From: Fimbriiglobus ruber | Lineage (GTDB): Bacteria; Planctomycetota; Planctomycetia; Gemmatales; Gemmataceae | Reading direction: 5' to 3' | Length of the DNA: 64,000 nucleotides | Assembly: GCF_002197845.1 (NCBI RefSeq) | Contig: NZ_NIDE01000017.1 | Coordinates: 1,038,712-1,102,711 of the forward strand | Part shown: in pieces, positions 1 to 64,000 of the stretch | How the letters are laid out: the number at the start of each line of letters is the position of its first letter | Numbering within the stretch: the stretch's first letter is position 1 | Position numbers and translations under genes: made by a program | The notes under the pieces: generated by a model | The model's input: the letters and a program-made list of their open reading frames with translations, nothing else | Database searches by the model: none | Told to the model about the DNA's origin: nothing

Positions 1-305
1 ACGGTTCGCCGCGGTTGCGATCGGTTGCGGCATCGAACGGACGCCGAGCAGCCTCGCGTCACGCCGTCTGCTGGTGGAAGGCGAGTTACGGAACGAACCG
101 CTCGCGGGGGCGCCGATTCATCGAACGGATGACCGTGAACGTCAGTTGCAAGGCCCAAGAGCGGAGCATCCTGACCTTTTTCTTGGACGCAATCGCTGCC
201 GCCCGAACCGGCGCCCGGTCACTTCACTCATCCCCTTCACTGGTTGAACGCTTGCCGTCATTTCCCCACGTCGAAATATTGCTATTCATTGTTGATTCGT
301 TTTGA
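1..305 (+). pseudogene. IS66-type transposase C-terminal remnant
   Basis: The plus strand from the window edge encodes a stretch that resembles the C-terminal end of IS66-family transposases: a W-x-K-x-S-x-G-T block (WWKASYGT), then RGRRFIERM, then a helical segment ending near AARTG. In intact IS66 transposases this is the tail after the catalytic core, with a final APSL-like motif. Here the frame drifts after AARTG, so the tail is degenerate. The rest of the element lies outside the window and no terminal repeat is visible. Recognition rests on motif similarity only. Its 3' end overlaps the end of the convergent gene at 286-1209. Confidence 0.5.
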
Positions 306-1209
306 ATAGATCCTCCGCCATCACTTTTCCACGACTCCTTTCTTGCAATACACCTTTTCGTTTCCACACTACATTGGTGGCAAGAAAAGACAGCGGAAAA
401 TCTTCCGTCTTGAGGTTTGGAAATTTATTTTTAAAAGCATTTGGCACGGCATCGGATAAAACTATATGTGCTTTTTGAGGAACCATTACTGGGTATACCG
501 CTGTTATTTTGTCGATTTTTAACGGAATGCCATCTTTCTTCCATTTGCCCGTTGAAAAAAACAATTCGGGCAACCGTTCGGGTGGTGATAGAATTGGTAA
601 TCCGGGTAGCTCGAAAAATGATCCGTTTATCCCACTCATGACCAAGTCCTTACCTGGAAACCGGAGTTCGCCCACGATACAATTTTCCCGCGATTCGTGA
701 TGATATACCGAAGCCCTGACCCATGTGGCTGGGCCATCTTTGGTGTCCGCGTCATCCATTTTCGTTAAAGTAAAAGTGTACCGCCCCTTTTTGGGCTTTG
801 TAGGCGCTCTCACACCAACATGACGGCCTTCAAAATCACCCACCAGATAATAGCCATTCTTGGGAGGCCGAGTGCATGCTCGATCGACTGTGTTCCACCT
901 CGTAAACATAAATCCCGGACCAAGATCAACCTGCATCTTCTCCGAGCCGGGCACAATACCGGCGTTAATCATGTTAGTAATTCCGAAGTAAAACAGCGTA
1001 TCATTTATGAACGAACTGATTGGCACTATAAAAATCCTAGGAGAATCGGGCAAATCGCTTTGTAGCAGCAAATCTCCCGAAACAGTTTGGAACGGGAAAG
1101 AATGTTCTTTATAAATTATGTCCACACCGGCCAAATGCTTCGTGGCGATTTTTTGTGCATATACGGCATTTGTTAAAATTGCCGAGGCGAGAATGGTAAC
1201 TAGATACAT
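286..1209 (-). CDS. Hypothetical secreted protein, lower GC than its neighbours
   Basis: A 307-residue protein that starts with a hydrophobic stretch (MYLVTILASAILTNAVYA) typical of a Sec signal peptide with an AxA-like cleavage site. The mature part is rich in beta-prone segments and charged residues, with no motif I recognise and no further membrane segment. GC content and third-position choice are clearly lower than in the genes on either side, which suggests transfer or relaxed selection. The gene sits between an IS66 remnant and a 54-bp perfect palindrome 27 bp upstream of its start. There is no clear Shine-Dalgarno sequence in front of the ATG. Function unknown; an exported or periplasmic protein is the most that can be inferred. 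Confidence 0.6.
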   Translation of the reverse strand: MYLVTILASAILTNAVYAQKIATKHLAGVDIIYKEHSFPFQTVSGDLLLQSDLPDSPRIFIVPISSFINDTLFYFGITNMINAGIVPGSEKMQVDLGPGFMFTRWNTVDRACTRPPKNGYYLVGDFEGRHVGVRAPTKPKKGRYTFTLTKMDDADTKDGPATWVRASVYHHESRENCIVGELRFPGKDLVMSGINGSFFELPGLPILSPPERLPELFFSTGKWKKDGIPLKIDKITAVYPVMVPQKAHIVLSDAVPNAFKNKFPNLKTEDFPLSFLATNVVWKRKGVLQERSRGKVMAEDLFKTNQQ

Positions 1210-1236
1210 AAGATCGCTTCGCTGTGTTGTTTGTAG

Positions 1237-1290
1237 TGATTAGCAAAACTCCAGGGCAGCTGATCAGCTGCCCTGGAGTTTTGCTAATCA
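1237..1290. repeat. 54-bp perfect palindrome
   Basis: Two 27-bp arms meet without a spacer at the TGATCA centred between 1263 and 1264. Every position pairs, and the symmetry stops exactly at 1237 and 1290. It lies upstream of the minus-strand gene at 286-1209. There is no U-tract of the kind expected for an intrinsic terminator. It could be a cruciform-forming element, two head-to-head transposon ends, or a regulatory site. Confidence 0.9.
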
Positions 1291-1400
1291 ATTTATTTGT
1301 CTAAACGATTGCGTTCACGTGCAATTTATTTGCCTCTCAACCTTTACCCGAACATGTCAATACCGCCCGGTTTAGCTATAACTTCTCGCCACATCTGGCG

Positions 1401-2405
1401 TCAGTCGTAGGAATCCGGCGCGGGGGCGTACAGGTCGCCGTTCGCCCCGCCCTTGTAGACGCGGCGCTGGAGCGTGTGGTTGAACGGGGTCCAGGCGGTC
1501 GAATTGTTGCGGTCTTCTTTGATCTCGCGGAGGATCATGTGCATCCGGGTATCGATCATGTCGATCCCGTGCAGCAGCATGGCTTCCGGCGTCATCGGCA
1601 CCTTGGGGCTGCCGAACTCGTGCGTCCCGTGGTGGCTCAAGACCATGTGCTTGAGGCGGACGAGCAGTTCGCGGGGGAATGCCTCCCCGGTCAGTTCCGG
1701 GACACGGGCGACTTTTTCCGTCAACATCTCGACGCCGATGGCGATGTGCCCGAGGAGCTGGCCCTCGTCCGAATAGCCGAACGCGCGGCCGTAGGTCAGC
1801 TCGCGGATCTTGCCCGCGTCGTGCAGGAAGACGCCGACAATGACCAGGTCGCGGTCGGTGCCTGGGTAAAACGGGACGAGCCGGTCGGCGATGTCCATCA
1901 TCGTGGTGACGTGTTCGAGCAGGCCACCGACGTAGGCGTGGTGCAGCTTGACGCCGGCGGGGCAGGCGGTGAACCCGCGGACGAACGTGTCGTCCATCAG
2001 GAAGCATTCGCCGAGCGCGCGGAGGTGCGGGTTGGTGAGCCGGAGGAGGTACCCGCGGAGTTTGTCGTAGAGCTTGTTGACGTCCTGCTCGGTCCGCGGC
2101 AGGAAGTCGGTCAGGTCGATCTTTTCGGTCTCGGCCCGCTCGATGTGCGTCAGGATGACCTGGAGCGACCCCTGGAAGTTCTGGACCTTGCCCTCGACCA
2201 GCAGGAAGTCCCCGCTCTCGAACGAGCGGAACAGGTTTTCCCCGGCGTTCCAGAGCCGGCCCGAGATCCCGCCGGTGCGGTCGCGGAGTTCGAGTTGGAT
2301 GTACGGGTTGCCGTTCCGGTTCGCCCGGAGTTGTTTGTCGGTTGCGAGGTACACGTCCTCGATCTGGTCTCCGTCGCGAAGCTGCTCAACGAATCGCCGG
2401 CCCAT
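1401..2405 (-). CDS. yhaM: YhaM-type 3'-5' exoribonuclease (OB fold + HD domain)
   Basis: This 334-residue protein has the YhaM architecture. Residues about 10-90 form an OB-fold nucleic-acid-binding domain with a DRTGGISGRLW segment. Residues about 150-290 form an HD phosphohydrolase domain with metal ligands visible in LKLHHAYVGG-type (LHHAY) and FLHDAGK (H195, D196) motifs, followed by the SHHG motif. Family members degrade single-stranded RNA (and DNA) 3' to 5' in the cytoplasm with divalent metal. Length is close to the usual 310-330 residues. The last residues (about 325-334) are less typical, so the exact end is less certain. It is monocistronic here; the upstream 217 bp hold no gene. 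Confidence 0.88.
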   Translation of the reverse strand: MGRRFVEQLRDGDQIEDVYLATDKQLRANRNGNPYIQLELRDRTGGISGRLWNAGENLFRSFESGDFLLVEGKVQNFQGSLQVILTHIERAETEKIDLTDFLPRTEQDVNKLYDKLRGYLLRLTNPHLRALGECFLMDDTFVRGFTACPAGVKLHHAYVGGLLEHVTTMMDIADRLVPFYPGTDRDLVIVGVFLHDAGKIRELTYGRAFGYSDEGQLLGHIAIGVEMLTEKVARVPELTGEAFPRELLVRLKHMVLSHHGTHEFGSPKVPMTPEAMLLHGIDMIDTRMHMILREIKEDRNNSTAWTPFNHTLQRRVYKGGANGDLYAPAPDSYD

Positions 2406-2575
2406 GCCGCCCTGCTTTCATCCAAGGGGAGGAAACGGTCAATTGGTGTATGGTAAGCAGTCCACCCGGACCTGCAAAGGGGCACCGGCGCGGGTGGGAC
2501 GGTAAGGTCAACGGGCGTCGAGAGTTGGTGCGGGAATGAATTGACGCGGGCGGTTCGCGGTCGCAGGGTGCGTTG

Positions 2576-2614
2576 TTGCGTGCCGCCACTTCCCGCGGCA
2601 ACGACGGCACGCAA
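2576..2614 (-). terminator. Stem-loop after the methyltransferase gene
   Basis: A 10-bp perfect stem (arms 2576-2585 and 2605-2614) with a 19-nt loop lies a few bases past the stop of the minus-strand gene at 2623. There is no T-tract after it, so intrinsic termination is doubtful. It may act as an mRNA 3'-end stabiliser. Confidence 0.3.
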
Positions 2615-2622
2615 TAGTGTGC

Positions 2623-3315
2623 CTACACCCCGCCTACGGCCGCCCGTGCGATCCGCAACATCTCGTTGCCGCCCCGCTGAAATTCATACGGCACGCGGCA
2701 GACCTCTACGACTAATCCCTTCGCGTCACATGCGTCACGAACCGCATCCAGGTACGGCGACCGCTGCCGGGACAGCGTGAGCAGCGGGAATACGCGCACT
2801 TCTTTCGCCACCCGGAGCAATTCCGCGACGGCCGCCAGGTGAAAGTCCGCGTCGAGGTGGTCCGAGTACAGAAAGAGCAAATGCGACACGAGGGCGAGGT
2901 CGAACTGGTCGTCGACGAACGGGAGACTGGGCAGCGCGGCCGTGACGTATCGGCCTTCACCCCGGCCTCGATCGAAGTCCGCGAGGAACCCCTTCATGGC
3001 TGTCAGGCGACACTGGCCGAGGTGGTCGGGGTCGCGAAATTCGGTCCAAACGAACCCGTCGCGGGCGGCTTTTACTTGCGATAGCACCGTTTCGTAACAA
3101 TCGGTCACGCGTCGGCCGATCTCGGCGGCCGAGAAGGCGCAGATCGGGTCGCAGGAAGTCACGGCGTACCCCGCGGCTGTCGCCTCCGCGTTGAAGCTCG
3201 CTGGTCCGTCGCCGCACCCGAGGATCCGCCCGGCCAAGTCGGTGTCGGACAACGCGAATATCCGCTGGTACTCATCGAACGTCCGGCCCCAGGGGATGAT
3301 CTCGTCCACTTTCAT
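2623..3315 (-). CDS. Putative SAM-dependent methyltransferase-like protein
   Basis: A 230-residue protein starting at the ATG that overlaps the stop of the upstream paiB-like gene by four bases (ATGA at 3312-3315). The reading frame extends further upstream, but that part only shadows paiB. Near residues 30-50 an LGCGDGPASFNAEATAAG segment matches the glycine-rich SAM-binding motif I of class I methyltransferases, followed by an acidic-type motif (TSCDPI). Residues about 135-160 (DDQFDLALVSHLLFLYSD) resemble motif IV. The substrate is unknown. The coupling suggests translation together with the PaiB-type flavoprotein. The gene is followed by a stem-loop. Confidence 0.7.
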   Translation of the reverse strand: MKVDEIIPWGRTFDEYQRIFALSDTDLAGRILGCGDGPASFNAEATAAGYAVTSCDPICAFSAAEIGRRVTDCYETVLSQVKAARDGFVWTEFRDPDHLGQCRLTAMKGFLADFDRGRGEGRYVTAALPSLPFVDDQFDLALVSHLLFLYSDHLDADFHLAAVAELLRVAKEVRVFPLLTLSRQRSPYLDAVRDACDAKGLVVEVCRVPYEFQRGGNEMLRIARAAVGGV

Positions 3316-3956
3316 GCTCCACCCTCTCCAGAGCCGGGAGGCGGAATAGTGGCCCGGACCATTTCGGCCGTCGCCACGGCGTCTTCGCCCCCGTGAGCCA
3401 GCAACCCGCGCACGACCTTCTCTCGCCGCTCGGCCGGGTGGTTCTGATTCATCTTCCACTTGCCTTCGAGCCGGTTGACGACCATCCGAAAGCCGACGAT
3501 CGCACCCAGCAGCCGATCGACATATAGGCTGTCCGCGTCGAGCGTCCACGGCCGGGCCTCGGCCGACTCGTAGGTCCGCACGGTCCGCGCAACGATCTCC
3601 AAAAGCGCCGCCCGATCCTCGATCACCTCGACCCGGCCGTAGGCATGAACGGCGGCGTAATTCCACGTCGGTACGGTGTCCACGGCCTCGTACCACGTCG
3701 GCGAGATGTAGGCGTGCGGGCCCGAGAAGACGGCCAGGACCGACTGCCCAGTAATCTCCACCCATTGCGGGTTGGCGCGGGCGAAGTGCCCGATCAATGT
3801 ACCGTGCGGTCCGGCATCGCGATCGAGGAGAATCGGTATGTGCGTGGCGAAGGGCTCGCCCCCGACTTGCGAGACGACGAGGCCGAAGCTGTGCTGCTCA
3901 ATGAATGAGTGGAGCTTTCTGGGGTCTGCTTCGGCGAACGCGGAGGGAATGAACAT
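3312..3956 (-). CDS. paiB: FMN-binding PaiB-type regulator
   Basis: A 214-residue protein of the PaiB family (FMN-binding split-barrel fold). Characteristic blocks are visible: an N-terminal FIPSAFAE start, ATHIPILLD, the VPTWNYAAVHAYG motif near residue 95, and KWKMNQNH near residue 170 followed by the C-terminal helix. In Bacillus PaiB is described as a negative regulator of sporulation and protease genes. In most bacteria the family is annotated as a putative FMN-binding transcriptional regulator, and true DNA binding is uncertain. The stop overlaps the next start (ATGA), so it forms a two-gene operon with the methyltransferase-like gene. The length is normal for the family. Confidence 0.88.
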   Translation of the reverse strand: MFIPSAFAEADPRKLHSFIEQHSFGLVVSQVGGEPFATHIPILLDRDAGPHGTLIGHFARANPQWVEITGQSVLAVFSGPHAYISPTWYEAVDTVPTWNYAAVHAYGRVEVIEDRAALLEIVARTVRTYESAEARPWTLDADSLYVDRLLGAIVGFRMVVNRLEGKWKMNQNHPAERREKVVRGLLAHGGEDAVATAEMVRATIPPPGSGEGGA

Positions 3957-4019
3957 CGTGTAGCGTACTCGGACGGACGGACCGGTATACAGATGAGAGG
4001 GACCGCCCGGCCGCGGGGT

Positions 4020-4235
4020 TCACGCCTTCGGCTTGCCGTTCTCGTCCAACCCGTAGCGGGCGAAGATCTGCTCGGGCGTGATCCACACGACTTGGCCATC
4101 TCCCCATTCGCAGACGGACCGCCCCATCCGCGCGTGTTCGAGAATGGCACTCCGGTTGGCTCGCTCGTGCGCGGCGTCAATGGCGGGATGCATGGCTGCT
4201 ATTTCTGCCAACCGGCTTTTCGTAGTTTCAGTCAC
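4020..4235 (-). CDS. Small protein coupled to the zeta-type kinase
   Basis: About 71 residues, chosen from a GTG at 4235 because a GGAG box sits 8 bases upstream and the GTG overlaps the kinase stop region (stop at 4228-4230). An ATG further upstream at 4280 would give 86 residues but buries more sequence inside the kinase gene. The protein has a helical, charged N-terminal half (about residues 1-40) and a C-terminal half with GDGQVVWITPEQIFARYG. No domain recognised. The tight coupling with a zeta-type kinase makes a toxin-antitoxin or chaperone-like partner plausible, although in most zeta systems the antitoxin gene comes first. Confidence 0.6.
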   Translation of the reverse strand: MTETTKSRLAEIAAMHPAIDAAHERANRSAILEHARMGRSVCEWGDGQVVWITPEQIFARYGLDENGKPKA

Positions 4236-4806
4236 GTCGACAACTCCGTTGGAACGCATGCCACACTGTTTCATCGACAATCAACTCTTCGTCGATCGAG
4301 CCGAACGCGATCAGACGCCGCGAACCGTGGGTGTTATCGTACACTTCCCACAGGTCTGCAAGGGGACGGTACAAGTCGAAGAAATTCTGCACGCTCCGCG
4401 AGTACCGCTGACGGATTGTATCATCGGGTACAAAGTGACCGCCTGATTGAACCCGTTCCGCGACCCGTGCGATCGCCAGTTCCGGAGCCCATAGCCAGTA
4501 GTAATACAAGTATACCTCGTACCCGGCGGCCCGCAACGACGCCAGCCACCCTGCGTACGTCCGGGCGGCCAACGTCGTCTCGAACGCGAAGTCCTCGCGC
4601 CGGGCGGCCAGGTCGTGCAGCTGGGCCAACATGATCCGGCCCGCGCGGACGGCCTGGCCCTCCGGGTTCAGGCCGTTCAGCCCGCGGGCGATCACGTCCG
4701 CGTTGACGAACGTCGGAATCCGGAGAGTGTCGGCGAGCAACTCCCGGGATGCCGTGGTTTTTCCGGCACCATTGATTCCGGCCAGAACGACGACTCGTGG
4801 TGGCAT
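4228..4806 (-). CDS. Zeta-toxin-family P-loop kinase
   Basis: A 192-residue P-loop protein. The Walker A motif GINGAGKTT lies at residues 9-17, and FVNADVIARGLN near residue 33 is the conserved N-A-D-x-I-A block of zeta-like kinases (COG4185). FAFETTLAARTY (residues about 73-84) fits the substrate-binding region that follows. Zeta toxins phosphorylate UDP-N-acetylglucosamine, while many chromosomal COG4185 members are of unknown target. The gene starts four bases after the stop of the RmlC-like gene and overlaps the small gene that follows, so it may belong to one transcript. Length matches chromosomal zeta-like kinases. Confidence 0.8.
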   Translation of the reverse strand: MPPRVVVLAGINGAGKTTASRELLADTLRIPTFVNADVIARGLNGLNPEGQAVRAGRIMLAQLHDLAARREDFAFETTLAARTYAGWLASLRAAGYEVYLYYYWLWAPELAIARVAERVQSGGHFVPDDTIRQRYSRSVQNFFDLYRPLADLWEVYDNTHGSRRLIAFGSIDEELIVDETVWHAFQRSCRRD

Positions 4807-4810
4807 GGCG

Positions 4811-5305
4811 TTACTCGACCTTGTAGGGCGTGTTCGGGTCTTTCTCGTGCCGGATCTCGTCCACTGGGTCTTGTTTTAGCCACCCGGCGTAGAGCCGGTT
4901 CGCGCCGTTGAACACCCAGCCGTCCTTGTCCCCCACGTTCTTGTACGCGTGGACCACCCCGGCCGGAACGATCAGCGCGTACGGCCCGGCCTCGCCCGCT
5001 TCCTTCACTTCCTTCGCCCCGAACGTGGGCGAATCCTTCCGCGCGTCCCACAGGTAGACGCGGAACGTGGACGGGCCGATGAAGCAAAAATAGTCGGCCT
5101 GGTCGACGTGTTCGTGCGGCCCCCGGACCACGCCCGGCTTGGTCATCGACACGTAGGCCATTTGCGGGTGGAAGTTCGGGTCGATCAGGTCGTTCCGGAA
5201 CAGCTCCGCCAGCCACCCGCGCTGGTCGTTGAAGAACTTGATCGGAATCCACTTGATGTCGTGGATCGGCGACGGGTCGGCGAACTTCGGGAGCTGGACG
5301 TTCAT
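4811..5305 (-). CDS. dTDP-4-dehydrorhamnose 3,5-epimerase-like (RmlC) protein
   Basis: A 164-residue single-domain cupin. It shows the RmlC signature: a D-x-R-G-W-L-x-E-L-F block near residues 27-37 and VVRGPHEHVDQADYFCFIG near residues 60-78 with the cupin histidines, followed by AGVVHAYKN near residue 115. RmlC catalyses the double epimerisation of dTDP-4-keto-6-deoxyglucose in rhamnose synthesis. No other rml genes are adjacent, so the precise sugar nucleotide is not fixed by context. The protein is slightly shorter than classic RmlC (about 180 residues), consistent with the broad epimerase family. It is the first gene of a minus-strand run with the zeta-type kinase 4 bp downstream. Confidence 0.75.
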   Translation of the reverse strand: MNVQLPKFADPSPIHDIKWIPIKFFNDQRGWLAELFRNDLIDPNFHPQMAYVSMTKPGVVRGPHEHVDQADYFCFIGPSTFRVYLWDARKDSPTFGAKEVKEAGEAGPYALIVPAGVVHAYKNVGDKDGWVFNGANRLYAGWLKQDPVDEIRHEKDPNTPYKVE

Positions 5306-5493
5306 GGACGGCCCCTGGAATCAGGCGGACAAACACCGGGGGGAATTCTCGGGTTCTCACAACGCGGCGTCAACCGCGACCGCGGCGGGCGGTCGCCCCG
5401 GCCCGTCGCCCCGATTCCCGATATACTTGTCCATCGCCGGGTTGGTGCCGCAATGGGCCCGGGATCCAGCCGGGGGGTTGGGGAAAGAAGCCT

Positions 5494-6198
5494 GTGAAAA
5501 TTCGGAACAAACGGCTGATCGCCGCGGCCGGGTGGCTCGGCTCGAAAACGATTCTGGGTCTGCTGAGTACACTCCGATTTGAACTCCGGCACGAAAGCAA
5601 AGTCGTCGGCCCAGTCGACGTCCTTCCCCCGGAAACCCGGTACATCTACCTGTTTTGGCACGAAAACCTGCTCCTTCCCCACATCGCCTTCGGTCACCCG
5701 TCCCTATCCGTTCTCATCAGTAAGCATGCGGACGGGCAACTCCTGTCATCGCTGATCCGGGCGGTCGGCATGGGGACCGTGTTCGGCTCGACCAATCGCG
5801 GCGGCGTGGAAGCGGTGAAGGGACTGGTGAACGGGACGTCCGGGACCAGGCACCTGGTCATCACCCCGGATGGCCCCCGCGGCCCCCGGCGGCAGGTACA
5901 GGCGGGCGTCGTGTACATCGCCTCGCGGACCGGTATGGAGATCGTCCCGGTCGGGATCGGGTACGACCGGCCGTGGCGGGCCGGGAGTTGGGACCGGTTC
6001 GCGATCCCCCGCCCCGGCTCCCGCGCGCGGATGGTGACCGCCGGGTCGATCGCTGTCCCGGCCGGGCTCCGGAGCGCGCAACTCGAGCCGTATCGGGTGA
6101 TGGTCCAGGCCGAGATGGACCGGCTCGCCACGGTCGCCGAGCGGTGGGCCGAGACGAATCGGTACAACGCGCCGGAGGCGAGCGAAGTAAAAAGTTAA
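5494..6198 (+). CDS. DUF374-type lysophospholipid acyltransferase
   Basis: A 234-residue protein of the DUF374/LPLAT family. The conserved F-W-H-E block (FWHENLLLPH, about residues 54-63) replaces the usual HxxxxD acyltransferase motif. It is followed by SKHADGQLLS, FGSTNRGGVEA and TPDGPRGPRR, all typical of the family. The N-terminus is moderately hydrophobic and probably membrane-associated. Related proteins acylate lipid A or phospholipid precursors; the acceptor here is unknown. The GTG start is supported by the purine-rich GGGGAAAGAAG just upstream. It is divergent from the RmlC-like gene, and the 188 bp between them should hold both promoters. Confidence 0.83.
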   Translation: MKIRNKRLIAAAGWLGSKTILGLLSTLRFELRHESKVVGPVDVLPPETRYIYLFWHENLLLPHIAFGHPSLSVLISKHADGQLLSSLIRAVGMGTVFGSTNRGGVEAVKGLVNGTSGTRHLVITPDGPRGPRRQVQAGVVYIASRTGMEIVPVGIGYDRPWRAGSWDRFAIPRPGSRARMVTAGSIAVPAGLRSAQLEPYRVMVQAEMDRLATVAERWAETNRYNAPEASEVKS

Positions 6199-6483
6199 CG
6201 AGGTAACGAGCCAGGTTGCCGGGCGACGTATGAAGTTAGATTCCGGTCAATCGAACGCGAACGGGACGCAAAAGAGCAAAGAGCTTACTGGCAAAGGGGC
6301 TCGCTACGGTGCATACTGTCTTCGAGAAATTCGGGTTGCCCGCGTGTCGAACTCCCTGATTACGCGCTGTTCGCCCCAAACTTCTAGCCCACCTCTCCGG
6401 GCTCGTGTTCTGAAATCCGTGGCTCCCACTCCCGATACCCCGGGATTTTCAGGAAGCCGCTCCGGATAAACTGGAGGTGATCC

Positions 6484-9400
6484 TTGCGTACCTCACGCAC
6501 TCAACTGCTGGCGCCCCCACATGCCGGGGTCATTCATGCCACGTGTATACCCTTCGTAATCTGCCTGTTGCTGCTCGGCACGAGTACGCGGCAGGTGTCG
6601 GCGGCCGAACTCGACCTGCCCTACAAGGTCGGCGTCGGCAAAGTCGACATCACGCCTGCCCACCCGATCCGGCTGAACGGGTTCGGCTTCCGTCGCACCG
6701 AATCGGCCGGTACTTACCAGAAGATCTGGGTGCGGGCACTGGCCATCAAGCCGGCCGACCAGCCGCCGGTCGTTCTGCTGACGGTCGACGTACTCGGCAT
6801 CCCGGCCGACGTGTACGGGGAACTCGTCCGCCGGTTGGGGAAGGACGGCCTGAGCCGGGAGCGGCTCATGATCGCTGCCACGCACACGCACACCGGACCA
6901 ATGCTCACCGGGGCGAACCCGACCCTTTTCGGCATGCCGATCGCGAAGGACCAGCAGCAGCACATCGACCAGTACACGGCCGTTTTCGTGAACAAGCTCG
7001 AAGAGGCCGCCCGCGCCGCGCTCAAAGACCTGCGCCCGGCGCGGCTGGAGTGGGGCGTCGGGTCGGTGGGGTTCGCGATGAACCGGCGGACCAAGGGCGG
7101 CGTGGTCGACCACGACTTGCCGCTGCTCGTCGTTCGCGGCGCCGACAAGGAAATTCGGGCCGTCTACCTGAACTACGCTTGCCACGCCGTCACCCTCTCC
7201 GAGAACAAGATCGGTGGGGACTGGCCCGGGTATGCCGGGGCCGCTCTCGAAGACGCACTTCCCGGGGCGACAGCCCTCGTCGCGGTCGGCTGCGGGGCGG
7301 ACCAGAATCCCAATTCGGGCGTGACCGGCGCCAAGGAGGACGTGGCCGCCGCGCAGGGCCGCACGGTCGGGGCCGAGGTGCGCCGCCTTGTCGCCAGCCC
7401 GCTGACTGAAGTCCGCGGCCCGATCACCACCCGACTCACGACCCTCGACCTCCCGCTCGCGGCCTTGCCCACCCGCGCCGAGTGGGAGCGCCGGGCCCAG
7501 AAGACCGACTACCTCGGCAACCACGCCCGCGTCAATCTGGCCCGGCTCGACCGTGGCGAGAAACTGTCGACTTCGATCTCGTACCCCGTCCAGACGTGGG
7601 CATTCGGTGACTCGCTGGCCATGGTCCACCTGGCCGGCGAGGTGGTCGTCGATTATTCCCGCCGGCTCAAGGCCGAACTCGATGGCCGTCGCGTCTGGAC
7701 GACCGCTTACGCGAACGCCGCCCCGTGCTACATCCCGAGCGAGCGCGTCCTCAAGGAAGGCGGGTACGAGGGCGGCGGCGCAATGTGGGCTTACGACCAG
7801 CCCGCGCCCTTCGCACCCGGCCTGGAAGACAAGATCGTCGCGGCCGTAACGGGCCAGATCGGAAAGACCTTCGCGGCCACGTTTAACGCCAACAAGACCG
7901 GCGGCACCCGCCCGCTCTCCCCGCACCAGTCGCTCGCGCTCATGCGGTCGCGGCCCGGCACGCGGGTCGAACTGGTCGCGGGCGAACCGCTCGTCGCCGA
8001 CCCGGTCGCCCTCGCGTTCGGGCCGGACGGGAAGGTCTGGGTTGCCGAGATGGGCGACTACCCGAGCGGCCGTACTGACGGCCAGTTCGACCCGGGCGGC
8101 CGCGTCGTCGTACTCCAAGATCGCGACGGCGACGGCACGCTGGACACCTCGACCGTCTTCCTCGACAAGCTCCCGTTCCCCACCGGCCTGCTGCCGTGGC
8201 GTAATGGCGTGTTGGTCTGCGCCGCCCCGGACATCCTTTACGCCGAAGACACCGACGGCGACGGCAAAGCCGACAAGGTCACGAAGCTCTACTCCGGCTT
8301 CGGCACGCAAAACTACCAGGCGCGCGTGAACAGCCTCCAGTATGGGTTGGACGGCTGGGTCTACGGCTCGTGCGGCCTGTTCGGCGGGAACATCCTCTGC
8401 CACCGTACCGGCAAGACGGTCGCACTCGGCGACCGCGACTTCCGCATCAAGCCCGATACCGGCGATCTCGAACCCGTCACCGGCCGGACCCAACAGGGCC
8501 GCGTCCGCGACGACCAGGGGAACTGGTTCGGCTGCGACAACGGCACACTGATCCGCCACTACGCGATGGACGACCACTACCTCCGCCGGAACCCGGCCGT
8601 GGCCTTTCCCAACGGCAGCGTCGGCATCCTCGACGGCGACCCGCGACACCTGTTCCCGCTGAAGGCCGACGCCCAGCGGTTCGCCCTGTCCGGGCCGCCG
8701 GACACCGTGACCGCCGCGTGCGGCGTCGGGATCTACCGCGACGACCTGCTCGGGCCGGGCTTCGCCGGCAACTCCTTCACCTGCGAGCCGGTCAACCTGC
8801 TCGTCCACCGACGGCAACTGCACCCTCACGGAACCACGTTCACCGCCTCCCGCGCGGCCGACGAGACGGCGGGCGAATTCCTCGCTTCGACCGACCCGTG
8901 GTTCCGCCCGGTCCACGCCGTCACCGGGCCGGACGGCGGCATCTGGGTGGCGGCCATGTACCGCTTCCTCATCGAACACCCCCGTTGGGTGCCGCCCGCC
9001 GAGTTGGCGAAGATCGACCCGCGGGCCGGAGCCGGCCTGGGCCGGATCTACCGCGTCTGCCCGGAGGGCCGACCCCTCCGCCGGTGGGAGCGGCTCGACA
9101 AGTTCGACACGGCCGGGTTGGTCGAAGCGCTGGACAGCCCGAACGGCTGGCAGCGCGACGCCGCGATGATGCAACTCGTCTGGAAGGCCGACCCAAAGTC
9201 GGTTCCCGGACTCGAAAAGCTCCTGACCGGCTCCCCTCATCCGCTCGCCCGGCTCCAGGCTCTTTGCACGCTGGACCAACTCGGCCGCCTGACGCCCGCC
9301 ACTATCACAGCCGTGCTGGGCGACAAAGATCCTGCCGTTCGCCGGCACGCGGTCCGCACGGCGGAAGCGCGCTTCGCGGACGATCGTTCCCTGGCCCCCG

Positions 9401-12012
9401 CCGTCGCGAAATTAGCGGCCGACCCCGACGCCCAGGTCCGCCTCCAGGTGGCCTACTCGCTCGGCGCCTGGACCGACCCGCGCGCGGGCGAGGTGCTGGC
9501 CCGCATTGCACTCGCGTCTCAAGACGATCCTTACCCCACGGCCGCCGCGGTCAGCAGCCTGACCGCGACCAACTTGCCGATCTTCGCGACAACGGTCTTC
9601 CAGTCGGCCGGTCCGGCCGGCCCCCCGCCGGCATTGGTCCGCAACTTCCTCGCCACGGCCGCCGGCGCCGACTCCGGTACCGCCTTACCCGCCCTACTGG
9701 GCGTGGTGACGAAGCCGACAGACGGGGCGTTTCGTCCGTGGCAACTGACCGCGGCCGTCGGCGCCCTGGACGCGCTCGAACGGCGCGGCCAACCGTGGGC
9801 GAAACTCCCGGCCGACACTCAGGCGTCGCTCGCTCCGGTCGTTACATACGCCCGCAAAATCGTGGACACGGACGCGACACCAGACACCCTGCTCGCCGCG
9901 ATTCCGCTCCTCGCCCACGACCCGACATTCCTCGCGGCCGACGTGAAACGCCTCGCCGGATTGCTCGCGGCCACCCGCCCGGTCCCGGCCCAGACTGCCG
10001 CCCTCACAGCCCTGGCGCGGGTACACGACGCTGCCGTACCACCGGTGCTGATCGCCGCGTGGTCAGGTGCGTCTCCCGCCCTTCGTGGCCGCATCATCGA
10101 CACCCTCCTGGCCCGGCCCGACTGGACAACGGTCCTGCTCACGGCGGCCGAGAAGGGAACGATCCCGCTGGGCCAAGTCGACGCCGGCCGGCGGCAAGTG
10201 TTGGCTGCCCACCCCGACGCAGCGATCCGCGCCCGGGCCGATAAGCTGCTGGCTGGCGGCTCCGACCCGAACCGGGTGAAAGTCATTGAGGCGTCCAAAC
10301 CCGCCCTGGCCCTCGAAGGAGACCGAACGCGCGGCAAGGCGGTGTTCGCCCGGGTCTGTGCGGCCTGCCACCTCGTCGACGGCGTCGGCACGACCGTTGG
10401 CCCGGACCTGACGGCACTGGCGAACAAAACGCCCCTGTACTTCCTGACCGAGATCCTCGACCCGAACCGCAACCTGGATTCCCGGTACGCGGAGTATTGG
10501 GCGACAACTACGGACGGTCGGACCGTGTCCGGGGTGTTGGCCGCCGAGACCGCCACCGGCGTCACGCTCCGCGGCCAACAAGGGAAGGAAGAAACCATCC
10601 TCCGGACGGACCTCGAATCCCTCCGCGGCACCACCAAATCGCTTATGCCGGAAGGACTGGAAAAAGACCTCACGCACCAAAACCTGGCCGACCTGTTGAC
10701 TTACCTGACGTCGACCGATCGGCCGCACAAGGTGCTTGCGGGGAACGCCCCGGCCGAGATCGTCGCGCGGGACAAGAAGCTCACCCTCCCGGCGGCGCGG
10801 GCGTTCGTATACGGCGGCGAGATCACGTTCGAGTCGCAATTCCAGAACATCGGCTATTGGCACACGGAAGGCGATGCCGCAGTCTGGAAGGTGAAGCTCG
10901 ATGCGGCGGCCGAGTTCGATGTGTACCTGGACTACGCCTGCCAAGCCGACGCCGCCGGCAACACCTTCGCCCTCGACGGGGCAGCCGCTCCCGTGCGCGG
11001 CAAAGTTCCCTCGACCGGGGGTTGGGACAAGTACACGCTCTGGAAACTCGGCACGGTGCGGCTGCCGGCGGGGAGTAACCGGCTCACGGCCCGCCCGGAC
11101 GGTCCCGTACGGTCTGCCCTGTTGGATTTGCGCACGATCTACCTCGTGCCGGCCGGCACCCGCCCCACGACCGAGACGACACCCCCAGAAGAGCCGTCGC
11201 TCGCCCCGGCAGAACTCGCGCGACTGTTGCTCACCTCGACAACCCTGGCCGCCCGCCGCGCGAGTCTCTTTCGGCAGGCGGTGCCGCAGGCCCATCTCGT
11301 GATCCAGGCCATGACTGTCGACCTACCCGCGGGCGACGCGGAGGAGGAATACCGCCGCATCCCGGCCGTCTGGCAAGTGGCGATCGCGGCCGGTCGGGCA
11401 AATGACACCGCCGTTCTCCGCGGAATACTGGACGTCAGCCTACCCAAGCCGGGCGACCCACTCCGCGATTGGCAGGCGGTGGTCCTCGGCGGCGGAGTCG
11501 TGAACGGCTTGAGCCAAAAGGGACTGTGGCCGACCGCGCGGATCGCGGAACTGCTCAAGGACAACGCCCCGCTCACGACCCAGTGGCAGGCCATGCTGAA
11601 GCAGACCCACGCGATGGCGGACGCCGAACGGGTTCCGGCCGGCACCCGGTACGACGCGCTCCGCCTGGTCGCGCTGGACGGCTGGGACGCAGCAGGTCCG
11701 CAGCTGACGAAGTACCTGGCCAAGTCGGCGAACGCGGAACTCCAGATGGGTGCGGTGAGCGGATTGGCGGACGTGGAACGACGGGAGGTTGCCACGCTGC
11801 TGGTGAAAGCGCTACCCGACCTGACGCCGTACAATCGCGGGCTGGCGATCGCCGGTTTATTGCGAACGCCGGACCGAGCCGCGGCTGTCGTCGCCGGTCT
11901 GGAGGCCAAAGCGATCGATCCGAAGTGGCTGGCCCCCGAGCAGCAAGCCGAGTTGCGGAAGCACCCGGACGCGGCCGTCCGCGACCGCGCCGCCCGGATT
12001 CTCGGGCCGTAA
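6484..12012 (+). CDS. Ceramidase-like / PVC dehydrogenase / HEAT / cytochrome c fusion
   Basis: An 1842-residue exported protein. The TTG start is supported by GGAGGTGA six bases upstream, and residues 1-41 contain a signal peptide. Residues about 45-480 resemble neutral/alkaline ceramidases (VGVGKVDITPAHP, then THTHTGP at 133-139). Residues about 487-850 form the beta-propeller of PVC-type membrane-bound dehydrogenases (ALAFGPDGKVWVAEMGDY). Residues about 870-1270 are HEAT-like helical repeats. Residues about 1275-1425 carry a haem-c site, CAACH at 1292-1296, with GPDLT and a downstream Met. Residues about 1430-1560 look like a CBM/jelly-roll, and the rest is helical. The domain order propeller-HEAT-haem is standard in Planctomycetes; the ceramidase-like head is less usual. 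Likely periplasmic electron-transfer or hydrolase activity on an unknown substrate. Confidence 0.85.
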   Translation: MRTSRTQLLAPPHAGVIHATCIPFVICLLLLGTSTRQVSAAELDLPYKVGVGKVDITPAHPIRLNGFGFRRTESAGTYQKIWVRALAIKPADQPPVVLLTVDVLGIPADVYGELVRRLGKDGLSRERLMIAATHTHTGPMLTGANPTLFGMPIAKDQQQHIDQYTAVFVNKLEEAARAALKDLRPARLEWGVGSVGFAMNRRTKGGVVDHDLPLLVVRGADKEIRAVYLNYACHAVTLSENKIGGDWPGYAGAALEDALPGATALVAVGCGADQNPNSGVTGAKEDVAAAQGRTVGAEVRRLVASPLTEVRGPITTRLTTLDLPLAALPTRAEWERRAQKTDYLGNHARVNLARLDRGEKLSTSISYPVQTWAFGDSLAMVHLAGEVVVDYSRRLKAELDGRRVWTTAYANAAPCYIPSERVLKEGGYEGGGAMWAYDQPAPFAPGLEDKIVAAVTGQIGKTFAATFNANKTGGTRPLSPHQSLALMRSRPGTRVELVAGEPLVADPVALAFGPDGKVWVAEMGDYPSGRTDGQFDPGGRVVVLQDRDGDGTLDTSTVFLDKLPFPTGLLPWRNGVLVCAAPDILYAEDTDGDGKADKVTKLYSGFGTQNYQARVNSLQYGLDGWVYGSCGLFGGNILCHRTGKTVALGDRDFRIKPDTGDLEPVTGRTQQGRVRDDQGNWFGCDNGTLIRHYAMDDHYLRRNPAVAFPNGSVGILDGDPRHLFPLKADAQRFALSGPPDTVTAACGVGIYRDDLLGPGFAGNSFTCEPVNLLVHRRQLHPHGTTFTASRAADETAGEFLASTDPWFRPVHAVTGPDGGIWVAAMYRFLIEHPRWVPPAELAKIDPRAGAGLGRIYRVCPEGRPLRRWERLDKFDTAGLVEALDSPNGWQRDAAMMQLVWKADPKSVPGLEKLLTGSPHPLARLQALCTLDQLGRLTPATITAVLGDKDPAVRRHAVRTAEARFADDRSLAPAVAKLAADPDAQVRLQVAYSLGAWTDPRAGEVLARIALASQDDPYPTAAAVSSLTATNLPIFATTVFQSAGPAGPPPALVRNFLATAAGADSGTALPALLGVVTKPTDGAFRPWQLTAAVGALDALERRGQPWAKLPADTQASLAPVVTYARKIVDTDATPDTLLAAIPLLAHDPTFLAADVKRLAGLLAATRPVPAQTAALTALARVHDAAVPPVLIAAWSGASPALRGRIIDTLLARPDWTTVLLTAAEKGTIPLGQVDAGRRQVLAAHPDAAIRARADKLLAGGSDPNRVKVIEASKPALALEGDRTRGKAVFARVCAACHLVDGVGTTVGPDLTALANKTPLYFLTEILDPNRNLDSRYAEYWATTTDGRTVSGVLAAETATGVTLRGQQGKEETILRTDLESLRGTTKSLMPEGLEKDLTHQNLADLLTYLTSTDRPHKVLAGNAPAEIVARDKKLTLPAARAFVYGGEITFESQFQNIGYWHTEGDAAVWKVKLDAAAEFDVYLDYACQADAAGNTFALDGAAAPVRGKVPSTGGWDKYTLWKLGTVRLPAGSNRLTARPDGPVRSALLDLRTIYLVPAGTRPTTETTPPEEPSLAPAELARLLLTSTTLAARRASLFRQAVPQAHLVIQAMTVDLPAGDAEEEYRRIPAVWQVAIAAGRANDTAVLRGILDVSLPKPGDPLRDWQAVVLGGGVVNGLSQKGLWPTARIAELLKDNAPLTTQWQAMLKQTHAMADAERVPAGTRYDALRLVALDGWDAAGPQLTKYLAKSANAELQMGAVSGLADVERREVATLLVKALPDLTPYNRGLAIAGLLRTPDRAAAVVAGLEAKAIDPKWLAPEQQAELRKHPDAAVRDRAARILGP

Positions 12013-12030
12013 GTGTTGGCTCGAAAAGCA

Positions 12031-12137
12031 GAATGGCCGCAAAGAGGCACAAAAATTAAAAGCCGCGGCGATAGCGGCTTTCTGTCAGGCTCGTTTTTCA
12101 TATTTTTTGTGCTTATTGTGCCTCTTTGCGGTCATTC
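12031..12137. repeat. Hairpin repeat after the dehydrogenase gene
   Basis: Arms 12031-12052 and 12116-12137 (22 bp each) are inverted copies with a single mismatch, built around GCAAAGAGGCACAA. A second small hairpin (AGCCGC.../GCGGCT) and an AT-rich stretch lie inside. It begins 19 bp after the stop codon. It has the same design as the elements at 47309-47438 and 56210-56311 and probably serves as a transcript 3' end. Confidence 0.8.
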
Positions 12138-12262
12138 TTGACACGTCTAATCGCACGTCCTTGCGTCCTAGTTTACCCAGAGTTGCGATTTTCTTTTTCC
12201 GGCTCATTGGCTAGCATCCCGCCGATTATTCAACCTCCTTCCCGTTTCAGTGAGGTCGAGTG

Positions 12263-15133
12263 ATGCGGATGCGACTGTTGCTTTCCGTGCTGGCCGCCGC
12301 CCTCACTGCCGCCGTAGCCCCCGCCGCCGGCCAACGGTTCGCCCTCTGCGTCGGCGTCAACGAATACGAAAACGCTACCCTCCCCGGGCGCGCCTACGCC
12401 GAGGCCGACGCCACCGCACTCGCCGGCACGTTCCGCGGTGTTGGATACCGAGTCACACTCGTGACTTCCGGTGCCGGGCAACTCGACCCGACGAAAGCCC
12501 CGACCCGGGCGAACATCACCGCCGCCCTCACGTCCCTGCTTGCCGACCGTAAGCCGGACGACCTGATCGTCGTCGCACTCTTCGGCTACACCGTGCAGCC
12601 CAAGAACGACTCCGACTGCTATTTCTGCCCGCGGGACGCGAACCCTAGCCAACCAAATGCGCTGGTGTCTTTCACCGACCTGTCTCGACAACTCGGCCAC
12701 TGTCCGGCCGGGGCCAAGGTGCTGCTCGCCGACGCCGGTAGTGCTACCGCGTCCCCGGCCGGCGTGTTCGCGTTGTTCGGGTGCGCGCCCGGCGAGCGGG
12801 CGTATGAACACACCGAATTGAAGCACGGCCTGTTCGCATACCACCTCCTGACGGCTATGAATGCGGGAGGCCGGGATGTCATCGACTTCGATACGTTGGC
12901 CGCCCATGTCTGCCGGAAGGTGCCCGCGACGGCGGCCCGGCTGTTGGGAGCGGGCAAGACCCAGACGCCGCTACCGAAAGTGGCAGCCAGACCGGCGCCG
13001 GTCTTACTCGCCCGTGCGGACATTGAATTGCGGGCGGACTGGGACCAGGTAGAGGCACGCAGGGAACGGAGTGAACGCCCGAAAGACTTCGTAAAGAAAG
13101 TGACCGGTGAGAGGTTACCGGCCTGGAAAAAAGCAGCCGAACAAGGGGCCGGGCTCGGGATGTTGTTTTATGCGAAATGCCACGAAATCGGCAGCGGCGT
13201 TGACCAGGACAATAAAGCGGCAGTCGGGTGGTATCATCGAGCCGCGGATCTTGGCGATACGACCGCGATGATCAATGTGGGGCTTGCCTACAAGGAAGGC
13301 CTTGGTGTCGAGCGGGACGAAAAGCAAGCCGTGGCGTGGCTCGCTCGAGCGGCCGTGCTGGGTGAACCGAACGGGATGGAGCAGCTGGCTGGTTGTTACA
13401 TGATGGGTACCGGGGTGGAAAAAAGCGAGAAAGAGGGCGTGGCCTGGTTCCGCAAGGGAGCCGCCCTCGGTTCGCCGCAGTCGATGTACGATCTGGGCGT
13501 TTGCCTACTGAACGGGACCGGGGCGGCCGTAGACGCGACGCAAGGCGTCGCGTGGTTCCGCAAGGCCGCCGCGTTAGGCTTTGCGCCCGCGATGTCCGGC
13601 TTGGGAAAGTGTTACGTAGAAGGAATTGGGGTGGAGAAAGACGCGACGCAAGGTGTCGATTGGCTCCGCAAGGCAGCTGATTTGAACGATCCGGACGCGA
13701 TGATGGATATGGGCACTTGCTACACGAACGGCGTCGGGGTGGAGAAAGACGCGGCGCAAGCCGCCGTGTGGTTTCGCAAGGCGGCCGAGTCAGGAAGTTC
13801 CGAGGCGATGTTTTACCTGGGTGGTTGTTATCGAAAGGGCACCGGCGTCGAGAAAGATTCAAAGGAAGCGGTCGCATGGTTCCGCAAAGCGGCCATGTTG
13901 GATTACCCGCCGGCGATGAGTGCCATCGGGGCGTGCTATGCGAACGGCGAAGGTGTGCCGAAGGACGAGAACGCGGCCGCGGCGTGGGCCCGCAAGGCGG
14001 CCGCATTGGACGAGCCGCAGGCCATGTATTTTCTGGGCAACTGTTACAGGGAAGGTACCGGAGTCGAAGCCGATATGAAAGAAGCCGCCATGTGGTATCG
14101 CAAGGCGGCAGACAGAAACGAGCATCGCGGAATGTGCAATCTGGGCCTTTGCTACGCGAATGGCAATGGGGTCGTGAAAGATTTGAACCTGGCGATGACG
14201 TGGTTCCGCAAGGCAGCCGCGCAGGATGACGCTCGCGCGATGACGTGCCTGGCTTACTGTCATGCCTGCGGCTACGGGGTGGAACGAAATCTTGAGGAGG
14301 CAGTGGCGTGGTACCGCAAGGCGGCCGACCGGAACGACACCCAGGCGATGGGCAGCCTTGGGGCGTGCTACGAGGTCGGAGCCGGGGTCACGAAAGACGC
14401 GAAGCAAGCGGCCGAGTGGTACCGCAAGGCGGCCGAACACGACGAACCATACGCGATGACGAGGCTGGGCATGTGTTATGAAGCCGGTGCCGGGGTCGCG
14501 AAAGACCCGAAGCAGGCAGCCGAGTGGTATCGCAAGGCGGCGGAAAAGGACGAACCGTACGCAATGAACAGCCTGGGCCTCTGTTACGCGAACGGCTCCG
14601 GGGTCACGAAAGACCCGAAGGAAGCCGTGCATTGGTACCGCCAGGCCGCCGCCCAGAACCTGCCCCGGGCGATGACCAACCTCGGCGTCTGTTACGCCAA
14701 CGGCTCCGGGATCGAAAAGAACTCGAAGGAAGCGGTGGTCTGGTACGAGCTGGCGGCGACCTTCAGTGATCCCGAGGCGATGGCGAACTTGGGCTTCTGC
14801 TATGCCAACGGCGCCGGGGCTGATGCGAATCCGGCGAAGGCGGTCGCGTGGTTCCGGCGGGCGGCCGCCCTCAACCACCCGCGGGGCATGACCGGCCTGG
14901 GCATCTGTTACGGCAACGGCACGGGCGTCGACCGGGACGCGAAGGAAGCCGTGGCGTGGTTCCGCAAGGCCGCCGCCCTGGACGACCCGGCCGCGATGAC
15001 CCGCCTGGGGTTCTGCTACGAACACGGTCTCGGCGTAGAGAAAAATACCCCGGAAGCCGTCGCGTGGTATCAAAAGGCGGATCGAGCGGGAGACGCGCGG
15101 GCCAACGCCCGGCTTAAGGAACTCGGGGAATGA
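12263..15133 (+). CDS. Caspase-like (inactive) + Sel1-repeat exported protein
   Basis: A 956-residue protein. The ATG at 12263 is preferred over GTG at 12260 because both paralogues begin at the same MRxR signal peptide. Residues 1-24 are a signal peptide. Residues about 25-230 have the caspase-like (peptidase C14) fold: FALCVGVNEY, DATALAGTFRGVGY, a position where family members have the catalytic His in a GHG motif (here GYT, Tyr109), and a D-A-C position that reads D-A-G (Gly159). Both catalytic residues are therefore missing. LFGCAPGERAYE and LKHGLFAYHLL are retained. From about residue 285 to the end there are roughly 18 Sel1 repeats of 36 residues (WYRKAADLND-type). Such repeats form superhelical scaffolds for protein partners. 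Probably periplasmic. First of three tandem paralogues. Confidence 0.87.
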   Translation: MRMRLLLSVLAAALTAAVAPAAGQRFALCVGVNEYENATLPGRAYAEADATALAGTFRGVGYRVTLVTSGAGQLDPTKAPTRANITAALTSLLADRKPDDLIVVALFGYTVQPKNDSDCYFCPRDANPSQPNALVSFTDLSRQLGHCPAGAKVLLADAGSATASPAGVFALFGCAPGERAYEHTELKHGLFAYHLLTAMNAGGRDVIDFDTLAAHVCRKVPATAARLLGAGKTQTPLPKVAARPAPVLLARADIELRADWDQVEARRERSERPKDFVKKVTGERLPAWKKAAEQGAGLGMLFYAKCHEIGSGVDQDNKAAVGWYHRAADLGDTTAMINVGLAYKEGLGVERDEKQAVAWLARAAVLGEPNGMEQLAGCYMMGTGVEKSEKEGVAWFRKGAALGSPQSMYDLGVCLLNGTGAAVDATQGVAWFRKAAALGFAPAMSGLGKCYVEGIGVEKDATQGVDWLRKAADLNDPDAMMDMGTCYTNGVGVEKDAAQAAVWFRKAAESGSSEAMFYLGGCYRKGTGVEKDSKEAVAWFRKAAMLDYPPAMSAIGACYANGEGVPKDENAAAAWARKAAALDEPQAMYFLGNCYREGTGVEADMKEAAMWYRKAADRNEHRGMCNLGLCYANGNGVVKDLNLAMTWFRKAAAQDDARAMTCLAYCHACGYGVERNLEEAVAWYRKAADRNDTQAMGSLGACYEVGAGVTKDAKQAAEWYRKAAEHDEPYAMTRLGMCYEAGAGVAKDPKQAAEWYRKAAEKDEPYAMNSLGLCYANGSGVTKDPKEAVHWYRQAAAQNLPRAMTNLGVCYANGSGIEKNSKEAVVWYELAATFSDPEAMANLGFCYANGAGADANPAKAVAWFRRAAALNHPRGMTGLGICYGNGTGVDRDAKEAVAWFRKAAALDDPAAMTRLGFCYEHGLGVEKNTPEAVAWYQKADRAGDARANARLKELGE

Positions 15134-15236
15134 CGGCTCGCGCGTGGCCGTCTGCCGCGCACAGTCATCGACGCCCGCCGAGATACCAACCGCCGAATTT
15201 CTGTTCTCCTCCTCTCTATCCCGACGAGGCCAAACG

Positions 15237-18200
15237 ATGCGGACGCGAGTGTTGCTCTCCGTGCTGGCCGCCGCCCTCACTGCCGCCGTAGCCCCCGCCG
15301 CCGGCCAGCGATTCGCCCTGTGCGTCGGCGTCAACGAGTACGACAACGCCGCGCTGCCCAAACTCGCCTACGCCGAGAACGACGCGACCGCCCTGGCCGA
15401 CACCTTCCGCGGCGTCGGGTATCACGTCACCCTGCTCACCCCAGCGGTCGGCCACGTCGACTCAACGAAAGCCCCGACCCGGGCGAACATCGCCGCCGCC
15501 CTCGCCACCCTGGTCGCCGGCCGCCAACCGGACGACCTGGTCGTCGTGGCGTTCGTCGGCCACGGCGTCCCGTTCCCTAACGACCCAGACTACTACTTCT
15601 GTCCGCAAGACGCGAACCCACGCCCGGAGCAGGCGAACACATTGGTATCGCTGGCCGACCTGTATCGGCAACTCGGCCGGTGCGGGGCCGGGGTCAAGGT
15701 GCTACTCGCCGACGGCGGCCGGACCGACCCCGCCGCGGGCCACAAGCGCGAGCCGAACGACGTGCGGGACCGCGTACCCCCGGCCGGCGTGTTCGCACTA
15801 TTCGGGTGCGCGCCCGGTGAGCGGGCGTATGAACATGCCGAATTGAAGCACGGTCTGTTCGCACACCACCTCCTGACGGGCTTCAAGGCGGCCTGCCAGG
15901 ACACCGTCGACGTCGATGCGTTGGCCGCCCACGTTTGTCGGGAGGTGCCTATGGCGGTGACCCGATTGATGGGAGCAGGCAAGACCCAGACGCCGACGCC
16001 GAAAATGGCGGGCGGGGGCGAAACGTCGCCCGAGTTGCTGACCCGCGCGGACATTCAGTTACTGGCGGACTGGAGTACGCGGGAAGCGCTTTGGGCACAG
16101 GGCGTCAGTGGCGCGGACTATGTGAAAAAGACCGCCCCCGACCGCATCGCGGCCTGGAAGGAAGCGGCCGAGCGTGGGGCCGGGTTTGGGATGTTCCTGT
16201 ACGCGAAATGTCTCGACACCGGCAGCGGCGTTAAGCAAGACGCGAAGGCGGCCGCCGCGTGGTATCTGCGGGCGGCGAACCTCGGCAATTCCGTGGCGAT
16301 GGTCAATATCGGGAGTTGCTACGCGAACGGCCGGGGCGTGGCGCGGGACGAACGGAAAGGTGCGGTCTGGTACCACAAAGCCGCCGACCTCGGGGAAGCG
16401 TCGGCGATGGCCGGACTGGGCTACTGTTACGAAAGTGGCCGCGGGGTGGCCAAAGACGCGACGGCGGCCGCGGACTGGTACCGCAAGGCGGCCGACCGCG
16501 GGGACAAGTCGGCGATGGTGTGCCTGGGGATCTGTTACGAAACCGGGCGGGGTGTGAAACAGAAGGCCGCCAAGGCCGTGACGTGGTATCGCAAAGCCGC
16601 CGTGCTGAACGACGCGACCGCACAGACCAATCTGGGGCGGTGTTACCTGGAAGGAATCGGGGTGAAGCGAGACGCGAAAGCCGGAGTGGAGTGGTGTCGC
16701 AAAGCCGCCGACCTCGGGGAAGCGGCCGCGATGACCTGCCTGGGCTCCTGTTACAAAACTGGTTCGGGCGTGGCGGAGGACGCCGAGGAAGCCGTGGCGT
16801 GGTACCGCAAGGCCGCCGACCTGCGCGACGCGACGGCGATGCACAACCTGGCCGGTTGTTACCTCGAAGGGGCCGGCGTCGAGAAGAACGCGACGGCGGC
16901 CGCGGAGTGGTTCCGCAAGGCGGCCGCGCTGTCCGAGCCGTCGGCGATGAACAATTTAGGCGCGTGTTACCAGACCGGTACCGGAGTCAAGCAGGACGCG
17001 AAGACTGCCGTGGCGTGGTTCCGCAAAGCCGCCGCGCTTAAAGATCCCGGGGGCACGTTCAACCTGGGCGTTTGCTACGCGAAGGGCCTCGGCGTCGAGA
17101 AGAGCGAGAAGGTGGCGGTGGCGTGGTTCCGCAAGGCGAGCGCGCTGAACCACCCGCGGGCCATGACCGCCCTCGGCATTTGTTATGTGGAAGGCGCCGG
17201 AGTGGAGGCCGACGAGAAGGCGGGCCTGGAGTGGTTCCGCAAGGCCGCCGCGGCGGACGACCCGCACGCCCTGCTCTGCCTGGGAAAGTGCTACATGGAA
17301 GGCACCGGGGTCGACGTGGACGAAAAAGAAGCCGCGGCGTGGCTCCAAAAGGCGGCCGACCTGAAGGAGCCCGAGGCCATGTACGACATGGGCTACTGTT
17401 ACGCCCACGGCGCCGGGGTCCGTCAGGATATGGCGGAAGCCGCGGCGTGGTACCGCAAGGCCGCCGACCTGAACGGACCCGAGGCCACGTACTGCCTGGG
17501 GTACTGCTACGAAGTCGGCATCGGCGTCGGAAAAGACCCCGATCAGGCGGTGGTGTGGTATCACAAGGCCGCCGACCTGAACGTGGCGATCGCCATGACC
17601 AAGGTCGGGGTCGGCTACGAGACCGGCGTCGGGGTGGACCAGGACGCGAAGGAAGCCGTCGCGTGGTACCGCAAGGCCGCCGCGGCGAACGAGCCAAAAG
17701 CGACGACCCGCCTGGGGCTCTGCTACGCAAAAGGCTTCGGCGTGAAACCGGACGTGAAGCAGGCGGTCGAGTTGTTCCGCAAAGCGATCACGAAGGACGA
17801 TCTCGAGGCGTTGACGAATCTGGGGCTCTGCTACGCGCGGGGCGCGGGGGTTGAGAAGGATCTCACCGAGGCGGTGGCGTGGTACCGCAAGGCCGCCGAC
17901 CTGAACGAACCCCAGGCGATGTACCACCTGGGAACGTGTTACGAGGCCGGCGCCGGTGTGAAGAAGGACGCGAAGCAGGCGGTCGCGTGGTACCGCCAGG
18001 CGGCCGAAAAGAATGAGCCGTATGCGATGACGAACCTGGGCCTCTGTTACGCGAACGGCGTCGGGGTCGCGAAAGACCCGAAGGAGGCCGTGCATTGGTA
18101 CCGCCAGGCCGCCGCCCAGAACCTGCCCCGGGCGATGACCAACCTCGGCGTCTGTTACGCCAACGGCTCCGGGGTCGAAAAGAACCCGAAGGAAGCCGTG

Positions 18201-18599
18201 GTCTGGTACGAGCTGGCGGCGACTTTCAGTGACTCCGAGGCCATGGCGAACTTGGGATTCTGCTATGCCAACGGCTCCGGAGCCGATACGAACCCGGCGA
18301 AGGCGGTCGCATGGTTCCGGCGGGCGGCCGCACTCAACCACCCGCGGGGCATGACCGGCCTGGGCATCTGTTACGGCAACGGCACGGGCGTCGACCGGGA
18401 CGCGAAGGAAGCCGTGGCGTGGTTCCGCAAGGCCGCCGCCCTGAACGACCCGGCCGCGATGACCCGCCTGGGGTTCTGCTACGAACATGGCCTCGGCGTG
18501 GAGCGTGATGCGAAAGAAGCGGCCGCGTGGTATCGGAAGACCGAGCAGGGAGGAGATTTGCAAGCCCGAAAAAGACTGGAAGGACTCGGTAAAGAATAA
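15237..18599 (+). CDS. Caspase-like (Cys lost) + Sel1-repeat exported protein
   Basis: A 1120-residue paralogue of the preceding gene. The start is placed at the ATG of MRTRVLLSVLA, matching the other two copies. The signal peptide and caspase-like domain (about 25-240) align closely with the first copy. Here the catalytic His is kept (G108-H109-G110), but the cysteine position in the D-A-C block reads D-G-G (Gly161), so peptidase activity is unlikely. About 23 Sel1 repeats of 36 residues follow from about residue 290. The signal-peptide coding region and the last 450 bp (18023-18473) are nearly identical to the first copy (14560-15010), which points to recent duplication or gene conversion. 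Confidence 0.87.
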   Translation: MRTRVLLSVLAAALTAAVAPAAGQRFALCVGVNEYDNAALPKLAYAENDATALADTFRGVGYHVTLLTPAVGHVDSTKAPTRANIAAALATLVAGRQPDDLVVVAFVGHGVPFPNDPDYYFCPQDANPRPEQANTLVSLADLYRQLGRCGAGVKVLLADGGRTDPAAGHKREPNDVRDRVPPAGVFALFGCAPGERAYEHAELKHGLFAHHLLTGFKAACQDTVDVDALAAHVCREVPMAVTRLMGAGKTQTPTPKMAGGGETSPELLTRADIQLLADWSTREALWAQGVSGADYVKKTAPDRIAAWKEAAERGAGFGMFLYAKCLDTGSGVKQDAKAAAAWYLRAANLGNSVAMVNIGSCYANGRGVARDERKGAVWYHKAADLGEASAMAGLGYCYESGRGVAKDATAAADWYRKAADRGDKSAMVCLGICYETGRGVKQKAAKAVTWYRKAAVLNDATAQTNLGRCYLEGIGVKRDAKAGVEWCRKAADLGEAAAMTCLGSCYKTGSGVAEDAEEAVAWYRKAADLRDATAMHNLAGCYLEGAGVEKNATAAAEWFRKAAALSEPSAMNNLGACYQTGTGVKQDAKTAVAWFRKAAALKDPGGTFNLGVCYAKGLGVEKSEKVAVAWFRKASALNHPRAMTALGICYVEGAGVEADEKAGLEWFRKAAAADDPHALLCLGKCYMEGTGVDVDEKEAAAWLQKAADLKEPEAMYDMGYCYAHGAGVRQDMAEAAAWYRKAADLNGPEATYCLGYCYEVGIGVGKDPDQAVVWYHKAADLNVAIAMTKVGVGYETGVGVDQDAKEAVAWYRKAAAANEPKATTRLGLCYAKGFGVKPDVKQAVELFRKAITKDDLEALTNLGLCYARGAGVEKDLTEAVAWYRKAADLNEPQAMYHLGTCYEAGAGVKKDAKQAVAWYRQAAEKNEPYAMTNLGLCYANGVGVAKDPKEAVHWYRQAAAQNLPRAMTNLGVCYANGSGVEKNPKEAVVWYELAATFSDSEAMANLGFCYANGSGADTNPAKAVAWFRRAAALNHPRGMTGLGICYGNGTGVDRDAKEAVAWFRKAAALNDPAAMTRLGFCYEHGLGVERDAKEAAAWYRKTEQGGDLQARKRLEGLGKE

Positions 18600-18788
18600 G
18601 AACCCGTGCATCGATACGTCGTGTGCAGTTCCGAAACACCCGTCCGTTTCTGCAGTCCATCCCGGGACGCGCTTCGGGGCTGCGTTCGGGCGAGTGGGCG
18701 TTCAACCTGACCGTGTTCGTTCATACCACACCATGGCCTCGGCGATATCCGCCTCTGCCTCTGGCGTGATTATCAGCGGCAGACTCAC
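18600..18788 (-). pseudogene. Truncated ParE/RelE-type toxin
   Basis: A GTG at 18788 overlaps the antitoxin stop (GTGA), the classic arrangement for this type II module. The first 28 codons read as the start of a ParE/RelE toxin (SLPLIITPEAEADIAEAM, then VWYERTRSG), after which a TGA at 18702-18704 ends the frame. Weak ParE-like sequence (ERSPEARP, then a basic segment ending in LILYR) continues in another frame down to about 18600. The toxin is therefore frameshifted and decayed while the antitoxin is intact. Confidence 0.6.
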
Positions 18789-19009
18789 GACGACTTCTTC
18801 AAACGAGCCTTGACTTCCTCCCAGCTGCTTCCGGCCTTCGGGCTCGCTTCGTAAGCGGCGATGCGCCGCTGCAAGTCTTGAGTTTGCGATTCGGTTAACG
18901 GAAAGCTTGCTTCGTCGGAGACAATGCTGTCCCAGATTTTCTCAACGAGGAGAATGCGTTGGGTCACACTGAGTTGGTCAATGCCGAGCGATTTCAACGT
19001 CGGTGACAT
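18785..19009 (-). CDS. Addiction-module antitoxin (TIGR02574-type)
   Basis: A 74-residue protein from the ATG at 19009, with GGAGG five bases upstream; a longer frame extends upstream but has no ribosome site. It matches the small antitoxins called putative addiction module component: LSVTQRILLVEKIWDSIV, LTESQTQDLQRRIAAYE and the C-terminal SWEEVKARLKK. In complete modules the protein neutralises a ParE/RelE-type ribonuclease or gyrase toxin and autoregulates its operon. The toxin gene that overlaps its stop is broken here, so this is an orphan antitoxin lying between two Sel1 genes on the opposite strand. Confidence 0.8.
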   Translation of the reverse strand: MSPTLKSLGIDQLSVTQRILLVEKIWDSIVSDEASFPLTESQTQDLQRRIAAYEASPKAGSSWEEVKARLKKSS

Positions 19010-19273
19010 CGAGTCCTCCAAAAACTGTCCGCGTCCAATTGATGATACCCCACACCGGACCGGCCAGAAAGAGAAAGACCACGCGACATGACGGTGTGCG
19101 AGGCGATTCGCAAATCCGAGGCACGCTCGGTTTCCCTCACCATTGACAAGGTTCACCGACGCCAATTCGTCTAGCTTTTCGGGGCTCGCTCGTGGCAACA
19201 TGGGGCCGCAAAGGCCAGCCGGGGTCGGCTGCTTTGATGACCCGTTTCCTCTCCGTCCCCATGAGATCGAGCG

Positions 19274-21898
19274 ATGCGGACGCGATTATTGTTCTCCGTC
19301 CTGGCCGTCACATTCGCTGCTCCGATGGCGGCCGCCGCCGATGAGCGATGCGCCCAAGTGACCGGCGGGGTCGGAACCGCGAACGTTCCGTGCGCGAGCT
19401 GTCTCGACGCCAGCGCGGCGGCCGAGCGCAACGTGAGAGCGGCCGCCGCGTGGTGTGGTCGAACGGCTGACCGTGTTCGGGCCGTCACGATGGTCGGCGT
19501 CGGCGATTGCCACATGCGCGGCATCGGGGTGAAGAAAGACGCGCGTGCGGCGGTGGCGTGGTATCGCGAGGCGGCCGCACTCCGTCACCCGGGGGCGATG
19601 ACCCGGTTGGGTGTCTGTATCGCCAGCGGCGCGGGCACCGACGCGGACGCGCAAGAAGCCGTCGCATGGTACCGCAAAGCCGCCGCCCTGAATGATGCAG
19701 ACGCCATGAATCGCCTGGGGAACGCCTACATGACGGGGGCCGGCGCAGAGCGGAATGTAGGCGAGGCGGTGAGATGGTTTCGCAAGGCCGCCGACCTCGA
19801 CGAACCACTGGCGATGACGAATCTGGGGATCTACTACACGAACGGGATCGGCGTCGAGACGGATCACCAGGAAGCGGTGAAATGGTTTCGCAAAGCCGCC
19901 GACCGCAACAATCCGGAAGCGATGTGTCGCCTGGGGAATGCCTACATGAAGGGAGCCGGCGTGGAGCCGAATGTGGGCGAGGCGGTGAAATGGTTTCGCA
20001 AGGCGGCCGAACTCAACGAGCCACAGGCGATGACGCATCTGGGGTTTTGCCTCGCGAAGGGCTTCGGCGTCACAATGGATGTCCGGGCGGCGGCCGAATG
20101 GTATCGCAAAGCGGCCGAACTCAATGACATCGATGCGATGATTTTCCTGGTGCAATGTTATCAAAACGGCATCGGCGTCGAGAAGGATACTCGCGCGGTC
20201 GTTGCGTGGTATCGCAGGGCCGCCGACCTGAATGAACCTTGGGCCATGGTCAACCTCGGGGTTTGCTACACGAACGGCACCGGAGTGAGACAGGACGCGA
20301 AAGAGGCGGTGATCTGGTTTCGCAAAGCGGCCGCACTCGGCCACCCGGGAGGCATGACCAATTTGGGCCTGTGTCGGGCGTCCGGTCTGGGTGTCGAGCG
20401 TGATGAGCGCGACGCCGTTGCGTTGTTCCGCAAGGCGGCCAGCCTGAACGATCCGGAGGCCATGAAAAACCTGGGCGTCTGCTACGAGAACGGCACCGGG
20501 GTCGCGCGGGACATGAAGGAAGCCGTCGCGTGGTATCGGAAGGTGGCCGAGTTAAAGAACCCGTACGCCATGACCCGCCTGGGAGTGTGTTACAAAGAAG
20601 GCACGGGTATCCAGAAAGACGCGAAACAAGCGGTCGAGTGGTTCCGCGGGGCGATCGCGCTGGATGAGTCGACGGCGATGACCTGTTTGGGTATCTGCTA
20701 TGCAGATGGCACCGGTGTTGAGCGAAACGCCAAAGAAGCCGCCATGTGGTACCGCAAGGCCGCAGACCTGAATGATTCAGACGCCATGGTCCGATTGGGT
20801 AGTTGTTTTCAAACGGGTGCCGGCGTGCCGAAGGACGCGACTGAAGCGGTCGCGTGGTATCGCAAGGCGGCCGACTTAAAGGACCCGTACGCCATGACCC
20901 GCCTCGGGGTCTGTTACGAGTACGGTACCGGGGTTGAGAGAGACGCGAAAGAGGCCGCCGCGTGGTATCGCAAGGCGGCCGTCCTGAACGACCCGGAAGG
21001 CATGAAAAGCCTGGGCATCTGCTACGAGAGCGGCACCGGGGTCGCGCGGGACATGAAGGAAGCGGTCGCGTGGTACCGCAAGGCCGCCGACTTAAAGAAC
21101 CCGTACGCCATGACCCGCCTGGGCGTCTGTTACGAGTACGGTACCGGGGTTGAGAGAGACGCGAAAGAGGCCGCCGCGTGGTACCGCAAAGCGGCCGACC
21201 GGAGCGAACCGGAGGCGATGGCCAGCCTGGGAACCTGCTATTTTTATGGCGTCGGGGTGGAGAAGGACGAGAAACAAGCCGTCGCGTGGTATCGCAAAGC
21301 GGCTGGTTTGAATTACCCGGGTGCGATGAACTACCTGGGCAAGTGTCGGGCATCCGGTCTGGGTGTCGAGCGTGATGAGCGCGACGCCGTTGCGTTGTTC
21401 CGCAAGGCGGCCAGCCTGAACGATCCGGAGGCCATGAAAAACCTGGGCGTCTGCTACGAGAACGGCACCGGCGTCGCGCGGGACATCAAAGAAGCCGTCG
21501 CATGGTACCGCAAAGCGGCCGACCAAAACAACGCCCACGCCATGACTTGCCTGGGCGTCTGTCACGGGAATGGGGCCGGAGTCGAGCGGGACATGAAGGA
21601 GTCCGTCGCGTGGTACCGCAAGGCGGCGAGCCTGAATTATGCGGATGCCATGACCCGCCTCGGCGTCTGCCTTGAGTCCGGCACTGGGATCACGCAGGAC
21701 ACGAAAGAGGCGGTCGCGTGGTACCGCAAGGCGACCGACCTCAACGAAGCGTGGGCGATGTACAAACTGGGTGCCGCGTACGAGGACGGCACGGGGGTCG
21801 AGAGAAGTATCAAGCAAGCCGTGACGTGGTATCGGAAGGCTTTCCAGGCTGGGTACCCTCAAGCCAAGGAAAGTCTCCGCCGCCTCGGCGAAGAATAG
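19274..21898 (+). CDS. Sel1-repeat exported protein without caspase-like domain
   Basis: An 874-residue third paralogue. The signal peptide (MRTRLLFSVLAVTFAAP and an AAA-type site) matches the other two copies, but the whole caspase-like domain of about 250 residues is absent and degenerate Sel1 repeats begin by about residue 40. About 22-23 repeats of 36 residues follow. Blocks within the gene are near-identical at spacings that are whole multiples of 108 bp: 20371 and 21343 are 972 bp apart, and 20881 and 21097 are 216 bp apart. The array has grown by internal duplication. Likely an exported scaffold. The gene's 3' end overlaps the convergent ATP-grasp gene by about 40 bp. Confidence 0.85.
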   Translation: MRTRLLFSVLAVTFAAPMAAAADERCAQVTGGVGTANVPCASCLDASAAAERNVRAAAAWCGRTADRVRAVTMVGVGDCHMRGIGVKKDARAAVAWYREAAALRHPGAMTRLGVCIASGAGTDADAQEAVAWYRKAAALNDADAMNRLGNAYMTGAGAERNVGEAVRWFRKAADLDEPLAMTNLGIYYTNGIGVETDHQEAVKWFRKAADRNNPEAMCRLGNAYMKGAGVEPNVGEAVKWFRKAAELNEPQAMTHLGFCLAKGFGVTMDVRAAAEWYRKAAELNDIDAMIFLVQCYQNGIGVEKDTRAVVAWYRRAADLNEPWAMVNLGVCYTNGTGVRQDAKEAVIWFRKAAALGHPGGMTNLGLCRASGLGVERDERDAVALFRKAASLNDPEAMKNLGVCYENGTGVARDMKEAVAWYRKVAELKNPYAMTRLGVCYKEGTGIQKDAKQAVEWFRGAIALDESTAMTCLGICYADGTGVERNAKEAAMWYRKAADLNDSDAMVRLGSCFQTGAGVPKDATEAVAWYRKAADLKDPYAMTRLGVCYEYGTGVERDAKEAAAWYRKAAVLNDPEGMKSLGICYESGTGVARDMKEAVAWYRKAADLKNPYAMTRLGVCYEYGTGVERDAKEAAAWYRKAADRSEPEAMASLGTCYFYGVGVEKDEKQAVAWYRKAAGLNYPGAMNYLGKCRASGLGVERDERDAVALFRKAASLNDPEAMKNLGVCYENGTGVARDIKEAVAWYRKAADQNNAHAMTCLGVCHGNGAGVERDMKESVAWYRKAASLNYADAMTRLGVCLESGTGITQDTKEAVAWYRKATDLNEAWAMYKLGAAYEDGTGVERSIKQAVTWYRKAFQAGYPQAKESLRRLGEE

Positions 21899-22380
21899 CG
21901 ACGACCGCCTACGCCAAAGGGCAGCCCCACCAGCTCCAGCCAGCGATCCTCCAGCATCTCGGCGTACACGACCGCGTCCAGGCCGTACGCCCCGAGCGCG
22001 AAGGCGTCGTTGGCCTCGACGAGGAGACTGCGGCCGTCGGCCGTGACGCCGAAGTCGAGGGAGTAGGCGGCCGGGGCGCCGATGTAAGCGGCGACCGCCC
22101 GCCGCACGGTGTCGTGGTCCGGCGCGAGTGACCACTCGCCCTTGTAGTGGGCGAGCCCGACGACGCGGCCGCGGCGGACGAAGTACCGCCACTCCGAAAC
22201 GAACGCCACCGGCTCGGCCGCCGACACGCCCAGATCGTCGTCCAGGTGCTGCAGCTGCTGTAATTTCGCCTCACCCGCCACGACACACCCGGCGAACGAC
22301 TTGGTCTCCGTCAAGGGCCAGGCAGCGTAGCTGGCTTCCCTGGCGATCTCGCCGCAGCACACAGCGATACGGTCAGTCAA
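21859..22380 (-). CDS. ATP-grasp domain protein (DUF4343-like), short form
   Basis: A 173-residue protein read from a TTG at 22380 that overlaps the UbiD stop codon. Visible ATP-grasp features are EWRYFVRRGRVVGLAHY near the middle and YSLDFGVTADGRSLLVEANDAFALGAYG toward the end, where D and E/N would bind Mg-ATP. The family joins a carboxylate to an amine or thiol with ATP. DUF4343-type proteins are often about 250 residues, so this copy seems to lack the N-terminal subdomain, or the true start lies inside ubiD. Tight coupling suggests co-translation with UbiD. The substrate is unknown. Confidence 0.6.
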   Translation of the reverse strand: MTDRIAVCCGEIAREASYAAWPLTETKSFAGCVVAGEAKLQQLQHLDDDLGVSAAEPVAFVSEWRYFVRRGRVVGLAHYKGEWSLAPDHDTVRRAVAAYIGAPAAYSLDFGVTADGRSLLVEANDAFALGAYGLDAVVYAEMLEDRWLELVGLPFGVGGRRYSSPRRRRLSLA

Positions 22381-24229
22381 TTAACCCGTGCAACGGGCCG
22401 CCCGCCGCGCACATCTCGTCTACTCGCTTCGAGACGGCCGGAGCCTCTTCGAGTGGCGGCGCCATGTGCGGTTTGAGCCGGGCGTCGATCACCAACGGGC
22501 CTCGACAGCCGTAATGCTTTCGGTGCGTCGCACCGTCCACACCCAGGATGTCGGCGGCAGGGTTCGATCGCGTGAACGTCACCCAGAGCCAATTGTTCAA
22601 CGACCGCGCGGCGAATTCGTTTTCGTCCACGATTACGATCAACGGAAACAATCCGAGATTCGGATTCCGCAGCCCGAACTCACCGACGAACCGCACCAGA
22701 TCCGGATGATACTCGGCAACAGTTGCGGCCCCAAATCCGGGACCGCGAACGACAAGTACTCCGGAAAGGGCGACGCGCGGGTCGGTGAACCCGGCCGGAA
22801 GACTCAGGTTCGCGGGCACCTGTTTGCCGAGTTCGCGGCGTTTCGGGCCGGCGACAGCAATCACCACCTTCGACCCCGCGTTTAATCCTTCCCCGGCCGA
22901 GTAATCCAGTGTGTCGATCGTGGTTCGGGTGTGGAAGTGCAGGTCGCGAGCCCAATCGACTCGCTCTAGGACATGGCGGAACACCGCCGGCACGTCGTGG
23001 ACGTCGAGGGTCGGGTCGTCTTCCCGGGCGACGATCAGTAGATATTTCGCCAGCGAGAGTTGCCCTTGGCCGAGGATCGCGCTGGCGAGGGTCAGCAGCT
23101 CTTGCGGCCGCCGCGTCTCGGCATACGGGACGTATCGTTCACTCCCGATCGCTAATAACAGTGGGTGGACGCCCGCCGCGTCGACCGCGTGGACCGCGTG
23201 GACGCCCGGCAACACCGTCGGGATCACCGGGCCCGTCAACTCGTGGATGAACTCGCCAAACGACGTGTCTTCCTGCGGCGGGCGGCCGACGACCGTGAAC
23301 GGCCAGATCGCGCCGGGCCGGTGGTACACCGCCTCGACCGTCATCACCGGAAATGGGTGAGTCAGACTGTAATACCCCAGGTGGTCGCCGAACGGCCCCT
23401 CGGGTTTCGTCCGCGTCGGGTCGATCGTGCCCGCGATGACGAAATCGGCCTCGGCCGGGACCGGAAGTTGCCCGCCCCGGGGGTACACCATCCGGAGCCG
23501 GCGCCCCCCGAGGGCGCCGGCGAACGCCAGTTCCGGTACCCCTTCGGGCAGCGGCATGACCGCGCTCACGGCCAGCGCCGGCGGGCCGCCGACGACGACG
23601 TTCACCCGCAAACGTTCGCCCCTCGCCACGGCCGCCGCGTGGTGGACGCCGATGCCCCGGTGGATCTGGTAGTGCATGCCGACTTCGCGGTCCGGCTCGT
23701 ACTCGTTCCCGGACAACTGCACCCGGTACATGCCCAAGTTCGAGTGTGCCCACCCCGGCCGATCCGGGTGTTCGGTATACACCTGCGGGAGTGTCACAAA
23801 CGCTCCCCCATCCTGCGGCCAGCATTTGAGTTGCGGCAGCCGCGAGGTGGTCGTCGTGTGCGCGAGGATGGGACCGGACCGGACGAACTTCGGCCGCGCC
23901 CGCCACGCGGCCAGGGGAGCGTCCCAATACCGCCACGGGTGCTTGAGTGCGGCGCCTGGGTCGGTCTTGAGGGCGACCAATTTGCGGACACTCGAAAGCG
24001 CGTCGCGGAAGAGGAAGCGCGTCCGTTCGATCGTCCCGAAGAGGTTGCAGAGCATCGGGAAGGTCGTACCGGTCGGCCGGGTGAATAAAACCGCGGGACC
24101 ACCCCGGCGGTAGAGGCGGCGTTGAATCTCGGCCATTTCCAGGTGCGGGTCGACCGGGGCGTCGATGCGAACGAGGTGGCCGTGGCGTTCCAGGTCGGTT
24201 ACCGCTTCTGTCAGATTAAGGTGCCCCAT
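22373..24229 (-). CDS. ubiD: UbiD-family prenylated-FMN decarboxylase
   Basis: A 618-residue UbiD-family enzyme. UbiD proteins use prenylated FMN, made by UbiX, to (de)carboxylate aromatic or alpha,beta-unsaturated acids; in quinone synthesis they act on ring precursors. Visible hallmarks are the EGPFGDHLGYYS block (about residues 285-296), containing the conserved E-x-P-F-G-D-H-x-G, and the upstream NLGMYRVQL and QIHRGIGVHH stretches that line the active site. The length of about 600 residues resembles the menaquinone-pathway type (futalosine route) common in Planctomycetes, but this is inference. The next gene, an ATP-grasp protein, starts within its stop region. No ubiX is in the window. 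Confidence 0.87.
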   Translation of the reverse strand: MGHLNLTEAVTDLERHGHLVRIDAPVDPHLEMAEIQRRLYRRGGPAVLFTRPTGTTFPMLCNLFGTIERTRFLFRDALSSVRKLVALKTDPGAALKHPWRYWDAPLAAWRARPKFVRSGPILAHTTTTSRLPQLKCWPQDGGAFVTLPQVYTEHPDRPGWAHSNLGMYRVQLSGNEYEPDREVGMHYQIHRGIGVHHAAAVARGERLRVNVVVGGPPALAVSAVMPLPEGVPELAFAGALGGRRLRMVYPRGGQLPVPAEADFVIAGTIDPTRTKPEGPFGDHLGYYSLTHPFPVMTVEAVYHRPGAIWPFTVVGRPPQEDTSFGEFIHELTGPVIPTVLPGVHAVHAVDAAGVHPLLLAIGSERYVPYAETRRPQELLTLASAILGQGQLSLAKYLLIVAREDDPTLDVHDVPAVFRHVLERVDWARDLHFHTRTTIDTLDYSAGEGLNAGSKVVIAVAGPKRRELGKQVPANLSLPAGFTDPRVALSGVLVVRGPGFGAATVAEYHPDLVRFVGEFGLRNPNLGLFPLIVIVDENEFAARSLNNWLWVTFTRSNPAADILGVDGATHRKHYGCRGPLVIDARLKPHMAPPLEEAPAVSKRVDEMCAAGGPLHGLID

Positions 24230-24389
24230 CCGCCCGGTCTCTCGCGCCCGTGAAATCGCACTATTCCGATTGTGCGGAAGACCAACCGTAGTCCGCCGAA
24301 AGACCGTAACTGCTTCCGTTTGACCTGTTCGGAGTTGCCGACCTACGGTTCCTGTGGGCCGTTCTCACCTCGCCACGGTTCGCTCACCC

Positions 24390-24818
24390 ATGCCCGCACC
24401 GACCCGCCTCGATACCGATTTGCTAGCCGAGTGCGAAGCCGAGGCGCGGCGACACTATGCCTCGCTCCTCGCCGCGCTCGGTCGTGCAGTACACTCGGAT
24501 GCGGGGGCGATCGGTATGTGGTTGACCGAAGCCTCCCGGTCGGCCGACCGTCTCTTCGAGAGCCTGGCGACGGCCCGCGCGACCGGCCGGTTCCTGGCTC
24601 TCGCGCCCGCGGCGTTTCACTCCGACATGGAATCGCGATTCCCGTTCGCGACCGCCGGAACCCAGGATCTCGTTCAGACTTTGGTTCAACTGGCGGCCTA
24701 CTCGGGTGCGACATCGGAACAAATCGAGCGGATGGATGAGGTCGTGCGTCAACTCGGCGCGTTGAGTGGTGGGCTGAAAATCGCGCCGCGCGAGAGTGAA
24801 TATTGCCGCGCCGCCTGA
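24390..24818 (+). CDS. Hypothetical protein
   Basis: About 142 residues from the ATG at 24390; a GTG at 24354 in the same frame is possible and neither has a strong ribosome site. The composition is helical and fairly acidic at the start (DTDLLAECEAEARRHY), with no membrane segment and no cysteine motif. Codon use resembles that of real genes here (G/C-rich third positions). It lies between the divergent ubiD gene and a hybrid histidine kinase. No family recognised, and no function can be assigned. Confidence 0.5.
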   Translation: MPAPTRLDTDLLAECEAEARRHYASLLAALGRAVHSDAGAIGMWLTEASRSADRLFESLATARATGRFLALAPAAFHSDMESRFPFATAGTQDLVQTLVQLAAYSGATSEQIERMDEVVRQLGALSGGLKIAPRESEYCRAA

Positions 24819-25005
24819 ACGAAGTTCGCGCCCGGCAGACGATATTGCCAAGCACGTAAAGAAATTCGCAAGAACAGTTATTGCTGAACCCGGCTACCTC
24901 TCAAATTGATTCTATACTGCTTCGCGGTCACTACGGGGCGCACGACGCGCTTCTCTCCGCCACATTTTTACGGCGGGGAGTGACACGACTGAATGGAGCA
25001 AACGA

Positions 25006-28000
25006 TTGGCGCGATTCCGAGGAGCCTCTGAGGCGCTCGCCCTGTTCGTGGCCGCGCTCATTCTGGTGCTGGTTCAAAGCCGCGTTCCGGCCGCCGGAAC
25101 TCCGGACGTAGTAGCATTTGCGCCGTTCGGCCTGGGGTTTGCTGCGGGCTTATTCGGTCGGTGGCGAATGGGACTGCCCTTCGGGGTAGGTTCGATACTG
25201 GGGTTGGTCGTCATCGGGCGCGTAGCGGACGCGTGGCCGGTCTTGCTCGGTGCCTTGGTCGAGTTTTCTTGGGCCGCCTGGTGGTCCGGTCGATATCCCG
25301 TTCGCGAAGCAGTAACGAATGCGTCCCGCGCGACCAAGTTAGTAGCGCTTATTGCTGGTGGGGCAGCCGTTCGTGACGTGGTGACGGTCGCCGCGTTGAG
25401 TTTGACCGGATCGGCAGTCGATCTGTACTTCGGGATCGCCACGTTTACTCTCGCCTTACTCGCGAACACGATCGCTATTTCCGCCGCCCTCGCGATTCCA
25501 CTGATCGTTGAGTTCCGGAACCGGCTACTCGCGAGCGCCAAGTCAGCGGCACTCCTGGACGAGTGCCGCCGCGAGCGAGACGAACTCGCCCGCGCCTCCA
25601 TCGAGCTGACCACACGGTTGGAACTTCTGGAGGCGGTCTTCCGCCAGATGCCAGCTGGGATTACGGTGATTGACCCGGACGAACACATCGTCCTACGTAA
25701 CACGATAAGGGAACCGTCTCGGGACGAACCCGGGCCGGAGAGCGCGTTGTTCTTGGCGGGGGACGCAGCGCTCGGGCATTTCCGGCGACCGGATGGTCAC
25801 GAGCTGCCGTTCGAAGAATGGCCGCTCGTTCGAGCTTCCCGAGAGGGGTGTCGGTGCCACGAGCCCGAGTTGCGTTTGCAGAGGCCCGACGGGACGGTCG
25901 TTAGCGTGTCGACGACTGCCGCCCCAGTCCTCGCCCCAAGCGGCACGAAACTCGGGGCCGTCGCGGTCGACCGGGAGTTGTCGCCGGGCGAGAGGGTTCC
26001 CGGGTACGCCGGACGAGTTGACGACCGCCTGGGAACGGCTTTGCGGGCGGCCGGCATGTACGCGTGGGAGTGGGATCTCGCGTCCGGCACGGTGTGGCGG
26101 TCCCACCCGCCCTGCGGGTGGGACGGGATCCCACCCGCCCCGCTACACACAAAAGCCGAACCCGACTGGTCCCGCGTCCACCCGGACGACGTCGGACGGT
26201 ACCGCGAGGCCGCCGCGGCCGTCGCCGCGGGGCACCCCGATTTCCTGGTCGAATACCGCATCCGGGACGCTCGCGGGGAATACCGCTGGGTGCAAGAGCG
26301 GGGGAAAGCCGTCACCGATGCCGCCGGTACTCCGGTCGGCCGCGTCGCCGGCGTGTTAATCGACGTGACCGAACAGCGGCGGAACGAAGAACGGCTCCGC
26401 CTGGTCGAGTCTGCCGTCGTCCACGCCCGGGACGCCATCATCGTCCTCGAACCCGCCCCGAACGACCGGCCAGGCCGGTCGGTCTGGTACGTGAACGACG
26501 CGTTCACGCGGATGACCGGGTACTCGGCCGACGAAGTCGTGGGCCGGTCACTGCACTTCCTGCGCGGGCCGAAGTCCAACCCGGCCACGCTGGACCAGAT
26601 CAGCGAAGCACTCGCGACCGGGCACTCGCTGCTCGTGGAACTGCTCAACTATCGCAAAGACGGGTCCGAGCTGTGGGTCGAGTTGAGTCTGGTCCCGGTG
26701 CCGGACGAGGCCGGGCGGTGTTCGCACTGGGTCATGATTCAGCGCGACATCGGGGACCGCAAGCGGGCCGCGGAGCAACTCCGCGAGAGCGAACAGCGCC
26801 TCCGCATCCTCGGCGACAACCTACCTGATGGGGCGGTCTACCAGTTCGTCCTCGCGGCCGACGGGACGCCGTCCGTGCCGTACATCAGCGCCGGCGTGGA
26901 GCGCGTGTGCGGACTCAGCCCGGCGGCCGTCGTCGCCGACGTGTCTAAGGTGTTAAACGTCATTCACCCGGACGACACCGAAGGAATGTGGCGGGCGGTT
27001 CTCGCCTCCGCGACCGGCCTGACCCCGTGCAACGTCGAGTTCCGGGCCACCTGGGGCGGGGCCGAGAAGTGGGTCCACAGCCGGTCGATGCCGCACCGGC
27101 TCGCGGACGGGGGCACGCTGTGGAACGGCGTCCTCCTGGACGTGACGGCCCGCAAACAGGCCGAGGGGGCGCTCAAGCGGAGCGAGGAACTGTTCCGCGG
27201 GATGTTCGAGACCGCGGCGGCCGGGGTGTCCGTGACCGGCCCGGACGAGCGCTTCCACTCGGTCAACCCGGCGTTCGCGGCCATGCTCGGTCTCCCGGTC
27301 GAACACATCGTCGGACGGTACGCCAGTGAGTTCACCCACCCCGACGACTGGGCCGAACAGCAACCACTCCTGGACGAAGTTCACGCCGGCGCCCGGGACG
27401 GCTATCAGGTCCGCAGGCGGTACATCCGCCCGGATCTGAGTACGGTTTGGACCGAGCAGTCGGTCGCGATCGTCCGGGGTCCGAGCGGGGAATGCGTGTA
27501 CGGCATCGGCGTTTCGGTCGACATGACCGAGCGGCGGCGGTTGGAGGAGCAGCTCCGCCAGGCTCAGAAGATGGAGACGATCGGCCAACTCGCCGGCGGG
27601 ATCGCGCACGACTTCAACAACTTGTTAACCGGCGTCCTCGGGAGCCTGGCCCTCGTCCGCTTGCCCGCGGACGACCCGAACCGCCCGCTGATCATGACCG
27701 CCGAACGGGCGGCCCAGCGGGCGGCCGAGTTGACCCGGAAACTGCTCGGGTTCGCCCGCAAGAACCAGATCCTGTCCGCCCCGGTGCGGGTCGCGGACTT
27801 CGTAAACGAGGTCGTCGACTTGCTCCGCCGGACGTTCGACCCGCGCATCCAGATCGTCACCACCCTGTTCGCCCCGGACCCCGTCTCGGCCGACGCCACC
27901 CTCCTCAACCAGGCGCTGATCAATCTGTGCCTGAACGCCCGCGACGCGATGCCGGGTGGCGGGCGGATTGTCCTCCGGGCCGAAGTCGTGACCCTGACCC

Positions 28001-28746
28001 CCGAGGCCGTGGTCGCCCACCCGGAGGGGCGGCCCGGTCGGTTCGTGCGGATGTCCGTCGAAGACACCGGGACGGGGATGTCTCCGGCCGTCCGCGCCAG
28101 GCTCTACGAGCCGTTCTTCACCACCAAACCGGTCGGCCAGGGGACCGGACTCGGGCTCGCGATGGTCCACGGCATCGTCCGCCAGCACGTGGGTTGGATC
28201 GAGTGCGACACGGTGCCGGGCCGCGGAACCCGTTTCGACCTCTATCTCCCGGTGGCCGAGGTCAAGCCGCCGAGCGCCCACAACGCCTCCTTCCTCCGCC
28301 GCGCTACGGTCGACCGGACGCCGGCCCCGAACACCGACACTCCGCCCCCGGTCGGCGGCCCTTCCCGCACGGTCCTTTTGGTCGACGACGAGGACATGAT
28401 TCGGGACATCGGCCGGTCGGTCCTGGAAGCCGCCGGGTACCGGGTGTTGGAGGCCGAGGACGGGGCCGCCGCGGTCGACGTGTTCCGCCGCGAGTACACG
28501 GGCATCGACCTCGTCATCCTCGACCTCACCATGCCCCGGCTGTCCGGGCGGGACGCCTTCCGCTCGATGACCGAGATCGCCCCGGGCGCTCGCGTGCTCT
28601 TCTCCAGTGGGTATTCGGCCGACGATCTGTCGGACGTGACCGGGGCGGTCGGCCTCCTGGCCAAGCCGTACCGCCCGCAAGATCTGGTGTCCGCCGTCCG
28701 GCTGGCCCTTCGCAAAGACCCGATGGTCGTGCCGACCGCGGGTTGA
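25006..28746 (+). CDS. Membrane hybrid histidine kinase with multiple PAS domains
   Basis: A 1246-residue sensor. The TTG start has GGAG seven bases upstream. Residues 1-165 hold several hydrophobic segments (MASE1-like region, not firmly assigned). Five PAS-type domains follow at roughly 206-325, 337-465, 466-590, 600-720 and 725-845, several ending in D-x-T-x-R-K/R PAC-like motifs. The HisKA phosphoacceptor is His868 in GGIAHDFNN. The HATPase domain covers about 965-1085 (N-box [10 protein letters not shown], then DTGTGM and GTGLGLAM). A receiver domain covers about 1122-1240 with Asp1173 (VILDLTMP). No output domain is attached, so signal must pass on by phosphorelay. The ligand is unknown, and no response regulator gene is adjacent. 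Confidence 0.9.
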
Positions 28747-28934
28747 TCTCCCCGCCCGCGTTAATGTTTTGAAGCGCGCCGCCGGGCGCCAGGCCGTTCG
28801 CGACCGTTTTCCACCGACCGGTGCTAGCAGTCGGCTCTCCGGGCGGTACAATTGCTCCGTTCGTTTCAACCGACCCGACCGTTACCGTATCTCGCAAACG
28901 ATGACCGTCGGGGAGCCGCGCTAGGAGTGACCGC

Positions 28935-29315
28935 GTGCTTGCCACACCAACGCTAACGGAAGAGCGGATGTCGGCCGACCTCGAAGCCGAGGTCCGGCCC
29001 CTGATCGGTTCTTTGCGGACCGCCCTCGTGGGCGTGATGGCCGCGTCCGGTACGGACAGCGTGTCCCGGTTCCTGTCGGACGCCCCGGTGGAGGCGTGCG
29101 TCCGCCTCGCCGACGTCTGGGCGGTAGCAACTGCGATCGGGGTGCCCACCGATCAGGTCAAGGCCCGATTCTCCCCCGAGGAACAGTTCCTGATCGAAAT
29201 TGTCACGTCCGTTTACTCGGCCGCCCGGCCGACCCAAAACTTCGGCGACCTCCCCGAACTCGCCCGACTACTGGACGAAACGGGTTGGGATGTCGAAGAC
29301 GAAGCGGTGATTTAG
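28935..29315 (+). CDS. Hypothetical protein downstream of the kinase
   Basis: A 126-residue protein starting at a GTG with AGGAG about seven bases upstream. It is predicted mainly alpha-helical, acidic at the C-terminus (ETGWDVEDEAVI), without membrane segments or recognisable motifs. It follows the hybrid kinase by 188 bp on the same strand and is itself followed by a terminator-like hairpin at 29380-29424, so it is probably transcribed separately or as the last gene of the kinase unit. No family recognised. Confidence 0.6.
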   Translation: MLATPTLTEERMSADLEAEVRPLIGSLRTALVGVMAASGTDSVSRFLSDAPVEACVRLADVWAVATAIGVPTDQVKARFSPEEQFLIEIVTSVYSAARPTQNFGDLPELARLLDETGWDVEDEAVI

Positions 29316-29379
29316 AGATCGGCTCGGGTACCGACGGGCACTTCGCTGTCGGTCATTGAAGACGTCACGAAACAGAATG

Positions 29380-29424
29380 AGGCGGCCGATCACAGCAAGT
29401 GGCTCTGTGTTCGGTCGCCTTTTC
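29380..29424 (+). terminator. Rho-independent terminator
   Basis: A 16-bp stem (29380-29395 with 29405-29420) with two mismatches and a 9-nt loop is followed by TTTTC. It lies about 65 bp after the stop of the gene at 28935-29315. Confidence 0.55.
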
Positions 29425-29987
29425 ATTTACGACTGTCGCGACTACCGACCTTCGTCCTTACAGGGCCACGGGGACTTCTCCCACCGGGCGACGGGGGTCG
29501 AAGTCGTCTCGCATGGTGCGGCCGGTGCGTCTGGGTGTACTGCTCCCATAACCACGTCGGCCCCGCCAGCTGGGACAGCGTTAAGTAGATGTCGGTAGGT
29601 AGGGAAACGGATCGGGCCGTCTTCGTCACGTCCGCCCCGAACATCAACTTCCCGCCCTTCAGGTCCAACGCCTTCGGGCTGCACGGGTCAAGCGTCCGGC
29701 ACCCGACCAGATTCTTCACCCGGATGAAAGTGCGAATCAAGCTCCAGGCGGGGTAGCGGGTGTGAAGCCACGTCATGAATGTGTCGAATGCGTCCACCGC
29801 GGGGATGCGAACCGCCTTCTTCGTGACTTCGGGGCAGCGACCTCTTCCCAGAGATTTCCCCGAACATATCCGAGTTCCTTGAAGTGTTGGTTCCACAGCG
29901 AGCGGAACGAGCGAAGGTAGGTGCGGCACAACATCCGAAGCCCGATGGGGTCAGATCAGTGAAAATGCCGCTTTGAAACTTTCCCAA
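29423..29987 (-). pseudogene. Decayed tyrosine recombinase (integrase)
   Basis: On the minus strand, two overlapping frames together read like a planctomycete phage-type integrase. First comes DPIGLRMLCRTYLRSFRSLW and NQHFKELGYVRGNLWEEVAAP, then (after a frame change near 29830) KAVRIPAVDAFDTFMTWLHT, FIRVKNLVGCRTLD with the first catalytic Arg, and TWLWEQYTQ. The H-x-x-R box and the catalytic Tyr are absent, because the sequence is lost after about 29440. The gene is truncated at both ends and frameshifted, hence inactive. No attachment-site repeat is visible nearby. Confidence 0.6.
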
Positions 29988-29999
29988 CGTTGTTGCTGG

Positions 30000-30557
30000 T
30001 CACTTCATTTCGTTAAACCGCCACATCGGCACGTTCGGCGGCAGGGTGCCGGCCAAGTAGTCGTTCTCGCCGATCTGATCGCGGAGTTTCTTCAGAGCGT
30101 GCCGGCGGACCGTCACATAGTAGAACTCGCACCTTGCATCTCGCACCGAATCCCAGACCTGATACAAGCGATCGGTTTCGGCGATCACCTCGCGGAGGGT
30201 CGGTGCCCGATCGGTTTCAAACTGCTGTCTCTGGTCGAGATATTTGCGAAAGGCCCGGTTGAATCGGACCAGTTCGTTCACCTGTGACCTGTCGGGGAAT
30301 CGCATACTGTCAGCCACGCGGGGCGCGTCGGCGAGTTCGCGGTACCGACGGCGGAGCATGTCGAGGTCGCCGCTGTACTCCTCGGGCCGGGTCAGCACGT
30401 ATCGCGTCTCCCGGGGATCGAGTATCTCCCACTCGATACCAAGCTGGTGGACGGCGTCGCGCATGGCCGGGAACCGGTCCGGCGGCGGGACGGTTTCCGG
30501 CGTCCCGGGTGCAGTGGTCAGAAGGATGGCCGCCAAAACCAGATCGGCACCGGTCAT
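30000..30557 (-). CDS. Hypothetical exported protein
   Basis: A 185-residue protein from the ATG at 30557, chosen because GGGAGGA lies about eight bases upstream; a longer frame to 30587 has no such site. The N-terminus (MTGADLVLAAILLTTAPG) is a short signal-like hydrophobic segment. The rest is charged and helical with many Arg residues (for example LDMLRRRYRELADAP), ending NVPMWRFNEMK. No domain recognised. It lies next to an integrase pseudogene and upstream of a 630-bp intergenic region. Confidence 0.6.
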   Translation of the reverse strand: MTGADLVLAAILLTTAPGTPETVPPPDRFPAMRDAVHQLGIEWEILDPRETRYVLTRPEEYSGDLDMLRRRYRELADAPRVADSMRFPDRSQVNELVRFNRAFRKYLDQRQQFETDRAPTLREVIAETDRLYQVWDSVRDARCEFYYVTVRRHALKKLRDQIGENDYLAGTLPPNVPMWRFNEMK

Positions 30558-31188
30558 GAATAAGTCCTCCCGAGTCGGAGCGACCAAGACGATCGCCCGG
30601 CCGCAAGCGCGCGGACACCCGAACGGGCCAGAACCGCGGCACGGAAAAAGCGGAAAAATAAGAGAAAACGATTCCGTCGGGTCGGGGAGAGTCGGGCGGG
30701 CGGTTAAATAGAGCCGTCTGGAATGGCGGCGGAAACCGGCCCGGCTTCGGCGATCCTGGTATCCCGACCCGAGTTACCACGTCGCCAGGCAGCGACGTCA
30801 GTAGCGGCGATCAAAAGGCCGCGAGGAGGAGCGGGTCGGAAAGGCGGGCAGTCTTCTATCCCGCACGAAAGAAAAATACAAGACAATTTCGATGCCGTGT
30901 GCAGAAAATTTAAAAATCTTGAGTAGAAGCCTAAAAATCACATCGTACACAAAGTCGTAAACTATTTGATAAAAACAGGTTGCGACAAATCGTGAGTAGT
31001 TGTCACCGTCGGGAATAGCGGCAAGAATACATGTGTTCACTATTCGTTTCGGTTCCGAAGTGCTCGATTGTAGAGCATGGTCGCCGCATTTTTGTGCAGG
31101 CCACATGTTCTGTTCTAAGTTCTCTCAAAGATTGATGTTTCGCCCCCTACAAACAGAGTAACCGGCACAATCTGCACAATGAGAAAGA
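30558..31188. other. Intergenic region, AT-rich half
   Basis: About 630 bp without a supported gene. The first half (to about 30850) has ordinary GC. The second half (about 30870-31180) is clearly AT-rich with runs of A and T and no ribosome site in front of any open frame. It may be a decayed island edge. No tRNA-like fold was recognised by eye. Confidence 0.5.
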
Positions 31189-31620
31189 TTATTGCCAAGC
31201 CGCGGGTCGGTATCCTATTCTATGCAGCCACCATGCCTGGATGTTCGGCGATTCTTCGCTGAGCCCGACTATAATCCAGGCGATATCTGCCCCATAAGTG
31301 TTACGCTCGATATCTTTTTTGCTCGGGATTGGCGGTGATGTGGGGTGCGAATGGTAGATCGCCAGAACCTCGTTTGCGTCGACTCGCATCAATCGGTAGG
31401 CTTCAAAAACACTTCGGGGCTCGGTCGCAAACTCGCTCGGACTATTGAGTTCGTTCACGAGTGGGATGGATCTCTCGACGACTCCCACCTCGTCCGCAAT
31501 TTTTCCGATCAGGAATCCGCAACACTCGTTCGGGAGTTCGGCTCTCGCATGAGTGATCATCGCCTGCAAGATGGGCGGCGGTATGACGAGGCGATAGGGT
31601 TGATGTGGGAGTTCATTCAT
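31189..31620 (-). CDS. M67-family JAMM metallopeptidase (Mov34/MPN)
   Basis: A 143-residue single-domain JAB/MPN protein. The zinc site is complete: Glu32 in ELPNECCGFLIG, then H90-x-H92-x10-D103 (HSHPTSPPIPSKKD). Bacterial relatives cleave the C-terminus of ubiquitin-like sulfur carriers or cysteine adducts, in thiamine, cysteine or molybdopterin pathways, usually beside ThiF/MoeB and a ThiS-like protein. None of those genes is adjacent here, so the substrate is open. It is divergent from trmL. Length is normal for bacterial members. Confidence 0.88.
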   Translation of the reverse strand: MNELPHQPYRLVIPPPILQAMITHARAELPNECCGFLIGKIADEVGVVERSIPLVNELNSPSEFATEPRSVFEAYRLMRVDANEVLAIYHSHPTSPPIPSKKDIERNTYGADIAWIIVGLSEESPNIQAWWLHRIGYRPAAWQ

Positions 31621-31742
31621 CTCGACGAATGCCCCTTATGCTCGGAAGGTGTCGATCGACGGCATCAGGGGACGAAACGGCAGGGCGACGTTATCGTAAA
31701 ACTCTCGCGGGCTTTTGGCCTCGTTTGACCGGACCACTCACC

Positions 31743-32198
31743 ATGCTGCACGTAGCCCTCTGGGAGCCGGAGATTCCGCCGAATACGGGCAACGTCGCCC
31801 GGCTCTGCGCGGCCACGGGAGCCCGCCTCCACCTCGTCGGGCGGCTCGGCTTCCGGCTGGACGACCAGTCCGTCAAACGGGCCGGACTCGATTACTGGCC
31901 CGCGGTCGACCTCGTCCGGCACGTCACGTTCGAGGACTTTGAAATATCCCTCGGGGCGACCCGCATCTGGTGCGTGGATAACCCGGCGGAGCGGGCGCAC
32001 ACGCGAGCCGATTTCCACGCGGATGACTGTTTGCTGTTCGGCAGTGAAGGAAAGGGCTTGCCCCCGGGCGTCCGCGAGCGGTACACCGACCGCTTAATCG
32101 GTATCCCCATGCCGTCCGGTAAAGTCCGCAGTCTCAACCTGGCCACCGCCGTCGGCATTGTGCTGTACGAGGCGCTGCGCCAAGTGCATGGTTGGTAG
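31743..32198 (+). CDS. trmL: tRNA (cytidine(34)-2'-O)-methyltransferase TrmL
   Basis: A 151-residue SPOUT methyltransferase, started at the ATG of MLHVALWEPEIPPNTGNVAR. TrmL methylates the ribose of the wobble nucleotide in tRNA-Leu isoacceptors using SAM. The family's three blocks are visible: NTGNVARLCAATG near the N-terminus, LLFGSEGKGLP around residue 99, and the knot-forming RSLNLATAVGIVLYEALRQ at the C-terminus. Length matches E. coli TrmL (157). It stands alone between the divergent JAMM gene and a hypothetical gene. Confidence 0.93.
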   Translation: MLHVALWEPEIPPNTGNVARLCAATGARLHLVGRLGFRLDDQSVKRAGLDYWPAVDLVRHVTFEDFEISLGATRIWCVDNPAERAHTRADFHADDCLLFGSEGKGLPPGVRERYTDRLIGIPMPSGKVRSLNLATAVGIVLYEALRQVHGW

Positions 32199-32328
32199 AA
32201 TCGGACCCGCGGGTTCCCTCGTTCGCCTCGTTCGCCCGTCCCACCCTGCGTTCGCCACCCGCGGCTGGTCGATTCATCGCCGGTGTGATGTCCCGCACCC
32301 GCGCGGCACGCACCGGAGGGACGGACGA

Positions 32329-32658
32329 ATGGGGGAGCTGGTCCTCGCACTGCCGGCGCTCGGCGAACTGGCCGCTTACGTCCACAAGACGCTCTGCCAG
32401 CAGGACTCGCTCGACCCGGACCTGACCCCGCTGCACCGCACGACGCTCGCTCGAGCCGGGCGGCCCTGCGGGGCGGTATTTCACGTCGAGGGTCCGCGCA
32501 TGCTCCGGACGTCCGCCGTGTGGGCGGCGGACGACCACCGGATCATCTTCTACGACTCGACCGGCCAGCGTTCCCGCGCCATCCGGCTCAGCGAGTCGCC
32601 CGACCCGGCGGACCTTGCGGCCCGCAAGCCCGACCGGCGACCGGCGCGGGTGGCGTGA
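32329..32658 (+). CDS. Hypothetical protein
   Basis: A 109-residue protein from the ATG at 32329, preceded by GGAGG about nine bases upstream; an open frame continues upstream but overlaps trmL. It contains FHVEGPRMLRTSAVWAADDH and HRIIFYDSTG blocks suggesting a small alpha/beta fold. No motif I can name. The intergenic distance to trmL is 130 bp, so co-transcription is possible. Confidence 0.6.
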   Translation: MGELVLALPALGELAAYVHKTLCQQDSLDPDLTPLHRTTLARAGRPCGAVFHVEGPRMLRTSAVWAADDHRIIFYDSTGQRSRAIRLSESPDPADLAARKPDRRPARVA

Positions 32659-32675
32659 GAGCGCCTTGGAGCGCG

Positions 32676-33002
32676 CTACTCTTTCTTCTCGATCCCGCCC
32701 TTGATGAGATAGATGTTTGCGGTCACGGAGATCACGCCAGCAGCCGCCCCGATGACGGCCACGCTGACCCCGAGTTGTTCCCAGGACGTGATCTGCTTGT
32801 CGTGGATGGCGGCGCAGAGTACGAACAGGCCGCCGAGGAAGCATCCCGCGATCACGAGGAACGCCAGGACGCGGACCAGGTTCCAGGCAATGCTGAACGC
32901 GATCAGAAATCCGACGACCGCCGCCGCGTTTTTGTGGGATGACAGCTTGGGGCTCGGCCCCAAACCCCGCCGGAGGGGTGGGACCCCTCCGGACCTCCTC
33001 AC
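32676..33002 (-). CDS. Small membrane protein, 5' end made of repeat DNA
   Basis: A 108-residue frame with three hydrophobic stretches (about residues 28-45, 46-66 and 78-102) separated by short polar turns, so a small inner-membrane protein. The only available start is a GTG at 33002, and the first 20 residues (GGVPPLRRGLGPSPKL) are encoded by one arm of the inverted repeat at 32946-33228. The original N-terminus may have been replaced when the repeat inserted. Family and function unknown. It is convergent with the hypothetical gene at 32329. Confidence 0.5.
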   Translation of the reverse strand: MRRSGGVPPLRRGLGPSPKLSSHKNAAAVVGFLIAFSIAWNLVRVLAFLVIAGCFLGGLFVLCAAIHDKQITSWEQLGVSVAVIGAAAGVISVTANIYLIKGGIEKKE

Positions 33003-33228
33003 TTGCTCCCGACCCGCGGCCGGATCCCCGAGCGGATCCGGCCGCGGGTCGCTCGCAGGGGTCCGGGTTGATTGCGGCAGGAAGACAGTGACTCTTCGTC
33101 GGTTCTCGAACCGGTCCCGCTCCCGATTAGTGGGTCGATCCCAAAGCGGATCGACCCACTAATCGGGAGCAGATGGGAGGTCCGGAGGGGTCCCACCCCT
33201 CCGGCGGGGTTTGGGGCCGAGCCCCAAG
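32946..33228. repeat. Composite inverted-repeat element with nested hairpins
   Basis: The outer arms, 32946-32998 and 33176-33228, are perfect 53-bp inverted copies. Inside are two perfect hairpins: stem 33011-33027/33034-33050 (17 bp, loop CCGAGC) and stem 33119-33141/33148-33170 (23 bp, loop CAAAGC). Both begin after a GCTCCCGA-like sequence and both have GGATC next to the loop. There is no coding capacity of its own. It resembles a non-autonomous, REP- or MITE-like element. Confidence 0.85.
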
Positions 33229-33368
33229 ACGCCTTCCCTGGAATCCCAGCCACCCGACTGCTGACGACCGCATCGATCGCTGGACAGAGAGAGGGCAAGC
33301 CCCTCCCAGTTCGGCTGCACACGGCTCGGGCTCGCGAGGTGCAGCCATCTGGTTTGAGGCCGTCTCTT

Positions 33369-33986
33369 TCAGTCGTCCTTCTTCGCGTTGAACCGGATGC
33401 GGCAACCGCGGGCCAGCGTTTCGGCGGGCGCGGCGGGCTTGCCGTCGAGGGCGGCCTTGAGGGCCGATTCGAGCAGGTTTTGTGTCGCGGCCGTGGGCGG
33501 ACTCTTATCGTCCATCGCCCCAAGATAGGCGATCTTTCGCTCCTTGTTCAGCACGAAGAACTCGGGCGTGTAATTCGCGCCGAACTTCCGGGCGATCTCT
33601 TGCGTCGGGTCGTACAGATAGAGGAACGGAAACTTCTTTTTCGCCGCTCGCTTCTTCATTTCGGGCAGTTGATCGTCCTTGACCGTGTTTACATTAATCG
33701 CAACGACCGCGACCTTGGAATCTGCCCCGGCGTGCGCGTTGGCGAACGCGATGATTCGGTCCTCGTACCCGGCGGCAACGGGACAACTGTTGCAGGTGAA
33801 GATGACGACGACGGCGTCTTGACCCTTCAGGTCCGCGAGCGAATGTTTCTTCCCGTCGGTCCCCTCCAGGTCGACCCACGCCGGGGCCGCGTCGCCGGCA
33901 CTGAGGACTTTGTTGAACTCACCGGCCCGGACCGGGAAGGCCAGTGCGAGTACGGCGACCGCGAGGCCAAAGACGTATCGCGTCAT
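33369..33986 (-). CDS. Exported thioredoxin-like (redoxin) protein
   Basis: A 205-residue protein from the ATG at 33986, where a clear signal peptide begins (MTRYVFGLAVAVLALAFPVRA). Residues about 32-190 have the AhpC/TSA-redoxin fold with the redox motif C65-N-S-C68-P (FTCNSCPVAAGYEDR), the cis-Pro strand in YTPEFFVLNKERKI, and a LGAMDDKSPP block common in planctomycete homologues. A periplasmic thiol-disulfide role or a peroxiredoxin-like role is likely; the partner is unknown. The gap to the upstream deoC is 116 bp on the same strand. Confidence 0.83.
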   Translation of the reverse strand: MTRYVFGLAVAVLALAFPVRAGEFNKVLSAGDAAPAWVDLEGTDGKKHSLADLKGQDAVVVIFTCNSCPVAAGYEDRIIAFANAHAGADSKVAVVAINVNTVKDDQLPEMKKRAAKKKFPFLYLYDPTQEIARKFGANYTPEFFVLNKERKIAYLGAMDDKSPPTAATQNLLESALKAALDGKPAAPAETLARGCRIRFNAKKDD

Positions 33987-34102
33987 GACGGGAATGCTCC
34001 GAGTCGATAGGGGTTGACGGTCTTGTTGGTTGATCTCAAGCGTAACGAAAGGTAGCCCTGGGCTCAAACGGAAGCGAGGAAGCCTAATCCGCACGGCTTC
34101 CG

Positions 34103-34789
34103 TCAGCCGCCCAACTTGGCTTTCGCCTCGTCAAGAATCGTTTTCGTAGCCGTCGCCCCGACGCGGGAGACGCCGATCGCGCGAACTTCCAGGAGCTTTT
34201 CGTAAGTCCGCACGCCGCCGGCCGCCTTCACCTGGACGTGAGCCGGGCTGTGGGTCCGCATCAACTTCAAGTCCTCGATCGTCGCCCCGGTCTCGGCGTA
34301 CCCGGTCGACGTTTTTACCCAGTCGGCCCGGACTTCCCCGCAAATCTTACACAGTTCGATCTTGTGTTCGTCCTTCAGGTAGGCGTTCTCGAAGATGACT
34401 TTCACCTTCGCGCCGTTCGCGTGGGCGACGGCGACCACCGCCCGGACGTCCTCGGCCACATAGTTCCATTCGCCGGACAACACTTTGCCGATGTTGACTA
34501 CCATGTCGAGTTCGCTCGCCCCGTCGGTGATCGCCCGTTCGCTTTCAAATACCTTGACCGCCGTCAGGTGACCGCCGTGGGGGAACCCGATGGTCGTGCT
34601 GGCCCGGACGGTCGTGCCGGCCAACAGGTTAGCCGCTGTCCGCACCGCGTAAGGCTTGATGCAGACGGACGCGACGTTGTATTGCCGCGCGAGTAAGCAA
34701 CCCCGTTCCAGGTCGGCGTCGGTCAGCCCGGGTTGGAGGAGCGAGTGATCGAACATCTTGGCCAGGTCGGCGAGCGACGGGGTAGACAC
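34103..34789 (-). CDS. deoC: Deoxyribose-phosphate aldolase
   Basis: A 228-residue class I aldolase that cleaves 2-deoxyribose 5-phosphate to glyceraldehyde 3-phosphate and acetaldehyde in nucleoside salvage. The GTG start at 34789 is preceded by a GAGGG box; upstream sequence in frame is not conserved. The Schiff-base lysine is K159 in DWVKTSTGY. The proton-relay acid is D95 in SELDMVVN, and the second lysine lies in HVQVKAAGGVRTYE. FDHSLLQP near residue 13 is the N-terminal hallmark. Length is in the bacterial range. No other deo genes are adjacent. Confidence 0.95.
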   Translation of the reverse strand: MSTPSLADLAKMFDHSLLQPGLTDADLERGCLLARQYNVASVCIKPYAVRTAANLLAGTTVRASTTIGFPHGGHLTAVKVFESERAITDGASELDMVVNIGKVLSGEWNYVAEDVRAVVAVAHANGAKVKVIFENAYLKDEHKIELCKICGEVRADWVKTSTGYAETGATIEDLKLMRTHSPAHVQVKAAGGVRTYEKLLEVRAIGVSRVGATATKTILDEAKAKLGG

Positions 34790-34971
34790 GGGGAGCCCTC
34801 GGGAAACCGTCGCCTCGCGACCGGCGGCGGGCCGGGCGGGTGCGGCGTGGCGGTTATTCTCCGACCCGGTCACTCCCGCGAACAGGGCACCTGAACTTGA
34901 CCACCCCCCGACGGATGGTATGTACGCCGTCTGATTCTCACCCACTTGCTCCTCCCCGCGGAGGCTGTCCT

Positions 34972-36162
34972 TTGCGAACCGCGCTCGCAGCCGTTGTCGT
35001 ATTCGTCGCTTGTGCCACCCGCGCAGCCGCGCAGCCGGCGTCGTACGTCGCCGAGGTGACGGCCGAGAGTGTGACCGTTCGCACGGGTCCGGGCGAGCAG
35101 ATGCCGGATACCGGGACTCTGCCCCGCGGGACCAAGGTCATCGTCGACCATGCGGAAGGGGACAACTGGGTGGCCATCCAGCCCCCCCGCGGGCAGGTGA
35201 GCTGGATCAAGAATCTGAATCTCGGGCCCGTCGATGACCAGCCGCAGCAGGATCTGACCCCCCGGAACGCGGTCGTGCATGCGGAGCCGACCGCCGAAAT
35301 CTCTTACGGGCGACCGGGTTCGGGTGAACCGCTTGGCATCCGCCGGACCAAACTGCCGGACGGGGCCATCGTTTGGGTGATCGGCCGCTCCGTCGACTAC
35401 CAGAACGCCAAGTGGGTTCCGATCGAGCCGCCGGACGGCGATTTCCGGTACGTCCCCGTGTCCGCCTTGCAGGTCACGAAGGGGCAGCCGGTGCAGTCGT
35501 TCGTCGTCAAATCGCCCCAGCCAGCGTCTCCGCTCCTGGCAGGCGAGGGAAACGAGGGGCGAAGCGGAAGCGGATCCGAGCCGATTACCGCATCAGTGCC
35601 CGCCACACCACCCACAAAACCTACCTTGCCGGTACGACCGGCGAACTGGCCGAACCACCCGCTCTGGCAACAGGCTGAGGCCGCGGAAATCGCCGGAGAC
35701 ACTGATGCCGCCAAAAAGCTGTACCTTCAACTCGCGACGGAAATGAATAGAGCGGGCGGGGATACGGAACTGGCTAATCAGTGCTTCGCCCGCGTCCACG
35801 CGATCGGCGAGAAGCGTCGTCTTTCGTCGGGCGGAAAGGCTCCCATAACCTTGCCGCCACTCACAACGGCGACTTCCGCCAGTGTGCCACCGCCGACCGG
35901 AGCAATTGCGGAGTCGTCGCAGCCACAATGGTTGTCCGGCACGCTGCGGGCGTCCGGGTTTCGGTTAAACGACCAGCCGACCTACGCGCTTGAGGACGCC
36001 CAGCGGCGAGTGAAGTGTTATGTCGTCGCCGGTCCGGGAGTGAGCCTCGAATCATTTCGGGGATACGAAGCCGATCTCTTCGGCTCGATTGCCTCCCGCG
36101 ACGACCTCCGCGGTGCCGGAGTGCTGACCGCGACGCGGATTCAAGCGGTTCGGGATCGGTAA
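34972..36162 (+). CDS. Exported SH3-like domain protein
   Basis: A 396-residue protein from a TTG at 34972, chosen because GGAGG sits seven bases upstream and the signal peptide begins there (RTALAAVVVFVACATRAAAQ). Residues about 25-85 form a bacterial SH3 domain (ESVTVRTGPGEQMPDTGTLP, then W-V-A-I). A second SH3-like segment covers about 95-170 (GAIVWVIGRSVDYQNAKWVP). A proline-rich linker and a C-terminal domain of about 110 residues follow (WLSGTLRASGFRLNDQPTYAL, which may be a small beta domain). SH3-like modules bind cell-wall peptides in other bacteria; here the ligand is unknown. Periplasmic. Confidence 0.75.
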   Translation: MRTALAAVVVFVACATRAAAQPASYVAEVTAESVTVRTGPGEQMPDTGTLPRGTKVIVDHAEGDNWVAIQPPRGQVSWIKNLNLGPVDDQPQQDLTPRNAVVHAEPTAEISYGRPGSGEPLGIRRTKLPDGAIVWVIGRSVDYQNAKWVPIEPPDGDFRYVPVSALQVTKGQPVQSFVVKSPQPASPLLAGEGNEGRSGSGSEPITASVPATPPTKPTLPVRPANWPNHPLWQQAEAAEIAGDTDAAKKLYLQLATEMNRAGGDTELANQCFARVHAIGEKRRLSSGGKAPITLPPLTTATSASVPPPTGAIAESSQPQWLSGTLRASGFRLNDQPTYALEDAQRRVKCYVVAGPGVSLESFRGYEADLFGSIASRDDLRGAGVLTATRIQAVRDR

Positions 36163-36760
36163 ATTCTCTCATGCCTATCGGAAAAGCAGTTGTTCCTTGA
36201 CTTTGGGAACAATCCGGGAACCCATTTCTGATTGCCCCTGTCATCCCGAGCGGTTCCAATTCGCAACTTCTGTTCATCTGAGGCAAGAAACGGTTTCCAT
36301 TAAGCCGGCATTCACTCGACTACGCCATTCGGGAAAAAAGTCGCAGTCCACCAGAATTCCGGGGAAAAAAATTTCGCAGCTCTGCTCTGATTCTCGTCAA
36401 CCTTTACTATCATTATCCGTCGTCAGGTGTAAACTCCGAGAAACACAACAGGGCTTTTTGGGGGAAGCAGAAAAGCAAAACGAGTAAGCGAATGCAGCGC
36501 AAAACTAATCATTACTGATACTTGTGGCAATTCTTTTTTTCTTGACATTTCTCATTCGTGTTTAGGCATCTGATTTGACTCCCATCTCTCAGCAGAGCCC
36601 AATTTTCCGGCAAAAACGGAATAACCTCTCCCAGCGTCTGTTGCACCCGCCGAGAACTATTGGTAATCTTCCCGAGCCGAGATTTTTGGAAATTGCTAAA
36701 GGTGCCAACAACAACGGCCGCTGTCCGATGCGATTCATTTCACACCAGAAGGAGCTTACC
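36163..36760. other. Intergenic region with possible promoter
   Basis: About 600 bp of AT-richer sequence upstream of the PEP-CTERM-like gene. The frame that extends upstream of that gene lacks a ribosome site and does not look coding. A good -35-like TTGACA lies at 36542-36547, but the matching -10 is poor (TAGGCATCT-like, near 36563). No riboswitch fold was recognised. Confidence 0.4.
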
Positions 36761-37474
36761 ATGTTGAAGCGGATGGTATTGAAGGCGGTCGCGGTGGCTG
36801 CAGCCCTTGGGCTGACCGGCACCGCCGCCCGGGCGGATTTCGTGATCGACGACTTCTCGACTCCCGTGACCAGCACGGGGTACATCCAGCTAGCCGCCGG
36901 CGTCGGAGCCACTTCGGCCCGCGGGCCGGAAACCACGGCAGCAGGTGTGACCCGGAACATCCTCGTCACCCAAACCCAATCCGACGGTTCTGTCGGTGGG
37001 ACCGAGTGGAAGGTCGGCGGCGGCACGCTCTCGCTCGCCACGGCACCCCTGACGACCGCGAACGTCGACGTCACGTACACGTACTCGGCGCCCCAAAACC
37101 TGTCGACCGCCGGGACCAGCTTGTCGGTCACGTTCCCGTTTGCCGACCTCGGCAACATTCCGTACGTCGTGACCATCGGTGACGGCACCAACACCGCGAC
37201 ACAGTCCGGGGCGATCACCGCCGGCGGCAACACCTACACGCTGAGCCTGAGCGGATTCACCGGGGTCGACCTGACCCACGTGACTTCGATCGAGTTGCTG
37301 GTCAACGGCGGGGCGAGCCCGCAGATCTCGGCCGACTTCCAAATCTCCAACGTGTCGGTCAACACGCCGAACGCCCCGCCGTCGGCTCCGGCCCCGCCGG
37401 CCGTCGTGCTGATGCTCGCTGGCGTTCCGGCCCTGGGCCTAGCTCGGGCGGTCCGCCGCAAGCTCACCGCGTAA
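36761..37474 (+). CDS. PEP-CTERM-like surface protein
   Basis: A 237-residue protein with AAGGAG upstream of the ATG. A signal peptide (MLKRMVLKAVAVAAALGL) is followed by a beta-rich Thr/Gly/Ser domain (about 25-205) of the kind seen in exosortase substrates. The C-terminus has the tripartite sorting tail: a short proline motif (here PAPP in place of PEP), a hydrophobic segment (VVLMLAGVPALGLA) and a basic end (RAVRRK). Such proteins are cleaved and anchored by an exosortase/EpsH system, usually with exopolysaccharide. A strong terminator follows 26 bp after the stop. Confidence 0.75.
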   Translation: MLKRMVLKAVAVAAALGLTGTAARADFVIDDFSTPVTSTGYIQLAAGVGATSARGPETTAAGVTRNILVTQTQSDGSVGGTEWKVGGGTLSLATAPLTTANVDVTYTYSAPQNLSTAGTSLSVTFPFADLGNIPYVVTIGDGTNTATQSGAITAGGNTYTLSLSGFTGVDLTHVTSIELLVNGGASPQISADFQISNVSVNTPNAPPSAPAPPAVVLMLAGVPALGLARAVRRKLTA

Positions 37475-37500
37475 GTCGTTCGACGATCGTCTGAGTAACA

Positions 37501-37538
37501 AAAGAGCCGGGGGCGGATGTCCGCCCCCGGCTCTTTTG
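37501..37538. terminator. Bidirectional intrinsic terminator
   Basis: A perfect 18-bp stem (37501-37518 with 37521-37538), GC-rich at the loop and flanked by AAAA on the left and TTTT on the right, so it can work in both directions. It follows the PEP-CTERM-like gene. Confidence 0.9.
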
Positions 37539-37771
37539 CGTCGTTCACTTCGCCACGTGCCCACGACAAGTCATTCCGGACGTTCTGTTCCGAATTCGGT
37601 CGTAAAAAATCTGTCCGAGATTCTCTGCTCTCGCCAGCTCGAATCGAAAGTGACCCGGCGCGGCGTGATTTGCTCATGAAATTCCTCTCATGATCACCCA
37701 TTCTGTTACGAACGGTCGAGCCGCGTGGTAATTTAGGCAAGTACTTTTGCTCGCACCGAGGCTGTCCCGAC

Positions 37772-40528
37772 ATGACTCGCATCCGGTACGAATTCGCGCG
37801 CCCTGTTCTGCTCGTCCTCGCCCTCGCCACCCCGACGATCGCCGCCGAGCCGGAGAAAGTCGCCGGGGCGAACTACCCGCTCGCCCAGAAATTCAGCCGC
37901 GAGTTCGTCGCACGAAACGTCCACGAATCGACCGTAACTCCCCAGTGGATCGGGAAGACCGATCAGTTCTGGTACCAGACGCGCACTTCCGAAGGAACCA
38001 CTTACTGGCGAGTCGACCCGGCGAAGAAGACCCGGGAGGCTCTATTCGACGCCGGTAAACTGGCCGCTGCTTTGTCCGAATCGACGAAGAAGCCACTCGA
38101 CGCGGCGACCGTTTCTCTTTCCCGGGTGAGTGTCGCGGAAGACGGCAAAAAGCTGAAGTTCGTGTTCGACGAATACCAGTACGAGTACGACATCGCCGCC
38201 GGCACGTTGACCAAGGGAGCCAAGGCCCCGCGGACCGGATTCCAGCCGACCCCCGAGACGCTCGCCCGAATGACCGAAGAGCAGAGAAGACAGTTCGAGG
38301 AAATTCGCGACCGGGATCAACGCCGCGAAGACCAGCAGGACCAACAACAACAGCAGCAACAGCAACAACAGCAAGGGAATCAGACGCCACCGCCGGCGAC
38401 CACCCCCACCGGGTACAAGGCGGTCTCCCCGGACAAGAAGAAATACGTCTACGCTTACAAGCACAACCTCTACCTGGCCGACGAGGGGGCCGAGGACAAA
38501 GCCGTCCAATTGAGCAAGGACGGCGAGGAGGAATACACGTTCGGCCCGCAGCGCGGGATGTTCGGTCGGGGCCGCCTAGCTGGGGCCGCCGCGACCGCTG
38601 CGGCAACCTCCCCGCCGCCGACCGAAGACCGCAAGACCCGGCCGAACGTGACGTGGGCGGCCGACTCGAAGGCGTTCTTCGTCTCGCGGGCGGACAGTCG
38701 CGGGGTGCAAGAGTTGTACCTCGTCGATTCCATCGCCAGCCCCCGGCCCAAGCTCGAACAGTACAAGTACCCGATGCCGGGCGAGGAAAAGGTCCGCAAG
38801 CAGGAACTCTTTTACTGCGACGTGGCCAAGAAAGCCCTCACGCCGGTGAAGCCGAAGTGGAAGGACGAGCGGTACACCGGCGTCGTCTGGGGCAAGGCGG
38901 CCGGGGAACTCCGCTTCATCCGCCGCGACCGACTCCAGCGGAACATGGCGGTCTGTACGATCGACGTTACCACCGGCGCCGAGAAGTGCCTGTTCGTCGA
39001 GTCGTTCGAGGCGGCGTTCCTCGATTCTCAACCTGTCCGGTACGTCGAGGAGACGGACGAGCTGATCTGGTGGTCGGAGCGGTCCGGCTGGGGCCACTTC
39101 TACCTGTACGGCCGGGACGGCACCCTCAAGAACGCCATCACCTCCGGTTCGTGGCGGGCGAGCCGGATCGTTGAGGTGGACGGGAAGAACAAGCAACTTT
39201 ACTTCGTCGGCAACGCCCGCGAGCCGGGCGAAAACATCTACTACACCCACCTTTACCGCGTGCGGTTCGACGGGACCGGGTTGACCGTACTCGACCCGAG
39301 CGTCGAGTACGTGAATGAAACGAATCCTTCCCGGGTACGCGGCGGGCTGAACCACCAGTCCTACCTGTCTCCCTCCAAGAAGTTTGTCGTGACGAGCGCA
39401 AGTGCGGTAGACCACGCGCCAGTCGCGCTCGTGTATGACGAGGCCGGTACTCCGGTCATGCCCCTGGAGCGGTCGGACCTCGGGCAGTTACGGGCGACCG
39501 GTTGGCAGATGCCGGAGACGTTCGTGGTCAAGGCGGCGGACGGGGTCACGGACCTTTACGGGAACCTCTGGAAGCCGTTCGATTTCGACCCGAAGAAGTC
39601 GTACCCGATTATCGCGAATGTTTACCCGGGGCCGCAGACCGAGGGCGTCGTTCACCGGTTCTCCGCCCACAGCCAGACAATGCAACTCGCCCAACTCGGC
39701 TTCATCGTGATCCAGGTCGGGCACCGCGGCGGGAGCCCCGAGCGGTCTAAGGCCTATCACAGCTTTGGGTATTTCAACCTCCGCGACTATGGCCTGGTCG
39801 ACAAGAAGGCGGCCATCGAACAGCTCGCCGCCCGGCACTCGTACATCGACCTGACCCGGGTCGGAATCTACGGCCACTCGGGCGGCGGTTTCATGTCGGC
39901 CGCGGCCGTCCTCGAACCCCCGTACAACGAGTTCTTCAAGGCGGCAGTCGCCAGCGCCGGCAACCACGACAACAACATTTACAACGACAACTGGTCGGAG
40001 CGATACCACGGCTTGAAAGAGGTGGCCGCCACCGACGAGAAGAAGGACGTCGCCGCGACGAATTCCGCGACAGGTGCATCGGGAACCACCAGGACTGGTC
40101 GCGGCGGCGGTCGACGGCCCCCGCCGGAAGAGGAGGCGATCGAGGCCGAGATCGAGGCCCTCCTGACGGGTTTCGACCCGGACGACAAAGAGTCCGTCGA
40201 GGAAGTGGAAAAGAAGCTGACCGAACTGAAAAAACAACTGGCGGAACTCAAGAAAGACACGGGGAAAAAGGACGAGACGAAGACGGACGCGAAACAAACC
40301 GACGACAAGAAGACCAACGCCGAGGCGGCGAAAAAAGAGACCACTGGTACGGGAAAGCAAGACGCCAAAAAGGATAACGCGAAAGCGGACGACAATAAAA
40401 AGACCGGCACCGAAACCACGAAAAAGGAAACCGCCGAGACGGGGAAGCACGACGCCAAAAAGGATGACGCGAAAGCGGACGACAAGAAGATCGAAGGGAA
40501 AGAGCCATCGCCGAGTCCGGGTACATGA
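37772..40528 (+). CDS. S9 (DPP-IV-type) peptidase with missing catalytic C-terminus
   Basis: A 918-residue exported protein. The signal peptide (LVLALATPTIA) is followed by a DPP-IV-type beta-propeller (about 30-560), which includes a poly-Gln run near residue 190. The alpha/beta-hydrolase domain starts near residue 590 with the nucleophile Ser703 in YGHSGGGF, then AGNHDNNIYN and WSERYHG. In family members the next part carries the catalytic Asp (D-x-D-x-N-V-H) and His (P-x-x-x-H). Here it is replaced from about residue 748 by a low-complexity Lys/Asp/Glu/Thr tail with KKETTGTGK-like repeats, and no Asp/His box is seen. The peptidase is probably inactive unless complemented. The stop overlaps the start of the next gene (ATGA). 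Confidence 0.82.
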   Translation: MTRIRYEFARPVLLVLALATPTIAAEPEKVAGANYPLAQKFSREFVARNVHESTVTPQWIGKTDQFWYQTRTSEGTTYWRVDPAKKTREALFDAGKLAAALSESTKKPLDAATVSLSRVSVAEDGKKLKFVFDEYQYEYDIAAGTLTKGAKAPRTGFQPTPETLARMTEEQRRQFEEIRDRDQRREDQQDQQQQQQQQQQQGNQTPPPATTPTGYKAVSPDKKKYVYAYKHNLYLADEGAEDKAVQLSKDGEEEYTFGPQRGMFGRGRLAGAAATAAATSPPPTEDRKTRPNVTWAADSKAFFVSRADSRGVQELYLVDSIASPRPKLEQYKYPMPGEEKVRKQELFYCDVAKKALTPVKPKWKDERYTGVVWGKAAGELRFIRRDRLQRNMAVCTIDVTTGAEKCLFVESFEAAFLDSQPVRYVEETDELIWWSERSGWGHFYLYGRDGTLKNAITSGSWRASRIVEVDGKNKQLYFVGNAREPGENIYYTHLYRVRFDGTGLTVLDPSVEYVNETNPSRVRGGLNHQSYLSPSKKFVVTSASAVDHAPVALVYDEAGTPVMPLERSDLGQLRATGWQMPETFVVKAADGVTDLYGNLWKPFDFDPKKSYPIIANVYPGPQTEGVVHRFSAHSQTMQLAQLGFIVIQVGHRGGSPERSKAYHSFGYFNLRDYGLVDKKAAIEQLAARHSYIDLTRVGIYGHSGGGFMSAAAVLEPPYNEFFKAAVASAGNHDNNIYNDNWSERYHGLKEVAATDEKKDVAATNSATGASGTTRTGRGGGRRPPPEEEAIEAEIEALLTGFDPDDKESVEEVEKKLTELKKQLAELKKDTGKKDETKTDAKQTDDKKTNAEAAKKETTGTGKQDAKKDNAKADDNKKTGTETTKKETAETGKHDAKKDDAKADDKKIEGKEPSPSPGT

Positions 40529-40998
40529 CCAACCGAGAGTTCGACGACCTCTCGATGAAGCCGGATTACCCGAAGACGGAAGCGGCAGCCATCGCGAAGG
40601 GGGCTGTAAAGTACTGGACGACCCACAAGGCCGCGTTGATCGCCCTCCGGGAGAAGCTAGAAAAGGACCGGGCCGCGAAGCCGCGAGATCCGAAGTCGTA
40701 CACGGCGATCGCTCTCAATCCAGCTTACCAGGAGCGGATGAAAGCCCTGCTGGAGAAGGTCGCCCCGGATGGGAAGTACGAGGCGGCAAAAGTGGGCGAC
40801 TACGTCGAGGCGTTCCGCAAGGCAGTGGTGACCGACCCGCAGGCGACGTTCGCCGTGAGGGCCGAGTTTTCCGGTGAGGAGATCAAACTGACCGGGGAGG
40901 TGTCCGACCGAAAGTACCGCGACCGGCTCATCGACATGCTGGTGGTAATGAAACTCTACGGGATCGTGAATGAGATTCGGGTGCCGAAGGTGAAGTGA
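40525..40998 (+). CDS. Hypothetical protein coupled to the S9 peptidase gene
   Basis: A 157-residue protein whose ATG overlaps the S9 stop by four bases. It is charged and helical (LREKLEKDRAAKPRDPKSY), without signal peptide or membrane segment. The last 50 residues (AEFSGEEIKLTGEVSDRKYR and GIVNEIRVPKVK) resemble a BON-like alpha/beta repeat (motif F-x-G-x-V-x-L-x-G-x-V). That match is weak. Translational coupling suggests a product used together with the peptidase protein. Otherwise unrecognised. Confidence 0.6.
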   Translation: MTNREFDDLSMKPDYPKTEAAAIAKGAVKYWTTHKAALIALREKLEKDRAAKPRDPKSYTAIALNPAYQERMKALLEKVAPDGKYEAAKVGDYVEAFRKAVVTDPQATFAVRAEFSGEEIKLTGEVSDRKYRDRLIDMLVVMKLYGIVNEIRVPKVK

Positions 40999-41013
40999 AA
41001 GAGGCCGGCGGAA

Positions 41014-41649
41014 CTATCCGACTGGAGCCAGAGCCGCCCGCACTGCTGCCACCACTTCGTCCACTTCCGCCATCGCACCGACGCCCACGTCGCCGCACGC
41101 GAGTTGTTTCTCGATCGGGGCGACGATCCGTAAGCCTTTCGCCCGGTCGTTGATCTGCCGGACGAGCAGTTCCTCTTCCAGGTGCCCCGGGACGTGGGCC
41201 GCCCCGAAGTCAGCTCCGACCGCCCGGAGATGCTTGCGGGTGAACGGGTGCCGCCACATCAGCGTGTTCATCGCCGGGGCGAGGATCACCGGCTTCGCGT
41301 AGTCCCACGCACGCCAGACGCATGTCAGGCAGTTGTCGCACAGACCGACGGCCAGCTTGGCCAGGGTGTTCGCGTCCAGTGGGGCAATCACGAACGTGTC
41401 GGCCCAGTCGCGGAGGTCGATGTGGACGACCCGGTCGCCACGAGCGTACCGGCCGCCGTCGGCCTGCCCGGGCCACTCGTCCGCGTCCAGAGTAAGAACG
41501 TCTCGGAGCGGAGCCGGGTCGAAGAAGTACGTGGCCGCGTCGGTCGCCACGATCTTGACCTGGTGGCCGGCGGCTGCCAGGGCGGCGTATAAGGCGGGGA
41601 CGCGGACCGCGGCCACGGACCCGGTCGCCCCGAGGAGGATGTTACTCAT
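41014..41649 (-). CDS. coaC: Phosphopantothenoylcysteine decarboxylase
   Basis: About 211 residues starting at the ATG of MSNILLGATGSVAAVR (an earlier in-frame Met at 41658 adds three residues). It is an HFCD-type flavoprotein that decarboxylates 4'-phosphopantothenoylcysteine in coenzyme A synthesis. Visible hallmarks are GATGSVAA (FMN binding), VIAPLDANTLAK, the APAMNTLMW substrate clamp and the catalytic-cysteine loop LACGDVGVGAM. A stand-alone CoaC of this size fits a genome in which CoaB is a separate gene. The upstream frame (41642-42388) is the CoaB partner and overlaps the start by eight bases. Confidence 0.9.
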   Translation of the reverse strand: MSNILLGATGSVAAVRVPALYAALAAAGHQVKIVATDAATYFFDPAPLRDVLTLDADEWPGQADGGRYARGDRVVHIDLRDWADTFVIAPLDANTLAKLAVGLCDNCLTCVWRAWDYAKPVILAPAMNTLMWRHPFTRKHLRAVGADFGAAHVPGHLEEELLVRQINDRAKGLRIVAPIEKQLACGDVGVGAMAEVDEVVAAVRAALAPVG

Positions 41650-42388
41650 GTTGAACACGAGCCCGGTGCATGTGTTCGACGGTCAGGACCAGCCGGTCGG
41701 CCAGCTCCCGGCGGGGAACCCGGTCGTACCGCCCGTCGAGCGGACCGATGAATGCCGAGTGAGCCGAGCCTTCGAGCGTATTCGCGACCATCAGGTCGGC
41801 CCCGGAGGTCGTCCGCGACGCCTCCGCGATGTCGACCAGTTCCGTGTCGGACAGGCCGACCTCCAGTTTAAATTTGACGAGCAGCCCTGGAAGCCCCACG
41901 GGTTGCGGAAGCGGTCGATTAGTTTGGGGGCGCGAACCATGCGAAACCAGAGTTCCGGCTCGCGGCTGCTGATCTTGCCGCCGCGGTGTTCGGCCATCGC
42001 CGGGCGTTTCCCCGCCGCTCCCAGTACTTGGTGCGGGCGTTGAAGAACGTCCCCGGCTCCGGCGCGTACACGCCGGCCGAGAGGTAGTCACTGACCGCGG
42101 CCGAGTGGAACGCGACGTCGTACCCGCCGGTCTTGATTTCTTTTTGGATCAACCCGGCCAGGTCGTCGAACGTCTGGTACGGGACGACGGTCACGCGGCG
42201 GTCGCTATCGCTCGCGGGTCCGGCAGGTCGGTCAGGGTTTCGGGGTGGGAGGTCAGGATGGTAACCCGGTGACCGGGCCCACGCGGTCCGGGCGATGTTC
42301 GCCCGGTCTTCCCGGTGAAGATGTTGGTGACCACACGCACCCGATCGATCGGGGCTTGCGTGTTGCCGGCGGTAACGAGGATGTTCAT
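41642..42388 (-). pseudogene. coaB: Frameshifted phosphopantothenate-cysteine ligase (CoaB)
   Basis: Read across several frames, the minus strand encodes most of a stand-alone CoaB: MNILVTAGNTQAPIDRVR with IFTGKTG, GHRVTILTSHPET, FDVAFHSAAVSDY-like text (YDVAFHSAAVSDYL), then KISSREPELWFRMVRAPKLID, LLVKFKLEVGLS and DLMVANTLEGSAHSAF. CoaB uses CTP or ATP to join cysteine to 4'-phosphopantothenate. The frame breaks near 42302, 42275, 42193, 42003 and 41885, most of these at or beside short G/C runs where a single base seems missing. Every segment is otherwise conserved. Because CoaB is essential, sequencing error is as likely as true loss. The stop overlaps the coaC start. Confidence 0.75.
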
Positions 42389-42662
42389 CCGGGGCGGGCT
42401 CGCGAATGTCCGGGCGGGCCGACGGGACATCGGGTGGCGGTGGCCAACACCTTGCGCCGGGTGGTCGCGGTCGGGGCTCACAACAATATTGTTAATTCTA
42501 TGTCCCACGCGACGGACGGCGTGAGGGCTGTCGGGACGGGAGTAGCCGCGGGATGCGAAATTCGTCCCAAACTCACCGCCGGCCTGAATAATGATTCTCT
42601 GGCTGGCGGGAAGACATGGCTTTGTGCGTACCGTGCATGAGCTGCCGGTGGTTCGGTGCGGA

Positions 42663-43603
42663 TTATTTGTCCGCCGCCCGGCCCCGCGGGGCGGGCGGGG
42701 GCTGGATTTCCACCCGGGCGAGGTAGTCGGCGAGTGTCTTGTTCGGGTCGGCCGTGACCTGGGCCAGCCGGGGCAGGAGCGGGCCGGGGTTCGGGTTGGT
42801 GCGGAGCTGGTCGAGGTATTCGAGCAGCGCGGCCTTCGCTTTCGGGTCGCCGCGGAGCATGAAATGCACCCACGCCCAGGCTTCCCGGTATTCCGGCTTC
42901 TCCATCTGGGCCACTTTCCCGATGTTCTCCAGCCGGGCCAGGTCGGGGACGAACGGACCCTTCCGCAATTTTTCCAGGTGGTCCGGGTTGACCCCGTCGT
43001 TCCCCGGCGGCTGCTCGAAAAAGCCGGCGAGCCCCTCGTCGAGCCACAGCGGGACGCCCTTCAACACGGCGTGCAGCATCGCGTGCGTGAGTTCGTGCCG
43101 CAGGTCGGTGCGGAGGTTTTCGCCCATCCAGGTGTAAACCTGGAGGTCGTCGGTCGCCCCGGGCCGCTTCTGGTCGGCGATGAAGTACGCCCGCCGGACG
43201 GGGAGCCACGGGAACCGCTCGCGCATGAACGCTTCGTACTTGTCCTGGTCTTCGAACAGGAACACCTGGACGACGTTGTTCCCATCCGGGATGTGGAGTT
43301 CCCGCTGGAGTTGATCGGGTAGTTCTTCCAGCTCGCGGAACAAGGCGTCTTCGGCGGCGAGCGGGACGTCCGCGTAAAAGACGAACTTGGAGACGCGGAG
43401 CGGCGGGATCGTCCCCCCGGCTTCTTCGGCGCGGCCGCCGCGACCTGGGCCCGGGCGCCGTTTCCGGCTGCCGCGTCGGGCACGGTTGTCGGGCGAACAG
43501 ACTCGCACCCGACGAGCGCGGCCGACCCCAACACGCCCCACCGGTAAAGCCGGGGGACGAGGCGGATGGCGCGGGGGCGCGGGACCGAGAAGGGTCGATC
43601 CAT
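42663..43603 (-). pseudogene. Frameshifted DUF1570-like lipoprotein metallopeptidase
   Basis: Two frames join into one gene. The 5' part (from ATG 43603) encodes a lipoprotein signal peptide with lipobox LVGC and about 60 residues ending in AAAPKKPG. The 3' part continues as TIPPLRVSKFVFYADVPLA and runs to 42663. It holds a gluzincin-type zinc motif, RHELTHAMLHAV, followed by LWLDEGLAGFFE, as in DUF1570 proteins. The shift lies in a run of six G (C6 at 43413-43418 on the plus strand). It may be a sequencing error, a natural pseudogene or a slippery site. If intact, it would be an outer- or inner-membrane lipoprotein peptidase. Confidence 0.65.
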
Positions 43604-44252
43604 CGAGGCGTCCTTGCGGAACCGACGACAGAACACGCCGGGCACAATACCCGGACGGTCCCACCCCTGGCGAGGGCAGTTCTGAGCCAAGAAATCATCG
43701 GCCGCGGGCTCACGCGATCTTCATTCCGATCACCGAGAAGGTTGCGCTCCAACGTCTTACGGCGAATGTGGGTGAGATACAAAGGCGGGGCGATCTCGCT
43801 GCACCCGGGAGTTTCGGGAGTGGGGGTAAAGTAAACGGGGGTTTCAGCGCAATAAATGCAAAAAATGCCCCGGCCCCGCTCGGCAGCGCGGAAACCCGCC
43901 CGGCCCAAAACAGGGGTTTCAGCGCAATAAATGCAAAAATACCCCACCCACCGGCGCTCGGCGCGGGTCTCCGACCCCGCCGTTCGGCCCGACCGCAAGT
44001 CTCCTGTCCTACGGCGTGGGCTCATCCAATCGGTGCCTCATGAGGCGAGTATCAGAAGTGGAGAGCGGGGAGACCTGCGGTCGGGCCGAACGGCGGGGTC
44101 GGAGACCCGCGCCGAGCGCCGGTGACACGCCCGTCCCAAAACAAGGCTCTCAGCGCAATAAATGCAAAAAATGCTCCAAATCGCCACGGCTCGACGGCGC
44201 TCGGTCTGGTTTGCTCGGCGCGGTATGATGAACGGATTCGAGGAGATTAGCC
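43604..44252. other. Repeat-bearing intergenic region
   Basis: About 650 bp with no supported gene. It contains three direct copies of a 26-30 bp sequence (43841-43870, 43916-43941, 44147-44174; core CAGCGCAATAAATGCAAAAA) and a 54-bp inverted pair (43951-44004 with 44069-44122). Long open frames cross it only because of repeat composition. Confidence 0.7.
43841..44174. repeat. Direct and inverted repeats
   Basis: The three direct copies are spaced 75 and 231 bp apart. The second and third also share a preceding CCCAAAACA. Between them, arms 43951-44004 and 44069-44122 (54 bp) are inverted copies with a single mismatch and a 64-bp spacer. No repeat/spacer regularity of the CRISPR kind is present. 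Confidence 0.85.
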
Positions 44253-45011
44253 GTGCCGTTACTCGATCATTTTCACCCCCCTCAGTCGCTGAATTGTGAT
44301 TGGCCGTCCGTCCACGGTACGTGGATCACAACGATCCTCCAGCGATTGAATGCGAGCGTTCTCTCGCCGGGCTATGTGGCCCGCTCGTTCGTTCGCTTGG
44401 GAAACTCGGTTGAAGTTGATGTCAGCGCGTTACGGTGGCAACAGCCTCATTCGTTCGAGTCGGGAAACGGTGCGGGTAGGGTGGCGGTCGCGCCCCATGT
44501 TTATGCTCCGCCAACCGCACCGATCGCCGGGGCAGCCGACTTCACCGACCCGGACCTATTTGAGGTGCAGATTTTTCGCGGCGAGGGGCAGTGGCAGATG
44601 GTCGCTGCAATCGAGTTGGTGAGCGAAGCCAACAAAGACCGGCCCGAAACCCGGCGTGCGTTCGCGGTCAAATGCGCAAGCTACTTGCAGCGCGGGATCT
44701 CGGTGGTATTCGTCGATGTCGTAACGACGCGGTCGGCCGACTTCCACACCGAACTCGGCCGGTTGTTGCATTGGCCGGCCGAGTTCCACTGGACGTCTCC
44801 GTCCGGTCTGTCGGCGATCAGTTACCGCGCAGTCGCTCGGGAAGAAGAGGTTCACCTGGAAGTGTGGCCACACGCCCTCGCGGTCGGCACCGCGTTGCCG
44901 ACCGTCCCGCTGTGGCTCGCGCCAGACCTGGCAGTGCCTTTGGAACTCGAACTGACTTATGCAGCCGCGTGCCAATCGCTACGACTCGATAACTCACCCC
45001 CAAATCCATAA
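44253..45011 (+). CDS. DUF4058 family protein
   Basis: A 252-residue protein of the DUF4058 family, which is expanded in Planctomycetes and Cyanobacteria. Visible hallmarks are the MPLLDHFHPP start, a WPSVHGTWITTILQRLN block, VEVDVSAL, and the central FEVQIFRGEGQWQMVAAIEL with LVSEANKDRPETRRAFAVKC, whose E and K/D/E residues resemble a PD-(D/E)XK nuclease-like core. Function is unknown; many copies sit beside mobile elements. Here repeats lie directly upstream. Length matches the family (about 250). Confidence 0.85.
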   Translation: MPLLDHFHPPQSLNCDWPSVHGTWITTILQRLNASVLSPGYVARSFVRLGNSVEVDVSALRWQQPHSFESGNGAGRVAVAPHVYAPPTAPIAGAADFTDPDLFEVQIFRGEGQWQMVAAIELVSEANKDRPETRRAFAVKCASYLQRGISVVFVDVVTTRSADFHTELGRLLHWPAEFHWTSPSGLSAISYRAVAREEEVHLEVWPHALAVGTALPTVPLWLAPDLAVPLELELTYAAACQSLRLDNSPPNP

Positions 45012-45116
45012 CGCCGATCTGGAACACACTCCGCTGGGAAAATCGCCTCGCGCTGGATTTAGGCTGATATCTTGGCACTACTGCCAACCGGCTCGCCGAT
45101 TTCATGGAACTCTGCA

Positions 45117-47264
45117 ATGCGAATTTTGGCTTTGATCGTTACGAGTCTCGCCGTGTCACCGCTCCCGGCCGCGGAGCCGATACCCACCGGACTGGGGGAC
45201 CTGACACCGATCGTGAAACTCTTCGGAATGGCCCTCGTCGCAGATGCGAACCCGACGAAGCCGGTCGATCCAGGGGCAGCGATCCGCCATGAGCCAGTTC
45301 AGCCGAAGCCCAATGTGCCGGTGCTGGTCACCGCCCGGTTGGCAGCGGGCACGACCCGAGCCACCCTGAAATTGCAGGCCGTTGCCCCCGGCAAATACAT
45401 TCGTAAATCTGACGCCGACTACGAAAAGGCGTGGACCGAGTTGCCCATGCGCGACGACGGCCTGGAGGGAGACGAGAAAGCTGGCGACAGTGTTTTCAGC
45501 GTCCGCGTCCCGCCATCGTACCAGCGCCACCGCTGGCTGCTGCGATACCGGATCGTGGCGACCGACAAGACCGGCAAAACGGTGCAGTCGCCCGCGGCCG
45601 ACGACACCTGCCCCAACTTCGCGTGGTGGTGCGACGCCGGCCCCGCCCCGTGGACCGGTGCCCGTGATCCCGGCAAGACCCCGCCGGAGACGTTCTCCGC
45701 GGAGTTCCTCGGCACGCTGCAAACCTTCCACCTCCTGGCCCGAGCCGACGACGTCGCGCGGAGCCAGTGGGACGGCAACGCCCACAAGCAGAAACAGCAG
45801 GGGACGCTCGTCTACCGCGGTGTCGTCTACGATCACATCCAGTACAGCAATCGCGGTCAGGCGAGCGCCCACATGTCTGGCAAGAACAAGTGGGGGCTGA
45901 AGCTCAACCGTGGCCACGACGTCCCGCTCGTCGACCACGACGGGGTGCCGTTTCCCGCCCCGTGCGACAGCCTCAACTTGAACCCCGGCGGCTCCACCCC
46001 GCACATTCCTGTACACCGCGGCATCGGGGGTCTCGACGAGGTGCTGTCGATGCGGGCCTACCGTCTCGCCGGTGTCCCCAGCCCGCCGACTACATGGGTC
46101 CAGTGGCGCGTGGTCGACGGGGCCGAGGAAGTGTCTGCCGGGAACCAGTACAAGGGCGATCTGTGGGGACTTTATGTCGTGATCGGCGAGATGAAGCCGA
46201 AATTGCTCGCCGACCGCCCGTTGCCGGACGGCCTGACCGTCAGCATCCAGAGCGGCGTCAAGCACACCCCCCGCGGCATGACCGATGCCACCAAGGAGTG
46301 GGAGAAGTTCCTGGCCGGGATGCGGTCCGACCCCAAGGAAGCCTGGTGGCGAGAAAACCTCGACCTGCCGGCGTATTACAGCTTCCACGCGCTCAACCGA
46401 CTACTGGGCAACGTCGACCTGCGGCCCGACGGAAACCACGGCTACTACCGCCGCCCCGACGGCCGGTGGGCTCCGATTCCCTGGGATAACGACATGATGT
46501 TCGTCCCCCGCCAGCACCAACCCGGCCACATCGAGGCGATCGGCTGCCTCAAGCACCCGGCGATCGCACTCGAATACCGCAACCGTGCGCGGGAGATTCT
46601 CGACCTATTTGCCGCCGACGCGGGCGACCGCGGTGGCCAGGTCGGGCAATTGGCCGCCGATCTCGGGGCCGTGCTGACGCCGAAGACGTTTGCCGTCGAC
46701 TGGCCCCGGCTCGACGCGGCGCTCTGGAACCAACACCCACGGATGAACCAAAAGGGAACGTACTTCGTTAACCCTGGCACCGCCGACCACTGGGGCGGGC
46801 GGTGGACGCGGACCCTGGCGACTAACGACTTCGCCGGCTTCCGCCGGTACGTCGTCGATTTCTGCACCGATTCCCGCCCGATGAAGAACTACGCCCCGAA
46901 CGACGGCGACCAGCGCGGCTACGGCTGGGGTTACCTCGCCCACGAGGCCAAGGACGACAAAATCCCCGCCACGCCGACGGTACAGCAGCCAACCAGCGGC
47001 CGGTTTCAGTTCGAGGCGTCGGCCTTCATTTCCCCTGCCGGTCACAAGCCGGCGGCGCTGGAATGGCGGGTCGGACGTGTGGGTCAACGGGGTTGGTACG
47101 AACTCGACGAGCGTTGGCGGACGGAAGTCAAATCGGGCCGCGAGGTCGGCATCCCGCCGGAAGCGTTCAAGGAACCCGGCGAATACCGCGTCCGCGCCCG
47201 CTGGCGAGACTCGACCGGCCGCTGCGGGCACTGGAGTTCGCCGGTCAATGTCAGCGTGCGGTGA
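45117..47264 (+). CDS. Exported CotH-kinase-family protein
   Basis: A 715-residue protein; the ATG at 45117 starts the signal peptide (RILALIVTSLAVSPLPAAE), whereas the longer frame from 45072 does not. After an N-terminal beta domain (about 60-190), residues about 225-500 match the CotH kinase fold: RNGGQASAHM-like NRGQASAHMSGKNKWGLKLN, LWGLYVVIGEMK, and the catalytic-type WDND in PIPWDNDMMF. CotH proteins are atypical kinases known to phosphorylate spore-coat proteins; in Planctomycetes the targets are unknown. The C-terminus (about 620-715) is fibronectin-like (EWRVGRVGQRGWYEL). A hairpin repeat follows the stop. Confidence 0.82.
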   Translation: MRILALIVTSLAVSPLPAAEPIPTGLGDLTPIVKLFGMALVADANPTKPVDPGAAIRHEPVQPKPNVPVLVTARLAAGTTRATLKLQAVAPGKYIRKSDADYEKAWTELPMRDDGLEGDEKAGDSVFSVRVPPSYQRHRWLLRYRIVATDKTGKTVQSPAADDTCPNFAWWCDAGPAPWTGARDPGKTPPETFSAEFLGTLQTFHLLARADDVARSQWDGNAHKQKQQGTLVYRGVVYDHIQYSNRGQASAHMSGKNKWGLKLNRGHDVPLVDHDGVPFPAPCDSLNLNPGGSTPHIPVHRGIGGLDEVLSMRAYRLAGVPSPPTTWVQWRVVDGAEEVSAGNQYKGDLWGLYVVIGEMKPKLLADRPLPDGLTVSIQSGVKHTPRGMTDATKEWEKFLAGMRSDPKEAWWRENLDLPAYYSFHALNRLLGNVDLRPDGNHGYYRRPDGRWAPIPWDNDMMFVPRQHQPGHIEAIGCLKHPAIALEYRNRAREILDLFAADAGDRGGQVGQLAADLGAVLTPKTFAVDWPRLDAALWNQHPRMNQKGTYFVNPGTADHWGGRWTRTLATNDFAGFRRYVVDFCTDSRPMKNYAPNDGDQRGYGWGYLAHEAKDDKIPATPTVQQPTSGRFQFEASAFISPAGHKPAALEWRVGRVGQRGWYELDERWRTEVKSGREVGIPPEAFKEPGEYRVRARWRDSTGRCGHWSSPVNVSVR

Positions 47265-47308
47265 GTTGCCGCGACCCCGCCTCCGCCACGAACAAACCAC
47301 AGAAATAC

Positions 47309-47438
47309 TAACCGCAGAGGGCACGAGAGGGCGCAGAGAGAAAACGATTCAGAAGGCATGCCACGAAGCATATTCTGATTAAACCCTGGTCTTTGCCTTC
47401 ATTGCTTTCTCAGCGCCCTCTCGTGCCCTCTGCGGTTA
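47309..47438. repeat. Hairpin repeat after the CotH gene
   Basis: Perfect 26-bp inverted arms, 47309-47334 and 47413-47438, built on CCGCAGAGGGCACGAGAGGG, with a 78-nt loop. It lies 45 bp after the CotH stop and before the end of the convergent DUF1559 gene, so it could end transcripts from both sides. Confidence 0.8.
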
Positions 47439-47489
47439 ATTTGAATTTGTATTTCTTCAAGTCGCGCCGCGGACGGCGGTCACGCGCAT

Positions 47490-48368
47490 TCACCAATCGG
47501 GCGGCAATTGTTCCCCGCCATTCGCGGTGATGGCAGCCTTTAACACTTGCGGGCTGATCGACTTCTTGACTGCTCGAACCGACCCGTCAGCCATCCCCGC
47601 CAGAAACACGTCCCCGTGGCGGGCGCCAAGTGGTGGTAGGGGGCCATCGGGGTCGAACGGGAGTTCGTTGTACTGGGCCCAGGGAACAAAACACTCGGAC
47701 TCAGCCATCAGGATCGTGTTCGACGTCCCGTCGGCCACGTCGGCGTACTTTTTACCCGGTTTGTTCTCCTCAAAAATTGCCCCACTTCCGACGAACACGC
47801 GGTACGGCGTCTGGTTGGTCGGTTCCACGTCGGCGCCCCGCGAATCGTAGTACGTCGGGACCGGAGTACGGGTGACTGGTCCATTGGTCGGTCCGTCCCA
47901 CGCCTCCGCGAGATTGATCCGGTTGTAAAGGCTCTGTTGCTCGACATACGGCAGCAAGGGCACGCGCCAACTCAACCGCCCGGATGACGCGGGCGGCGCT
48001 TGGCCCGCGGGCGGCAGAACGTACGGGCCGGGGAACCCGGCGTACGTGTCGTGGTAGGCGTGCAGGCCAATCGTAATTTGTTTGATTTTGTTCTTTGACC
48101 CACCCAGCGCAGAGGGGCGATGAACTTTGATGACGGAGGGCAGTAAGAGGAGAAGGACTCCGACGGCACCAAGGATCAACCCGGCGAAAGCCATGCCCTT
48201 TCCGCTCCCGTTGCGGTGGCCGGCGCGGGTCAACCCGATGGCACCGCAGACGACGGCCGGGATCGCCGTCAGTCCGCCGCCGAAGCCGAGGACGCCGAAC
48301 ACCAGGGCGGCCGTCGCGATCCGGTTCGACGGATTGACGGAGGTGGTATCGTCTCTTTCGTCGTGCAT
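47490..48368 (-). CDS. DUF4190/DUF1559 membrane protein, copy 1
   Basis: A 292-residue protein. Residues about 18-85 form a DUF4190-like unit with two membrane helices (IATAALVFGVLGFGGGLTAI and GMAFAGLILGAVGVLLLLLP). The DUF1559 domain follows: KQITIGLHAYHDTYAGFP, RLSWRVPLLPYVEQQSLYN, NQTPYRVFVG, GTSNTILMAE, and the C-terminal H-x9-D-G motif (RHGDVFLAGMADGSVR). Most planctomycete DUF1559 proteins begin with a type IV prepilin leader; this branch has the DUF4190 head instead. Probably anchored in the membrane with the DUF1559 part outside the cytoplasm. Last of a same-strand tandem array; gap to copy 2 is 42 bp. Confidence 0.85.
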   Translation of the reverse strand: MHDERDDTTSVNPSNRIATAALVFGVLGFGGGLTAIPAVVCGAIGLTRAGHRNGSGKGMAFAGLILGAVGVLLLLLPSVIKVHRPSALGGSKNKIKQITIGLHAYHDTYAGFPGPYVLPPAGQAPPASSGRLSWRVPLLPYVEQQSLYNRINLAEAWDGPTNGPVTRTPVPTYYDSRGADVEPTNQTPYRVFVGSGAIFEENKPGKKYADVADGTSNTILMAESECFVPWAQYNELPFDPDGPLPPLGARHGDVFLAGMADGSVRAVKKSISPQVLKAAITANGGEQLPPDW

Positions 48369-48410
48369 GGGCCGGTCCTCGCTCGGGGACTGAAAGTTTT
48401 TCGCGCCGCT

Positions 48411-49295
48411 CTACCAGTCGATCGCGATTGGTTCGCCGCCGTCCGGTGTGATCGCGGCCCGCAACATCTCAGGGCTGACCGATTTCTTGATCCAGCGGGC
48501 CGACCCGTCGATCATGCCGACCAGAAACACGTCCCGGTGCGGGGCACCGAGCGGCGGGAGCGGGCCGTCGGAGGTGAACGGGAGTTCGTTGTACTGGGCC
48601 CACGGGACCGTTTGCGCGGCCTCGACCAACAGAATTACGTTGCCGTCCACGACGTTCGCGAACGATCTCCGCGGCTTGGCCTCGTCGAAAAATGCTCCCG
48701 CGCCGACGAACACGCGGTACGGCGTCTGGTTGTCCGGTTCCGGGCCAGCCCGCGCCGGGTCTTGGTATGTCGGAATCCGTCGGTTTGTCAGTGGTCCGTT
48801 GGCCGGCCCGTCCCAGGCTTCGTCGAGCCGGATTTGCTTGTAAAGACTTCCTTGTTCGATGTACGGCAGGAGTGACACGCGCCAACTCAAACGCCCGGCC
48901 GGATCGGCCGGAGCCGATTGACCCGCGGGCGGGCGAACGTACGGGGTCGGGAACTTGTTATGCTCATCGTTGTAGGCGGCCGCCCCGAGGAGGATTTGTT
49001 TGACGTTGTTCACCGACCGTGCCCGTGTTGCGTTGTCGTGAATCCTGTCGATCCCCGGCACCAGTACGGCCGGGGCGACGATCGCCATGATCACACCCAG
49101 AGCCAATCCGACGCGGGCCTTCCCTCTCCCGGCTCCACCCCGGCGGCCGGCGCGGCGAACCCCGATGACGCCGCAGATGATGGCGGGAATCGCGGTCAAC
49201 CCGCCGCACAAGGCGAGGACGCCGAACACCAGGGCGGCCGTCGCGATGCCGTTCGACCGGTAGCCGTTCGCGCTGCCGTGCCGGTCGTCATTCAT
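48411..49295 (-). CDS. DUF4190/DUF1559 membrane protein, copy 2
   Basis: A 294-residue paralogue with the same plan: a short polar N-terminus (MNDDRHGSANGY), two membrane helices (about 17-90), then DUF1559 (QILLGAAAYNDEHNKFPTPY, RLSWRVSLLPYIEQGSLY, NQTPYRVFVGAGAFFDE). The terminal motif reads HRDVFLVGMIDGSARWIKKS, so the D-G pair is kept. GTSNTIL of the other copies is DGNVILLVEA here, a local divergence. It has a GAGG box before the ATG and is 33 bp from copy 3, consistent with one operon. Confidence 0.85.
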   Translation of the reverse strand: MNDDRHGSANGYRSNGIATAALVFGVLALCGGLTAIPAIICGVIGVRRAGRRGGAGRGKARVGLALGVIMAIVAPAVLVPGIDRIHDNATRARSVNNVKQILLGAAAYNDEHNKFPTPYVRPPAGQSAPADPAGRLSWRVSLLPYIEQGSLYKQIRLDEAWDGPANGPLTNRRIPTYQDPARAGPEPDNQTPYRVFVGAGAFFDEAKPRRSFANVVDGNVILLVEAAQTVPWAQYNELPFTSDGPLPPLGAPHRDVFLVGMIDGSARWIKKSVSPEMLRAAITPDGGEPIAIDW

Positions 49296-49328
49296 GGCCG
49301 ACCTCGCGGGGTAGTTGCTCTCCGCGCG

Positions 49329-50312
49329 CTACCAATCCAGCGGGAGTCGCTCGCCGCCGTTGGCCGTGATCGCACCTTTGAGTACCTGCGGACTGACCGA
49401 TTTCTTGACTGTCCGAACGGACCCGTCGGCCATGCCGACCAAGAAAGTATCACGCTGCGGGGCGCCGAACGGGGGAAGGGGTCCGTTCGGGTCGAACGGG
49501 AGTTCGTTGTACTGAGCCCACGGGACGGTTTGCGCGGCCTCGACCATCAAAATGGTGTTCGACGTGCCATCGGGAATCTCGAAGATTTTCTTCGCCGGCT
49601 TGTCCTCGTCGAACAACGCGCCCCCACCGACGAACGCGCGGTAAGGCGTCTGGTTGTTCGGCTGGGTCGGTAGCCGGCCCGGGTCGGAGAACGCCATCAC
49701 GGTTCTCTGGGTGAGCGGCCCGTTGGTCGGCCCGTCCCACGCCTCGCCCAATTTCATCGCGTTGTACAGGCTGCCTTCTTCGATGTACGGCAGCACGGAC
49801 ACGCGCCAACTCAACCGCTTGGTCGGGTCGGCCGGTGCCGGCCGGTCTCCGGGCGGTTGAACGTAAGGGGTCGGGAGGTGATTATTCGCGTCGTGGTAGG
49901 AGTGGACGCCGAGCGCGATTTGCTTCAGATTGTTCGACGATTTCGCCCGCGCGGCCGCGTCGCGAACCTTCTGCACGGCCGGCAGCAGGAGCCCGATCAT
50001 AATCGGGACGGCGATGAGGCCGAACACCCCCAGGATGAGCCCGGCGATCGCCATCCCCATCCCCGACCCGCCGCGGCTGTTGGCCCGACTCAGCCCGATG
50101 CCGCCGCAGATGATGGCCGGGACAGCGGTCACCGCGCCGCACAGGCTCAAGACGCCGAGAACCAAGGCAGCCGTCGCCACGCCGTTCGTCTGTGGGCGGC
50201 GCGGTCGGTCGTCCCATCGGTCGTCGTCATCGTCGGGTCGCTGGCGGGGCCGGTCATCGTCGTCGTCGGACCGGGGGCGGCGGCGCGGGCGGTCGAAGTC
50301 GTCGTCGGGCAT
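49329..50312 (-). CDS. DUF4190/DUF1559 membrane protein, copy 3
   Basis: A 327-residue paralogue from the ATG at 50312. It differs by a leading 40-residue Asp/Arg-rich low-complexity segment (DDDFDRPRRRPRSDDDDDR) that should lie in the cytoplasm before the first membrane helix. The DUF4190 helices (about 45-115) and DUF1559 domain (KQIALGVHSYHDANNHLP, GTSNTILMVEAAQT, DTFLVGMADGSVRTVKKS) are intact. It is the best-conserved copy and likely the template for the decayed copy upstream. Confidence 0.85.
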   Translation of the reverse strand: MPDDDFDRPRRRPRSDDDDDRPRQRPDDDDDRWDDRPRRPQTNGVATAALVLGVLSLCGAVTAVPAIICGGIGLSRANSRGGSGMGMAIAGLILGVFGLIAVPIMIGLLLPAVQKVRDAAARAKSSNNLKQIALGVHSYHDANNHLPTPYVQPPGDRPAPADPTKRLSWRVSVLPYIEEGSLYNAMKLGEAWDGPTNGPLTQRTVMAFSDPGRLPTQPNNQTPYRAFVGGGALFDEDKPAKKIFEIPDGTSNTILMVEAAQTVPWAQYNELPFDPNGPLPPFGAPQRDTFLVGMADGSVRTVKKSVSPQVLKGAITANGGERLPLDW

Positions 50313-50410
50313 CGGCGAGGCTCCGCAGGTCAGTCTCGGCAAAAATTCTGTTTAAAGCGTTTTACCACAGCTCGCCCCACGGACCCAGCAAGAATGACTC
50401 GCGATCCTCA

Positions 50411-51196
50411 TCAATCGAGCGGGAGTTGTCCGCCCCCGTTCGCCGCGATCGCGACCCTGAGTGCCTGTGGGTTGACCGATTTCTTAACGGTCCGGACCGA
50501 CCCGCCGGCCATGCCGACCAGCAAGACGGTACGATTCGGCGCGCCGGGGGGAGGCAGGGGACCATCAGGGTCGAACGAAAGTTCGTTGTACTCGGTCCAG
50601 GGCGCCGTTTGCTCGGCTTCAATGAATAGGATCGTATTTGAAAGTCCGGTGGCGGTCTCTGAGAACTTTTTCCCCGGCTTGTCTCCATCGAACACAGCCC
50701 CGCCGCCGACGAATACTTGGTACGGGGTCTGGTTGTTCGACTCTGTGTTTTCACGCCCTGGGTCGCGATACGGCCGGACAATTTTCTGCGCGAGCGGCCC
50801 GTTGGTCGGTCCGTCCCACGATTCGTTGAGTTTGAATTTGTTGTCAAGGCTTCCTTCCTCGAGATAGGGCAACAGGAGGACGCGACAACTCAGACGACTG
50901 GACGCGTCCGCCGACGGCGCCGCGACGAGCGGGCGGAACGCAAGCGGGAGGAAACTCTCTGTTGCTGTCGTGATACCCCTGAAATGCCAGACCGGTCTGC
51001 CGCATGTTGTTCGTGGAGTGCTGCGGGGCCGCTTTATCGCGTACTTGGGTCCCCACCGTGACGATCAGAATTGGCGCGACGACTAGCACGAGCAGGCCGA
51101 TAATCAGGCCGACGATGGCCATCCCCTCGCCGGCCCCACCGAACCGGCGGGCCCGCCGCCAACCGATCCAACCGTAAATAACGGCCGGAATCCGCG
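50411..51196 (-). pseudogene. Decayed DUF4190/DUF1559 copy 4
   Basis: The sequence starts abruptly at IPAVIYGWIGWRRARR without a start codon, directly after the stop of the ADP-ribosylglycohydrolase gene. It continues through the second helix (GMAIVGLIIGLLVLVVAP), shifts frame near 50941-50945 after NREFPPA, and resumes as SSRLSCRVLLLPYLEEGSL to 50411. The first helix is deleted. The conserved motif D-G reads G-G (GMAGGSVRTV), W is C in LSWRV, and the final W codon is a stop. Several independent defects make this a true pseudogene. Confidence 0.8.
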
Positions 51197-51197
51197 T

Positions 51198-52151
51198 TCA
51201 TCCACGTTCGCCGAACCGATCCGGGCCCAACTCTTCCCGGCGGGCGCGCCAGTCTTCGGGAATGCCGTCCGGTCCCGTCGCCAGGATAACGATCCCGCCG
51301 ACGATCGCAGCGTTCGTGTCGATGTCGCCGCCGACGCGGATCGTTTCCCAGATGGCGGCCGCGTAATCGTTGAGGTACTTGGCTGATACCCAAAGACAGA
51401 ACGGCACCGTGTCCTGGCAGGTGACGCGGCGGCCGTTGCCGAGGAGGGACGCGGCCGACTGGGTGGACAGGGTGAGGTCGACGATCGAGGCGTGTTCGAT
51501 CGCGTCCCGCATCTCTCCCGGCGGGGTGTGCGCAAGGACGGTGGCGAACAGCCCCGCCCGCGTGGCCGGCTCGCTCGTGGTCGCCCGGTTCTGCCAGGCG
51601 TAAGCCGTGGCCACGGCGGTCGCGATGCCGCCGGCGATCCCTTCCGGGTGGCGGTGCGTCACTTCGGCCGACAACCGGGCCTGTTCGACGACCACGTCGA
51701 ATCCGTCGTCGACGAAGTACGCCCCGACCGGGGCCACCCGCATGGCTGAGCCGTTCCCGAACGATCCCATCCCACCGAACAGCGCCTTCGATTCGAGCCG
51801 CCAGTCGCCGCCGCCGGCCACGGCGCTCAGGAGCCGGAACGCGCCTGGCCCGTAGCCGCGGTACGGCTCCGCGCGGAACCGCCGGGCGAACGCTTGCGCG
51901 AGGTCGTCCTGGCGAACCGTGCCGTATTCGTTGAGGACTTCCGCGATGCCGAGCGCCATCTCGGTGTCGTCTGTGGTCACCCACGGGCCGGGCGGGATGT
52001 GCCACTCGTCGTCGGCCGTGAACTGGTTGTTGGCCGGGAGGAAGAACTGCCCGCCGTAGGCGTCCCCCACGGAGAGGCCGTCGAGCGCGAGCCGGACCCG
52101 GGCCATCCGGGTCGCGTGGTCGGGGGGAAGGGGAAAAGTGGAGGTTGTCAT
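51198..52151 (-). CDS. ADP-ribosylglycohydrolase family protein
   Basis: A 317-residue protein from the ATG at 52151. The dinuclear Mg site of DraG/ARH enzymes is visible: GLSVGDAYGGQ near residue 25, TTDDTEMA at 59-66, and the C-terminal GGDIDTNAAIVGG (about 275-287). It lacks a signal peptide, so it is cytoplasmic. Family members remove ADP-ribose from proteins (for example Arg-ADP-ribosyl groups on nitrogenase reductase) or hydrolyse related compounds. No nitrogenase or ADP-ribosyltransferase gene is near. The GT87 gene upstream is 32 bp away on the same strand. Confidence 0.9.
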   Translation of the reverse strand: MTTSTFPLPPDHATRMARVRLALDGLSVGDAYGGQFFLPANNQFTADDEWHIPPGPWVTTDDTEMALGIAEVLNEYGTVRQDDLAQAFARRFRAEPYRGYGPGAFRLLSAVAGGGDWRLESKALFGGMGSFGNGSAMRVAPVGAYFVDDGFDVVVEQARLSAEVTHRHPEGIAGGIATAVATAYAWQNRATTSEPATRAGLFATVLAHTPPGEMRDAIEHASIVDLTLSTQSAASLLGNGRRVTCQDTVPFCLWVSAKYLNDYAAAIWETIRVGGDIDTNAAIVGGIVILATGPDGIPEDWRARREELGPDRFGERG

Positions 52152-52183
52152 GGAACCACGGACAAGCGGACCGGGGTGGAGGT

Positions 52184-53596
52184 TCACTCCACAACCGGAC
52201 GCCCGCCCGCGCGGTTCTCGTACCACATGACGACACAGACGGCGGTCGTCAGTAGCAGGAAAACGCAGGTGTGCGACCCGTAGGTCATCATGACGTCCTG
52301 CGTGTGCCCGCCGAAGAAACTCGGGGCCAGGATCAGTGCCGCGACCGCCGAGTACGTAGCGCCGATGTACACCCGCATGGCGATACTGCTCGGGCGGAAG
52401 AGCCAGAAGGCGGCCAGCGAGGCGTATACCACGATCAGCGTGACCCCGTGGTGCTTCCAGGTCCGCTCGCTGAACAGCAGCATCCCGAGAATGACGTACG
52501 CGAACTCGGCCGACAGCCGGACGCCCTGCCGCGGGGCGGTCGGGCCGGTCGGGGCGCGACAGAGGCCCACCACGCCCAGAACGAAAAGAACCTGGCACCC
52601 GCGGATGACCCAGTGGGCCGCGTCGTGGCCGATGTCCACGAAATTGTGGAACTCCTCGCTCTTAACGCGCCCGTCCTTGAGATCGAACTCCTTCTTGGAC
52701 GGCTCGTGGGTGAGCAGCCGGAACACCACGCCCGGGATCGACTGGCTCGCCTCCTCGCTCGTCACCTTGCCCTCGACGAGGAACGGGTGAACCATGCCCT
52801 CGTACCAGCTCGTGAGGAGCGTGGTATTCCGCTCCCACCCGAGAACCGCACCGGGGACGACGAACAGCCACAATCCCAGGCCGACGACACACCCGGCGAG
52901 GACTTTCCCCGCCGGACCGCACGCGGCGGCAACGGGCGAGCGACCGGCCCGGGCCTCGGAAACGATGTTCCACACCCACTTCCACCCGAAGTACGGGACG
53001 AACAGGGCGGGCGTCACCTTGCACGCGATCGCCAGCGCCAGCGCCAGTCCCGTGGTCAGGTCCCACCCGCGGCGGTACGCCTCCAGACTGCCGATCAAGA
53101 GGAACGCGATGAAGATGTTCACGTTCCCGTGGGACAGGTCGCCGAGGATCGGGTGTAGACTGAATATCACCGTGATCGGCATTTCGTACGGCGGAAACGT
53201 GCGGCCGAGGTCGGTGACGATCCGGAACGCCCAGACGAGGGCCGCCCCGGCCATCAGCACCTTGAGATTCAGCCAGGTCAGCCCGCCGACGATTGGTGGA
53301 AGTTTCGTGAGCGGAAAGAGGATGAGCGCCTGGATCGGCGGGTTCGGGTAGTTGTACAGCTTGTAAATGTCTTCGCCGCGCTCCAGCCCCTGGATTTGCT
53401 CCCGCCAGCGGAGGAACGCCGTCCGCGTCTGAGTGCCGAGCTCGCTCGGCTTATTCGCCTTCTCCGCGTACCGATAGTTCATTACGAGAACGAGCAATCC
53501 GATGACGACGATCAAAACGACTCGTTGCCAGACCGCAGGGAGGGCGTGGACGGGCGCAAATACTCGCGATGGTAGCGACATCCTGGCGGCGGTCAT
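52184..53596 (-). CDS. GT87-family (DUF2029) membrane glycosyltransferase
   Basis: About 470 residues from the ATG at 53596 (an alternative ATG at 53581 is possible). About nine or ten hydrophobic segments are visible. Between the first two lies a polar loop, YRYAEKANKPSELGTQ, and a YNYPNPPIQAL motif. GDLSHGNVNIFIAFLLIGSL and CKVTPALFVPYF are the typical DUF2029 core blocks. GT87 enzymes transfer mannose from polyprenyl-phosphate-mannose to lipid or glycan acceptors at the outer face of the membrane. The specific acceptor is unknown. It is followed closely by the ADP-ribosylglycohydrolase gene. Confidence 0.85.
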   Translation of the reverse strand: MTAARMSLPSRVFAPVHALPAVWQRVVLIVVIGLLVLVMNYRYAEKANKPSELGTQTRTAFLRWREQIQGLERGEDIYKLYNYPNPPIQALILFPLTKLPPIVGGLTWLNLKVLMAGAALVWAFRIVTDLGRTFPPYEMPITVIFSLHPILGDLSHGNVNIFIAFLLIGSLEAYRRGWDLTTGLALALAIACKVTPALFVPYFGWKWVWNIVSEARAGRSPVAAACGPAGKVLAGCVVGLGLWLFVVPGAVLGWERNTTLLTSWYEGMVHPFLVEGKVTSEEASQSIPGVVFRLLTHEPSKKEFDLKDGRVKSEEFHNFVDIGHDAAHWVIRGCQVLFVLGVVGLCRAPTGPTAPRQGVRLSAEFAYVILGMLLFSERTWKHHGVTLIVVYASLAAFWLFRPSSIAMRVYIGATYSAVAALILAPSFFGGHTQDVMMTYGSHTCVFLLLTTAVCVVMWYENRAGGRPVVE

Positions 53597-53658
53597 AATC
53601 TCTCGGGTCCGGACGGCGGGCGGCGTCTGTGGGTATACACGCAATCAAGACTCAAAGT

Positions 53659-53922
53659 CTACCCCCGCACGGTGAATCCGGGCAAGCCGAAGATTGGCGA
53701 ACGGACCGGAACGTAAAGAATGGAGGGGACGGCATCTCGGGCATTCAAGAGTAACGTGGCGGTCGCAATTTGAGCGGCTGTCACGTCGTTCCTGGCTTCG
53801 TGACCATCGGGGTGGATGCCGCCGTGAGAGATGTGACACAAGACCGACATATGCGATGTGTTGGCGTTCGGATATTTCCAAGGAACGCCCGCAATGCTCG
53901 TCGCGGGCTCGTTCCTGATCAT
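53659..53922 (-). CDS. Possible short ORF in the intergenic gap
   Basis: An 87-residue frame with reasonable G/C third positions (SHMSVLCHISHGGIHPDGHE, then DAVPSILYVPVRSP). It has no good ribosome site and no recognised motif. It may be a fragment of a decayed gene. The surrounding 53597-53969 gap otherwise holds only the promoter region of the GT87 gene. Confidence 0.2.
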   Translation of the reverse strand: MIRNEPATSIAGVPWKYPNANTSHMSVLCHISHGGIHPDGHEARNDVTAAQIATATLLLNARDAVPSILYVPVRSPIFGLPGFTVRG

Positions 53923-53969
53923 TTACGAGACGGCCCTCACGCGGCCGTTTCGCGGGCCGGAATGCCGAA

Positions 53970-54425
53970 TCACTTCGTGTAAGAATTCATCGCGTCGCGG
54001 ATCTGGGTGGCGGCCTTCGACAGGTCCTTTTCCGCCTTGCTGACGTTACCGTGGTTGACTTGATGGTGCGCCGCCCGGAGGTCGTGGAGGGCGTTTTGGA
54101 GGTGGGTGTGGTGGCGGTGGTGATGTTGGTAGTAGGCTCCCCCGACGTTGGCGTAATTCGTGTAGTGATGGTGGTGCATCCGGATCGCGTCCTCGAGCTG
54201 GCGGATGGCTTTCCGAATGGCCGCGTCGGCCGCCTGCTTCTGTCCGCCCTGGACGACTTTTTCCGCCGCCAGGGTGTCATGCAAAGCCCTGGCCAGGTGG
54301 CTCATGTGGTGATGGTGATTTTGCTGCTGCTGAGCCGCCGCCGCGGGAACGACCGGAACCGTCGCCGGGGCCGCACTCGCCAACGCGAACAGTCCGCTAA
54401 CCGACGTAAGAACAATTTTCCACAT
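53970..54425 (-). CDS. Histidine-rich exported protein
   Basis: A 151-residue protein from the ATG at 54425 (GAGG eight bases upstream). The signal peptide (WKIVLTSVSGLFALASAAPA) is followed by a mature part with four His clusters: NHHHHMSHLARALHDT, MHHHHYTNYANV, QHHHRHHTHLQNALHD and AAHHQVNHGN. The rest is helical with regular Ala/Leu/Lys, so a four-helix or coiled-coil bundle is likely. The His density suggests binding of Ni, Zn, Cu or haem in the periplasm. No known metallochaperone signature. It stands alone. Confidence 0.72.
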   Translation of the reverse strand: MWKIVLTSVSGLFALASAAPATVPVVPAAAAQQQQNHHHHMSHLARALHDTLAAEKVVQGGQKQAADAAIRKAIRQLEDAIRMHHHHYTNYANVGGAYYQHHHRHHTHLQNALHDLRAAHHQVNHGNVSKAEKDLSKAATQIRDAMNSYTK

Positions 54426-54705
54426 GACGCGATCCTCTGGACGGGAAGTGTGCAAAAAAGTGAAGGGGATGGGGTTTGCCCCTGTGTCTCGTTAATTAAA
54501 GAACGCAACTCGGAGGCCAATTTGCCAAGAATCATTTTTCCCCCTGGATTGTCAAGAATTCCCACCTCGCGGCGGAGTGGCTTGGCAGCCACCCGACCAG
54601 CAAGAGTGGCCCCCGCGCAGAATCTGCGCGTGGAACCGCCGCTCGCTCCGGGGCGTCGAACCGGATAGCATGGAAACGTCGCGCGACCGCGCCCGGAGAC
54701 CCGTC

Positions 54706-56235
54706 ATGCCGCCGAACGACAAGCCGGCCGTCGAACACCGTCCCCCCGACCGGCGGAAATTTCTCCGCACGACGGCCGCCGGAGCCGGGGCCGCGCTGGG
54801 TCTCGCCGCCCGATCCTACGCGAGCGTTCCCGGGGCGAACGACCGGGTCCGCATCGGCTTCCTCGGCTGCGGCGGGCGAGCCCAGGCGCACATCCATCTG
54901 ATTACGCGGCTGGCGGCCGAGACCGGGGGCGTCGCGGCGGCCGCTGTGTGCGACGTGTGGGACGGGTTGGAAGAGGATTACGACCACAAGTTCGGCGGGA
55001 CTACCACCCGCCGGCGATACTCGCAGGGGCTCTATCCCTCGGCCGCCAAGTGCGGACTCGACACCAGTGACTCGCGGCGGGTCACGAAGGACTACCGCCG
55101 GGTACTCGAACTGAAGGACGTGGACGCCGTCTGCATCGCCACCCCCGACCACTGGCATGCGCGGATGACGATCGACGCGATGGCGGCCGGGAAAGATGTG
55201 TACGTCGAAAAGCCGATGACCCGCACGCCTGAAGAGGCGACGGCCGTTCAGGATGCGGCGGTCCGCTATAACCGCGTCGTGGCGGTCGGAGTCCAGACAC
55301 TCGCCGACCCGGTTTGGGCCGCCGCGCACGACCTGATCCGCGGCGGCCGTATCGGGCCGGTCGCTCATCTGTCCGCGGGGGTGTTCCGCAACGACGCCCG
55401 CGGGCAGTGGCGGTTCTACCGTCTCGTTTCGCAAATGTCGCCCAAAACGATCGACTGGGATCTGTTCCTCGGCCACCAGTTCGACGTGAACGGCGTGAAA
55501 CTCGGGCCGTCCCCACACGAGGTTCCGTTCGACCGTGCCGCGTTCGCCCAGTGGCGGTGCTATTCGCCGTTCTCCGGCGGGCCGTTCACCGACCTGTACG
55601 TGCATCAGGTCACGCGACTGCTCGCCGCGACCGGGTTGCGGTTCCCCGGCCGCGTGGCCGGCGCGGGCGGCCTCTACCAGGAACACGACGGCCGCACCGT
55701 GCCGGACGTGGGCACATTGGTCGCTGACTTCGAGGAAGGCTGCCAGCTCGTGGTCACCGGGTCGACGCTGACCGCGTACCCGACGGAAGAAGTGGTGCGA
55801 GGGCGGTTCGGGGCGGTGAAGTTCGTGAAGGGTGGGTTCCAGGTCGTCCGCGACGACCCGACCGGCGGTGCTGGCCTTCCCCAACGGCTGGAGCGGTCGC
55901 TGGAGCCGACCTCATGGGTCCCCGTCGACCCGCCCAAGAACGAAACCGAAGCCCTCTGGCTGAACTTCCTCGATTGCGTCCGGCGCCGGGACCGCAACAC
56001 GTTGAGTTCGCCCGACCTTGGGGCGGCGGCCGTCGTCGCGGTGGCCCTTGCACAACGGGGCTACCGCGACGGCCGTGTTTACGCATGGGACAATGAGCGG
56101 CGGACCGCCGTACCCGCCGACGCGGCATGGGCGGCCAAGTGGGAGCACCGGGCGCGGACCGGAACCGCGAGCCTGAGCCCGCCCGAGTACATGAAGCTGG
56201 CCGGTCCGAAATTCGCCACGGATGAACACGGATAA
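54706..56235 (+). CDS. Tat-exported Gfo/Idh/MocA-family oxidoreductase
   Basis: A 509-residue protein from the ATG at 54706 (GGAG seven bases upstream). It has a twin-arginine signal (DRRKFLRTTAAGAGAALGLA) and so is folded before export. The Rossmann domain has GFLGCGGRAQ near residue 50, CIATPDHWH near 140 and the catalytic VEKPM near 165. The C-terminal domain runs to about 430 with the conserved YVHQVT-type active-site helix. NAD(P)-dependent oxidation of sugars or inositols is typical. Planctomycetes have many exported copies of unknown substrate. Its last codons are the start of the hairpin repeat 56210-56311. Confidence 0.87.
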   Translation: MPPNDKPAVEHRPPDRRKFLRTTAAGAGAALGLAARSYASVPGANDRVRIGFLGCGGRAQAHIHLITRLAAETGGVAAAAVCDVWDGLEEDYDHKFGGTTTRRRYSQGLYPSAAKCGLDTSDSRRVTKDYRRVLELKDVDAVCIATPDHWHARMTIDAMAAGKDVYVEKPMTRTPEEATAVQDAAVRYNRVVAVGVQTLADPVWAAAHDLIRGGRIGPVAHLSAGVFRNDARGQWRFYRLVSQMSPKTIDWDLFLGHQFDVNGVKLGPSPHEVPFDRAAFAQWRCYSPFSGGPFTDLYVHQVTRLLAATGLRFPGRVAGAGGLYQEHDGRTVPDVGTLVADFEEGCQLVVTGSTLTAYPTEEVVRGRFGAVKFVKGGFQVVRDDPTGGAGLPQRLERSLEPTSWVPVDPPKNETEALWLNFLDCVRRRDRNTLSSPDLGAAAVVAVALAQRGYRDGRVYAWDNERRTAVPADAAWAAKWEHRARTGTASLSPPEYMKLAGPKFATDEHG

Positions 56236-56311
56236 ACACGGATCAGAAAGGCAAAAGAAGAGCTTTATGCCTTTCTGATCCGTGTTTATCCGTGTTCATC
56301 CGTGGCGAATT
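56210..56311. repeat. 44-bp perfect-stem hairpin repeat
   Basis: Arms 56210-56253 and 56268-56311 pair over 44 bp, with a 14-nt loop that can pair partly itself. The arms are internally repetitive (CACGGAT and AACACGGATAAAC units). The left arm overlaps the last eight codons and stop of the oxidoreductase gene. It also ends 8 bp from the convergent lipoprotein gene. Confidence 0.92.
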
Positions 56312-56318
56312 CTTTTGA

Positions 56319-56777
56319 TCACAGGCTCGGCGGGGGGAGCGACAGAGTCGAGGTGGCGGCCGGCTGGGCTGGGCTGGGAATCGTCGGCGCGGGAAGCACC
56401 CCGCTGGCGGCTTCGACCTGGCCGAGCAAATCCTTCAAGTTCTTGCGGAACCCGTCCATCTGGACTTGAAGCGCTTCGCGCTCGGCGGTCCGGGCTTTCA
56501 GGCCGTCCCGGAGTTCCTCCCGCTCCTTCTCCACGGCCAAGGCCCGCACCTGCTCGTTCTTGAATTTGTTCTCGCTGTCGTTCGCCTGTTTCCGGGCCGC
56601 ATCACGGGCGACCTCAGCCGCCTTCAACTCCTTTTCCAACTTCGCGACGCGCCCGTCCAACGCTTTCAACTGATTCCCGTCGGCCGCGACCGGGTCGGTG
56701 TTTGGCGATTTGCCGCATCCCCAGGCCGCGACGAACGCGGCGAACGTGATCGCGAGTATGGTCCCGTGGTGCTTCAT
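56319..56777 (-). CDS. Coiled-coil lipoprotein
   Basis: A 152-residue protein with a lipoprotein signal peptide (TILAITFAAFVAAWGC, lipobox with Cys21). Residues about 35-120 form a long charged coiled coil (ALDGRVAKLEKELKAAEVAR) with heptad spacing, followed by a Pro-rich tail ending SLPPPSL. Similar small lipoproteins bridge membrane and wall or scaffold complexes, but no family is recognised. It is convergent with the oxidoreductase gene, and the hairpin repeat separates them. Confidence 0.7.
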   Translation of the reverse strand: MKHHGTILAITFAAFVAAWGCGKSPNTDPVAADGNQLKALDGRVAKLEKELKAAEVARDAARKQANDSENKFKNEQVRALAVEKEREELRDGLKARTAEREALQVQMDGFRKNLKDLLGQVEAASGVLPAPTIPSPAQPAATSTLSLPPPSL

Positions 56778-57434
56778 GGTGCGCGTCTCCGAAGTCGATC
56801 AGGGCGGGTGGGGTAAAAATGACGGTTGTGGCGGGCCACCAATACCAAAGCGCAAGAGGGCGTAAGCCCACCGCAAACATCCTCGTCTACCTCGACGGTA
56901 GACTACCCCGAACTTCACCCCAATCTCCGAATTTATCCAAGCCTCCCATAACCGCGCGGCACTTGCGTCCGGTTATACTGGGAGTATCACTTATCCGGGT
57001 TCCCAACGTGCGCTTCGCGAACGTGCCGAACCTGCTAGCTCATCTCCGGAGTCGAAGCGATGATTTGTGGGAAATTCCGCGGTCGATCAGGGTTCGCGGG
57101 GGCGGATAAAAAACTCTGATTCGTGTGTAGCATTCTTTTCTTTCTACCGCGAAGGCCTTCCGACTTTGCCTTCCCCCCTTGTGTATCCTGACGGGCTTCT
57201 GAGGGATCCGGTTACGTTCCTCTCACCGCAAGGGCTAGTGATATTTGACCACCAGATTGATGCCTTGCAGTCCAGCATTCTCGACTCTGAGAGTGAGCCG
57301 AGTTGAATAACGATTATCCGAGGTGGCGCGATCACACAAAAGCGCTTTACGATGTCAATTTGGTGCCTCGGCGAATTTGCTCGCCGTAGAGGTCGGATGT
57401 GGCTTACTATAAATCTATTTGATGGTGGGGGAAT
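56778..57434. other. Intergenic region before the methylase
   Basis: About 650 bp without a supported gene. The GC content falls from about 57100 onward. A short frame at 57067-57306 has no ribosome site. A TATAAA-like -10 sequence at 57408-57413 lies 22 bp before the methylase start, without a convincing -35. This is the left edge of the lower-GC accessory block. Confidence 0.5.
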
Positions 57435-59021
57435 ATGGGGCTTGATCTGTTAGATCGCGTCGATTTTCTCAGGCTGGATGCCAATCAGAAGCTTCAGAAA
57501 AGCCGAAACACGGACTGGGGACAATTCCTCACGCCCGCACCGGTTGCTCGCATGCTGGCGGCTCTCATCGTGAATCGAAGAAGAGAGGTTCGCATACTTG
57601 ATGCAGGCGCTGGTTCGGGGTCGCTGTTCGCCGCCGCCGTTGGTGAACTCTGCCAGCGGACGCACAAACCGAACTCGATTTACGTTTCCGCATATGAGAT
57701 CGATCCAGCCCTCGCCGCCTACCTACCGGACACCTTCGCGTTCTGCGATGCGGCCTGTCGCGCGGCAGGTGTTGCGTTCCTTTCGCAATCCTTTGAGGGA
57801 GATTTTCTGGCAGCCGTTTCGCCGCACTTGACGGATGGCTTGGTCGCATCCGATGACTTCCCGCTCTTCGATCTGGCAATTCTCAACCCCCCCTACAAGA
57901 AGATCAATGCCGAGTCCCATGCGCGACACATGCTCGCCGGGATGGGTATCGAAACGACGAACCTCTACACGGGTTTCATGGCCGTTGTGGTTCGGCTCCT
58001 GGCACCGGGCGGTGAGTTGGTGGCGATCACTCCTCGGAGTTTCTGCAACGGGAGCTACTTTCGATCCTTCAGGAAATCCTTCCTGACCGAAATGCGGCTG
58101 CGCACTCTGCACGTCTTCGAGTCTCGTCATCGAGCGTTCCGCGAGGACGATGTACTGCAGGAGAACGTGATTCTGCACGCGACAAAGGGCGGCAGCAGGG
58201 GGAAGGTGTGTATAGTTTCGAGCAGTGGGCCAGAAGACGAATTACCGCTCGCTCGCCAGGTAAAATATGCTGAGGTGGTGCGGCCGGACGACCCGCAGGC
58301 GTTCATCCACATTGCGGCTGACGATTTGGGCAACCGGGTAGCGGCATCGTTGGCCGGATTTCAGGCGAGCCTCCAAGATTTGGGACTGACGGTTTCGACT
58401 GGGCGGGTGGTAGACTTCCGGGCCAAAGATTACTTACGGCAAAATCCCGAAAAGGGGACCGTGCCGCTCATTTGGCCGACGCATTTCGATCGCGGATATA
58501 TCGCATGGCCCAAGATCGGTTCTAAAAAGCCCGAGGCCATCTTGAATGATGTTTCCGTTCGAAGCCAGCTATTGCCCAACGAGAACTACGTCTTAGTACG
58601 GCGGTTTTCTTCAAAGGAAGAGAAGCGGCGGGTCGTCGCTGCGGTTTACGAGGCGTCTAGGATTCCGAGTGATGCAGTAGGATTCGAGAATCACCTGAAT
58701 TATTTCCATCACGGCGGCCGCGGATTCGATCTTCCCCTTGCAAAGGGGCTGGCGATATTTCTCAACTCGACGCTTGTTGACGTGTATCTCAGGCAGTTTA
58801 ATGGGCACACCCAGGTGAACGCCACCGACCTGCGAAGTCTCCGATATCCGTCGGTCGAGCAACTCCGACGACTTGGGGACAACGTCAGCAATATGTTCCC
58901 GGCGCAATCGGAAGTGGATACACTGCTCTCGAAGGAACTCAACATGCCAGACGATCAGGGAATCGACTCAGTGAAAGTGAAGAAGAAAGTCGTTCGGGGT
59001 AGTAGTGGACGAGTACGGTAA
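57435..59021 (+). CDS. Eco57I-type N6-adenine DNA methyltransferase
   Basis: A 528-residue class I DNA methyltransferase. Motif X-like GQFLTP lies at residues 29-34, the SAM-binding motif I ILDAGAGSGSL at 54-64, and the catalytic motif IV NPPY at 151-154 (N6-adenine type). LLAPGGELVAITPRSFCNGS at about 190-210 fits motif VI and VIII blocks. The C-terminal half (about 290-500) should read the DNA target. Such methylases work with a cognate nuclease in type II restriction or alone in defence islands. The usual endonuclease gene is not next to it; a DUF262 gene is. GGTGGGGG precedes the ATG. GC is lower than in the core genes, suggesting transfer. Confidence 0.87.
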   Translation: MGLDLLDRVDFLRLDANQKLQKSRNTDWGQFLTPAPVARMLAALIVNRRREVRILDAGAGSGSLFAAAVGELCQRTHKPNSIYVSAYEIDPALAAYLPDTFAFCDAACRAAGVAFLSQSFEGDFLAAVSPHLTDGLVASDDFPLFDLAILNPPYKKINAESHARHMLAGMGIETTNLYTGFMAVVVRLLAPGGELVAITPRSFCNGSYFRSFRKSFLTEMRLRTLHVFESRHRAFREDDVLQENVILHATKGGSRGKVCIVSSSGPEDELPLARQVKYAEVVRPDDPQAFIHIAADDLGNRVAASLAGFQASLQDLGLTVSTGRVVDFRAKDYLRQNPEKGTVPLIWPTHFDRGYIAWPKIGSKKPEAILNDVSVRSQLLPNENYVLVRRFSSKEEKRRVVAAVYEASRIPSDAVGFENHLNYFHHGGRGFDLPLAKGLAIFLNSTLVDVYLRQFNGHTQVNATDLRSLRYPSVEQLRRLGDNVSNMFPAQSEVDTLLSKELNMPDDQGIDSVKVKKKVVRGSSGRVR

Positions 59022-59268
59022 GATGCCCGACGTGATCGTTCACTACACTGAGAACAACTGACTAGTGTTGTCGAGACTGTCACCTCCCGCGGGCCGGTGG
59101 ATGGCAAGCCGCGGGTTGAGCTGAGCGGTCAGCTACCTCAACATGATCGCCCAAGAGACCGAAGTGTGGGTTGCTGAAACGTCGATCCACATGATTCATT
59201 TCAATGGCAAGCGGTCTTTGACACCGTCTTAAGCCTACCTGGCCCGCGCTTGGCAGCCGGAGATGCAG

Positions 59269-60342
59269 ATGCAACGACGTCCCACATCCCAGGATATCAG
59301 CTGGTTTCTCGACCTGAAACGTGCTGATCAGATCGAATTAAACCCGCCATACCAGAGGCGGAGCGTGTGGAATTTGAAGGACAGAAGGTTCTTTCTCGAC
59401 ACCGTCTTCCGGGGGTATCCGTCTCCGCCAATCTTTCTGCATAAAACGATGAATGCTGCCCAGCAGACGATTTATGCAGTTGTGGACGGGAAGCAGCGGC
59501 TACAAACACTGTTCATGTTCGCGAACAACGAGATCTCTCTGCCCGGCGATTTCGGTAACGATCGCTTGGATGGCAAGAGTTGGGAGCAACTGCAACCGGA
59601 CGAGCGACAGATTTTCTGGAACTACGTGGTACTGGTAGAGTTCCTGACGTTTAACGCCAATGACCCACACGACGTAAACCAAGCATTCGATCGACTCAAT
59701 CGGAACATGCGTAAGCTAGAGCCACAAGAACTCAGGCATGCCAGGTGGGACGGCTGGTTTATTAAGTTGGTAGAATCGGAAGCTGAAGACGTTGCCTGGC
59801 AGAAACTGGGCGTAGTGACTAAGGCACGCACCACCCGAATGAAGGATGTGCAATTCATTTCCGAGCTGGTCTTGGTAATTATCGAGGGCAAGATCCTCGG
59901 ATTTGAGCAGCAAGATCTTGATGCTGCCTACGCCAAATACGACGACCCTGAAGAGCTTGAAGAACCCATCGATACCGACGACGTAAAGGATAAGATTAGT
60001 GATGTCAAACAGTATCTTTTGGACATGCAGGATACAAACGGGTGCGTGAAGCGGATCTCGACGAACTTGGGTGTCTTCTACACCCTATGGGCAATCGTTA
60101 GCTTACATATGGGCAAGCTTCCCTTAGCACCGGATCTCGCTCGTAAATTCGTGACATTCAAAGAGGCTGTGGATACTTTCAACGACTCTACCGAGAAGGC
60201 GATTTTGCTTTCCGGGGTGGACGCTGCAAAATACAAACTGGCAGAGGAGTTCCTCCAGGGGTACAGGGCGAACACCGACTACACACCTAGGTTGAAGCGG
60301 CAACAGGCTCTGCTTGCCTATATTGAGGGGGTCGCAACATGA
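59269..60342 (+). CDS. DUF262 (GmrSD N-terminal-like) protein
   Basis: About 357 residues. The ATG at 59269 is preferred over 59263 because GGAG sits six bases upstream of it. DUF262 hallmarks are the NPPYQRRSVW block (about residues 26-34) and VDGKQRLQTL (about 72-81), the D-G-x-Q-R NTP-binding motif of the GmrS-type ParB/sulfiredoxin-like fold. In type IV GmrSD enzymes this domain hydrolyses NTP and is fused to a DUF1524 HNH nuclease. Here no H-N-H block is visible after it, so the protein may lack nuclease activity. A long acidic middle segment (EELEEPIDTDDVKDKISD) is unusual. Its stop overlaps the next start (ATGA), so it is co-translated with the RelA/SpoT-like gene. Confidence 0.85.
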   Translation: MQRRPTSQDISWFLDLKRADQIELNPPYQRRSVWNLKDRRFFLDTVFRGYPSPPIFLHKTMNAAQQTIYAVVDGKQRLQTLFMFANNEISLPGDFGNDRLDGKSWEQLQPDERQIFWNYVVLVEFLTFNANDPHDVNQAFDRLNRNMRKLEPQELRHARWDGWFIKLVESEAEDVAWQKLGVVTKARTTRMKDVQFISELVLVIIEGKILGFEQQDLDAAYAKYDDPEELEEPIDTDDVKDKISDVKQYLLDMQDTNGCVKRISTNLGVFYTLWAIVSLHMGKLPLAPDLARKFVTFKEAVDTFNDSTEKAILLSGVDAAKYKLAEEFLQGYRANTDYTPRLKRQQALLAYIEGVAT

Positions 60343-61370
60343 AAGTCCCTCAATCGGTACGCATGCTCTATGGCGATCTAGAGCCTCAATTCTCTAAGCT
60401 AAAGGTTGAGGTTGATCGGATTATCATAGGCAAGAAACAGCTCCGTTGGCACTACGAAAGCCGAGTCAAGGAAGAGATTAGTTTCGCCTTAAAATTGGAA
60501 ACGGGACGTGTACGCAAACCAGTAGACCCAGAAGACTTATTCGCATGCACTCTTGTCGTTGAAAACCGAAGCAAGATCGCCGAGGCGGAAGCACTAATTA
60601 TGACACTGTTCAAACTGGAACAGCGCCGCCCTAAGGACCAGACTTTCACACATATTGCTCCTCATAGTTTCGATTTCGACGATCTACGACTGTATGTTCG
60701 CTGGACCGATGCGGGTGGCAAACCCTCAGGGTTGGATGGATTGCAATTTGAAGTGCAGGTCAAGACCTTTCTCCAGCACGCATGGGGGATTGCCACTCAC
60801 GATTTTGTTTATAAAAGCGACGATGTAGATTGGTCTGGCAGCCGGATAGCCTATCAGGTAAAAGCGATGCTGGAGAATGCCGAACTCTCGATCGCTGAGG
60901 CTCAGACGCTCGCGACTTCCGCAATGTTGAACCGAATCGACGGTGAGTGCAAAGGCCTGCGGATAATGATCGGTGAGATTAAGAAGCGATGGGAGCCCGC
61001 CCGCCTACCGAAAGACTTACGTCGATTGGCGCAGACGCTTGGGGAGTTATTGCAGGCGCTGGACATGAGCTTTAATGATATGTGGGCGTTCGTAGATGAG
61101 GCAACCGCCGCGGGTGAAGGTGCGAAAACTCTTAACCTGTCTCCATACAGTGCGGTCGTCGCGGCCCTGCTACGCAAGCGAGGAGCAGCAACCCTATTTG
61201 GTCCACTCGGTAAGCCGTGGAATAAACGGTCGCTATTCGTCCCATTAGAGATCGACTTGCCTGCCCTTCCTGATGCGGTACAACGTAAGTTGATCCGCCC
61301 CAAGGATGTCACTGGCCCTGCTCCTGGAGTGGTTGTCACTCCTAGTGCTCCCCCTGTCATAGGCGCGTAG
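60339..61370 (+). CDS. Divergent RelA/SpoT-type nucleotide synthetase-like protein
   Basis: A 343-residue protein whose ATG overlaps the DUF262 stop. Residues about 20-160 match the RelA/SpoT synthetase fold: SRVKEEISFALK has R42, K44 and K52 at the spacing of the ATP-binding R-x-K-x7-K motif; PEDLFACTLVV keeps the Mg-ligand-type Asp66 but has A-C-T where G-x-R is usual; FEVQVKT (E138) and QHAWGIATHD (H147, H154) match E-x-Q-x-R-T and Q-H-A-W. The GYRSxH pyrophosphate-acceptor loop with its Tyr is not visible. Residues about 165-260 are helical, and the tail is Pro-rich. It could make an alarmone, modify tRNA or another nucleotide, or be inactive. GAGGGGG precedes the ATG. Confidence 0.75.
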   Translation: MKVPQSVRMLYGDLEPQFSKLKVEVDRIIIGKKQLRWHYESRVKEEISFALKLETGRVRKPVDPEDLFACTLVVENRSKIAEAEALIMTLFKLEQRRPKDQTFTHIAPHSFDFDDLRLYVRWTDAGGKPSGLDGLQFEVQVKTFLQHAWGIATHDFVYKSDDVDWSGSRIAYQVKAMLENAELSIAEAQTLATSAMLNRIDGECKGLRIMIGEIKKRWEPARLPKDLRRLAQTLGELLQALDMSFNDMWAFVDEATAAGEGAKTLNLSPYSAVVAALLRKRGAATLFGPLGKPWNKRSLFVPLEIDLPALPDAVQRKLIRPKDVTGPAPGVVVTPSAPPVIGA

Positions 61371-61533
61371 CTGTCATCGCTCCTCCAGGGACGACACGGC
61401 GAAAACCATGACTCTGGGCCGTTTGGAAGCTTTCCTACGAATCGAGGTTCAAGGAGTTCAGCAATTTGGGACCGAACATCACTGGTTTCCAGAATCCTGT
61501 CATATCCCTCCCTCTCGAACGCGAGGGCACGCG

Positions 61534-62652
61534 ATGTTGTACGTCTCCCTATTCGGCTCCTGTGTCTTGCAAGTGGTCATCTGCCGTGCCCTTCTGCAGC
61601 GCGAGAAGCCGGGCTGGTACATCTTTTGGTCCTCGCTGGCCGCCATCATTTTGCCCCAATGCCTGCTGTCATTTTTCCCAGTCGTGGCAATCCAGGCTGT
61701 GTTCGCGATTATTGCGCTCGTATTCCTGGACGTTCCAAGACACGGCAAACGCCTGTACCTGGCGGGAACATTTGTCGTAATGATTGCCGCGTGGGCCGTC
61801 GTGCTCTTCTATGCGGTCGAAAAGCAGAATTGGTATGCCGATGCCCGCGGCCGCTTTCCGCTCGAGTCGCTCGCCGACCGCCTGCCGCCCAGCGCATCCC
61901 GTTATGCTCCCTCAAAACCCGACGACGAAAAACGCCTGGAGAATCTAGAATCTGACGCCCTGTTACACTCTTTTCAACGCGAATACGCTCTTCGGCAGTT
62001 GCACGAAAACCAAGTGAATCTGTTCGTGAACAGCCCCGGATTCGGCGTGATGCGGGTGTCCCTGGGACCCTCGCTGGAATCGCTCGAAAAATGGCATCGC
62101 ACCGATACTCCGGTCACGATGCCGGGCGTTCTGGCGTCGCCGGCACGGGGTCAATCGCCCGAAGTCATTCCGGCGTCGCCGGCACGGGGTCAATCGCCCG
62201 AAGTCATTCCGGCGGATCTGGACGAGTTGCACTTTTGGGGGGTAGTCGACTTCGTCCACTCGGGCGGGTTCGGGTATATCCGAGACCGGGGGCATGTCGC
62301 CGGATTCGAGCCCCACGGTATGTCCAGAATTCCCGACCCGTCTCGACTGGGGTGGACGGTCGGAACGGTCGAGTTAATCGGCTTGCTGCGGGAAACGCCA
62401 GTCGTGTACGTGTCGCCCAACCTGCCACGGATGAGTGAGCTTCGTGCCGCCCCGACGCGCCCGCTCGACCCGTTCGAAACGAACGGCGTGGCCGCTCTTA
62501 TAGCCGGGAAGGACATTGTCACCGAGCCGACCGAGTCCGGGGCGCGGATGGTCGGCTCGATCCGGGCAGCCAAACAGTGTCTCGCTTGCCACGAGGGCAG
62601 CCGCGGTGATTTGCTCGGGGCCTTTTCCTACTCTCTCAACCCCGCGCGATAA
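61534..62652 (+). CDS. Membrane protein with C-terminal CxxCH haem-c site
   Basis: About 372 residues from the ATG at 61534 (an upstream frame to 61408 lacks support). Residues 1-110 have about four hydrophobic segments (LYVSLFGSCVLQVVICRALL and others). The large C-terminal part should be outside the cytoplasm and ends with AKQCLACHEGSRGDLLGAFSY, a single haem-c site C-x-x-C-H. Two copies of a 39-bp unit (62134-62211) encode repeated ASPARGQSPEVIP. GC is back to core level. Possible membrane-bound cytochrome-like redox protein; family not recognised. Confidence 0.65.
   Translation: MLYVSLFGSCVLQVVICRALLQREKPGWYIFWSSLAAIILPQCLLSFFPVVAIQAVFAIIALVFLDVPRHGKRLYLAGTFVVMIAAWAVVLFYAVEKQNWYADARGRFPLESLADRLPPSASRYAPSKPDDEKRLENLESDALLHSFQREYALRQLHENQVNLFVNSPGFGVMRVSLGPSLESLEKWHRTDTPVTMPGVLASPARGQSPEVIPASPARGQSPEVIPADLDELHFWGVVDFVHSGGFGYIRDRGHVAGFEPHGMSRIPDPSRLGWTVGTVELIGLLRETPVVYVSPNLPRMSELRAAPTRPLDPFETNGVAALIAGKDIVTEPTESGARMVGSIRAAKQCLACHEGSRGDLLGAFSYSLNPAR
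62134..62211 (+). repeat. 39-bp in-frame tandem repeat, two copies
   Basis: Units 62134-62172 and 62173-62211 are identical, and each encodes ASPARGQSPEVIP in the gene at 61534-62652. Confidence 0.95.
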
Positions 62653-62759
62653 CCCGCGCCAAGCCCGTATTGACACCCCCAGCCGGCTCGCTACTCTTCC
62701 CCGCCAAACTACCCGACCGGCCACGACGGTGCGGGCGGAACACGGCAGGGGAGTCGGAC

Positions 62760-63785
62760 ATGGCACAGGCGGCCGGGGCACCCGCGGCGGACCAGGACGC
62801 AGACCGCGAGACCGTGCGCACGGTCTACGACGGCGCCCGCGGGCGGATGTTCCAGGCCAAGGCCGAGGACGCGCTCGCGTCCCCGACGCTCGCCCGCTGG
62901 CTGGGAAAGATCCAGCTCGTATTCACGTCCCCGCCGTTTCCGCTCCAGCGAAAGAAGAAGTACGGCAACCTCTGCGGCGACGAATACACTGCCTGGCTCG
63001 CCGGGTTCGCCCCGAAACTCAAGGAGTTTCTCACGCCAGACGGGTCGATCGTGATCGAACTCGGGAACGGGTGGAACGCGAACGAGCCGACCGTGTCGAC
63101 GGCCGCGATCAAGGCGCTCATCGCCTTCCAGGAGGCGGCCGGGTTGTACTTGTGTCAAGAATTTATTTGCTTCAACCCGGCCCGCCTGCCGACCCCGATC
63201 GAGTGGGTGGCCGTGCGGCGGACGCGGGTGAAGGACGCGTTCACGCGGGTCTGGTGGATGTCCCCGACCCCGCACCCGAAGGCGGACAACCGCCGCGTCC
63301 TGACGGAATACAGCGCGAGCATGCAGCGGCTGTTGAAGAAGGGCACGTACACCGGCGGCCGTCGGCCGTCCGAACACACGATCGGCGAGCGGTCGTTCCT
63401 GTCCGACAACGGCGGGGCGATCCCGCCGAACGTGCTCATCCCGCCAGGCAGCGAGGCGGCCGCGCTCGACGCCGTGCTGCCGATCCCGAACACGGTGAGC
63501 GGAGACAAGTACCACCGTGCCTGCCGGGACAACGGGCTGGCGCGGCACCCGGCACTCATGCCCGAGGCACTGGTCGAGTTCTTCGTCCGGTTCCTGACCG
63601 AAGAAGGCGACGTGGTCCTCGACCCGTTCGCCGGCAGCAACACGACCGGGGCGGTGGCCGAGCGGCTGGGCCGCAAGTGGGTCGCGGTCGAAGCTAACGC
63701 GGCCTACGCGGACACGTCCCGCGTCCGCTTCGACCCGCCGCACCCCACCCCGGCCGGCCCGAAGCGGCGCGGGCCGAAGGCGTAA
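62760..63785 (+). CDS. SPPF-type DNA methyltransferase (N4C/N6A beta-class)
   Basis: A 341-residue protein from the ATG at 62760. Motif IV FTSPPF near residue 56 is placed before motif I-like DPFAGSNTTGAVAERLG (about residues 287-303), the order of beta-class amino-methyltransferases; SPPF points to N4-cytosine or N6-adenine. The C-terminal KWVAVEANAAYADTSRVRF continues the SAM-binding region. The middle segment (about 110-250) should be the target-recognition domain. No nuclease gene is beside it within the window. GC is core-like. It is followed by a terminator hairpin. Confidence 0.87.
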   Translation: MAQAAGAPAADQDADRETVRTVYDGARGRMFQAKAEDALASPTLARWLGKIQLVFTSPPFPLQRKKKYGNLCGDEYTAWLAGFAPKLKEFLTPDGSIVIELGNGWNANEPTVSTAAIKALIAFQEAAGLYLCQEFICFNPARLPTPIEWVAVRRTRVKDAFTRVWWMSPTPHPKADNRRVLTEYSASMQRLLKKGTYTGGRRPSEHTIGERSFLSDNGGAIPPNVLIPPGSEAAALDAVLPIPNTVSGDKYHRACRDNGLARHPALMPEALVEFFVRFLTEEGDVVLDPFAGSNTTGAVAERLGRKWVAVEANAAYADTSRVRFDPPHPTPAGPKRRGPKA

Positions 63786-63790
63786 CGCGA

Positions 63791-63822
63791 AAGCCCCGGG
63801 CGAAGGGAGCCCGGGGTTCTTT
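63791..63822 (+). terminator. Intrinsic terminator
   Basis: A GC-rich stem (CCCCGGGC with GCCCGGGG) and a short purine loop followed by TTCTTT lies just after the methyltransferase stop. The remaining bases to 64000 hold no feature I can support. Confidence 0.65.
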
Positions 63823-64000
63823 GACCTGCCGATTCACAGGCTACGGCGTCTCGCACTGCCTCTCTGCATTTCTCGAATCATTCGCCTTTCGAATTGCACA
63901 TTAAATTAGATAATGAAATACGTCGTATGCTTTTGGGCCGCCGCCTGGTAAAACAGTGCGGCGCTTCAAATCCGTTGATCAGCAGGTCGGAGCTTGACTC

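What the first reader, a model, noticed from the sequence alone, without database searches (positions are those of the whole stretch)
12263..18599. Two tandem caspase-like/Sel1 proteins with stepwise loss of the catalytic dyad
In the first protein both catalytic positions are changed (His to Tyr109, Cys to Gly159). In the second the GHG histidine (H109) is kept but the Cys is Gly161. The surrounding fold motifs are preserved, so the domain was kept as a non-enzymatic module joined to 18-23 Sel1 repeats. This suggests pseudo-caspase scaffolds in the cell envelope.
Basis: partly seen in the sequence, partly recalled or inferred. Interest (0 to 1): 0.6.

Follow-up and report, generated by a model that had tools for sequence, protein, structure and literature searches.

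The report
Dead caspase-like domains on Sel1 scaffolds
A planctomycete carries a small family of exported caspase-like proteins in which some copies keep the cutting residues and others have lost one or both while the fold is still under selection; this is a clear example of a kind of 'dead protease' already described in other bacteria.

Summary
Both proteins are Peptidase_C14 plus Sel1 arrays above Pfam cut-offs. At the catalytic positions gene 1 (12263-15133) has Tyr109/Gly159 and gene 2 (15237-18599) has His109/Gly161. No other Cys or His takes their place, and AlphaFold2 gives confident caspase folds (pLDDT 94 and 91). The genome holds four more close paralogues: three with an intact His-Cys dyad, one with His/Arg. 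Gene 1 also lost 15 residues just after the Cys position. The third neighbour (19274-21898) is the same gene type with the caspase domain missing. Codon models give omega about 0.12 on dead versus 0.11 on live branches and reject neutrality for the dead clade and for gene 1, but not for gene 2's own short branch. 'Stepwise' (Cys first, then His) is the most parsimonious order for these two genes. 'Cell-envelope scaffold' is inference, from a signal peptide only. The kind is known: pseudo-orthocaspases are published with exactly these Y-G and H-G pairs, Planctomycetes are reported with 64% dyad conservation, and Sel1 is a listed partner domain. New member of a known kind, with an unusually complete decay series in one genome.

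The parts
12263..15133 (+). Gene 1 (P0001, 956 aa): signal peptide - p20 (C14) without catalytic dyad - Sel1 array
12263..12328 (+). Signal-peptide-like N-terminus of gene 1 (residues 1-22)
   Evidence: hydropathy; sequence; near-identical DNA to gene 2 (synonymous distance 0.09 over codons 1-24)
12335..12973 (+). p20 / Peptidase_C14 domain of gene 1 (residues 25-237)
   Evidence: Pfam 60.6 bits; AF2 pLDDT 93.6; Foldseek to MALT1/metacaspases
12587..12589 (+). Tyr109 (TAC) at the catalytic His position
12737..12739 (+). Gly159 (GGT) at the catalytic Cys position; 15 residues present in gene 2 right after it are missing here
13157..15094 (+). Sel1 repeats of gene 1 (18 Pfam stretches)
15237..18599 (+). 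Gene 2 (P0002, 1120 aa): signal peptide - p20 with His kept, Cys lost - Sel1 array (longest ORF starts at GTG 15144; ATG 15237 gives the signal peptide)
15309..15998 (+). p20 / Peptidase_C14 domain of gene 2 (residues 25-254)
   Evidence: Pfam 72.3 bits; AF2 pLDDT 91.0; VIA-align Z 23.6
15561..15563 (+). His109 (CAC), catalytic His kept
15717..15719 (+). Gly161 (GGC) at the catalytic Cys position (TGC in three paralogues)
15726..15770 (+). Loop after the Cys position (residues 164-178), low confidence in the model of gene 2 and deleted in gene 1
16188..18545 (+). Sel1 repeats of gene 2 (22 Pfam stretches)
19274..21898 (+). Gene 3 (P0003, 874 aa): same signal peptide and Sel1 array, p20 domain absent (residues 1-31 match gene 2 residues 1-31; residues 32-100 match gene 2 residues 314-382)

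Best explanation
These are exported pseudo-orthocaspases: caspase-fold p20 domains that can no longer cut, each fixed to a long Sel1 solenoid. They arose by duplication in a family confined, as far as searched, to this genome. The ancestor had a His-Cys dyad; the Cys was lost at or before the common ancestor of genes 1 and 2, and gene 1 later lost the His and the loop after the Cys position. Shown: residues, fold prediction, paralogue series, purifying selection on the dead clade. Inferred: no peptidase activity, export to the periplasm, and use as a binding module. In gene 2 and the His/Arg paralogue the cleft and both pocket Asp residues remain, which would allow binding of a basic peptide without cutting it. 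In gene 1 the cleft is dismantled, so the fold probably serves only as a structural or docking part of the Sel1 scaffold.
For: Residues and Pfam. Three paralogues with intact H109/C161 and one with H109/R161 in the same genome. Outgroup G034 C14-Sel1 protein with H and C. Clade of genes 1 and 2 supported 99/97 and 89/90. Pocket Asp (gene 2 D49 and D159) invariant in all 10 aligned proteins. Confident caspase folds. Codon models: omega 0.122 dead against 0.108 live, p(difference) 0.60; omega=1 rejected for the dead clade (p 1e-44), gene 1 (p 3e-5) and the His/Arg paralogue (p 2e-8). Signal-peptide-like N-terminus in all six paralogues and gene 3.
Against: Gene 2's tip branch: omega 0.50-0.65, not distinguishable from neutral, and weakly higher than the rest (p 0.03/0.016). 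Gene 3 has lost p20 entirely, so the Sel1 part can do without it. Ends of genes 1 and 2 were homogenised (synonymous distance 0.09 and 0.22 against 0.58 in p20), so recombination may distort branch estimates. The dead branches include time before the loss. In the wider family the first pocket Asp is kept in only 11 of 20 non-HC p20 domains. No partner, expression or localisation data.
Confidence: 0.62

Rival explanations
1. The dead copies regulate the live ones: they pair with, or compete for substrates of, the intact-dyad paralogues, as the dead caspase homologue c-FLIP does with caspase-8 (c-FLIP role recalled).
For: Three intact paralogues share signal peptide, p20 and Sel1 architecture in the same genome; dead p20 under constraint about as strong as live p20; in gene 2 and the His/Arg copy the cleft and pocket Asp are kept.
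Against: No interaction evidence; orthocaspases lack the p10 part through which initiator caspases dimerise (PMC7889975 abstract and passages); gene 1's cleft is degraded; live copies lie at other loci, not in the window.
Confidence: 0.25
2. Decaying duplicates: the Sel1 arrays are what is selected; p20 is a relic on its way out and gene 3 shows the endpoint.
For: Gene 3 lacks p20; gene 1 has extra loss at the cleft; gene 2 tip branch compatible with omega 1.
Against: Omega=1 rejected for the dead clade, gene 1 and the His/Arg copy; no general rise of omega on dead branches; both p20 domains are predicted to fold with high confidence.
Confidence: 0.15
3. The p20 domains still have a different catalytic use (for example His/Asp chemistry without Cys).
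For: His109 and Asp159 kept in gene 2 and the His/Arg copy.
Against: Gene 1 lacks the His; no alternative nucleophile conserved among the dead copies only.
Confidence: 0.04

Closest known systems
Bacterial pseudo-orthocaspases (PMC6426788, passages and section 17; PMC7889975, abstract and passages), notably SyOC of Synechocystis with a Tyr-Gly pair
   Same: p20 domain with His and/or Cys replaced; Y-G and H-G both listed in PMC7889975; acidic pocket kept; some fused to protein-interaction repeats (TPR)
   Different: Here in a planctomycete, with a signal peptide and 18-22 Sel1 repeats, and with intact, half-lost, fully lost and p20-less paralogues in one genome
Bacterial metacaspases with Sel1 repeats (PMC3501461, section 8 and passages)
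   Same: C14 + Sel1 in 6.0% (40) of the sequences; only 64% of Planctomycetes sequences had an intact dyad
   Different: That survey gives totals; the passages I read do not describe this family or its order of losses
c-FLIP (recalled; named as having an inactive caspase domain in a passage of PMC8195603)
   Same: Dead caspase fold beside live homologues
   Different: Animal, cytosolic, has death effector domains (recalled); no evidence of pairing here

Membership tests
Peptidase_C14 / orthocaspase p20 fold | p20 domain above family cut-off and caspase fold | tested here: met
   Pfam 60.6 and 72.3 bits vs 21.4; Foldseek to MALT1, metacaspases, caspases for both models; VIA-align Z 23.6, rmsd 2.8, 218 aligned for gene 2
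Active orthocaspase (peptidase) | Catalytic His-Cys dyad | tested here: not met
   Y109/G159 and H109/G161
Pseudo-orthocaspase | p20 with one or both dyad residues replaced | tested here: met
Pseudo-orthocaspase | Two Asp of the acidic specificity pocket kept (PMC6426788 section 17) | tested here: met
   D49 and D159 (gene 2 numbering) invariant in alignment A1, which holds genes 1 and 2
Pseudo-orthocaspase | No peptidase activity | not testable with these tools
   needs protein
Sel1 repeat protein | Array of about 36-residue Sel1 repeats above cut-off | tested here: met
   18 and 22 Pfam stretches, exact 36-residue spacing
Exported envelope protein | Signal peptide | tested here: inconclusive
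   Hydrophobic segment within residues 1-24 only, no other 19-residue window above 1.6; no signal-peptide predictor available
c-FLIP-like regulator of live paralogues | Complex with a live homologue | not testable with these tools
   no complex prediction or interaction data

The most novel reading that the evidence does not exclude
A bacterial cell keeps a graded set of exported caspase-fold proteins on Sel1 scaffolds - live, Cys-less, dyad-less and p20-less - in which the Cys-less copies hold basic peptides without cutting them and so restrain or guide the live ones in the periplasm.
Probability: 0.2. Interest if true: 0.55.

Novelty: new member of a known kind. Interest (0 to 1): 0.36.

Why it matters
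Pseudo-orthocaspases are common but their function is almost unknown. One genome with three live and three dead close paralogues of the same layout, plus a copy without the domain, gives a natural set for testing what the dead domain does: same kind of signal peptide, same repeats, different catalytic state. The codon test indicates that dead p20 domains can be about as constrained as live ones.

Tried and rejected
Compensating catalytic residue: looked for Cys/His unique to dead copies near the cleft; C122 is shared with intact paralogues, C119 and H146 are in gene 1 only among the six and not at the dyad columns; rejected.

One Cys-loss event for all three dead copies: not decided. The 26-row tree groups the His/Arg copy with genes 1 and 2 (87/67). 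In the 13-row tree AU tests reject neither grouping it with them (p 0.385) nor placing it outside the other five (p 0.288), and the best tree puts it weakly with the live copies (62/48).

Defence-system reading: PADLOC gives only a 29.2-bit 'caspase' match for gene 2, none for genes 1 and 3. I did not pursue it. NCBIfam gave no match over its cut-offs.

Orthologues for a cleaner selection test: none close found. The six-paralogue group was matched at E <= 1e-20 in 1 of 294 phylum genomes, that one being the window's own (query the second part of p20 plus linker). In the family search of 95 genomes the best hit outside the own genome was 45% identical. A genome-contig scan gave 12 loci, best 46%; its output says that records of the window's own or a very near genome may be left out.

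Papers: searches 'orthocaspase'+'Planctomycet' and 'caspase'+'Gemmata'+'Sel1' found 0 papers each; 'Peptidase C14'+'Sel1'+'Planctomycetes' found one, PMC3501461. Searches gave nothing nearer. Read: PMC3501461 section 8 and passages; PMC6426788 section 17 and passages; PMC7889975 outline with abstract, and passages; PMC8195603 passages. Other papers: search listings only.
Full report
What is there. Window 12263-15133 and 15237-18599 encode proteins of 956 and 1120 aa: a signal-peptide-like start, a Peptidase_C14 (p20) domain and a long Sel1 array. The ORF lister starts gene 2 at GTG 15144, but ATG 15237 gives nearly the same first 25 residues as gene 1. HMMER aligned a profile of ten family members to MALT1 with the GHG and Asp-x-Cys columns on MALT1's GHG and DMC.

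Fold. AlphaFold2 models of residues 20-400 of gene 1 and 20-420 of gene 2 have mean pLDDT 93.6 and 91.0. In both, the His column follows the strand at model residues 82-88 and the Cys column follows the next main strand (134-140 in gene 2, 132-137 in gene 1), the usual place of the dyad in caspase folds (general knowledge). Foldseek finds MALT1, metacaspases, caspases and Sel1 structures for both. VIA-align gives Z 23.6, rmsd 2.8 over 218 residues to MALT1 for gene 2; I did not run it for gene 1. The loop just after the Cys position is of low confidence in gene 2 and absent from gene 1 (15 residues).

The family in this genome. PF00656 finds 8 places in the genome. Aligned, 5 of the 8 have His-Cys, and 3 do not: gene 1 (YG), gene 2 (HG) and a protein on contig 14 (H/Arg). 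Six of the eight form one close group with signal peptide + p20: genes 1 and 2, the contig 14 copy, and three intact-dyad copies on contigs 4 (two) and 17. Sel1 repeats are found in the frames of all six. A ninth p20-like ORF (contig 19, L063) reads Lys/Gly. One search counts 10 matches in this genome; I examined 9 distinct ORFs.

Gene 3. The next gene, 19274-21898, has no C14 domain. Its 5' end matches gene 2 DNA (74% over 109 bases, E 1.8e-15 in a small database). In protein it matches gene 2 residues 1-31 and then, in the same frame, residues 314-382, so the p20 domain is missing from between them. As outgroups carry p20-Sel1, loss in gene 3 is likelier than gain in the others.

Order of losses. 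Outgroup p20-Sel1 proteins (G034, G018, G071) have His-Cys. Genes 1 and 2 are sisters (99/97, 89/90) and both have Gly at the Cys column, so Cys first and His later is the shortest order. The His change needs one base (CAC to TAC), and so does TGC to gene 2's GGC. Whether the contig 14 copy shares the Cys loss is open (see Tried and rejected).

Selection. On 216 codons of p20 from six paralogues, pairwise NG86 synonymous distances are 0.46-1.50. My own codon-model script (GY-type, F3x4) gives one omega of 0.115; live 0.108, dead 0.122 (p difference 0.60). Omega=1 is rejected for the dead clade (p 1e-44), gene 1's branch (omega 0.165, p 3e-5) and the contig 14 branch (0.06, p 2e-8). The gene 2 tip has omega 0.50-0.65, not different from 1 (p 0.62-0.80) and higher than the rest (p 0.03/0.016). 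A second topology gives the same picture. Caveats: dead branches include time before the loss, and genes 1 and 2 show signs of gene conversion at both ends: synonymous distance 0.09 in the signal peptide and 0.22 in the last five repeats, 0.58 in p20, while earlier repeats match poorly.

Relatives. 40 stretches (39 of unnamed relatives, one of the own genome) gave 53 p20 ORF rows, of which 50 had both columns; 33 of these 50 read His-Cys. The rest were HN 5, HG 3, RD 3 and one each RC, QS, HV, PS, HF, KG (the KG row is from the own genome). The stretches were taken from the best-scoring part, so this is not a random sample, and rows of low score are aligned less surely. Published figures agree in kind: 84% of bacterial sequences and 64% of Planctomycetes sequences with an intact dyad (PMC3501461 section 8).

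What is known. PMC7889975 (passages) lists Y-G and H-G among the pairs found in orthocaspases and says that SyOC of Synechocystis has Y-G; its abstract reports that deleting it raised tolerance to oxidative stress. PMC6426788 (section 17) reports that the two pocket Asp are kept in pseudo-variants; the matching Asp are kept in genes 1 and 2 as well. PMC3501461 lists Sel1 in 6.0% of the sequences. So the kind is known; the long Sel1 arrays with a signal peptide and the full series in one planctomycete genome are the additions.

Mechanism. Most likely genes 1 and 2 are non-cutting, exported p20-Sel1 proteins. For gene 2 a kept cleft fits holding of basic peptides; for gene 1 the cleft is altered (Tyr for His, Thr for the following Gly, loop deleted) and a structural role fits better. 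These two functional steps are inference. Regulation of the live paralogues is the main rival.

Noticed in passing
window 19274-21898: Third tandem gene is a p20-less version of genes 1 and 2 (signal peptide and Sel1 array kept).
   Followed up: yes
window 12263-12334 / 15237-15308 and last five Sel1 repeats of each gene: Ends of genes 1 and 2 are far more alike in synonymous sites than their middles, which suggests gene conversion.
   Followed up: partly
window 13157-15094, 16188-18545: Nearly every Sel1 repeat carries one Cys in the motif LGxC (16 of 17 and 20 of 21 repeats counted); single, not paired as in Helicobacter Hcp proteins (recalled).
   Followed up: partly
L009:8720-10594 (G000 contig 4): An intact-dyad paralogue ends early and a Sel1 match continues in another frame; frameshift or sequencing error.
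   Followed up: no
L072:3855-7001 (-), L076:1-2991 (+): Related p20 domains without dyad (QS, HG) lie between a protein kinase and TPR repeats; Pfam C14 passes in L076 only.
   Followed up: partly
L044:3355-4629 (-): p20-like domain reading His/Val fused to an FKBP-type isomerase domain; found by the family profile, not by Pfam C14.
   Followed up: no
L090:4099-7742 (+): Tandem pair in a Planctomycetales MAG: one copy with DACR, the next with DAAR at the Cys motif, another live/dead neighbour pair.
   Followed up: no
window 18788-19201 (-): Putative addiction module component (PF09720) between genes 2 and 3 on the other strand.
   Followed up: no
window 6484-12009 (+): 1842-aa protein joining a ceramidase-like N-terminus, DUF7133, HEAT repeats and a cytochrome c domain.
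   Followed up: no

Follow-up and report, generated by a model that had tools for sequence, protein, structure and literature searches.

A RelA/SpoT-fold protein with an altered acceptor site is paired with a DUF262 protein at restriction-modification loci and may be part of a defence module

Two groups of proteins come close to the genes described here. Among proteins with the RelA/SpoT synthetase fold, CapRel and FaRel2 pyrophosphorylate tRNA, and CapRel takes part in phage defence (PMC9712102, PMC11782079). In the FaRel2 structure, R64, K66, S70 and K74 bind the ATP phosphates and D90 binds Mg, while the adenine is sandwiched by R64 and R95 and contacted by E145, and the acceptor base is held by Y128; the Y128F replacement impairs the protein (PMC11782079). 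Among DUF262-containing proteins, GmrSD and BrxU target modified DNA and SspE reads phosphorothioate DNA, with NTPs being either hydrolyzed or responded to, and PD-T4-2 combines DUF262 with HEPN (PMC10952713).

The locus analyzed here brings members of both groups together. In the window, by which we mean the whole stretch of 64,000 nucleotides, an intact DNA methyltransferase (MTase) gene is followed by a gene for a DUF262 protein and then by one for a RelA/SpoT-fold protein (REL), all on the + strand. The preliminary description dealt with REL, and the open reading frame it reported is real, as are the positions it gave for R42, K44, K52, D66 and E138. The larger fact missing from it is that REL is one half of a conserved DUF262 and RelA/SpoT pair at restriction-modification loci. 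The features are as follows.

57435..59021, + strand: MTase, an intact N6-adenine DNA methyltransferase (Eco57I/type II family) of 528 amino acids (Pfam Eco57I 9e-11, N6_Mtase 1.8e-6; PADLOC MTase_II 1e-162), with a homologue near REL in most loci.
58993..59226, + strand: nuclease remnant, the C-terminal third of a BsuBI/PstI-type restriction endonuclease with frameshifts and stops, its start overlapping the end of the MTase gene (tblastn, profile scores).
59263..60342, + strand: DUF262/GmrSD_N protein of 359 amino acids with a DGKQR nucleotide-binding motif (Pfam GmrSD_N 2e-21), a putative DNA sensor/NTPase.
60339..61370, + strand: REL, a RelA/SpoT-fold protein of 343 amino acids (Pfam RelA_SpoT; AlphaFold; Foldseek and VIA), a putative effector.
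60462..60494, + strand: R42, K44, S48 and K52 of REL, the basic residues for the pyrophosphate donor ATP (conservation; FaRel2 spacing).
60534..60551, + strand: D66-L-F-A-C-T71 of REL, with the Mg-binding Asp retained and Thr in place of the adenine-stacking Arg (conservation; outgroup alignment).
60669..60698, + strand: rewritten acceptor loop of REL, F111-x-F113-D-D-L-R117-L-Y-V, replacing FGYRSxHxIV (conservation; alignment to CapRel and outgroups).
60750..60752, + strand: E138 of REL, the catalytic/adenine-binding Glu within FEVQVKT (invariant in 28/28).
60936..61298, + strand: all-helical C-terminal domain of REL (about residues 200-320) with a conserved NLSPY motif (DSSP of the model; homologue alignment).

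Each of the described systems shares something with this locus, and none matches it throughout. REL has the synthetase fold, the ATP-triphosphate residues, the Mg-binding Asp and the Glu of CapRel (SJ46) and FaRel2, but carries Phe, Thr and Arg where these have the G-loop Tyr, the adenine-stacking Arg and the loop His, contains no YxxY motif (none in 28 REL homologues), and has a DUF262 protein as its partner. The small alarmone synthetases RelQ and RelP are closest to REL in fold (5dec), whereas REL differs from them in its replaced acceptor-site residues, its added helical C-terminal domain and its pairing with DUF262. PD-T4-2 likewise consists of a DUF262 component (PD-T4-2_A) and an effector-type protein, although the partner here has the RelA/SpoT fold instead of HEPN and a DNA methyltransferase accompanies the pair. 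With GmrSD, BrxU and SspE the DUF262 protein shares the ParB/Srx NTPase domain with its DG(Q/K)QR motif, but not the DUF1524 nuclease domain. BsuBI/PstI type II restriction-modification systems have a related MTase and, for many of the loci, a related nuclease too; in the window, however, the nuclease is a remnant, and there are two extra conserved genes, DUF262 and REL.

The assignment of REL to the RelA/SpoT homologue (RSH) superfamily is supported by its Pfam RelA_SpoT domain (E value of 5.8e-7, 30.2 bits, cut-off 27), by the synthetase fold of its model, and by the motif R-x-K-x3-S-x3-K together with the metal-binding Asp and the catalytic Glu. A PDB search with the single REL sequence gave nothing useful and a family profile was needed, with which CapRel was the best sequence match among solved structures. 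In an AlphaFold model based on 28 homologues (mean pLDDT 88.5), REL adopts the synthetase fold, which bears out the RelA/SpoT likeness put forward in the preliminary description: Foldseek returned 58 PDB matches at E<=0.001, and the best 50 of the 58 were all RelQ, RelP, CapRel, Rel, FaRel2 or close relatives, while VIA superimposed the model on RelQ (5dec; Z 16.6, rmsd 3.4, 180 aligned) and on CapRel (7ztb; Z 13.0, rmsd 2.9, 165 aligned). The VIA matches span residues 1-192, which the model thereby assigns to the alarmone synthetase fold. As to defence catalogues, PADLOC has no system model naming the REL-DUF262 pair, and REL matches only its entry PDC-S33, which 27 of the 28 REL members hit (best 7.7e-11; weakly for the window protein); judged by these matches, a relative of REL has already been catalogued as a candidate family for defence.

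The five residues singled out in the preliminary description (R42, K44, K52, D66 and E138) are 100% conserved in the 28 REL homologues, which come from many phyla, and S48 and T71 reach 96% each. Only 22 of the 130 positions in the REL domain are invariant, and the probability of all five falling among them by chance is about 9e-5. The spacing of R42-K44-S48-K52 equals that of R64-K66-S70-K74 in FaRel2, as had been proposed for the three ATP-binding residues R42, K44 and K52, and the spacing of D66-T71 equals that of D90-R95 (FaRel2 residues from PMC11782079). The residues after D66 indeed read L-F-A-C-T, with A-C-T standing where G-x-R is expected. The acceptor loop, by contrast, is not lacking, as had been thought, but rewritten: in the alignment, F-x-F-D-D-L-R-L-Y-V (111-120) lies opposite F-G-Y-R-S-V-H-Y-I-V, so that the Tyr has become Phe113 and the His Arg117. 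F111, F113 and R117 are invariant in the 28 homologues, and in the family profile R79, R116 and Y155 of CapRel align with R42, T71 and F113 of REL.

As outgroups, RelA/SpoT proteins, housekeeping enzymes included, were collected from genomes that also carry REL and aligned with the REL members. At REL positions 42, 44, 48, 52, 66, 71, 113, 117, 138 and 154 the outgroups read R-K-S-K-D-R-Y-H-E-H (three of the sequences have G or R instead of S at 48), compared to R-K-S-K-D-T-F-R-E-H in the REL members (with L at 71 in one lineage). Three of the ten positions therefore differ: the adenine-stacking Arg is replaced by Thr71, the G-loop Tyr by Phe113 and the His of GYRSxH by Arg117, whereas Arg, Tyr and His occupy these positions in all outgroup sequences examined. 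A remote relative of REL, also paired with DUF262 (L046, from a genome of the window's family), features A, F and R at 71, 113 and 117. The loop His of RelA/SpoT proteins is an acceptor-side residue. Judging from the alignment, the switched residues belong to the adenine sandwich and to the acceptor side, and the donor and catalytic residues are kept. REL thus lacks the three residues that mark a (p)ppGpp synthetase, the Arg of GxR, the Tyr of the G-loop and the His of the loop (T71, F113 and R117 in REL). It equally lacks the G-loop Tyr by which the toxSAS proteins CapRel and FaRel2 bind their acceptor, since Y155 of CapRel and Y128 of FaRel2 correspond to a Phe in REL; proteins of the toxSAS class are toxic and either pyrophosphorylate tRNA or make (pp)pApp. 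With three positions fixed differently and an unchanged donor site, the family amounts to a natural experiment on substrate choice in the RelA/SpoT superfamily.

In close pairs with measurable dS, dN/dS is about 0.06-0.22 for REL and 0.03-0.22 for DUF262, values far below 1 that indicate purifying selection on both genes. Given that the Mg-binding Asp and the catalytic Glu are in addition invariant across many phyla, the sequences speak against REL being a decayed enzyme, and a conserved role as a non-catalytic binder is less likely. The preliminary description had offered two interpretations, a toxic small synthetase that uses a different acceptor or a degenerate enzyme serving as a binding module. 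Neither of the refuting conditions it set applies, as the residues are conserved and the fold is retained; the invariant Asp and Glu and the low dN/dS count against decay.

The pairing with DUF262 is conserved. Wherever REL is intact and the sequence before it reaches far enough, the immediately preceding gene, on the same strand, encodes a DUF262 protein, and the exceptions (L015, L029 and L039) are contig-end or broken copies. The distance from the DUF262 stop to the REL start ranged from -17 to +10 bases in 26 measured cases, with -4 the commonest value; in the window, the REL start overlaps the DUF262 stop codon (ATGA). The two proteins also co-vary, since their distances correlate at 0.84 over 23 loci and none of 2000 permutations reached as high a value. 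In the 20 genomes searched there was one close DUF262 per genome, located at the REL locus. We found no description of a DUF262/GmrSD protein paired with RelA, SpoT or toxSAS in the literature searched, which comprised open-licence papers and lacked most subscription papers, and in which "rela" and "spot" also match ordinary words.

All 30 DUF262 relatives carry the DGKQR motif; none of them has a DHxYP motif, and neither DUF262 nor REL gave a Pfam match to DUF1524/HNH. The DUF262 model is closest to BrxU (E 2.4e-4). In PADLOC, the window protein matches PD-T4-2_A (4e-16), as do all 30 members, and DUF262 also matches NsnA, a word not found in the open-licence literature searched. A YxxY motif occurs in 28 of the 30 DUF262 proteins; the idea that it serves as a toxSAS-style plug against REL was rejected, because the motif is also found in DUF262 relatives without REL and is absent from the remote pair mentioned above (L046, positions 446-2496), whose REL has Ala for Thr71.

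Elsewhere, DUF262 relatives neighbour an HEPN protein (L098), protein kinases (L053, L057) or an FRG protein (L058). This swapping of effector-type partners beside DUF262 points to DUF262 as the sensing component, with REL in the role of effector. Some of these neighbourhoods deserve mention in their own right. On plasmids of a cyanobacterium and of Asticcacaulis, DUF262 is followed by an overlapping protein kinase gene (L053, 3983-6227; L057, 2983-5129), an arrangement that is possibly a DUF262-kinase defence module. The FRG-domain protein is encoded immediately ahead of DUF262 on a Hymenobacter plasmid (L058, 2180-4206), and a 361-residue protein without a Pfam family takes the same place on a viral-collection contig (L096, 2907-5017), where it possibly represents another type of DUF262 partner.

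The third element of these loci is the methyltransferase. A DNA methyltransferase, from more than one family, lies upstream or downstream near REL-DUF262 in 30 loci, and most of the remaining loci are truncated at a contig boundary. Beside the pair, 17 loci have a BsuBI/PstI-type nuclease, whether as a separate protein, as a fusion or only in part, and 14 have an MTase without such a nuclease. Some of these 14 encode another candidate nuclease, such as the type IIG-like protein of L021 and the HNH_2 protein of L027. The window has no functional BsuBI/PstI nuclease beside its MTase, only the frameshifted C-terminal remnant, which matches the C terminus of the fused MTase-REase of a planctomycete (L010) by tblastn with an E value of 8e-18 (40% over 100 columns) and yields profile scores of 14.8 and 11.0, compared to 3.5 for the best of 500 shuffles. 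The remnant disposes of the idea that the window MTase was never accompanied by a nuclease; the locus once had the enzyme and then lost it. The MTase gene and the 702 codons of DUF262 and REL have stayed open beside the broken nuclease, which argues that the pair is not merely an accessory of that enzyme.

Composition suggests that the MTase, DUF262 and REL genes of the window arrived horizontally: GC content is about 50% over DUF262 and REL versus 65-68% on both flanks, and at third codon positions the three genes have a GC fraction of 0.54-0.64 versus 0.69-0.90 in five other measured genes. Downstream of REL lie a gene for an apparently membrane-bound protein without a family match (61408-62652) and a second DNA methyltransferase gene (N6_N4_Mtase, 62670-63785), whose high third-position GC marks it as probably resident and outside the module.

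REL homologues were recovered from plasmids, from 33 loci in genomes of many phyla and from two viral-collection contigs; the viral contigs gave no match when scanned with the single REL protein and two loci when scanned with the alignment. Some of the plasmids carrying the module are conjugative. In the window's class, five of 298 genomes had matches at E<=1e-8, of which at least two (L048, L049) are other RelA/SpoT proteins, so the module appears to be rare and scattered. Mobile elements have also struck the pair itself: in L044 (3264-6972), a resolvase-type (IS607-like) element with its own DNA methylase gene is inserted into DUF262 and REL is open, and on Rhizobium pTi plasmids (L007 and L008, 6349-8630) REL is split by an IS5 element next to intact DUF262 and restriction-modification genes.

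The host is probably a planctomycete-like bacterium. REL is the sole RelA/SpoT-domain protein in the window genome (12.36 Mb, 20 contigs) and the only one shown for the planctomycete genome of L010. RelA/SpoT enzymes have been reported absent from the PVC superphylum (PMC3153485), with which the solitary REL of the window genome agrees if that genome belongs there. Any alarmone-like product of REL would accordingly exert its effect where the usual counterpart enzymes are missing.

We propose that the pair forms a defence module linked to restriction, with DUF262 as the DNA sensor and REL as a toxSAS-like effector with an altered acceptor, a reading to which we assign a probability of about one half. 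DUF262, an NTP-binding protein with the ParB/Srx fold, would survey DNA, probably checking whether it bears the mark set by the neighbouring MTase, and on meeting invading DNA would activate REL. REL, for which an effector role is proposed by analogy to CapRel and FaRel2, would bind MgATP through R42, K44, S48, K52 and D66 and, with E138, transfer pyrophosphate to an acceptor at its 3' hydroxyl, and the outcome would be arrested growth or abortive infection. Since the Arg71, Tyr113 and His117 of ordinary RelA/SpoT proteins are Thr, Phe and Arg in REL, this acceptor is probably neither GTP nor GDP, the usual ones. It is tempting to speculate that the group moved by REL, be it pyrophosphate or some other phosphoryl group, goes to an acceptor new for the superfamily, such as a DNA or RNA 3' end or a cofactor, and that switching by DUF262 would make this a methylation-gated abortive infection with new chemistry; this more specific version is tentative and, as it stands, rather doubtful. 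The signs of phage defence are indirect: methyltransferase and restriction neighbours, mobility, and the relation of DUF262 to defence models. What the sensing model leaves unexplained is that a single DUF262 family would need to read the marks of several different MTases. If the proposal is true, it would connect the chemistry of alarmone synthetases with the restriction-type recognition of foreign DNA, so far known as separate branches of bacterial immunity.

Alternatively, REL could be a nucleotide-binding pseudoenzyme, that is, a catalytically dead sensor that binds ATP and regulates DUF262, the latter being the acting nuclease or nickase of the ParB/Srx type. The lost Arg normally stacks on the adenine of ATP, the Tyr-to-Phe change corresponds to the Y128F replacement that impairs FaRel2 (PMC11782079), the His is replaced as well, all 30 DUF262 proteins keep DGKQR, and ParB/Srx proteins can nick DNA (PMC12839542). 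However, D66 and E138, which serve metal binding and catalysis, have stayed invariant over great divergence, the likewise invariant F113 and R117 look like a changed function and not like decay, and DUF262 has no HNH/DUF1524 motif, all of which makes a dead sensor somewhat improbable. The overlapping two-gene operon with DUF262 first, the plasmid carriage, and the fact that antitoxins adjoin toxSAS toxins (PMC11782079) would also suit a toxin-antitoxin pair, in which DUF262 neutralizes a toxSAS-like REL and the two act as an addiction element of restriction-modification loci. Yet a plain antitoxin would not need the invariant nucleotide motif of DUF262, the YxxY motif, general to relatives without REL and missing in L046, is not evidence for a plug, and L044 keeps REL open despite its split DUF262. 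If REL is expressed there, this arrangement fits DUF262 as an activator better than as an antitoxin, and we regard an addiction pair as unlikely.

A BsuBI/PstI-type nuclease is retained in roughly half of the loci, so the pair could instead be an accessory that tunes or backs up the restriction enzyme of the neighbouring type II system without a defence action of its own. Such a helper is difficult to reconcile with the 14 loci that have an MTase but no such nuclease, with the differing families of the MTases near the pair, and with the window, where DUF262 and REL are intact next to a nuclease remnant; we consider it quite unlikely. Least probable by far is that REL is an ordinary (p)ppGpp synthetase of unusual sequence: the fold and the donor site would allow it, but the Arg, Tyr and His of every outgroup examined are all replaced. 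The defence module sketched above remains our preferred reading.

Several canonical RelA/SpoT proteins were encountered along the way. An 8.1-kb filamentous Vibrio phage (L009, PQ189320.1) carries at 6571-7581, apparently as cargo, a gene resembling canonical small alarmone synthetases with R, Y and H intact, annotated as "Nucleotidyltransferase". Open frames of more than 700 amino acids with a canonical RelA/SpoT domain near the N terminus were seen in L002 (1333-3468) and L003 (1-2253). In a genome of the window's class (L004, 2-1686), the gene for a 358-residue protein of unknown family overlaps that of a small synthetase with canonical motifs, which looks like another two-gene module.
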